From Bacteroidia bacterium (lineage in GTDB: Bacteria; Bacteroidota; Bacteroidia; UBA4408), in the NCBI GenBank assembly GCA_014376525.1, contig JACMRI010000005.1, positions 1 to 32,779 of the forward strand: a stretch of 32,779 nt of DNA. The letters are read 5' to 3'. Shown piece after piece: positions 1-32,779 of this stretch; the first letter of the stretch is position 1, and each line of letters opens with the position of its first letter. The notes beneath the pieces were generated by a model, which had not been told where the DNA came from, ran no database searches, and saw only the letters and a program-made list of their open reading frames with translations. A program made the position numbers and the translations under genes.

Positions 1-489
1 GCAGGCCCACACGATATACTGAATAGCCCCGATGGTACTAAACTATTTGTAACGTGCCAAAACACTAACGAAATAGCAGTGTACGAAACAGGTACGTTGC
101 GATTTATAAAATCAATTACCACTAAAAAATTTCCACAAGAACTAGCTATAAGTGTTAAGAAAAATTTGTTGTTAGTAACCTGTATGGAAGAAGAATCATT
201 TTTGCCACAAGCCAAAGGTTGCGTACAAGTTATAGACCTTAATACACTAAAAATTACTGCTACCATAGCTTGTAGCATACAACCACATGGCATAGCAGTG
301 GACGAAATAAGCAACTTAGCTTATGTAACTAATCGTAATATTGATGCTAAGGGTGTAGCACCGCATCATGTATCGTATTGTGGTGGTAAAAATGGAAACC
401 TGAGTGTTATAGATTTAAACACACTTACAAAGAGTGAAAAAAATACCGAACTATCAGTAGATCCTTATTTTGTAGCCGTTAAATATTAA
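1..489 (+). CDS. YncE-like beta-propeller protein, 3' end only
   Basis: The reading frame is open from the first base of the window and ends at TAA 487-489, so the 5' part lies outside. The visible 162 residues contain repeated propeller blades: near the start 'SPDGTKLFVTCQNTNEIAVYE', then 'VQVIDLNTLKITATI' followed by 'PHGIAVDEISNLAYVTNR', and finally 'LSVIDLNTL'. This alternation of a 'VIDLNTL' strand with a 'P-x-G-I-A-V' strand is typical of YncE/lactonase-type seven-bladed beta-propellers, which are usually exported in Bacteroidota. A GTG at 79 is only an internal codon. The substrate cannot be told from the sequence. The next gene starts 44 bases downstream and may be co-transcribed. Confidence 0.75.
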   Translation, partial: AGPHDILNSPDGTKLFVTCQNTNEIAVYETGTLRFIKSITTKKFPQELAISVKKNLLLVTCMEEESFLPQAKGCVQVIDLNTLKITATIACSIQPHGIAVDEISNLAYVTNRNIDAKGVAPHHVSYCGGKNGNLSVIDLNTLTKSEKNTELSVDPYFVAVKY

Positions 490-533
490 ATTAATTAGTA
501 GCAATAACTTTAAAACAGAACTTCAATTTTCGT

Positions 534-3518
534 ATGAATAGAATATACAAACTAATTGTCACACTTGCGCTAAGCCTTACCGCAGTAAGCACTTACGCAC
601 AAGAAAATACTTTTCCAACTAACGGTGTAAACACGCAAGCCGATATTTATTACGCTTTTACACATGCCAAAATATACATTGACCCTACCACAATTGTAAC
701 CGATGCAACCTTGCTTATACGAAACGGTGTGGTAGAGCAAGTAGGCACTAACATGGCATTACCAACCAATACAGTTATAATTAATTGTACTGATAAATGG
801 ATATATCCATCGTTTATTGATGCCTTTGCTCCCAATATTGGTATAGCCGAAAATAAGTTTAAAGGCAGTGATGACACACAATATGAAAGTAACAAAAAAG
901 GTGCATACTATTGGAACGAAACCATACAACCCGAATATAATGCGGCGGAAAATTATAGCTATGTAGATGCGCAAGCAGACGAATTACGCAAGCTAGGCTT
1001 TGGCACTATTAATACATTTAATGCTAACGGAATAGTGCGTGGCACAAGCGTAGTAACCACACTGGCACAAAACAAAGAGTATAAAACATTGGTAAAAGAA
1101 AATGCTACTATGCAATTATCGTTTAACAAAGGTGTATCAAGGCAAGAGTATCCAACATCGCTTATGGGTAGTATAGCCTTACTGCGCCAAGCCTTGTACG
1201 ATGCACAATGGTATAAAAATGAAACAAATAAAAAAGAAACAAACCTATCATTACAAGCGTTAAACTACCATTGGAATATACCGTTTGTATTTGATGCCTC
1301 TGACAAACAAAACATTGTACGTGCTAATACCATAGCCAAAGAATTTAATAAACAATTTATAATAAAAGCCACAGGCGATGAATACCAACGCATACAAGAT
1401 ATTAAAGCACTTAACACACAACTTATAGCTACTGTACACTTACCTACTGCGTACGATGTAGAAGACGCTGCCGATGCCGAAAACGTAAGCCTTAGCGAAC
1501 TTAAACACTGGGAACTTGCGGTTACTAACTTAGCTACACTTGAAAAAAATGAAATTGTATTTGCCCTGTCTACCCAAGGGTTAAAAGAAAAAAAAGAATT
1601 TTGGAATAACTTACGCAAGTACATTGCTTATGGCCTAACCGAAACCACTGCGCTAAAAGCTTTGCTAACCGTGCCTGCCGAACAATTGCAAATAAGCAAC
1701 AAAGTAGGTAGCCTAAACATAGGCCGTATAGCTAATTTTATTATTACCAACGGAAATATATTTAATGCTAAAACTGTAATTTTAAACAACTACACGCAAG
1801 GCGAAGCACACAGCTATAAAGCGTTGCAAACCATTGAAACACGTGGTAAGTATGTAATGGACTACGATAGCAAAATACAATTTATACTATCAGGTACTGC
1901 CGATAGTCCTAAAATAAAACTAACCAACGACACTAGTAACTATAAAGCTATTTATAAAATAGAGCGTTCGTTAATAACACTTAACTACGATGTGCCAACA
2001 GCAGGAACAATACGTTTAACAGGTGTTACAAGCCCAGATGGTGCAACACTAAATGGTTATGGTTATAATGAAAATGGCAAACAAATAACTTGGAAAGCTA
2101 CACGCACACAAGCCTATCAAGATACCGTAAAGGTAAAATCGGATACAGTAAAGGTGCTTGAACTGGGGCATGTAACCTATCCTATGATGGCATACGGATT
2201 TGATACTTTACCAAAAACCAAAACCTATCATATAAAAAATGCTACTATATGGACTAATGAAAGTGAGGGTATTGTAACTAACACAGACGTAATTTTACAA
2301 AACGGAAAAATAAAAGCAATAGGTAAAAACATAGTTACTCCACAAGGCGCAGATACTATAAATGCAACAGGAATGCACCTTACGGCAGGTATTATTGATG
2401 AGCATTCGCACATTGCAGTAAGCGGTGGAGTTAATGAAGGCGCACAAGCCGTAACAGCCGAAGTAAGTATTGCCGATGTAGTAAATGCCGATGATATAAA
2501 TATTTATCGGCAACTATCGGGCGGTGTAGTGGCTTCGCAGTTGTTGCACGGATCGGCAAACGTAATAGGCGGACAATCTGCAATTATAAAATTACGTTGG
2601 GGAGCAAGTGCGGAACAACTTAAAATAGCAGGTGCTGATAAGTTTATAAAATGCGCATTGGGCGAAAATGTAAAGCAAAGTAATTGGGGCGATAAATTCA
2701 CAAAGCGTTTTCCGCAAACGCGCATGGGAGTTGAGCAAACGTTTATTGACGCTTTTACACGTGCTAAAGAATATGAACGCAAAAAAACACAATCAAACTA
2801 TCGCAAAGATTTGGAATGTGAGGTGTTATTAGAGATTGTAAATAAACAACGATTTATTACTTGCCACAGCTATTTGCAAAGCGAAGTAAATATGCTTATG
2901 CACGTGGCAGATAGTTTTGGATTTAAAATAAATACATTTACACACATACTAGAAGGTTATAAAATAGCTGATAAACTAAAAGCACACGGTGCAAATGCAA
3001 GTACGTTTAGCGATTGGTGGGCATATAAAATGGAGGTACAAGATGCCATACCATACAATGGTGCGTTACTTCACAAAATGGGAGTAAATACAAGTTTTAA
3101 TAGTGACGATGCAGAAATGGCACGCCGACTGAACCAAGAAGCTGGAAAGGCTGTAAAATATGGTAATGTAAGCGAAGAAGAAGCTTTAAAATTTGTTACA
3201 CTTAATCCAGCAAAAATGTTGCACTTAGATGCTAAAATGGGAAGTATAAAAATAGGTAAAGATGCCGATGTAGTGCTATGGAACACCAACCCATTGAGCG
3301 TGTATGCGCGAGCGCAAAAAACATTTGTAGATGGTATACTTTGTTATGATATTACTAAAGATGCTCAATTACGTAGTGATATAGCCTATGAACGCAATAG
3401 AATAATACAAAAATTAATTACACTTAAAAACAGTGGTACACCAGTAATAAAAACAATGCCTAAAAAACAATTGTTGTACGACTGCGAAAGTATAGAACAA
3501 GATTATATTGCTAAATAA
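534..3518 (+). CDS. Exported tandem amidohydrolase-superfamily protein
   Basis: This 994-residue protein has a signal peptide (residues 1-22, ending TYAQ) and appears to hold two amidohydrolase-like halves. Residues 36-440 resemble an amidohydrolase, but the position of the HxH metal motif reads YPSFIDAFAP (91-100), so that half is probably catalytically dead. Residues 555-994 look complete: the beta-sandwich start, AGIIDEHSH with H624 and H626, CHSYLQSE near 780, THILEGYK with H804, and NSDDAEMARRL near 857. The C-terminal 'NPAKML..GSIKIGKDADVVLW' closes the sandwich domain. The family hydrolyses amide or C-N bonds in imidazolonepropionase-, dipeptidase- or adenine deaminase-like enzymes; the substrate here is unknown. 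A related gene follows after 32 bases, so the two probably form an operon. Confidence 0.85.
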   Translation: MNRIYKLIVTLALSLTAVSTYAQENTFPTNGVNTQADIYYAFTHAKIYIDPTTIVTDATLLIRNGVVEQVGTNMALPTNTVIINCTDKWIYPSFIDAFAPNIGIAENKFKGSDDTQYESNKKGAYYWNETIQPEYNAAENYSYVDAQADELRKLGFGTINTFNANGIVRGTSVVTTLAQNKEYKTLVKENATMQLSFNKGVSRQEYPTSLMGSIALLRQALYDAQWYKNETNKKETNLSLQALNYHWNIPFVFDASDKQNIVRANTIAKEFNKQFIIKATGDEYQRIQDIKALNTQLIATVHLPTAYDVEDAADAENVSLSELKHWELAVTNLATLEKNEIVFALSTQGLKEKKEFWNNLRKYIAYGLTETTALKALLTVPAEQLQISNKVGSLNIGRIANFIITNGNIFNAKTVILNNYTQGEAHSYKALQTIETRGKYVMDYDSKIQFILSGTADSPKIKLTNDTSNYKAIYKIERSLITLNYDVPTAGTIRLTGVTSPDGATLNGYGYNENGKQITWKATRTQAYQDTVKVKSDTVKVLELGHVTYPMMAYGFDTLPKTKTYHIKNATIWTNESEGIVTNTDVILQNGKIKAIGKNIVTPQGADTINATGMHLTAGIIDEHSHIAVSGGVNEGAQAVTAEVSIADVVNADDINIYRQLSGGVVASQLLHGSANVIGGQSAIIKLRWGASAEQLKIAGADKFIKCALGENVKQSNWGDKFTKRFPQTRMGVEQTFIDAFTRAKEYERKKTQSNYRKDLECEVLLEIVNKQRFITCHSYLQSEVNMLMHVADSFGFKINTFTHILEGYKIADKLKAHGANASTFSDWWAYKMEVQDAIPYNGALLHKMGVNTSFNSDDAEMARRLNQEAGKAVKYGNVSEEEALKFVTLNPAKMLHLDAKMGSIKIGKDADVVLWNTNPLSVYARAQKTFVDGILCYDITKDAQLRSDIAYERNRIIQKLITLKNSGTPVIKTMPKKQLLYDCESIEQDYIAK

Positions 3519-3550
3519 AAAAACACATTCACACAATAAAACCAACTTAA

Positions 3551-4837
3551 ATGATGAAACAAATAACAATTTTATTTATAACATTATGTACACTACATGG
3601 TATAATAATAGCGCAAAACAAGCAAACAGTATATACACACGCAACGCTACATATAGGTAATAATCAAGTCATTACCAATGGTATATTGGCTATTAAAAAT
3701 GGAAAAATAAAAGCAGCATCAAGCACGTACACCCCACTTGCTACTGATAGTGTAATAGATGCTACTAACCAACATATTTACCCAGGTATAATTGCGCCGT
3801 ATATTACTTTAGGTTTAACCGAAGTTGATGCTGTACGCAGTACTATTGATTTTGCAGAAGCAGGAAGTATTAATCCGCATGTGCGAGCGCAAATAGCTTA
3901 TAATACAGATAGTAAAATAATACCTACCGTACGTAGCAACGGAGTGCTAATAGTGCAAAGCACACCACGTGGCGGATTAATAAGTGGGCAAAGTAGTGTA
4001 ATGAGTTTAAACGGGTGGAACTGGGAAGATGCCACCATAAAAGCTGATGACGGTGTACATATAAACTGGCCAAGCCTATTAGTAGCTAGCGGTTGGAGCG
4101 AATTAGGACCTACAGGTTGGGAGAAAAATAAAAATTACGAAACGCAATTACAAACACTAACGCAGTTTTTGTACGAAGCCAAAGCCTACAATAAAACAGC
4201 TACAACAACAATTAATAACCAAAAACTAAAAGCAATGAAAGAAGTGTTTGATGGTAATAAACGTGTGTATGTGTATGCTAATTCTGCCAAAGAAATAACC
4301 GAAGCAATTACTTTATTACTAAAATTAGAAGTAAAATATCCAGTAATAATAGGAGGTGCAGAAGCATATAAAGTACCCGAATTATTTACTAAAAATAATA
4401 TACCCATTATCATAGGGCGCACGCACGCATTGCCCTACAAAGAAGATGCAGACATATATGCAAACACAAAATTGGCTAATGAATTGAAAAACAAAAATAT
4501 ACTCTTTGCCATAAGTGATGAGGGAGACATGGAAGCTATGCAGGCACGCAACCTACCATTTCAGGCAGGTACAACGGTTGCATTTGGTTTAACTACTGAA
4601 GAGGCATTACAAGCCGTAACATTAAATACAGCCAAAATAATGGGTATTGATGCAAATTATGGCTCGTTGGAAATAGGTAAAAACGCTACTTTTTTTATAA
4701 GTACAGGCGATGCTTTAGATGCTAAAAGCAATAACGTAACTACTGCATATACCAATGGTTTGGTGGTTGATTTAAACAATCATCAAAAGGAATTGTATGG
4801 TAAATACGCAACTAAATTTGGACTAAAAAAACAATAG
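3551..4837 (+). CDS. Exported amidohydrolase-like protein, degenerate metal site
   Basis: This 428-residue protein has an N-terminal signal peptide (residues 1-21, ending IIAQ). It has the amidohydrolase composite fold: an N-terminal sandwich (ATLHIGNNQVITNGILAIKNG) and the C-terminal 'TTEEALQAVTLNTAKIMGID..GSLEIGKNATFFI'. Where active members read PGLIDxHxH it has PGIIAPYITLGL (78-89), with no histidine pair, so ordinary binuclear metal catalysis looks unlikely. It resembles the degenerate N-terminal half of the preceding gene and may be its structural partner. The tandem ATG ATG at 3551 leaves the exact start ambiguous by one codon. The stop is followed within 30 bases by the repeat that flanks the ATPase unit. 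Confidence 0.8.
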   Translation: MMKQITILFITLCTLHGIIIAQNKQTVYTHATLHIGNNQVITNGILAIKNGKIKAASSTYTPLATDSVIDATNQHIYPGIIAPYITLGLTEVDAVRSTIDFAEAGSINPHVRAQIAYNTDSKIIPTVRSNGVLIVQSTPRGGLISGQSSVMSLNGWNWEDATIKADDGVHINWPSLLVASGWSELGPTGWEKNKNYETQLQTLTQFLYEAKAYNKTATTTINNQKLKAMKEVFDGNKRVYVYANSAKEITEAITLLLKLEVKYPVIIGGAEAYKVPELFTKNNIPIIIGRTHALPYKEDADIYANTKLANELKNKNILFAISDEGDMEAMQARNLPFQAGTTVAFGLTTEEALQAVTLNTAKIMGIDANYGSLEIGKNATFFISTGDALDAKSNNVTTAYTNGLVVDLNNHQKELYGKYATKFGLKKQ

Positions 4838-4865
4838 CTTGCCTTACATATTTTTTTACCTTTGA

Positions 4866-4903
4866 GTATATTACCAAATGGTATATTACCAAAAGGTATA
4901 ATG
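4866..4903. repeat. 15-bp tandem iterons, left flank of the ATPase unit
   Basis: Two and a half copies of a 15-bp unit lie head to tail: GTATATTACCAAATG (4866-4880), GTATATTACCAAAAG (4881-4895) and the partial GTATAATG (4896-4903). The last 24 bases (4880-4903) recur exactly at 6095-6118 on the other side of the ATPase gene. The array ends 10 bases before the ATPase start codon, so it may also be an operator or promoter region for it. Confidence 0.85.
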
Positions 4904-4913
4904 GAAAATAACA

Positions 4914-6062
4914 ATGAAAGACTCCCCATTTATATACGGTACTACAGTAAGTGTACACGCATTTACCAACAGAGAAGTAGAAACACAAAAACTACAAAGC
5001 AACTTACTTAATGGTATTAATACCATGCTTATATCGCCACGCAGATGGGGTAAATCATCGTTGGTAGAAAAAGTAATACACAATATTAATAGAAAAGACA
5101 AGAAAACTAAAACCGTTATTATTGATTTGTTTTCAGTCAGTAGCGAAGACGAATTTTTAGAATTATTTGCACGAGAGGTTATAAAAGCATCATCGAGCAA
5201 GTGGCAGGAATGGATGAGCAGTGGCAAAGATTTTTTTAGTAAACTAATGCCAAAATTAAGTTTGGGAATAGACCCTAATACCGATTTTAGTTTGAGTTTT
5301 GATTATGCCGATTTAAAGAAAAATAAAGACGAGGTAATGAACCTGCCTGAAACTATTGCCAAACAAAAAGGGATAAAGTTTATTATTTGTTTGGACGAAT
5401 TTCAAAATTTAGCTTTGTTTAACGACTACGTTAATTTTGAAAAAAAATTACGTGCGTGTTGGCAACGCCACAAGTCTGTAACGTATTGCTTGTATGGTAG
5501 TAAACGCCATATGATGACGGATATATTTAATAATTCGGCAAAGCCATTTTATAGGTTTGGAGATATTATGTTATTGAATAAAATAGAACACAAAAAATGG
5601 GTAAGATTTATAACCGAAAGTTTTGAAAAAACTGATAAAAAAATAGATGCCAAAATAGCCGAAATAATACCGCAAGTAATGAAAAACCACTCGTGGTACG
5701 TGCAACAGTTGGCGCACTACACTTGGAATATTACCCACAAAAAAGCAACATTACAAGATGTAGAAAACGCTTTAAAAGAACTCATACAAGCTAACACACC
5801 ATTGTATCAAAAAGAAATAGAAACAATAAGTGTAACACAACTTAATTTATTAAAAGCAGTAGCTAAAGGCGAAGTACAACTAATGAGTACCGCAGTAATG
5901 CTAGGCTACAAGCTAGGTACACCCAACAACGTAAGTAAAAATAAAGCCATACTTATTAATAATGATGTAATACACGAGATAAATAATGTATACGAATTTT
6001 TAGACCCAGCTTTTGAACTTTGGTTTAAAAAACAATATTTTAACAGTCCTTATTTAAGTTAA
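4914..6062 (+). CDS. AAA ATPase, archaeal-type ATPase family (COG1672-like)
   Basis: This 382-residue protein begins FIYGTTVSVHAFTNRE, the usual opening of the Bacteroidota ATPases related to PF01637. The P-loop is SPRRWGKSS (41-49), the Walker B is CLDEFQ (159-164), and a sensor-like strand reads TYCLYGSKRHMM (190-201). The C-terminal 110 residues look like a winged-helix module (SVTQLNLLKAVAKGE.., ending YEFLDPAFELWFKKQYF). There is no signal peptide or membrane segment. ATG 4914 is chosen because an upstream ATG (4901) is out of frame and lies in the repeat. The gene sits alone between 15-bp iterons and a perfect palindrome that share 24 identical bases, between unrelated genes. Members of this family are highly multiplied in some genomes, but their role is not settled; I do not assign a function beyond ATPase. 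Confidence 0.85.
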   Translation: MKDSPFIYGTTVSVHAFTNREVETQKLQSNLLNGINTMLISPRRWGKSSLVEKVIHNINRKDKKTKTVIIDLFSVSSEDEFLELFAREVIKASSSKWQEWMSSGKDFFSKLMPKLSLGIDPNTDFSLSFDYADLKKNKDEVMNLPETIAKQKGIKFIICLDEFQNLALFNDYVNFEKKLRACWQRHKSVTYCLYGSKRHMMTDIFNNSAKPFYRFGDIMLLNKIEHKKWVRFITESFEKTDKKIDAKIAEIIPQVMKNHSWYVQQLAHYTWNITHKKATLQDVENALKELIQANTPLYQKEIETISVTQLNLLKAVAKGEVQLMSTAVMLGYKLGTPNNVSKNKAILINNDVIHEINNVYEFLDPAFELWFKKQYFNSPYLS

Positions 6063-6081
6063 ATTTAACTCTTAAAATTTT

Positions 6082-6118
6082 CATTATACCTTTTGGTATA
6101 TTACCAAAAGGTATAATG
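6082..6118. repeat. Perfect 17-bp inverted repeat, right flank of the ATPase unit
   Basis: CATTATACCTTTTGGTA (6082-6098) and its exact reverse complement (6102-6118) are separated by TAT. The right-hand 24 bases (6095-6118) are identical to 4880-4903. It lacks the GC-rich stem and T-run of an intrinsic terminator. It lies 19 bases after the ATPase stop and 26 bases before the permease start, so it could be an element end, a binding site, or both. Confidence 0.9.
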
Positions 6119-6144
6119 AAAATAAAACAATAAAAATAAATACT

Positions 6145-7371
6145 TTGTTACTAGAAAACACCAACATAGCAGTACAAGCTATTCGTAGTCAAAAAACACG
6201 CACTGCAATAACAGCACTTATTATAGGTATAGGATTAATGGCATTGGTGGGAATACTATCTGCAATAGATGCTATAAAGCAAAGTATAGCTAATAATTTT
6301 GCAGCAATGGGAGCTAACACTTTTACAATACGCAACAGAGGTATTAATATTGGTGGGCAACATAATGTGGTACACAAAAAAGATATTTCGTTTGCCGAAG
6401 CAATGTTATTTTGTAATAAATTTAACTTTCCGCAGGCGCAATCCTCTATAAGCTATGCTGCAAAATTTGATGCTACTTTAAAATATCTAAATCAAAAAAC
6501 AAATCCCAATATACGTGTATTTGGAGTAAACGAAAATTATTTTGCAACATCGGGTTTAACAATTGAATACGGTAGAGGCTTTACTGCTACTGAGATAAAC
6601 GGAGGCTATCCACTAATAGTAATAGGTAGTGGTATTGCTAGCAAACTATTTGGTAACAGCATAAAAGCAATAACTCAAACGGTTAACGTAGGTAGCTATC
6701 GTTACAAGGTAGTAGGCGTATTGCAAAGCAAAGGCTCCGGCATGGGCTTTAGCACCGATAATAGCGTGTATATAAGCATTTACAATGCTCGCCAATACTA
6801 CAATAAAGGTACAGTAAGTTATACTATAAGCGTAATGACACACAACATACAACAACTACCAGTTGCCATAAGCGAAGCCACGAGCGAGTTTAGACGCATA
6901 CGCAAAGTACCACTAAACAAAGAAAATAATTTTGACATAATTAAAAGCGATAGCCTAGCATCAAAGTTAATGGAAAACATAAGTTTTGTAACATTAGCAG
7001 CTACTGTAATAGGTTTTATAACTTTGCTTGGCGCAAGTATTTCTTTAATGAATATTATGTTGGTATCGGTTACGGAGCGCACACGAGAAATAGGTATTCG
7101 CAAAAGTGTGGGAGCAACACCACAAGTTATTAAAGCACAGTTTTTAACAGAAGCAATTTTAATATGTTTAATTGGGGGTATAGCAGGTATAGCATTGGGA
7201 GTAATAATAGGTAATGCGGTATCGTTGGTAATAGGTGGTAGTTTTATAATACCATGGGTGTGGATAAGTGTAGGCTTATTTTTATGCGTGGTAGTAGGCG
7301 TTACAGCAGGTTATTATCCAGCGGCAAAAGCATCCAAATTAGACCCTGTAGAGGCATTGCGCTATGAATAA
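6145..7371 (+). CDS. MacB/FtsX-family ABC transporter permease
   Basis: This is a 408-residue inner-membrane permease with four membrane segments: one near residues 18-41, then three in the C-terminal FtsX domain (about 274-305, 330-360 and 365-390). The large extracytoplasmic loop between the first two is a MacB-type core domain. The coupling motif TERTREIGIRKSVGA (near 310-324) and the end ASKLDPVEALRYE are diagnostic for this family, which works with a LolD/MacB ATPase in lipoprotein or peptide export. No such ATPase is in the window; the upstream ATPase is not an ABC protein. The start is TTG 6145 (reading LLENTNIAVQAIRSQKTRT, as homologues begin); no in-frame ATG lies between it and the palindrome. 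The length is normal for the family. Confidence 0.88.
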   Translation: MLLENTNIAVQAIRSQKTRTAITALIIGIGLMALVGILSAIDAIKQSIANNFAAMGANTFTIRNRGINIGGQHNVVHKKDISFAEAMLFCNKFNFPQAQSSISYAAKFDATLKYLNQKTNPNIRVFGVNENYFATSGLTIEYGRGFTATEINGGYPLIVIGSGIASKLFGNSIKAITQTVNVGSYRYKVVGVLQSKGSGMGFSTDNSVYISIYNARQYYNKGTVSYTISVMTHNIQQLPVAISEATSEFRRIRKVPLNKENNFDIIKSDSLASKLMENISFVTLAATVIGFITLLGASISLMNIMLVSVTERTREIGIRKSVGATPQVIKAQFLTEAILICLIGGIAGIALGVIIGNAVSLVIGGSFIIPWVWISVGLFLCVVVGVTAGYYPAAKASKLDPVEALRYE

Positions 7372-7417
7372 TTTTATAGCTATTATTGTAAAATAAAAAA
7401 AAATCCACCAACACCTC

Positions 7418-8416
7418 ATGACCACAGTAGCGGTATGTATTCTTAATTATAACGGCGCAGGTATATTGCCCACATTTTTACAATCGGTAATTGCATATAG
7501 TGCAGGGTACACAGTATATGTAATAGATAATGCTAGTACAGATACTAGTTTACACGTATTAGCTAATTACCCAAGTGTAAAAGTTATAAAAAACACAACA
7601 AATAAAGGCTTTGCAGGAGGTTATAACGAAGGCTTACAACATATCAATGAAGAAGTATATATACTTTTAAATAGTGATGTAGAGGTTACTCCTAATTGGA
7701 TTGCTCCAATTATTCATCTTATGGAAAATGATGACTCTATAGCAGCATGCCAACCCAAAATTAAAGATTACAAAAACAAAAAATACTATGAATATGCAGG
7801 CGCAGCTGGTGGTTTTATAGATGCGTATGGCTATCCGTATTGCAACGGGCGTACATTTAATAAAGTAGAAGAAGATACCAACCAATACGATACCAACTAC
7901 GAAATAACTTGGGCTTGCGGGGCTGCATTGTTTGTAAAACGAAGTGTATATTGGGAAGTAGAGGGATTAGACGAAGATTTTTTTGCACACCAGGAAGAAA
8001 TAGATTTATGTTTGCGTATTAAAAACTTGGGATATAAAATACAGTATTGTTATCAATCGCAAATATTTCATTTGGGTGGAGGCACATTAAATAAAAGCAA
8101 TCCACGCAAAACATTTTATAATTTTAGAAACAATTTATTCCTACTTACTAAAAATGATTACCGCTGGTATTGGTTTTTAATAATTGCGCTTCGCCTTGTG
8201 TTAGACGGTATTGCAGGAATTTTCTTTGCAATAAACGGTAACGTTAATGATTGTAAAGCAATTATAAAAGCACATTTTAATTACTATTTGTTTTTTGCAA
8301 AAATGATGCGTAAACGTAAATTATTAAAACAAAAAACTATAGCTAAACTCAGTACTCATTCGTTTCAAAACAATGCAATACCTTTACCATTTATGCAGTT
8401 AGATAAAATAGTATAA
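7418..8416 (+). CDS. Family 2 glycosyltransferase (rhamnosyltransferase-like)
   Basis: This 332-residue enzyme has a GT-A fold. The N-terminus AVCILNYNGAG and VIDNASTD (35-42) form the nucleotide-sugar site, NTTNKGFAGGYNEG (59-72) follows, and the DxD-type motif is NSDVEV (85-90). WACGAALFVKR and HQEEIDLCLR (191-200) supply the acceptor and catalytic-base region. A hydrophobic segment at about 250-272 suggests membrane association, as in WcaA/RfbF-like enzymes. It transfers a sugar to a lipid-linked or surface glycan; donor and acceptor cannot be read from the sequence. It is 46 bases downstream of the permease, likely in the same transcript. Confidence 0.9.
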   Translation: MTTVAVCILNYNGAGILPTFLQSVIAYSAGYTVYVIDNASTDTSLHVLANYPSVKVIKNTTNKGFAGGYNEGLQHINEEVYILLNSDVEVTPNWIAPIIHLMENDDSIAACQPKIKDYKNKKYYEYAGAAGGFIDAYGYPYCNGRTFNKVEEDTNQYDTNYEITWACGAALFVKRSVYWEVEGLDEDFFAHQEEIDLCLRIKNLGYKIQYCYQSQIFHLGGGTLNKSNPRKTFYNFRNNLFLLTKNDYRWYWFLIIALRLVLDGIAGIFFAINGNVNDCKAIIKAHFNYYLFFAKMMRKRKLLKQKTIAKLSTHSFQNNAIPLPFMQLDKIV

Positions 8417-8477
8417 TTACAAACAAAAGGGACATTTGTTTGTTGAAAAAAAAGTAGTTAAACACTGTGCAAATCAT

Positions 8478-8485
8478 TACTTTCG
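8478..8485 (+). promoter_or_regulatory. Possible Bacteroidota -7 promoter element
   Basis: TACTTTCG matches the Bacteroidota -7 consensus TAnnTTTG with one mismatch and lies 39 bases before the start of the TPR gene. I do not see a TTTG at the expected -33 spacing, so support is limited to this half-site. Confidence 0.3.
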
Positions 8486-8524
8486 CACTTAATTAATTAA
8501 TTAATAAATTCAAAACTAAAATAA

Positions 8525-9178
8525 ATGAAATTTTTACGATTTTACATTTTATACCGTTTGTACTTTGTAATAGTACTTGTAATAGCTGGTATATTAATAT
8601 ATATATTGCACGAGCGTGTTACCGCAATATTGTTTTTTGTGGCCGCATTTATTTCGTTGCTATTGTACTTTATGTTGGGTACAATGCGCATAGTGCAAGA
8701 AGCTGTACAAGAAAACGACATGGATAATGCTATAGTGTATTTAAGCAAAATAAAATACCCTAAGTTGCTATTAAAACCAGTACGGTCGGCGTTTTATATG
8801 TTGCAAAGTAATGTGGCTCTAGTAAATAATGATTTCGAAAAAGCAGAGGCAGATATACGCAAAAGTATGGATTCAAAATCAACTTTATTGGGAGATACAG
8901 AAGGAATGAGCTATTTGCAATTGGCTACCATCTCCTTACAAAAAGGGAACAACAAAGAGGCACGCACCTACTTTTTGCAAGCCCTAAAATTTGGTTTGCC
9001 CGATAAAGAAAATCAAGCAGCAGCGTACTTGCAATTATCAGGATTGGAAATACAGCGAGGACAAAACAAAATGGGTAAAATATATTTTGGTAAAGCAAAA
9101 AACTTAAGACCTAAAACTACACAACTTAAAGATCAAATAAAACAAATGGATAAGTACATGTCTCGCTTACAGGGGTAG
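8525..9178 (+). CDS. Membrane-anchored TPR protein
   Basis: This 217-residue protein starts with two hydrophobic segments (about residues 8-27 and 32-51), followed by a soluble part. Helical pairs such as 'AFYMLQSNVALVNNDFEKAEADIRKSM', 'MSYLQLATISLQKGNNKEARTYFLQAL' and 'AAYLQLSGLEIQRGQNKMGKIYFGKA' show about three tetratricopeptide repeats (residues 88-205). TPR domains mediate protein contacts; the partner is unknown. It stands between the glycosyltransferase and the PPIase cluster, with intergenic gaps of over 100 bases on both sides, so it is probably its own transcription unit. Confidence 0.8.
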   Translation: MKFLRFYILYRLYFVIVLVIAGILIYILHERVTAILFFVAAFISLLLYFMLGTMRIVQEAVQENDMDNAIVYLSKIKYPKLLLKPVRSAFYMLQSNVALVNNDFEKAEADIRKSMDSKSTLLGDTEGMSYLQLATISLQKGNNKEARTYFLQALKFGLPDKENQAAAYLQLSGLEIQRGQNKMGKIYFGKAKNLRPKTTQLKDQIKQMDKYMSRLQG

Positions 9179-9188
9179 TAAATAAAGT

Positions 9189-9270
9189 TCCACCCCACCC
9201 TGCGGCACTCCTTCAATAGGGAGAGGTAGGCGGATAACATAGCGCACAACGGGCATTTACTCCCCCCAGC
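9189..9270. repeat. GC-rich intergenic patch, probably a dispersed repeat
   Basis: About 80 bases between the TPR gene and the first PPIase gene are far richer in G and C than their surroundings (runs such as CCACCCCACCC, TGCGGCACTCC, GGGAGAGGTAGGCGG and CTCCCCCC). It contains a short stem (CTCC 9209-9212 with GGAG 9220-9223) and no open frame of note. From memory, similar GC-rich 'tgccgcagggtgggg' repeats are scattered between genes in Bacteroidota, but I cannot confirm this here. Confidence 0.45.
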
Positions 9271-9347
9271 AAGTGCATAAGAACCACTCAATCAAAATTT
9301 ACAAAATACACCACACATTATACATCATACAAATCATAAAATAAAAA

Positions 9348-11285
9348 ATGAAAAAATTAACCCTATCAGCTTGCGTATTATCAGCATTAACAAGTGTTGC
9401 ACAAACTAATAATTCGCCAGTGCTTATGGAAATTGGCAATAAGAAAGTGACCAAAGCAGAGTTTGAAAACATTTACCATAAAAATAATAAAGACAAAGTT
9501 GCCGATAAAAAAACGATAGCCGAGTATGTAGAATTGTTTACTAATTTTAAATTAAAAGTGAAAGCTGCTGAGGATATGGGTTTAGACACTTCAGCAACAT
9601 ATAAAAGCGAGTTAGAAGGCTATCGTAAAAATGTATCGCAACCATATTTAACCGACAAAGAAGTAAACGAAAAATTACTAACAGAAGCCTACGACCGTAC
9701 CAAAATGAATGTAAGTGCAAGCCACCTACTTATAACGTGCGATGCAGCGGCATTACCCAAAGATACGCTTATAGCTTACAACAAAGTAATGGCATTGCGT
9801 GCACGCATATTAAAGGGCGAAAGTTTTGGTAAAGTAGCACGCGAAAATTCACAAGACCCATCGGCTAAAGATAACGCGGGCGAATTGGGTTATTTTTCGG
9901 CATTACAAATGGTGTATCCATTTGAAAACGCAGCGTTTAATACCAAAGTAGGCGAAGTAAGTATGCCCGTACGTACTAAGTTTGGTTATCATATTGTAAA
10001 AGTAAACGATAAGCGCAACGACCCCGGAACAATAACTGCGGCACACATATTGGTATTGAGCAAAAAAGGTGCGTCTGCCGAAGATAGCTTAAAAGCATTT
10101 GCCAAAATAAACGAAATAAACGACCGCATAAAAAAAGGAGATAAGTTTGCCGAGTTAGCAACTCAATACAGCGACGATAAAGGCTCAGCACGCAATGGTG
10201 GCGAGTTAGCACCATTTGGAATAAACAGAATGGTAGCTGAATTTGAAAACGCAGCATTTGCACTTAAAAATGATGGCGATGTTTCGGCCCCATTTAAAAC
10301 TTCGTACGGTTGGCATATTGTAAAACGCATAAGTGTAAAACCTGTTGCTTCGTATGCTGATATGAAAGCCGATTTAAAACAACGTATACAAAAAGATATG
10401 CGTTCGCAAAAAGGCAAAGAATCATTTATAACTAAAGTAAAAGCAGAATATAAATTTACCGAAAACCTTAAAAACCGCGACGAATTAACTAAAACAATTG
10501 ATACCAGTTTTTTTAACGGAACATGGAAAGCTGCTAAAAAAGCTGCGAATATGAACAAAGTAATATGCACATTGGCAGGTAAAAATTACACGCAAATGGA
10601 CTATGCTACTTACTTAGAAACTCACCAAGGTAAAGGCACTAAGGGTAGCGAGCAACAAATAGTAACTAATAATTATACACCTTACGTAGAGGCATTATGC
10701 ACTAACTACGAAACTACACAATTGGCTACCAAATACCCTGAGTACAAAGCATTGATAGAAGAATACAAAGATGGTATATTACTGTTTGACCTTACCGACC
10801 AAAAAGTATGGAGCGCAGCCATTAAAGACAGTGTAGGCTTGCAAAAGTTTTATGATGCCAACAAACAAAACTACATGTGGGAAGAGCGTTACGAAACTGT
10901 TACCTACAAATGTAAAGACGCTAAAATATGCGAAAACGTAAACAAAATGATAGCTAAGAAAAAAACAAACGACGAAATACTTAAAGTAATAAATAAAGAC
11001 TCGCAGTTAAACCTTTCTATAGACCGTGTAACCTACAAAAAAGGCGAAAATAAAACTGCTGATGCAGCAGCAAGTATTAAAAAGCCAGCTACAGTCAGTG
11101 AGAACAATATGTATTATACCTACAACGTAGATAAAATATTGCCAGTAGCACCTAAAGCATTAAACGAAGCACGTGGTATTATTACTGCCGATTACCAAAA
11201 TTTTTTAGAAAAAGAATGGTTAAAAGAATTACATGCTAAGTACGTAGTAAAAGTAAACAAAGAGGTATTGGATAGTATACAGTAA
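9348..11285 (+). CDS. Periplasmic peptidyl-prolyl isomerase with two PpiC domains
   Basis: This 645-residue protein has a signal peptide (1-19, ending SVAQ), a SurA-like N-domain (about 22-120) and two parvulin domains. The first is 122-221 (ASHLLIT ... FGYHIVKVND) and the second 228-328 (AAHILVL ... YGWHIVKRIS); both keep the paired His ends and the NGGEL/NAGEL loop. The C-terminal 300 residues match no domain I know but include 'WSAAIKDSVGLQKFYDANKQNYMW', typical of the Bacteroidota PpiC/D family. The expected role is folding of outer-membrane and secreted proteins in the periplasm. It leads a cluster with two further SurA-related genes and a MoxR gene. Confidence 0.88.
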   Translation: MKKLTLSACVLSALTSVAQTNNSPVLMEIGNKKVTKAEFENIYHKNNKDKVADKKTIAEYVELFTNFKLKVKAAEDMGLDTSATYKSELEGYRKNVSQPYLTDKEVNEKLLTEAYDRTKMNVSASHLLITCDAAALPKDTLIAYNKVMALRARILKGESFGKVARENSQDPSAKDNAGELGYFSALQMVYPFENAAFNTKVGEVSMPVRTKFGYHIVKVNDKRNDPGTITAAHILVLSKKGASAEDSLKAFAKINEINDRIKKGDKFAELATQYSDDKGSARNGGELAPFGINRMVAEFENAAFALKNDGDVSAPFKTSYGWHIVKRISVKPVASYADMKADLKQRIQKDMRSQKGKESFITKVKAEYKFTENLKNRDELTKTIDTSFFNGTWKAAKKAANMNKVICTLAGKNYTQMDYATYLETHQGKGTKGSEQQIVTNNYTPYVEALCTNYETTQLATKYPEYKALIEEYKDGILLFDLTDQKVWSAAIKDSVGLQKFYDANKQNYMWEERYETVTYKCKDAKICENVNKMIAKKKTNDEILKVINKDSQLNLSIDRVTYKKGENKTADAAASIKKPATVSENNMYYTYNVDKILPVAPKALNEARGIITADYQNFLEKEWLKELHAKYVVKVNKEVLDSIQ

Positions 11286-11315
11286 AATTTTATCATCTCT
11301 CATGAATTAAACAGT

Positions 11316-11320
11316 AGGAG
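11316..11320 (+). promoter_or_regulatory. Shine-Dalgarno-like AGGAG before the lipoprotein gene
   Basis: AGGAG lies 10 bases before ATG 11331. Most genes in this window have only A-rich leaders, as is normal in Bacteroidota, so this purine motif is unusual here. It supports the ATG at 11331 despite the long N-terminal region that start gives. Confidence 0.4.
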
Positions 11321-11330
11321 ATAAAAAACA

Positions 11331-12248
11331 ATGAAAACGGTTTACAAACACAACAAAACATTGAAATTCACACGCACATTTACAACTACATTACGCACCA
11401 ACACGCCCGCAAAGCTGTTGGTGTTGTGCTGTATAACACTGGCTACAAGTTGTAGCTATTTTGGCAAAAGCAACGAACGTATATTAGCTACAGTTGGCAA
11501 AAACAATTTAACATTAACCGAAATGCAAGCCATACTCCCCAATAATACTAAGGGGAACGATAGTGTAGAGTTTGTAAAATCGTATGTGCAAGCATGGGTG
11601 CAAGAGCAATTAATAGTACAAAAAGCCATTAATAACCTAAGCTCCAACGAACTTAATGTAGATGAACAAATAGAAAAATATAAAAACTCGTTAATAGTAT
11701 ATGCTTACCAACAAGCATTAGTAAAACAAAAACTAGACACCGTAGTTACGCCACAAGAAATAGAAGCCTACTACAACGCACACGAACAAGATTTTGAACT
11801 AAAAGATAATATTATAAAAGTAAATTATATAAAAGTAAACAGTAAGTGCCCCAAGCTAAATGATATAAAACAACTGTACCGCACAACGGACTCTAAACAG
11901 CTAGAAAAATTAAAAGAACTATGTGTGCAGTACGCTGATAATTATTATTTTGATAACAACACTTGGTTATTATTTGACGACTTATTAAAAGAAATCCCCA
12001 TAAAAACATACAACCAAGAACAGTACATACAAAACAACCGCAACATAGAATTAAAAGACAGCGTAAATAATTATTTTGCTAACATAGTAGGCTTTAAAAT
12101 AAACAATAGTACATCGCCATTATCATTTGAGATGGATAACATTAAGCAACTTATTTTAAACAAACGTAAGTTGGAATTAATACAACGTGCCGAAAAAACA
12201 ATATACACCGAAGGAATTAAAAACAAAGAAGCAACTATACTCCCCTAA
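11331..12248 (+). CDS. SurA-N-like lipoprotein without a PPIase domain
   Basis: This 305-residue protein has a lipoprotein signal: a basic N-region, the hydrophobic run KLLVLCCITLATS and the lipobox cysteine C41. After the cysteine, 'ILATVGKNNLTLTEMQAILP' and 'YVQAWVQEQLIVQKAI' resemble the SurA/PrsA N-domain, and 'VVTPQEIEAYYNAHEQDFEL' matches the linker that normally leads into a parvulin domain. The region where that domain would be lacks the usual His and GGxLG signatures, so a pure chaperone role is inferred. The N-region before the hydrophobic core is unusually long (about 27 residues), but there is no internal Met near it. The stop (12246-12248) abuts the ATG of the next gene, so the two genes are translationally linked. 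Confidence 0.8.
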   Translation: MKTVYKHNKTLKFTRTFTTTLRTNTPAKLLVLCCITLATSCSYFGKSNERILATVGKNNLTLTEMQAILPNNTKGNDSVEFVKSYVQAWVQEQLIVQKAINNLSSNELNVDEQIEKYKNSLIVYAYQQALVKQKLDTVVTPQEIEAYYNAHEQDFELKDNIIKVNYIKVNSKCPKLNDIKQLYRTTDSKQLEKLKELCVQYADNYYFDNNTWLLFDDLLKEIPIKTYNQEQYIQNNRNIELKDSVNNYFANIVGFKINNSTSPLSFEMDNIKQLILNKRKLELIQRAEKTIYTEGIKNKEATILP

Positions 12249-13583
12249 ATGAAAGTAACCCAAATAATAATTGTACTTACTCTTGTAATATCTGCAAACA
12301 CTACATTTGCACAAAAAAATGTAATAGACAAAGTAGTGGCCGTAGTGGCCAATAACCCTGTGTTGCTGTCGCAGGTTAAGTTTCAAACAGAGCAATTAAA
12401 AGCACAAAGTGTAATTAAGAACGAGTGCGAAATATTGGAAGAGTTATTGTTTCAAAAAATGCTATACACCCAAGGGCAATTGGATAGTATAGACATAAGC
12501 GAAAAGCAAATAGACGCAGAGCTAGACCGCAGAATACGCTACTACACACAACAATTTGGCTCGGAAGAAGAGTTGGAAAAGTTTTATGGTAAATCGGTAG
12601 ATAAAATAAAAGACGATTTTAGAGATAACGTACGAGAAACTTTATTGGCACAAAATGTACAAGCCAAAATATCGGGTAACATAACTGTAACTCCTGCCGA
12701 AGTGCGCAAGTTTTACAACGAAATACCTGTAGATAGTTTACCATTCATTAACTCGGAAGTAGAATTGGCGCACTTAGTAATAGAACCGCCCATTAGCGCA
12801 AAAGAAAAACAAGCAGTACGCGATAAACTAACCAAACTAAGAGACCGTGTAAATGCAGGCGAAGATTTTGGTGCATTAGCAGTAGCCTATAGCGAAGACC
12901 CTGGTAGTGCTAAGCTAGCGGGCGATTTAGGTTTTTTGGGACGAGGGCAATTAGTACCCGAGTTTGAAGCAGCAGCATTTGCACTTAAAGGCAAAGAAAT
13001 AACGCAAATAGTAGAAACACAATTTGGATTTCATATTATACAATTGATAGAACGCCGTGGCGAACAAATAAATGTGCGCCATATACTAATAAGTGCAAAA
13101 ACTTCCGGCGAGGATATTTCGTTGGCATACACCAAAATGGATTCTATTTATAATTTGTTGCAAAACGATTCATTGAAATTTGATGCTGCAGTACTTAAAT
13201 TTACTACCGATAAAGAAACTAAATACAGTGGGGGAAAACTTACCAACCAACAAACAGGTACTACCAAGTTTGAAAACACCGATCTTGACCAACAAACATT
13301 TTATGCAGTAGATAAACTTAAAGTAGGAGAATACACCAAACCAATACCATTTAAAACTAACGAAGGTAAAAATGCGTATCGTATTTTGTGTTTAAAAACA
13401 CGCTCTGAACCACATCGTGTAAACTTAAAAGACGACTATCAACGCTTGCAAAACCAAGCTATTAATGCCAAACAACAAACTATACTATTAAGTTGGATTA
13501 AAAAGAAAAAACAAACTATGTACATAAAAGTAAACGAACCTTACGCCAACTGTACGTTTAAATACAACTTAACTACCAAATAA
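12249..13583 (+). CDS. surA: SurA-like periplasmic chaperone/PPIase
   Basis: This 444-residue protein has a signal peptide (1-21, ending TFAQ). The SurA N-domain is clear: 'VIDKVVAVVANNPVLLSQV' (25-43) and 'ILEELLFQKMLYTQGQLDSIDISEKQIDAELDRRI'. The first parvulin domain spans about 172-270 (VELAHLVIEP ... FGFHIIQLIERRGEQ) with the conserved LGFLGRGQLVPEFE. A second, weaker parvulin domain follows (VRHILISAK, about 276-375). SurA escorts beta-barrel proteins across the periplasm to the BAM complex. The gene starts directly after the lipoprotein stop, and the MoxR gene starts 37 bases after its end. Confidence 0.9.
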   Translation: MKVTQIIIVLTLVISANTTFAQKNVIDKVVAVVANNPVLLSQVKFQTEQLKAQSVIKNECEILEELLFQKMLYTQGQLDSIDISEKQIDAELDRRIRYYTQQFGSEEELEKFYGKSVDKIKDDFRDNVRETLLAQNVQAKISGNITVTPAEVRKFYNEIPVDSLPFINSEVELAHLVIEPPISAKEKQAVRDKLTKLRDRVNAGEDFGALAVAYSEDPGSAKLAGDLGFLGRGQLVPEFEAAAFALKGKEITQIVETQFGFHIIQLIERRGEQINVRHILISAKTSGEDISLAYTKMDSIYNLLQNDSLKFDAAVLKFTTDKETKYSGGKLTNQQTGTTKFENTDLDQQTFYAVDKLKVGEYTKPIPFKTNEGKNAYRILCLKTRSEPHRVNLKDDYQRLQNQAINAKQQTILLSWIKKKKQTMYIKVNEPYANCTFKYNLTTK

Positions 13584-13620
13584 ATCGCACACATTTATCT
13601 ATCAAACTCATTATATAACT

Positions 13621-14586
13621 ATGACAACATACGCCAACGATGTAGAAGCTGTAAAAGCATTCAACACAAAATACAACCAACTTACTACCGAAATAGGTAA
13701 GGTTATATACGGACAAGAACACATTGTAAAAGATGTAATAATATCTATATTTAGTGGCGGACATTGCCTATTGGTAGGTGTGCCAGGCTTAGCCAAAACA
13801 TTATTGGTAAATACTATTGCGCAAACTTTAGGCTTAAAATTTAACCGTATACAGTTTACGCCCGACCTTATGCCAAGCGATATTATAGGCTCCGAAATAC
13901 TAGACGAAAACCGCAGTTTTAAGTTTATACAAGGTCCCATATTTAGCAACGTAATATTGGCTGATGAAATAAATCGTACGCCACCAAAAACTCAAGCCGC
14001 ACTATTGGAAGCTATGCAAGAAAAACAAATAACTGCAGGCGGTAAATTATACAAATTGGACAATCCGTTTTTTGTAATAGCTACCCAAAATCCTATTGAG
14101 CAAGAGGGAACATACCCATTGCCCGAAGCACAGCTTGACCGTTTTATGTTTAGCCTATACTTGGATTATCCAACATTGCAAGACGAATTAAAAATAGCAA
14201 AAAACACTACGCAAAACACTACCGTAGAATTACAACACGTGCTTACATCGGCTGAAATTATTGAGTTTCAGGAGTTAGTGCGCCGTGTACCCGTAACCGA
14301 TAATGTGCTAGAATACGCAGTAACATTGGTAAACAAAACACGCCCCAATGGCGACTTAGCACCAACCTTTATTAAAGATTATATATCGTGGGGAGCAGGT
14401 CCAAGAGCATCGCAGTATTTAATATTAGGTGCTAAATGCCACGCTGTACTCAACGGCAAATATTCGCCCGATATTGAAGATGTAAAAGCAGTAGCCATAA
14501 ACGTGTTACGCCATAGAATGGTAAAAAACTACAAAGCCGAAGCCGACGGATTAAGCATTGAAAGTATTGTAAAACAGTTGTTGTAG
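13621..14586 (+). CDS. MoxR-family AAA+ ATPase
   Basis: This 321-residue protein matches the MoxR family in length and motifs: GQEHIVKDVI (31-40), Walker A GVPGLAKT (53-60), Walker B ILADEINR (112-119), sensor 1 ATQNPIEQEGTYPLPEAQLDRF (154-175, including the arginine finger region) and the lid domain WGAGPRASQYLI. MoxR proteins usually act as chaperone-like ATPases with von Willebrand factor A proteins. No VWA gene lies within the window; here it closes the SurA/PpiC cluster, an arrangement I believe is common in Bacteroidota. It is probably cytoplasmic. Confidence 0.93.
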   Translation: MTTYANDVEAVKAFNTKYNQLTTEIGKVIYGQEHIVKDVIISIFSGGHCLLVGVPGLAKTLLVNTIAQTLGLKFNRIQFTPDLMPSDIIGSEILDENRSFKFIQGPIFSNVILADEINRTPPKTQAALLEAMQEKQITAGGKLYKLDNPFFVIATQNPIEQEGTYPLPEAQLDRFMFSLYLDYPTLQDELKIAKNTTQNTTVELQHVLTSAEIIEFQELVRRVPVTDNVLEYAVTLVNKTRPNGDLAPTFIKDYISWGAGPRASQYLILGAKCHAVLNGKYSPDIEDVKAVAINVLRHRMVKNYKAEADGLSIESIVKQLL

Positions 14587-14625
14587 AGATAAATAATTTA
14601 GATTAAAAAATATTAAAAACACATC

Positions 14626-16932
14626 ATGAATAACTTTGCATTATTAATAGCGTCAAAACTTAATATTGATAAAAAACAAGTTGCTGCAACTTTAGAATTA
14701 TTAGCCGAAGGAGGCACTGTTCCATTTTTAGCACGTTACCGTAAGGAAGCTACAGGTGGTTTGGACGAGGTACAAATCATCAACATTAAAAACTTAAATA
14801 ACGAGTTTGAAGAGTTAGAAAGCCGTCGTGTATTTATACTAAAAACTATTGAGGAGCAAGGAAAACTTACGCCCGAACTCAAAGCTAAAATAGAAGGTGC
14901 AGCAGTTATAAGTCAGCTAGAAGATTTGTATTTGCCTTACAAACCAAAACGTAAAACACGAGCAATGGCAGCCAAAGAAAAAGGCTTAGAGCCATTGGCA
15001 ACACTTATATTTGAACAAGAAAGTAACACCATAGATGCCGAAGCTAAAGCATATATAAACGCTGAGTTAGGCGTAAACACTACCGACGAAGCCATAGCAG
15101 GCGCATTAGATATAATAGCCGAACTTATAAGCGAGAACGAAACTGCCCGTGTAGGCTTGCGTAATATATTTAAAAACTCCGCTATTATTACTAGTACCGT
15201 GCGTTATGGTAAAAAAGAAGAAGGCGAAAAATTTGCCGATTATTTTGAATGGTCGGAACCCTTAATGAAATGTCCAAGCCACCGTTTGCTAGCAATGCGC
15301 CGTGGCGAAAACGAAGGTATATTAGGCATAGATATAGCCCCCGAGGTAGATGATGCTGTACATGGTTTGGAGCGTTTGTTTTTGAAAAATAAAAACCAAT
15401 GCACTACTTTAGTTAAAAAAGCAATAGGTGACTGTTACAAGCGATTATTGCAACCAAGTATGGAAAGCGAGTACCGTGTACTTACCAAAAAAATAGCCGA
15501 TGATGCAGCCATAAATGTATTTGCAGATAATGTACGTGAGTTAATGCTTGCCGCACCACTTGGGCAAAAACGTATAATGGCAATAGACCCAGGGTTTAGA
15601 ACTGGTTGCAAAGTAGTAGTGTTGGACGAGCAAGGCAAGTTATTAGCCGACAGCGTTATATACCCGCACACAGGGACAGGCGGAGCAGTAGCGGCCGAAC
15701 AAGAAGTATTTAAGTTAGCCGCAACACACAACATAGAGGCTATAGCAATAGGTAATGGTACAGCAGGACGAGAAACAGAAACATTTGTACGTGGCATAAA
15801 AATGTTGCCCGAAACTATTATGGTAATAATGGTAAACGAAAGTGGCGCAAGTATATACAGCGCAAGCGATGTAGCACGTGAGGAGTTTCCCGACAAAGAC
15901 ATAACCGTGCGTGGCGCAGTAAGTATAGGACGCCGACTTGCCGACCCATTAGCGGAGTTGGTAAAAATAGACCCAAAATCGATAGGTGTGGGGCAATACC
16001 AACATGATGTTGATCAAAATTTATTAAAGAAAAAACTAGACGAAGTAGTAGAAAGTAGTGTGAATAATGTAGGTGTAGAACTTAATACAGCAAGTAAGGA
16101 ACTCCTTACGTACGTGGCAGGTTTGGGCCCTGCATTGGCTAATAACATAGTAAAATATCGCAATGAAAAAGGCGCATTTACTACTCGTAAACAATTGTTG
16201 GATGTGCCACGTATGGGCGAAAAAGCATTTGAACAATGTGCAGGATTCTTGCGCATACGCAATGCCAAAAATCCATTAGACGCAAGTGCTGTACACCCCG
16301 AAAGCTATGCAACTGTGGAAGCTATGGCTAAAGATGCGAATTGTACTTTGGAAGATTTAATAAACGAAAAATCAATACGTGAAACAATAGATATAAAAAA
16401 ATACATTACTGCCAAAGTAGGGGAGTTTACTTTAAAAGATATTTTAAAAGAATTGGAAAAACCTGGGCGCGACCCTCGTAAGGAATTTGAAATATTTGAA
16501 TTTGATAAAACCGTAAACAAAATTACTGACCTTAATGTAGGTATGATCTTGCCTGGCATTGTTACCAACGTAACTAAGTTTGGTGCATTTGTAGATATTG
16601 GGGTGCATCAAGACGGATTAATACACGTTTCACAATTGAGTGATAACTTTATAAGCGACCCTTCGGAAGTAGTAAAAGTAGGACAAAAAGTAATGGCAGA
16701 AGTTACCGAGGTAGATGTGCTGCGCAAGCGTATAGCCCTTAGTATGAAAGGAATAAACAAGCAAGACAAAACCGAAAAAACGGAACGTAGAACAAGCCCC
16801 GCAGCCCCTAAAGAAAAAATACATACTACCGTAGCCCACAACCGACCAAAACCACAACCCAAAAAAGAAGAAACTCCCGCAAATAGCATGCACGATGCGC
16901 TAGCTGCGCTAAAAGCTAAGTTTGGAAAGTAA
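14626..16932 (+). CDS. tex: Tex family RNA-binding transcription accessory protein
   Basis: This 768-residue protein has the full Tex domain order. The N-terminal helical region includes 'GGTVPFLARYRKEATGGLDEVQI'. A YqgF/RNase H-like domain starts near 315 (IMAIDPGFRTGCKVVVLD), and paired helix-hairpin-helix motifs lie at about 486-545 (YVAGLGPALANNIVKYR ... LLDVPRMGEKAFEQCAGFLRI). The S1 RNA-binding domain is at about 640-711 (GIVTNVTKFGAFVDIGVHQDGLIHVSQLS). The tail (715-768) is basic and proline-rich. Tex binds nucleic acids and affects transcription and expression of stress genes in other bacteria. It is followed by a strong intrinsic terminator. Confidence 0.95.
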   Translation: MNNFALLIASKLNIDKKQVAATLELLAEGGTVPFLARYRKEATGGLDEVQIINIKNLNNEFEELESRRVFILKTIEEQGKLTPELKAKIEGAAVISQLEDLYLPYKPKRKTRAMAAKEKGLEPLATLIFEQESNTIDAEAKAYINAELGVNTTDEAIAGALDIIAELISENETARVGLRNIFKNSAIITSTVRYGKKEEGEKFADYFEWSEPLMKCPSHRLLAMRRGENEGILGIDIAPEVDDAVHGLERLFLKNKNQCTTLVKKAIGDCYKRLLQPSMESEYRVLTKKIADDAAINVFADNVRELMLAAPLGQKRIMAIDPGFRTGCKVVVLDEQGKLLADSVIYPHTGTGGAVAAEQEVFKLAATHNIEAIAIGNGTAGRETETFVRGIKMLPETIMVIMVNESGASIYSASDVAREEFPDKDITVRGAVSIGRRLADPLAELVKIDPKSIGVGQYQHDVDQNLLKKKLDEVVESSVNNVGVELNTASKELLTYVAGLGPALANNIVKYRNEKGAFTTRKQLLDVPRMGEKAFEQCAGFLRIRNAKNPLDASAVHPESYATVEAMAKDANCTLEDLINEKSIRETIDIKKYITAKVGEFTLKDILKELEKPGRDPRKEFEIFEFDKTVNKITDLNVGMILPGIVTNVTKFGAFVDIGVHQDGLIHVSQLSDNFISDPSEVVKVGQKVMAEVTEVDVLRKRIALSMKGINKQDKTEKTERRTSPAAPKEKIHTTVAHNRPKPQPKKEETPANSMHDALAALKAKFGK

Positions 16933-16938
16933 AATTTG

Positions 16939-16968
16939 AAAAGCGTGTTTTAAAAAACACGCTTTTTT
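16939..16968 (+). terminator. Intrinsic terminator after tex
   Basis: AAAAGCGTGTTTT (16939-16951) pairs perfectly with AAAACACGCTTTT (16954-16966), and the stem runs into six T residues (16963-16968). It lies 7 bases after the tex stop. In practice the inner A:T pairs would open to give a normal loop. It is the clearest terminator in the window. Confidence 0.88.
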
Positions 16969-17012
16969 GCATTAATAAATTATTCTTAGATGAAATACAA
17001 GTACATTTCCCC

Positions 17013-17585
17013 ATGCTTAAACCCTACATAGAAGACCAAGTTTTTGAAAACATAGATTACACCTCCCTTGCCTTAACGCAGGGCGACTATGAAAATTGTA
17101 GTTTTGAAAATTGTAATTTTTCGGGAGTAAATATGTCTAGTATAGATTTTATAGACTGCACGTTTACGCATTGCAATATGACTATGGCAATAGTAAACAA
17201 AACTGGATTTAAAACCGTGATTTTTAATAAGTGTAAGATACTGGGAATGCGATTTGATGTATGTAATTCTTTTTTGTTTGCTATAACGTTTAACGATTGT
17301 GTGTTAAATCATTCTTCGTTTTTTCAGCTTAAAGCCAAAGCCACGCAATTTAACACTTGCACGTTACACGAAGTAGATTTTACCGAAGCCGACTTAACTT
17401 CGTCGTTATTTGATAACTGCGATTTAGCAGGAGCAACATTTGATCGTACATTACTAGAAAAAGTAGATTTTAGAACCGCTCGTAATTTTGCATTAGACCC
17501 CGAACTCAATCGCATTAAAAAGGCAAAATTTAGCATAAATAATGTAGCGGGTTTATTAAGCAAATACAATATTGATATAAGTTGA
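17013..17585 (+). CDS. Pentapeptide-repeat protein
   Basis: This 190-residue protein is built from pentapeptide repeats with the A(D/N)Lxx/CxFxx pattern: 'CSFENCNFSGVNMSSIDFIDCTFTHCNM' (about 28-55), 'VIFNKCKILGMRFDVCNS', and 'CTLHEVDFTEADLTSSLFDNCDLAGATFDRTLLEKVDFR' (about 115-155). Such sequences form a right-handed quadrilateral beta-helix. The layout, with two repeat blocks and a C-terminal helix (PELNRIKKAKF), resembles the Qnr/McbG-type fold, but related housekeeping homologues exist, so quinolone protection should not be assumed. It starts after the tex terminator and so needs its own promoter. Confidence 0.85.
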   Translation: MLKPYIEDQVFENIDYTSLALTQGDYENCSFENCNFSGVNMSSIDFIDCTFTHCNMTMAIVNKTGFKTVIFNKCKILGMRFDVCNSFLFAITFNDCVLNHSSFFQLKAKATQFNTCTLHEVDFTEADLTSSLFDNCDLAGATFDRTLLEKVDFRTARNFALDPELNRIKKAKFSINNVAGLLSKYNIDIS

Positions 17586-17626
17586 TAAAATTAATTTAGC
17601 ATAATTTTATGTGCAAAGTGCGTTAC

Positions 17627-17640
17627 TATTTTTAAAAATA
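17627..17640. promoter_or_regulatory. 14-bp AT palindrome upstream of ubiE
   Basis: TATTTTTAAAAATA is a perfect palindrome located 18 bases upstream of the possible -7 element of ubiE, in the -33 region. It could be an operator, but a palindrome of only A and T is likely enough by chance in this AT-rich gap. Confidence 0.25.
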
Positions 17641-17657
17641 ACACAGTCTATTTTTAA

Positions 17658-17665
17658 TACATTTG
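17658..17665 (+). promoter_or_regulatory. Possible -7 promoter element for ubiE-porT
   Basis: TACATTTG matches the Bacteroidota -7 consensus TAnnTTTG exactly and lies 30 bases before the ubiE start. No TTTG is visible at the -33 spacing; an AT-rich palindrome occupies that place. Confidence 0.4.
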
Positions 17666-17694
17666 CATAATGTAAATTTAATAGCAAAAACACT

Positions 17695-18417
17695 ATGGCA
17701 GTAGTACCTTATAAAGACAATAGCGACAGCAAACGTGTGCAAGTAGAAACCATGTTTGATAACATTGCACCCAAATACGATTTTTTAAACCATACACTAT
17801 CCGCAGGTATAGATGTACTATGGCGACGCAAAGCAATAAAAATATTACAAGCCAAAAACCCAAAAACAATATTGGACATAGCCACAGGCACTGCCGACTT
17901 TGCTATTGAAGCCATTGCGCTAAACCCTGACAAAATTATTGGTGTAGATATTTCGGAAGGAATGTTAGCCATTGGCAGAAAAAAAATAGAAAAAAAAAAC
18001 TTACAACAACGCATTGTATTACAAAACGGCGATTGCGAAAAACTGGACTTTGCCAACAATAGTTTTGATGCCATAACTTGCTCTTTTGGCGTGCGCAATT
18101 TTGAACACTTACAACTGGGCTTAGCCGAAATGCTACGCATACTTAAACCCAACGGAACACTAGTTATTATTGAGTTTGCACAACCAGAAAAGTTTCCAAT
18201 AAAGCAAGTATATAATTTTTATTTTAAGCGCATATTGCCAGTTATAGGCAAGTTAATATCTAAAGATACTGCTGCATATACTTACCTGCCCGATAGCGTA
18301 AAAGCCTTTCCCTACGGTGCAGAGTTTGTAGGTATATTATCATCATTGGGTTATACCAACTGTAAAGCAATATCTCTAACGTTTGGCGTAGCCAATATTT
18401 ACACGGCATCAAAATAA
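17695..18417 (+). CDS. ubiE: Menaquinone/ubiquinone methyltransferase UbiE/MenG
   Basis: This 240-residue class I SAM-dependent methyltransferase shows both UbiE signatures: 'YDFLNHTLSAGIDVLWRRKAI' (28-48) and 'RILKPNGTLVIIEFAQP'. The SAM-binding motif I is ILDIATGTADFA (59-70), followed by IGVDISEGMLAIGRKK. In Bacteroidota, which use menaquinone, it methylates demethylmenaquinone (MenG activity). The porT gene follows after 31 bases; this pairing recurs in Bacteroidota. ATG 17695 is well placed relative to a TACATTTG promoter element. Confidence 0.95.
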   Translation: MAVVPYKDNSDSKRVQVETMFDNIAPKYDFLNHTLSAGIDVLWRRKAIKILQAKNPKTILDIATGTADFAIEAIALNPDKIIGVDISEGMLAIGRKKIEKKNLQQRIVLQNGDCEKLDFANNSFDAITCSFGVRNFEHLQLGLAEMLRILKPNGTLVIIEFAQPEKFPIKQVYNFYFKRILPVIGKLISKDTAAYTYLPDSVKAFPYGAEFVGILSSLGYTNCKAISLTFGVANIYTASK

Positions 18418-18448
18418 AATATTTGTAGCACAATTGCGTTAATACCTA

Positions 18449-19165
18449 ATGAAAAAACATATTTTAGTTCTCGCAATTATTGGCATATTGATAAGTGTTA
18501 ATAGTACGTATGCTCAAAAACAAAAAATACTTAATTATCCAAAATACGATAAGCGAAAAATACATTTTGGTTTTGCGTTTATGCTCAACTATCAAGATTT
18601 TTCGGTTAACCATTTTGGCAATGCACAAATAGGCGATACTTTACTAAACGTAACTGCCACTGCTACTCCAGGCTTTAGTTTTAATATAGTGAGTGATTTT
18701 GCTTTGGGCGAATATACCAATATTCGTTTTTTACCAGGTTTGAGTTTGTGTAGTCGCCAACTTAATTTTACCTATTACAGTTATTTTAAAGGGGCTAATT
18801 ACACTGAAACTAAAAATGTAGAATCTACCTTATTGATGTTTCCTGTATTGGTAAAATACAAATCGCGACGCTTAAATAATTTTAGAGCTTATGCTATAGG
18901 CGGTGGCGAGTACGATTATGATTTACTATCGGCACGTGGTCTTAAAAAATCGTCCGCTACTGATATTGTTCGTCTAAAGCCCCATCAATACAGTACTACA
19001 TTAGGTTTTGGGTTTGATTTTTACACAAATTATTTTAAGTTTTCGCCAGAGTTTAGATACGGTATTGGGCTTAATGATATACAAATACACGACGGCAATA
19101 TTTACTCCAACGCATTAAACGGACTTAGAGGCAAGTACTGGATGGTATCCGTTTATTTTGAATAA
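18449..19165 (+). CDS. porT: PorT, type IX secretion outer-membrane beta-barrel protein
   Basis: This 238-residue protein has a signal peptide (1-22, ending STYAQ) and an eight-strand-like barrel: 'HFGFAFMLNYQDFSV', 'GFSFNIVSDFALGEYTNIRFLPGLSLCSRQLNFTYY', 'LMFPVLVKYKSRRLNNFRAYAIGGGEYDYDL', and 'YSTTLGFGFDFYTNYFKFSPEFRYGIGLNDI', ending in the aromatic VSVYFE typical of outer-membrane proteins. PorT is needed for the T9SS, which secretes cargo with C-terminal sorting domains. The position directly after ubiE supports the name. The window also encodes a probable T9SS cargo and a PorP/SprF protein. Confidence 0.92.
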   Translation: MKKHILVLAIIGILISVNSTYAQKQKILNYPKYDKRKIHFGFAFMLNYQDFSVNHFGNAQIGDTLLNVTATATPGFSFNIVSDFALGEYTNIRFLPGLSLCSRQLNFTYYSYFKGANYTETKNVESTLLMFPVLVKYKSRRLNNFRAYAIGGGEYDYDLLSARGLKKSSATDIVRLKPHQYSTTLGFGFDFYTNYFKFSPEFRYGIGLNDIQIHDGNIYSNALNGLRGKYWMVSVYFE

Positions 19166-19198
19166 TTTGCACACATTACATATACTAATTTTACATTT

Positions 19199-20779
19199 AT
19201 GATTAAAGAACTAACGTTAACAGTAGCGCCCGAAGTAGCGCACACGACCGAAAATTTACACAATTATATAGCCGTTACCGAAGGCATAGAACTTAATAGT
19301 ATAAACGGAGTGCGTGTGCTTAAAAAATCGTTAGATGCACGCCGTAGCAAGTTACTTGTAAACATAAAGTGCGAAGTGTATGTAAATGAACCAATGCCTG
19401 AGCAATCCACCGAGTACGTAAGTTATACCAACGTAAGCAATGGTGCACCTGTACACATTATTGGTTGCGGTCCTGCCGGAATGTTTGCTGCACTAAAATG
19501 TATAGAGTTAGGAAAAAAACCAATAATTATAGAACGTGGTAAAAACGTTCAAGACCGCCGTAGAGATTTAGCCGCGATAAATCGTAATCAAGACGTAAAC
19601 ACCAACAGTAATTATTGTTTTGGCGAAGGCGGTGCAGGTACATACAGCGATGGTAAATTATACACACGCTCAGGCAAACGTGGGAGCATAGATAAAATAT
19701 TACAAGTATTGGTACAACACGGTGCTGACGCAAACATAATGGTAGATGCACACCCACACATTGGCACAAACAAATTACCCAAAATAATAGCAGATATGCG
19801 CCAAACTATTTTGGATTGCGGAGGCGAAATTTTGTTTAATACTAAACTAATAGATTTTAAAATAGCTAAAGATAAAATAACGACTCTAATCTTAGAGGAC
19901 ACGGGTACTAAAACACAGACTGATGTAAACATACACCAAGTACTATTGGCAACAGGGCACTCGGCAAGAGATATTTTTGAATTATTAGATAAACGAAATA
20001 TTACGATAGAAGCAAAAACCTACGCACTAGGCGTACGTGTAGAACACCCACAACGCATAATAGATAAACGGCAATACCACTGCACTAGCAACGAACAACT
20101 TGATGAAGTGCGCCAATACTTAGGCCCTGCTGCATACAGTTGGGTAGAGCAAGTGCAAGGCGTGGGCGTATATAGTTTTTGTATGTGTCCAGGAGGAATT
20201 ATAGCACCTTGTGCTACCGATGGCGATGATATTGTAACCAATGGTTGGAGTCCGAGCAAGCGAGATAATCCGTATGCTAACTCGGGTATTGTTACTACAA
20301 TAAGCGAAGCACAATACAAACAATTTGAAAGCCACGGTGCATTAGCCGCACTACGCTACCAGCAGTGGGTAGAGCAACGTTGCTTTGATGTAGCAGGTAA
20401 ATCGCAAATAGCACCAGCACAGCGTTTGGTTGATTTTTGTAATAATAAAATATCTAATTCCTTGCCCGAATGTTCGTATCAACCAGGTTTAAAAAGTATG
20501 GATATGCGTGAAGCATTGCCCCGTTATATTGTTCAAAATTTACAACAAGGCTTTAAGCAATATGCTAAAAAAATGCCCGACTATTATACCAACGAAGCAC
20601 TTATAGTAGCGCCCGAATCGCGCACGTCATCGCCAGTACGCATACCGCGCGACAAAGAAAAATATCATCACACGAGCATTACCAATTTGTTTCCGTGCGG
20701 CGAGGGTGCAGGCTTTGCCGGAGGTATAGTAAGTGCCGCTATTGATGGCGAAAATTGCGTAATGGCAATGGTGTTTTAG
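19199..20779 (+). CDS. FAD-dependent dehydrogenase, COG2509-like
   Basis: This 526-residue flavoprotein has an N-terminal domain of about 80 residues, then the Rossmann FAD site VHIIGCGPAGMFAALKCIELG (85-105) with the acidic end IIIERG. The conserved block SNYCFGEGGAGTYSDGKLYTR (near 138-158) is typical of the large uncharacterised FAD-dependent dehydrogenases of COG2509. The C-terminal NLFPCGEGAGFAGGIVSAAIDGENC (about 497-521) completes the FAD fold. Substrate and pathway are unknown. It starts 33 bases after porT and may share its transcript. Confidence 0.88.
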   Translation: MIKELTLTVAPEVAHTTENLHNYIAVTEGIELNSINGVRVLKKSLDARRSKLLVNIKCEVYVNEPMPEQSTEYVSYTNVSNGAPVHIIGCGPAGMFAALKCIELGKKPIIIERGKNVQDRRRDLAAINRNQDVNTNSNYCFGEGGAGTYSDGKLYTRSGKRGSIDKILQVLVQHGADANIMVDAHPHIGTNKLPKIIADMRQTILDCGGEILFNTKLIDFKIAKDKITTLILEDTGTKTQTDVNIHQVLLATGHSARDIFELLDKRNITIEAKTYALGVRVEHPQRIIDKRQYHCTSNEQLDEVRQYLGPAAYSWVEQVQGVGVYSFCMCPGGIIAPCATDGDDIVTNGWSPSKRDNPYANSGIVTTISEAQYKQFESHGALAALRYQQWVEQRCFDVAGKSQIAPAQRLVDFCNNKISNSLPECSYQPGLKSMDMREALPRYIVQNLQQGFKQYAKKMPDYYTNEALIVAPESRTSSPVRIPRDKEKYHHTSITNLFPCGEGAGFAGGIVSAAIDGENCVMAMVF

Positions 20780-20866
20780 TAAATAAATGGCTTATTATTA
20801 TTAATTTTTTGTAGTTCGTTATTCAAACATCTATTTATCTACAAATAAATAATCAATAATATAGTT

Positions 20867-20874
20867 TACATTTG
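20867..20874 (+). promoter_or_regulatory. Possible -7 promoter element for guaB
   Basis: TACATTTG, the Bacteroidota -7 consensus, lies 32 bases before the guaB start within a 127-base gap. The preceding gene ends well upstream, so a promoter is expected here. A -33 TTTG is not obvious. Confidence 0.4.
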
Positions 20875-20906
20875 CACGAATATTCAATACTAAATATTCA
20901 CTACTC

Positions 20907-22373
20907 ATGAATTCAAATTCAAAATTTGTTGGCGAAGGACTTACCTACGACGACGTGCTATTGGTACCTGCCTACTCTGAAGTGTTGCCCCGAGATACCA
21001 ACATCTCTACTCAATTTTCTCGTAACATAAGGTTAAACACACCCATAGTTTCGGCGGCCATGGATACAGTAACAGAGTACCAATTAGCTATAGCCATAGC
21101 GCAAGAGGGAGGAATAGGAGTATTACATAAAAACATGACTATAGCACAGCAGGCAGAGCAAGTGCGCAAAGTAAAACGTAGCGAAAATGGTATGATACAA
21201 GACCCTATAACAGTGCGCGAAGATGCCACTGTAGGGAGTGTATTTGAATTAATGAAAGAGTATAAAATAGGCGGTATACCTGTTGTAAATGGCGATAATG
21301 TTTTAGTAGGAATTATTACCAATAGAGATTTGCGTTTTGAAAAAAACTTAACTCAAAAAGTAAGTGCTATAATGACAAGTACCAATATTATAAAAACAGA
21401 ATTAGGCACCGATTTAAAAAAAGCCGAAGATATATTACAAGAAAATAAAATTGAAAAATTACCCGTAGTAGATGCCGATGGTAAACTAATAGGACTAATT
21501 ACTTACAAAGATATTTTAAAAAGCCGCATACGCCCCAACGCCTGTAAAGACGAACGCGGACGCTTACGTGTAGCGGCTGCAGTGGGTGTTACCCACGACA
21601 CAATGCAACGTATAGACGCACTAGTAAAAGCAGGCGTAGATGCCATAATAATAGATACTGCACACGGACATAGCAAAGGCGTAATACTTACACTAAAAGA
21701 AGCCAAAGCAGCATATCCAAAATTAGAAATAATAGTAGGAAACATAGCTACAGGTGCTGCTGCTAAGGCATTAATAGATGCTGGGGCAGATGGTGTAAAA
21801 GTAGGTATAGGACCAGGGTCTATATGCACCACACGTATAATAGCAGGAGTTGGCGTACCTCAACTATGGGCTATAATGGACGTGTATGCTGCCACTAAAG
21901 GAACTGGAGTACCCATAATTGCTGACGGTGGCGTACGATTTACTGGTGATATTGTAAAAGCATTAGCCGCAGGAGCGGATAGTGTAATGGCTGGAAGTTT
22001 ATTTGCAGGCGTAGAAGAAAGCCCAAGCGAAACTATCATATTTGAAGGACGTAAATTTAAGCAATACCGTGGTATGGGCTCATTAGAGGCTATGCAATTA
22101 GGCAGTAAAGATCGCTATTTTCAAGATGCAGAAGATGATATAAAAAAATTAGTACCCGAAGGTATTAGTGGGCGTGTGCCATACAAAGGTACGCTTGCCG
22201 AAAATATGTATCAGTACATTGGGGGCTTGCGTGCGGGTATGGGCTATGTAGGTGCTGCTACTATTGAATTGTTAAAAGAAGCTAAGTTTATACGCATAAC
22301 ATCGGCTGGCATTAAAGAAAGTCACCCCCACGATGTTATTATTACACGCGAAGCTCCAAACTATAGCCGATAA
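20907..22373 (+). CDS. guaB: Inosine-5'-monophosphate dehydrogenase
   Basis: This 488-residue enzyme has the IMPDH layout. The barrel start is GLTYDDVLLVPAYSEVLP. Two CBS domains are inserted at about 95-210 (MIQDPITVREDATVGSVFELM ... DADGKLIGLITYKDILK). The catalytic loop GIGPGSICTTR carries Cys307. Further on are GVPIIADGGVRFTGDIVKALAAGADSVM and the flap RGMGSLEAM..RYF. It oxidises IMP to XMP with NAD+, the committed step of GTP synthesis, in the cytoplasm. The gene probably has its own promoter and is followed 27 bases later by the ureohydrolase-fold gene. Confidence 0.97.
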   Translation: MNSNSKFVGEGLTYDDVLLVPAYSEVLPRDTNISTQFSRNIRLNTPIVSAAMDTVTEYQLAIAIAQEGGIGVLHKNMTIAQQAEQVRKVKRSENGMIQDPITVREDATVGSVFELMKEYKIGGIPVVNGDNVLVGIITNRDLRFEKNLTQKVSAIMTSTNIIKTELGTDLKKAEDILQENKIEKLPVVDADGKLIGLITYKDILKSRIRPNACKDERGRLRVAAAVGVTHDTMQRIDALVKAGVDAIIIDTAHGHSKGVILTLKEAKAAYPKLEIIVGNIATGAAAKALIDAGADGVKVGIGPGSICTTRIIAGVGVPQLWAIMDVYAATKGTGVPIIADGGVRFTGDIVKALAAGADSVMAGSLFAGVEESPSETIIFEGRKFKQYRGMGSLEAMQLGSKDRYFQDAEDDIKKLVPEGISGRVPYKGTLAENMYQYIGGLRAGMGYVGAATIELLKEAKFIRITSAGIKESHPHDVIITREAPNYSR

Positions 22374-22400
22374 TATTTATTTGATTTACTAAGTATTCTT

Positions 22401-23567
22401 ATGCACGATATTTCATTATTCTTTGAACCAATAGTTATTACTGCCCAATACGACCAGCAGGCATCTACCTTAGGCAATAAAATTATAAAACATACGCAAA
22501 AATTTCCTAATGTTGAACGTAATAGTATTGTTCTGTTTGGTGTGTGCGAAGATAGAGGTAGTTCCAAACCCGAACTACATTGTGCACAATCGCCCAATAA
22601 TATTCGAGATGAACTCTACAAACTATACCATCATTTTGGTGCAGCCCATATATACGACCTAGGTAATATACGTGCAGGCGCAACTGCTACTGATACCTAT
22701 TTTGCTATGTCGCAGGTAATACAAGAATTAATAAAAATAAATTGTGTGCCTATTATTATAGGTGGTACCCAAGACCTTACTTACGCTAATTACTTAGCTT
22801 ACAAAGCATTGGAGCAAGTAGTAAATATTGTAACTATTGATTCTAAATTTGATTTGGGTAAAGATACAGATGACCTAATGGAGCATTCGTACTTGAGTAA
22901 AATAGTAATGCACCAACCTAACTTTTTATTTAATTATAGTAACATAGGCTACCAATCTTTCTTAAATAGTACGGAGGATATTTCGTTAATGCAAAAGTTA
23001 TATTTTGATATTTACAGAGTAGGTGTTATACAAAAAAACATGGAGGAAGCCGAACCTATATTGCGCAATGCCGATATAGTTTCGTTTGATATGAATGCCA
23101 TACGCCGTAGTGAAGCATCTGCGGGCAATGCCACGTCGCCCAATGGTTTTAACGGACAAGAAGGCTGTCAGCTGGCACGTTATGCAGGTGCAAGCGATAA
23201 AGTATCGTCGTTTGGTATATATAATATTTCGCCAGTGCTAGATGTAGATAACAGTACGGCAGCACTTGCGGCACAAATAATTTGGTTTTTTATAGATGGG
23301 GTGGGTATTCGCAAAAATGAAATACCAAGCCCTACCAACGCTAACTTTGTGCGTTACCACGTTACTATAGAAGAAGGAAATCATCAACTTGAATTTTATA
23401 AAAGTAAACTTTCGGAAAAATGGTGGATGGCTGTGCCTTACCCGCCCGATAAGCGTTTGAAATTTGAACGTCATACAAATGTACCCTGTTCGTATAACGA
23501 TTATATACAAGCCACACACAACGAACTACCCAACAAATGGTGGGAAACCTACCAAAAATTATTTTAA
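22401..23567 (+). CDS. Arginase/formimidoylglutamase-fold protein with altered metal site
   Basis: This 388-residue protein has the ureohydrolase fold: 'IVLFGVCEDRG' (43-52), 'PIIIGGTQDLTYANY' (117-131), 'IVTIDSKFDLG' (143-153) and 'ADIVSFDMNAIRRSEA' (224-239). In active arginases these positions read GGxHS/D, DAHxD and SxDxDxxDP. Here the metal-binding His is Gln124, DAHxD is DSKFD, and the aspartate pair is FDMNAIR. Manganese catalysis as in arginase or HutG is therefore doubtful. Automatic annotation as formimidoylglutamase is likely but unsupported; no hut genes are nearby. The family looks specific to Bacteroidota, as far as I recall. tsaD starts 5 bases after the stop. Confidence 0.8.
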   Translation: MHDISLFFEPIVITAQYDQQASTLGNKIIKHTQKFPNVERNSIVLFGVCEDRGSSKPELHCAQSPNNIRDELYKLYHHFGAAHIYDLGNIRAGATATDTYFAMSQVIQELIKINCVPIIIGGTQDLTYANYLAYKALEQVVNIVTIDSKFDLGKDTDDLMEHSYLSKIVMHQPNFLFNYSNIGYQSFLNSTEDISLMQKLYFDIYRVGVIQKNMEEAEPILRNADIVSFDMNAIRRSEASAGNATSPNGFNGQEGCQLARYAGASDKVSSFGIYNISPVLDVDNSTAALAAQIIWFFIDGVGIRKNEIPSPTNANFVRYHVTIEEGNHQLEFYKSKLSEKWWMAVPYPPDKRLKFERHTNVPCSYNDYIQATHNELPNKWWETYQKLF

Positions 23568-23572
23568 GCAAA

Positions 23573-24595
23573 ATGCAAACTACCAATGTTATAACACTTG
23601 CTATTGAATCGTCGTGTGATGATACCAGTTGCGCTGTATTGATTAATAATAGGGTATTAAGCAACGTAGTTACCAACCAAGAAATACATAATTTGTATGG
23701 TGGTGTAGTACCAGAATTAGCATCGCGTGCGCACCAACAAAACATAGTGCCTGCTGTAGATGCTGCGTTAAAAAAAGCAAACATGAGTTTACACGATGTT
23801 ACGTACGTAGCATATACCAACGGTCCTGGCTTAATGGGGTCGTTATTGGTAGGTGCAAGCTTTGCTAAAGGCTTGGCACTGGCACTTAACAAACCTTTGG
23901 TAGAAGTAAACCACATGCAAGGGCATTATATGGCACATTTTATAGCAACAGAAAGCTCTACAAGCATTCCACCGTTTCCGTTTTTATGCCTTACAGTATC
24001 TGGTGGACATACGCAAATATTATTAATTAAAAACCACTTTGAGGTAATTATACTTGGCGAAACCCTAGATGATGCTGCAGGAGAAGCATTTGATAAAGTA
24101 GCCAAAACTCTCCAACTCCCCTACCCTGGTGGTCCATTAGTAGATAAATATGCACAGCAAGGAAACCCCAAAGCCCACATATTTGCTAAGCCTAAAGTAG
24201 ACGGTCATAATTTTAGTTTTAGTGGTTTTAAAACTTCGGTTCTTAACTACATCAACAAACAAAAACAAACTGATGCCGATTTTGTAACCAATAATATGGC
24301 AGATATTTGTGCTAGCGCACAACACACTATTATAAGTATGCTTATGAAAAACGTATTGGCGTGCGCCAACGAGTATAACATAAAACACATAGCATTAGCT
24401 GGTGGTGTAGCGGCCAATAGCCAATTGCGCAAAGAAATAACTGCCCTGCAACAACATGGCTATACTACCTACATTCCTGCATTTGAATATTGTACTGATA
24501 ATGCCGCAATGATAGGGATTACCGCATATTACAAATATTTAAACAATGATTTGGGTACTCAACAAGCCTGTCCGCAACCACGTATGGCATTGTAG
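23573..24595 (+). CDS. tsaD: tRNA N6-threonylcarbamoyladenosine transferase TsaD
   Basis: This 340-residue protein shows the Kae1/TsaD signature: LAIESSCDDTSCAVL (9-23), ELASRAHQQNIVP (48-60), TNGPGLMGSLLVGASFAKGLA, the metal ligands HMQGH (H114, H118), SGGHTQ (143-148), and the C-terminal AGGVAANSQLR and DNAAMIGITAYY. It transfers threonylcarbamoyl to A37 of tRNAs that read ANN codons, with TsaB, TsaC and TsaE. I chose ATG 23573, giving MQTTNVITLAIESS, over a longer frame starting at 23537 that would overlap the previous gene and add 12 residues not expected in the family. Confidence 0.96.
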   Translation: MQTTNVITLAIESSCDDTSCAVLINNRVLSNVVTNQEIHNLYGGVVPELASRAHQQNIVPAVDAALKKANMSLHDVTYVAYTNGPGLMGSLLVGASFAKGLALALNKPLVEVNHMQGHYMAHFIATESSTSIPPFPFLCLTVSGGHTQILLIKNHFEVIILGETLDDAAGEAFDKVAKTLQLPYPGGPLVDKYAQQGNPKAHIFAKPKVDGHNFSFSGFKTSVLNYINKQKQTDADFVTNNMADICASAQHTIISMLMKNVLACANEYNIKHIALAGGVAANSQLRKEITALQQHGYTTYIPAFEYCTDNAAMIGITAYYKYLNNDLGTQQACPQPRMAL

Positions 24596-24631
24596 TACAT
24601 ATTTAGTATATTGCTAAAAAAAATAAATATC

Positions 24632-25387
24632 ATGTTTGAGAAATTAAAATACCTATACCGTGCCAATAAATACAAGCACTCTAGCGACAGCGAAGAAATA
24701 AATTATCTAATAAAACACATATTTAAAGGGGAAACCGTAATGGATATTGGCTGCCACAAAGGTGCGTATTTACACTGGTTGCAACAGCGCGTGGGCATTA
24801 AAGGAAAAGTTATCGCTTTTGAGCCACAACCCTCGTTACATAGCTATTTGCACAATATTATAAGCAATATACAAAACTATACTAATGTACAATTGCACCC
24901 TTATGCCTTATCTAACAAACATGGAAAGCTAAATTTTTTTGTGCCTAAAGGTAAAACTAACACATCGCCTGGGGCTAGCTTAAACACTCAAAAAAACGAA
25001 CAAGAGGATTGCAACACATTACAAGTTGAGGTGCGTTGTGTTGATGATTTTATAACCGATGTTACCAACAAATTAAGTTTTATTAAAATAGATGTAGAAG
25101 GGCACGAATTAGAGTTGTTGCAAGGTGCACACGCCACTATAAGCAAATATCATCCCATAGTGTTAATAGAGTTAGAAGCTCGCCATTGCAGCAAAAAACG
25201 TGTAACGGAGGTGTTTAATTTAATACTGCAATATGGTTATAATGGTTTTTTTTTTAACGGACATGATATGTTGCCTATAGCCGAATTTAATTTTGATACA
25301 CACCAAAAACAAACAGGAAATAGATACTGGGCAAATGCTGATTATTGCAATAATTTTGTATTTGAACCAATTAAAAAAATGATGTAA
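24632..25387 (+). CDS. FkbM-family methyltransferase
   Basis: This 251-residue SAM-dependent methyltransferase has motif I VMDIGCHKGAYLHWL (36-50), then VIAFEPQPSLHSYLHN, and the FkbM hallmark KLSFIKIDVEGHELELLQGA followed by PIVLIELEARH. FkbM-type enzymes O-methylate sugars and other small molecules, often in surface glycans or natural products; the substrate is unknown. ATG 24632 is preferred to a TTG at 24611, because the latter adds MLKKINI with no family support. It ends 5 bases before the S4 gene, implying co-transcription. Confidence 0.85.
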   Translation: MFEKLKYLYRANKYKHSSDSEEINYLIKHIFKGETVMDIGCHKGAYLHWLQQRVGIKGKVIAFEPQPSLHSYLHNIISNIQNYTNVQLHPYALSNKHGKLNFFVPKGKTNTSPGASLNTQKNEQEDCNTLQVEVRCVDDFITDVTNKLSFIKIDVEGHELELLQGAHATISKYHPIVLIELEARHCSKKRVTEVFNLILQYGYNGFFFNGHDMLPIAEFNFDTHQKQTGNRYWANADYCNNFVFEPIKKMM

Positions 25388-25392
25388 TACCC

Positions 25393-25800
25393 ATGCTAAA
25401 CCGAAACGTAACCGAAGTGCGCATAGACACTTATTTATGGGCAATACGCTTGTACAAAACACGTACACAAGCTGCCGAAGCCATAAAAGGAGGCAAAATA
25501 AAAGTAGGCGCCGATAATGTAAAACCAGCACGCATGGTTAAGGTTGGCGATGCCTACACGCTAACTACCGATGATGGCGAGAAAAAAACAATAGAAGTAA
25601 CTGCACTTATAGATAAGCGACAATCGTATGAAATAGCATTACTACATTACAAAGACACTACGCCTGTGCTTACCAAAGAGCAAAAACTAAGTAAAGCATT
25701 TTTTAACTCCAACATAACCCGCGACCGTGGTACTGGACGGCCTACCAAAAAAGACCGCCGAGATATTAACGATATAGGTATGGAAGACGACGATAATTAA
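25393..25800 (+). CDS. S4-domain RNA-binding protein, Hsp15/HslR-like
   Basis: This 135-residue protein has an N-terminal S4 domain: VRIDTYLWAIRLYKTRTQAAEAIKGGKIKVGADNVKPARMVKVGDAYTL (about 9-57). The tail is charged, ending RDRGTGRPTKKDRRDINDIGMEDDDN. The layout of S4 plus a basic/acidic tail matches Hsp15 (HslR), which binds stalled 50S subunits carrying nascent chain in E. coli. The same role here is by homology only. It starts 5 bases after the FkbM gene; the next gene is 60 bases away across an AT-rich gap. Confidence 0.88.
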   Translation: MLNRNVTEVRIDTYLWAIRLYKTRTQAAEAIKGGKIKVGADNVKPARMVKVGDAYTLTTDDGEKKTIEVTALIDKRQSYEIALLHYKDTTPVLTKEQKLSKAFFNSNITRDRGTGRPTKKDRRDINDIGMEDDDN

Positions 25801-25860
25801 ACTAGTTAGGGTATTGTTTTTTTAATTATTTTTAAGAATTAAATAATAAATAATTTAAAA

Positions 25861-28800
25861 ATGAATACAAACAAACTGCTTACTTATTTGCTAGTAGTGT
25901 TAGGCTACACAGCAATGAATATAAGTGTTAATGCGCAAACTACCGATAATTGGGCAAACAAAATGCCTAAAAATCAGCTATTTATTGAAAACAAAGGTCA
26001 GTTCGTATTGCCTGCATATCTTAAACAACAATCATTATTCACATTAGATTACGGTAAATTAAAAATACACGTCACCTCCAAAGGACTTGTGTACCAAGTG
26101 TTAAGTGAGAAAGTAAAAACGAACGAAGAGCGTGAAAAATTAGAGCGAGCTATGCGCAAAGCCGGTAAATCTCACCTAGAGATAGAAGCTGCAGAACACA
26201 AAGTGGATATTACGCAAGAGTTTATACAAATGAATTTTGAAAACGCCTCTACTACCACGCAAGTAGAAGTGAAAGATAAAAATACTGATTATTTTAGCTA
26301 CTCATTCCGTAACGCTAAAGGTGGAGAAGAACACATTAACAATATTAATGGTTACAAAGTAATTACGTTTAAAAACATATACCCTAACATAGATTTAGAA
26401 TACACTGCACATGTAACCGATGGCTTAAAATACGCATTTATAGTTAATGTTGGCGGAGATGTGAGTTCTATAAAAATGAATTATAACAGCACTAATATTT
26501 TGCTCAAAAACAATAACGTAATTATAAATACATTATTGGGTAAAATAATAGACCATGCGCCTAAAACGTTTTATGCTAATGAAACTCAAAACACAATTGC
26601 ATCAAAATTTATAAAAGCTGGCAATACCGTTAGTTTTGATGTAGCTCCTTACAACCATAGTAAAACCATGGTAATAGACCCCTGGACACAAACACCTGCT
26701 ATAAACAATTCGCAAGCAGTATGGGAAGTAGAACGTGATGGACTGGGCAATGTTTATATAATAGGTGGAGACAGCCCTATGAAATTAATTAAATACAATA
26801 ATGCAGGTTTGTTGCAGTGGACTTATGTAACCCCTTACGATACAGCTGGAGGTTGGTTAGGTACATTAGCTACAGACTTAGCAGGTAATAGCTATGTTAC
26901 AAATGGTACTGATGCCTCTATTACAAAAGTAGATAATGGAGGAAGTGTTTTATGGAGTAAATCAGAAACATTGAAGGAATATTGGAGCATTGCATTTAAC
27001 TGCGATCAAACCAAAATAATAGTGGGAGGGTCTAAATTAACAGGATTAACAAATGTTGAACCTGCAGTATTTGATATTAACACAAGTAATGGAAACATTT
27101 TAGCTACCAAAATACCCACTGGAGCAGGAAGTTTATCAAGCTTTCCACCAAATATTCATGAAGTAAGAGCTATATGTGCTTCTCCCTCTTCTAAATATTT
27201 TTACCTAACTCAAGATACCATTGGGATTTTTAGTGACGATTTTAATGCCTGTGGAGGTACTAGTAATGGTTCTATTGCAAAAATAGACCACACGTACAAT
27301 TTTGGATATAAATGTGAAAATTATCGTAGCAAAGGCAATTCGGGTATATGCGCTATTAAAGCTAATAAAAAATTTGTGTATACACAAAATGGTGCTTTAG
27401 TTCATAAACGAGATTTAAATACAATGGCAATACTTGCTACTGCTACAATACCAGGAGGAGTTTCTTCAACTTCTGGTGGGAAAAAAATGGTGCAAAACAG
27501 TGGCTTAGACTTGGATACCTGCGGTAACGTATATGTTGGATCATCTACAGGCATCTCCAAATTTGATGCTAATTTAAATTTAATAACGAGCGTTACTACC
27601 ACGTTTAAAGTATATGACGTGGCTGTGAGTACAGGCGGAAATGTAATAGCAGTAGGTGCTACAGGTAATTCCACAACAACCACAACTCGCAATGGTACTG
27701 TACAATCATTTAACATGGGTGCATGCTTTCCAATTAAATTGGAATGTTGCAACAGTACAGTATGTCCAGTACCTAATAAGTGTACAACCGACGCAACATT
27801 TCAACTAAATGCGTTACAAACTGGTGGTACATTTAGTGGCGGTGCTTATGTAACTGCTACAGGTATGTTTAATCCAGCAACGGCAGGTGTTGGCACTCAT
27901 ATTATTGTATATACATTACCTTGTGGTAGCGATACAATAAAAATAATTGTTAAAGCCTGCGCATCGTTAGTAGTATGTAAAAATAGCAATGGTTCGCTTC
28001 AAGTAACTGGCGGTACAAACCCTTACACGTGGGAAAAAATAGTACGCACCAAAGATTGTTCATCGGGCTTTTGTGTGTTTGATTGTACATTGCCTATGTG
28101 TACTACCTACGTTACTACTTACGTAAACATTAGCAACACCAACACCGCTACACCAACAGCAAGTACCGACAGTATTAGAGTAAAAGACAATGCCGGCAAC
28201 GAACTATTAATATACAACCAAAGTATATTACCTGCATGTAGTGGTTGCGCACTGGTGGCCAATATTCAATCTAAAACAGATGCTACCTGCGGAGCAAACA
28301 ATGGTAGTGCAACCGTAACTACTACAAGTGCTACCTATAGTTGGAATACCACACCAGTACAAACATCACAAACTGCTACCGCCCTATCGGCGGGCACTTA
28401 TATATGTACCGTTACACAGGGCGGTTGTACTGATACCGCCAAAGTTACCATAGCAGCAAGTGCAAATATAATAGCCAACATTACCGCCCAAAGCCCTGCC
28501 ACCTGCGGAGCAAACAACGGTACTGCAGTAGTTACTTACATTGCAGGGGCTACGTATAGTTGGAATACTACACCAGTTCAAACTAATGATACTGCAACAA
28601 ATTTAGCCGCTGGCACTTATATATGTACCGTTGCACAAGGCAGTTGTACTGATACTGCCAAGGTTACCATAGTTGCAAGTGCTACACTTGTAGCAAGTGC
28701 AACAAGTGTAAATGCTTCGTGTGGAAATGCCAATGGTAGCGCCACTGTAGATATTACTGGTGTTACCTATAGTTGGAACACAAGCCCAGTACAAACTACA

Positions 28801-29844
28801 CAAACCATAACAGGGCTTAATGCAGGCACATATATATGCACCGTAAGCCAAGGTGCATGTACTGATACTGCACAAGTAACAATTACCAACAATGCCAATA
28901 TGGTTATAACCATTACTGGGGACACTACTATATGTGCCAATGGCACTACTACACTTACTGCAAATGCTCCAAGTGCTACATCATACAGCTGGAATACAAG
29001 CCCTATGCAAACTACAGCGGCTATAACTGTTACACCAAGTGCCAGCACATTTTATACCGTTACGGCGAGCAATGGCACATGCTCAGGTACACAAACTATA
29101 CACGTAAATGCTCTTAGTACAAGTAGTGCCTTTATACTTGGCGACACTTTAGTATGTTTAGGCGAACCTGTAGCATTAACAGCAAGCACAGGTACAAGTT
29201 ATGCGTGGACGCCAAGTGGTGCTACAGCACAATCAATAGTTTTTGTGGCTAATGTACCTGCTACGTTCACAGTAGTAGTAACCAATGCTACTGCACCAGC
29301 TGCCTGCCAAACATCTACCGCAACCATTAATATAAAAATATATCCGTATAGCAGTACTATAAACGCAGGAGCCGACCAAACCGTAAGCATAGGACAACCC
29401 GCTACATTAACCGCAACAGGTGCCACCAATGGTTATACATGGAACACTAACCAAACCACACCAAGTATAAATGTTACACCTACTAAAACTACAGTGTACA
29501 CAGTAAAATCTACCGATACGTTTGGTTGTGTTACCGCAGATAGTGTGCGTGTAACGGTAGATTTAAACTGCGGCGATTTATTTATAGCTACTGCATTTTC
29601 GCCTAATGATGATGGCGCTAATGATATAGAATGTGTACTTGGAAGCTGTGTAACAGCTGTATCATGGGCTGTATACGACCGTTGGGGCGAAAAAGTGTTT
29701 GAGTCTAATGCAGTAACTGATTGCTGGAATGGAACGTATAAAGGTAAACCGCTCAACACAGGCGTATATGTATATAAACTTAGCGCAACGCTCCGAAGTG
29801 GCGAAACAGTAAGCAAAAATGGTAACATTACACTTACACGATAA
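25861..29844 (+). CDS. Giant T9SS cargo protein with SprB-type repeats and type B C-terminal domain
   Basis: This 1327-residue secreted protein has several regions in order. A signal peptide (1-28, ending VNAQ) is followed by a DUF7948-like N-domain starting NQLFIENKGQFVLP (about 37-270). Next is a beta-propeller (about 275-620, e.g. DGLGNVYIIGG and DLAGNSYVTNG), then a Cys-rich linker with GGTFSGGAYVTATGMFNPATAG. Three 72-residue SprB-like repeats cover 808-1023, and Ig-like modules (1024-1235) carry 'GDTTICANGTTTLTA' and 'GADQTVSIGQPATLTATG'. The C-terminal gliding-motility/CHU_C-type domain is at about 1241-1327 (ATAFSPNDDGANDI ... YDRWGEKVFES ... GVYVYKLSATL), a type B T9SS sorting signal. 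It is likely an extracellular adhesin or motility surface protein, exported with the adjacent PorP/SprF protein. Confidence 0.92.
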   Translation: MNTNKLLTYLLVVLGYTAMNISVNAQTTDNWANKMPKNQLFIENKGQFVLPAYLKQQSLFTLDYGKLKIHVTSKGLVYQVLSEKVKTNEEREKLERAMRKAGKSHLEIEAAEHKVDITQEFIQMNFENASTTTQVEVKDKNTDYFSYSFRNAKGGEEHINNINGYKVITFKNIYPNIDLEYTAHVTDGLKYAFIVNVGGDVSSIKMNYNSTNILLKNNNVIINTLLGKIIDHAPKTFYANETQNTIASKFIKAGNTVSFDVAPYNHSKTMVIDPWTQTPAINNSQAVWEVERDGLGNVYIIGGDSPMKLIKYNNAGLLQWTYVTPYDTAGGWLGTLATDLAGNSYVTNGTDASITKVDNGGSVLWSKSETLKEYWSIAFNCDQTKIIVGGSKLTGLTNVEPAVFDINTSNGNILATKIPTGAGSLSSFPPNIHEVRAICASPSSKYFYLTQDTIGIFSDDFNACGGTSNGSIAKIDHTYNFGYKCENYRSKGNSGICAIKANKKFVYTQNGALVHKRDLNTMAILATATIPGGVSSTSGGKKMVQNSGLDLDTCGNVYVGSSTGISKFDANLNLITSVTTTFKVYDVAVSTGGNVIAVGATGNSTTTTTRNGTVQSFNMGACFPIKLECCNSTVCPVPNKCTTDATFQLNALQTGGTFSGGAYVTATGMFNPATAGVGTHIIVYTLPCGSDTIKIIVKACASLVVCKNSNGSLQVTGGTNPYTWEKIVRTKDCSSGFCVFDCTLPMCTTYVTTYVNISNTNTATPTASTDSIRVKDNAGNELLIYNQSILPACSGCALVANIQSKTDATCGANNGSATVTTTSATYSWNTTPVQTSQTATALSAGTYICTVTQGGCTDTAKVTIAASANIIANITAQSPATCGANNGTAVVTYIAGATYSWNTTPVQTNDTATNLAAGTYICTVAQGSCTDTAKVTIVASATLVASATSVNASCGNANGSATVDITGVTYSWNTSPVQTTQTITGLNAGTYICTVSQGACTDTAQVTITNNANMVITITGDTTICANGTTTLTANAPSATSYSWNTSPMQTTAAITVTPSASTFYTVTASNGTCSGTQTIHVNALSTSSAFILGDTLVCLGEPVALTASTGTSYAWTPSGATAQSIVFVANVPATFTVVVTNATAPAACQTSTATINIKIYPYSSTINAGADQTVSIGQPATLTATGATNGYTWNTNQTTPSINVTPTKTTVYTVKSTDTFGCVTADSVRVTVDLNCGDLFIATAFSPNDDGANDIECVLGSCVTAVSWAVYDRWGEKVFESNAVTDCWNGTYKGKPLNTGVYVYKLSATLRSGETVSKNGNITLTR
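28282..28929 (+). repeat. Three in-frame 216-bp SprB-like repeats
   Basis: Units begin at 28282, 28498 and 28714, exactly 216 bp (72 codons) apart. Each carries C-G-x-x-N-G-x-A-x-V, then YSWNTxPVQTxxT, then AGTYICTVxQGxCTDTAxVTI. Bases are also well conserved between units 1 and 2, including silent positions, which points to fairly recent internal duplication. A fourth, divergent Ig-like copy (SYSWNTSPMQTTAAITV) follows. Confidence 0.85.
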
Positions 29845-29869
29845 TATAATCTTATAGCAAAACAGAATA

Positions 29870-30895
29870 ATGAAACACCTAATAATAGTTGTAAGTATAA
29901 TATCGTTGAGCGTGTATAAAGTAAGTGCGCAAGACATACATTTTTCGCAAATGCAATATGCACCTATTACACTTAATCCAGCATTAGCTGGGGCAAGCCA
30001 CGATATGCAAGCTATACTTAATTACAAAACACAATGGAAAAGCGTGGCAACACCCTACAATACTATTAATGCTTCGTATGATATGCGCTTTAAAAAAAGC
30101 AGAAGTGGTTACTTAGCATCGGGCATTAGTGTGTATAATGATAATGCAGGGGATGCACATTTATCAACTACTACTATTACTATACCTATTGCATACCATT
30201 TACGTATTGACAAAAAAAGTACAGTTGGTGGTGCACTGTATGTGAGTGCTGGGCAACGTAGTATAAATACTAGCAACTTACAATGGGCAAGCCAATACAA
30301 TGGTAATGCATACGATGCTTCGTTGCAATCAAATGAAACATTTGCTACTACTAAAATGACATTTTTTGATGTAGGTGCAGGTGCAGTATATAACTATGGT
30401 GTAGGCGAAAAAAATATGACAGGGAACAATCAAAAAAGCCTAACTGCGGGAGTTGCCGCTTATCATGTAAATACACCCAAGCAAACATTTGTTGGCGCTG
30501 CACAAGACGATAAATTAAAAATGCGTATTGCGGCTTTTGCTACAGGCACAATAGGTTTGCCTCAAAGTAACATCGCATTTAATCCTGCTATTTATTATAA
30601 TCGCCAAGGTAAAGCACAAGAATTATTATTAGGTTCCTACATAAAATACGCTATTAAAGACGCATCGCAACATACAGGATTGGTTCAATCATCATCAGCT
30701 TCGTTAGGTGTTTTTTATCGTAATAAAGATGCGGTAATAGTAAAGGGAATGTACGAATATGCTAACTATGCAGGAGGCGTAGCGTATGATTTTAATACGT
30801 CGAGTCTTACGAAAGTATCAAAGAGCCGTGGAGGTTTTGAGTTGTTTATTCGCTACTATTTAGATAGTAACAAACGAAGAATTAAAACTGCATAA
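29870..30895 (+). CDS. PorP/SprF-family type IX secretion outer-membrane protein
   Basis: This 341-residue protein has a signal peptide (1-20, ending KVSAQ) and then the family's opening 'DIHFSQMQYAPITLNPALAGAS' (21-42). Barrel strands follow: 'SRSGYLASGISVYNDNAG', 'TTITIPIAYHLRID', 'STVGGALYVSAGQRSI', ending 'GGFELFIRYYLD'. PorP/SprF proteins in Bacteroidota are typically encoded next to a long SprB-like or CHU_C-domain cargo and assist its surface delivery; the 25-base gap to the giant upstream gene fits this exactly. Which gliding paralogue it is (SprF or another) cannot be decided. Confidence 0.92.
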   Translation: MKHLIIVVSIISLSVYKVSAQDIHFSQMQYAPITLNPALAGASHDMQAILNYKTQWKSVATPYNTINASYDMRFKKSRSGYLASGISVYNDNAGDAHLSTTTITIPIAYHLRIDKKSTVGGALYVSAGQRSINTSNLQWASQYNGNAYDASLQSNETFATTKMTFFDVGAGAVYNYGVGEKNMTGNNQKSLTAGVAAYHVNTPKQTFVGAAQDDKLKMRIAAFATGTIGLPQSNIAFNPAIYYNRQGKAQELLLGSYIKYAIKDASQHTGLVQSSSASLGVFYRNKDAVIVKGMYEYANYAGGVAYDFNTSSLTKVSKSRGGFELFIRYYLDSNKRRIKTA

Positions 30896-30991
30896 TTTTA
30901 TACTTAGTAATTATAATAATTTACTGACGTATTTTTGGTAGAGGTAATAATTGGTTTGAATCGTAATTTTTAATTAGTAATTAATTTATAA

Positions 30992-32128
30992 GTGCATCAT
31001 AAAAAAAAAGTTTTATTATTTATAGATTGGTATGAACCTGCAGTTAAAGCTGGTGGTCCCGTACGATCTATAATTAATATGGTAGCTCTTACACATACAC
31101 ACATACACTACTATATTGTATGTGGAGATAGAGATTTGGGTGATACAATACCATACCCAAATATTGAGTTAAATACCTGGATTGAAAAGCAACACTGTAC
31201 CGTTATTTATTTAGATAAGGCGCATCAAAACAAAAAAAAATACGCTCAATTTATAACCGAATTTGCACCCGATAGTGTATATATTAACGGCTTATTTTCG
31301 TTGCCTTTTTCTGTACTACCCCTTTTGGTGGCACAACAATTAAATGTGGAGAAAATATTAATAGCACCTCGTGGAATGCTGGGGAGTGGTGCTTTGGAAC
31401 TAAAGTGGATAAAGAAAAGATTATTTTTGTGGTGCATGAATTTGCTTACCAAATATGCTTATGTGCAATGGCATGCAACATCAACCGAAGAGGCTAAAGA
31501 GGTACAACAAAACATCCCCTATGCAAGTCTTATACATACTATATCTAACATTACGCTAGCACCTCCAAATGTTGCCGTAGCGCATAAAAACACCAACGAA
31601 TTGCGCTTGTTATTTATTTCTCGCATTTCTATTAAAAAAAACTTAGCGCAAGCCATAGCTATAGCACAGCAATGTATAGCACAAGGCACTAACGTAAGCC
31701 TAGATATATATGGACCTGTAGAAGATATAGCTTATTGGAATAGTACTCAAAACACAATTACATATACGCACAATATACAATACAAAGGCGTTTTACAACC
31801 ACACGAATTTGAGGCTACTTTTCCTAATTATCACGCACTATTATTTCCTACACAGCACGAAAACTATGGGCATGTAATAGCCGAAGCCCTTTCGTATAGC
31901 TTGCCAGTGCTAATATCCGACCAAACTCCATGGCGCAACCTAGCACAACATAAAGCAGGTATGGATATTTCTTTAGGCAATACAGACGCGTTTGTAAAAC
32001 AAATAACTGCATTTTATACTATGAACAATGCACAGTTTAATGAGTGGCAGCAAGGTGCGCAACTACATTTTACAAACACAATAAACACTACGCAACTAAA
32101 AAACGAATACCTACATTTGTTTAATTAA
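30992..32128 (+). CDS. Family 4 glycosyltransferase
   Basis: This 378-residue GT-B enzyme starts with GTG 30992, giving HHKKKVLLFIDWYEPAVKAGGPVRSIINMV, the usual N-terminal opening of GT4 enzymes. The acceptor domain includes 'ILIAPRGMLGSGALELKWIKKRLFLW'. The donor domain shows 'NELRLLFISRISIKKNLAQAI' (about 204-224) and the terminal E-x7-E region 'LLFPTQHENYGHVIAEALSYSLPVLISDQTPW'. It probably builds a cell-surface or exopolysaccharide. No in-frame ATG lies near the start. The following gene is a serA-like fragment just 22 bases away, so the two may have been co-transcribed before disruption. Confidence 0.88.
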   Translation: MHHKKKVLLFIDWYEPAVKAGGPVRSIINMVALTHTHIHYYIVCGDRDLGDTIPYPNIELNTWIEKQHCTVIYLDKAHQNKKKYAQFITEFAPDSVYINGLFSLPFSVLPLLVAQQLNVEKILIAPRGMLGSGALELKWIKKRLFLWCMNLLTKYAYVQWHATSTEEAKEVQQNIPYASLIHTISNITLAPPNVAVAHKNTNELRLLFISRISIKKNLAQAIAIAQQCIAQGTNVSLDIYGPVEDIAYWNSTQNTITYTHNIQYKGVLQPHEFEATFPNYHALLFPTQHENYGHVIAEALSYSLPVLISDQTPWRNLAQHKAGMDISLGNTDAFVKQITAFYTMNNAQFNEWQQGAQLHFTNTINTTQLKNEYLHLFN

Positions 32129-32150
32129 TTATAATTAACACGTGTTACAT

Positions 32151-32417
32151 ATGCACACCCACTCTATTTTATTTATTGATTCGTGCCACCCACAATTAGC
32201 GCAAGCCCTTACTACTATTGGCGTGCACTGTGATTATGATTATACATCATCTAAAGAGGAAATTATAGCTAAACTATCTCACTACACAGGCTTAGTTATA
32301 CGTAGTAGATTTAAGTTAGATGCTGATTTTTTGAAACATTGCACCCCGTTCTCGCAAGTGTTAAGCCCTTCAGCGTCACTTGTGAGTGTATATAGTAGAA
32401 GTTTGCAACTTCGTTAG
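32151..32417 (+). pseudogene. D-2-hydroxyacid dehydrogenase (SerA-like), truncated after about 65 residues
   Basis: The frame reads MHTHSILFIDSCHPQLAQALTTIG, then VIRSRFKLDADFLKHC, the N-terminal part of Bacteroidota phosphoglycerate/2-hydroxyacid dehydrogenases (about 310-320 residues). In homologues the next segment is the 'NLKFIxRxGAGxENID' strand. Here it is replaced from about 32345 by unrelated residues encoded by a palindromic element and stops at TAG 32415-32417. The NAD-binding and catalytic domains are absent, and no continuation is seen in the remaining 362 bases. A GTG at 32142 would add three residues. The product is presumably non-functional, unless the rest of the gene resumes beyond the window. 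Confidence 0.7.
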
Positions 32418-32574
32418 CCATTATTAACATTACTCTTTTATTTTAAAACGAAGTTATAAACTTCTCTATATAAAAGTTCCAAGTGACGCTATTACTCCGT
32501 TCCTCTCCGTAATAACTTAACACTTGAAACAGCACCACCAACTACTTAACCGTTGGAACACTTGCGAGCAATGT
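32351..32574. mobile_element. Palindromic MITE/REP-like element interrupting the serA-like gene
   Basis: This is a long imperfect inverted repeat. Outer arms: CTCGCAAGTGTT (32351-32362) with its exact complement at 32557-32568. Inner arms: CAAGTGTTAAG (32355-32365) with 32516-32526; AGCGTCACTTG (32372-32382) with 32480-32490; and a 27-base arm (32389-32415) with 32447-32472 (one indel, two mismatches). The centre is about 31 bases (32416-32446). The right arm carries an extra 25 bases (32491-32515) bounded by ATTAC/GTAAT. No transposase is encoded. The layout suggests a non-autonomous element such as those mobilised by RAYT/IS200-type enzymes. Its exact ends are uncertain. Confidence 0.65.
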
Positions 32575-32779
32575 CATTAAGTTAAGCTATAAACAATTGA
32601 TTACTAATAACTTATTTATGTTTAGTTAATTATTTTTTATTAATATAATTTGCTTTGGTAAAAAACCATGGCGAGCAAAACAATCAATTATTTTTTAGAA
32701 TTAAGTACCACTTTTATTAATTTACCTTCAACAAAAGTTATGTTTAGAATGAGTTCAACACATTTTACGCGCAACAAAA
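32575..32779. other. AT-rich tail without a confident gene; possible CDS start at 32668
   Basis: The 362 bases after the serA-like stop hold the palindromic element and then this AT-rich stretch. An ATG at 32668 opens a frame that stays open to the window edge (37 codons, beginning MASKTINYFLELSTTFINL). I recognise no family in it, and the AT-rich sequence makes a chance frame possible. No terminator or RNA gene is seen. Confidence 0.25.

Follow-up and report, generated by a model that had tools for sequence, protein, structure and literature searches.

The archaeal proteins SSO1545 (2FNA) and PABY2304 (2QEN), of Pfam ATPase_2 / COG1672, have an AAA+ core and a winged helix, a layout that they share with the ATPase described here. 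To our knowledge the function of these archaeal proteins is not settled, and we know of no assigned function for most SSO1545-type ATPases. They are the closest known kind by descent, and promoter-binding ATPases such as IniR are the closest by working. In contrast to the archaeal proteins, the Bacteroidota group is small, patchy and single-copy and has a fixed, self-associated palindrome array; we did not find such an array described in the literature on SSO1545 or PABY2304. Orc1/Cdc6 proteins also combine AAA+ with a winged helix, and their origin recognition boxes adjoin the initiator gene. The differences from Orc1/Cdc6 would lie in the distant structural similarity, in the replication role and in the position of the sites, which in our case overlap a predicted promoter. 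REP/RAYT and MITE-type repeats are likewise short palindromes tied to one gene family, whereas the array described here is not dispersed (the genome has no other copies) and is not accompanied by a transposase.

IniR is a mycobacterial ATPase regulator that binds a promoter and controls transcription (PMC5760070). It is an 818 aa protein with MalT-like and SdiA-like domains that controls iniBAC in response to trehalose, and it provides a precedent for regulation by this ATPase fold (PMC5760070). Unlike IniR, our ATPase has the winged helix directly after the ATPase domain and its candidate sites lie at its own promoter. The AbiEi antitoxin is autoregulated through several inverted-repeat operators in its own promoter (PMC7319586). 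Our ATPase differs in its fold, in having no toxin partner gene and in the strict 15-bp periodicity of its sites.

The ATPase gene and its palindromes

The window is a stretch of 32,779 nucleotides from a Bacteroidia bacterium (GCA_014376525.1, contig JACMRI010000005.1); its features are listed in Table 1. An earlier note on this DNA had described one RRWGKSS-type AAA ATPase gene, and nothing else, between two identical sequences of 24 bp (4880-4903 and 6095-6118), with an amidohydrolase and a permease as neighbours. All of this holds: the repeats enclose one ORF, an amidohydrolase and a MacB/FtsX permease flank it, and the 24-bp identity is correct, although the match extends one base further left, to 25 bp. 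The ATPase assignment is also right, with a score for Pfam AAA_14 of 31.1 (above the curated cut-off of 27) and for ATPase_2 of 27.6 (below 33.2). At E <= 0.001, ATPase_2 is matched by 39/43 family members and AAA_14 by 40/43. Matches in PADLOC and PHROGs are weak only, and Rfam and tRNA searches gave no match. ORF and profile searches found no nuclease, integrase or transposase domain; the AAA ATPase is the sole encoded product.

The AlphaFold model (pLDDT 89.6) consists of an AAA+ core and a C-terminal winged helix. The top Foldseek matches in the PDB are 2qen (PABY2304) and 2fna (SSO1545), with E of 1e-14 to 1e-15, and the same two proteins are the best sequence matches in the PDB. The protein belongs to the SSO1545-type AAA+ ATPases (ATPase_2 / AAA_14, COG1672-like) both by profile and by fold. 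The next Foldseek matches are Orc1/Cdc6 with origin DNA (2qby and 2v1u; TM about 0.5, about 12% identity).

An exact-repeat search of the window found just two direct repeats of at least 20 bp, and the 25-bp pair around the ATPase is one of them. The other is a 21-bp repeat (28393-28413 and 28612-28632) within a long ORF (25861-29844), and is probably an internal protein repeat. The 25-bp pair is part of a larger feature, three tandem palindromic units upstream and two downstream of the ATPase with a period of 15. The left copy forms the right-hand part of the three tandem palindromes, and the right copy lies within the downstream inverted repeat, which folds to a perfect 22-bp stem (z -9.7). 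A search of the genome found no copy of the array or repeat away from the ATPase locus.

Table 1. Features of the ATPase locus in the window.
Feature	Position	Strand	Basis or remark
Bacteroidota -7 promoter box TAnnTTTG (TACCTTTG)	4857..4864	+	Sequence; 57 bp 5' of ATPase start, within first palindrome
Upstream array, three 14-bp palindromes, 15-bp spacing	4856..4899	.	Conserved upstream in 48/53 homologous genes
Palindrome 1 of upstream array, degenerate: TTACCTTTGAGTAT	4856-4869		
Palindrome 2 of upstream array: TTACCAAATGGTAT	4871-4884		
Palindrome 3 of upstream array: TTACCAAAAGGTAT	4886-4899		
25-bp direct repeat, left copy	4879..4903	+	Exact repeat search
25-bp direct repeat, right copy	6094..6118	+	Exact repeat search
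382-aa AAA+ (SSO1545-type) ATPase, C-terminal winged helix, RRWGKSS Walker A region residues 43-49	4914..6062	+	ORF, profiles, model
Predicted recognition helix of winged helix, residues 337-349	5922..5960	+	AlphaFold model; residue 337 covaries with array outer base
Downstream array, palindromes 6086-6099 and 6101-6114, 15 bp apart	6077..6123	.	Perfect 22-bp inverted repeat, 3-nt loop

Tandem sites directly 5' of the gene recall initiator-iteron layouts and, with Orc1/Cdc6 on origin DNA as the structural matches that follow the archaeal ATPases, would fit an Orc1/Cdc6-like replication initiator whose array is an iteron-type origin, the unit being or deriving from a tiny integrating replicon. 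However, the structural likeness is that of the general AAA+/winged-helix layout, the array overlaps promoter boxes, a free circular form was not found, and the plasmid matches are only distant homologs (24-29% identical, on plasmids of 40-420 kb). We regard a replication origin as highly doubtful.

Association of the array with the gene across Bacteroidota

We took 45 homologs with 41-79% identity from genome contigs (one is a pseudogene and one is cut by a contig end), and added further homologs by whole-genome search. Nearly all close homologs, in many Bacteroidota families, have the same type of array directly 5' of the start codon. A per-locus comparison of palindrome scores with shuffled sequence is too weak because the DNA is A+T-rich, so ATPase genes were compared with control genes, the other genes at the same loci, using an array score that combines palindromy with unit-to-unit similarity. 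A score of at least 19 was reached by 48/53 ATPase genes (47 of them at period 15) and by 14/215 control genes; two of these 14 stand behind known downstream arrays. The unit sequence varies by clade (ATACC..GGTAT, TTACT..AGTAA, TTACAT..ATGTAA); the 15-bp spacing is constant. No paper that we found gives the array sequence in this setting or pairs the gene with the array.

The window by itself has just one such repeat pair, as might be left by chance or by a local duplication without function. The repeat is far beyond chance, since homologous genes throughout the phylum have the same array, and the comparison with control genes contradicts this explanation, to which we give a negligible probability.

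We scanned 396 Bacteroidota genomes with a degenerate pattern, and the matches with at most one mismatch lie at ATPase loci, with one exception. This is a perfect match at a gene junction in an apparent transposable-phage region without the ATPase (G314:C20), which we take as chance. Near-perfect arrays are thus nearly confined to ATPase loci, and arrays are not common where the ATPase is absent.

Of the most distant homologs that were checked, some (L129, L184, L185; 27-31% identity) lack a clear array near the start codon. Two very distant homologs (L130 and L186, 24-27%) have a similar array of 13-bp palindromes with 14-bp spacing; the principle of the array may therefore extend to the wider family.

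The ATPase is patchily distributed. At E <= 1e-50 it was found in 11/396 Bacteroidota genomes from nine families, one copy each. Cultured carriers include Brumimicrobium glaciale, Litoribacter ruber and Terrimonas pollutisoli. In its own family a distant homolog is present in 1/7 relatives, and nothing closer. Viral contigs contained no relative of the ATPase, and one unannotated "Bacteriophage sp." faecal scaffold encodes a 43% relative. In another class of the phylum, distant homologs (24-27%) make up the N-terminal portion of long products, in open frames of about 1,300-1,900 codons (L131, L132, L134-L136, L138-L140); one of these (L136:1492-4113) has TIR_2 and NACHT domains behind the ATPase-winged-helix part.

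At 34/54 loci a TAnnTTTG box is present 20-100 bp 5' of the start codon, compared with 4.2 expected in shuffled sequence. In the ATACC clade the -7 box is mostly within the array or just left of it, and in the TTACT and TACAT clades the box mostly follows the array directly. The gene combines a DNA-binding domain with repeated sites that overlap its own promoter, as predicted for an autoregulator. The array is placed like an operator and behaves like an element of the ATPase gene in cis, rather than like a terminal repeat.

The palindromes could also act as RNA or cruciform structures that the ATPase does not bind, for example as hairpins in the 5' UTR and as a terminator or insulator downstream. 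RNA stems can arise from palindromes, and the downstream copy is a perfect 22-bp hairpin. The terminator scan, however, gave no call at the array. In several clades (most of L066-L070 and L074-L081) the array is 5' of the -7 box and would therefore be outside the transcript, and the 15-bp spacing is held while the sequence differs between clades. These points, together with the covariation of the outer base of the array with the recognition helix described below, make RNA or cruciform structures distinctly improbable.

We classed arrays by their outer base (ATAC, or TTAC/TAAC) and scored all 376 alignment columns. A single column separates the two classes perfectly. This is residue 337, with which the predicted recognition helix begins; it is P or G in proteins with ATAC arrays and S or A in those with TTAC/TAAC arrays. 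Three independent switches of array class occur on the tree and residue 337 follows in 3/3 cases, three events being too few for a formal test; the classes were defined after the arrays had been inspected, the array of L124 is assigned less certainly and L127-L129 are excluded. Site and recognition residue covary, as would be predicted for an autoregulator. The suggestion in the earlier note that the ATPase recognises its own flanking sites gains good support from the array-gene association, the promoter overlap and this covariation.

Genomic context and mobility

The genes next to the unit are nearly all unrelated between loci; exceptions include an aroE clade and type I restriction loci. At five loci (L041, L044, L045, L047, L060) a type I restriction operon has the unit between its hsdR and hsdM genes, or apparent remnants of these genes adjoin the unit. 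At L041 a GmrSD_N/AlbA_2 gene adjoins the unit, and there is a 152-bp duplicate of the hsdR 3' end.

The units of L066 and L068 have 89% DNA identity from the start of the array to 2 bp beyond the stop codon, and their flanks are unrelated; between these genomes the fmt proteins share 91% identity. In the ATACC clade, identity averaged over 445 locus pairs reaches background 4 bp to the left of the array and, on the other side, right behind the stop codon. G522 lacks the unit at the site of L068: its fmt gene and the ortholog of the next gene converge there, almost without a gap. Gene order at fmt differs in G517 and G518, so only G522 is informative on the empty site. This site has no resolvable target-site duplication, and no duplicated target was found at the loci. 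L066 and L069 share the upstream neighbour (an ispE-like GHMP kinase) and the array, and their downstream DNA diverges 3 bp after the stop codon, as would be seen if exchange were frequent at the 3' end of the unit. A search of the L068 genome assembly found no ispE.

In the aroE clade and in Cyclobacteriaceae the gene is vertically inherited at one site. One Cyclobacteriaceae genome (G281) has the unit between dgt and ileS. Inspection by eye found a decayed ATPase remnant and palindromic units in the dgt-ileS intergenic DNA of two others (G478 and G446), and adjacent dgt and ileS with no recognisable trace of the unit in several more. Three ATPase genes elsewhere (L073, L123 in G397, L126 in G314) are broken or possibly decaying and keep their arrays; G397 has two upstream arrays, at -7 and -150. 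Among relatives from the family of the window genome, the permease is conserved in 7/7, and the upstream neighbour differs in all six with a readable flank, which leaves this family with no usable comparison for an empty site. The ATPase is not at a fixed place in relatives: contexts vary, and both remnants and empty sites occur. These context and decay data indicate that gain and loss affect array and gene together, as one compact unit, which can also remain in place for long periods.

Array and gene might form a minimal mobile or selfish element of 1.2-1.3 kb that is moved or copied, with an ATPase that would work on its own array unaided or together with recombination functions of the host or supplied in trans. 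Loci with two arrays would then be recent copies or show the natural ends, and two of them (L074 and L075) have near-identical direct repeats of 48-52 bp around the gene that include the downstream array. Such an element would agree with the unrelated neighbours, the identity confined to the unit in L066 and L068, the sharp edges over the 445 pairs, the empty site in G522 and the patchy distribution, but the single copy in each genome (at E <= 1e-50) does not resemble an active transposon, and neither the vertical inheritance at one site nor the operator-like overlap of the array with the promoter is in its favour. Among the features by which a transposon may be recognised, we observed the same unit at unrelated sites with sharp ends and empty sites; the element encodes no transposase, integrase or nuclease, most copies do not have terminal repeats on both sides (the downstream array is present in 9 of about 54 loci), and we observed neither multiple copies nor recent insertions with target-site duplication. 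We consider a mobile element unlikely. An autonomous mobile gene of a very small new kind, in which the AAA+ winged-helix ATPase would assemble on its own 15-bp-periodic palindromes and move or copy the unit without a transposase, using host recombination or replication, seems quite improbable.

The earlier proposal of a unit that is bounded by direct repeats and moves is not supported as it was put, most loci having the array upstream only. What stands of it is a compact array-gene unit in many contexts; the repeat on the right is an additional array that only a minority of loci possess. The data are accounted for equally well by plain horizontal transfer of a self-contained, autoregulated gene and by a dedicated mobility mechanism, and we favour horizontal transfer.

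Proposed working and significance

We think it probable that the ATPase binds the array at its own promoter and autoregulates, and that array and ORF together form a compact unit whose patchy spread is due mainly to horizontal transfer. We infer that the AAA+ ATPase would bind a run of 14-bp palindromes, one per 15 bp, through its C-terminal winged helix. As the array overlaps or abuts the -7 box, the ATPase may control its own transcription, most likely by repression, and occupancy of the array would probably be set by nucleotide state or oligomerisation. The downstream array in the window would be a second array for the same ATPase, and may keep transcription from reading through into the permease gene, by blocking or insulation. 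The downstream arrays, the compactness and the frequent relocation are not accounted for by autoregulation alone. A pure operator would not require the palindromic units beside the decayed ATPase in Cyclobacteriaceae, if that decay is old.

A conserved cis-site that changes with the recognition helix gives a direct handle on the role of one group of SSO1545-type ATPases. The pairing of gene and array makes binding, autoregulation and mobility testable with few oligonucleotides. With a distant homolog that carries TIR and NACHT domains, and some close homologs in or by type I restriction operons, the family may bear on bacterial conflict systems.
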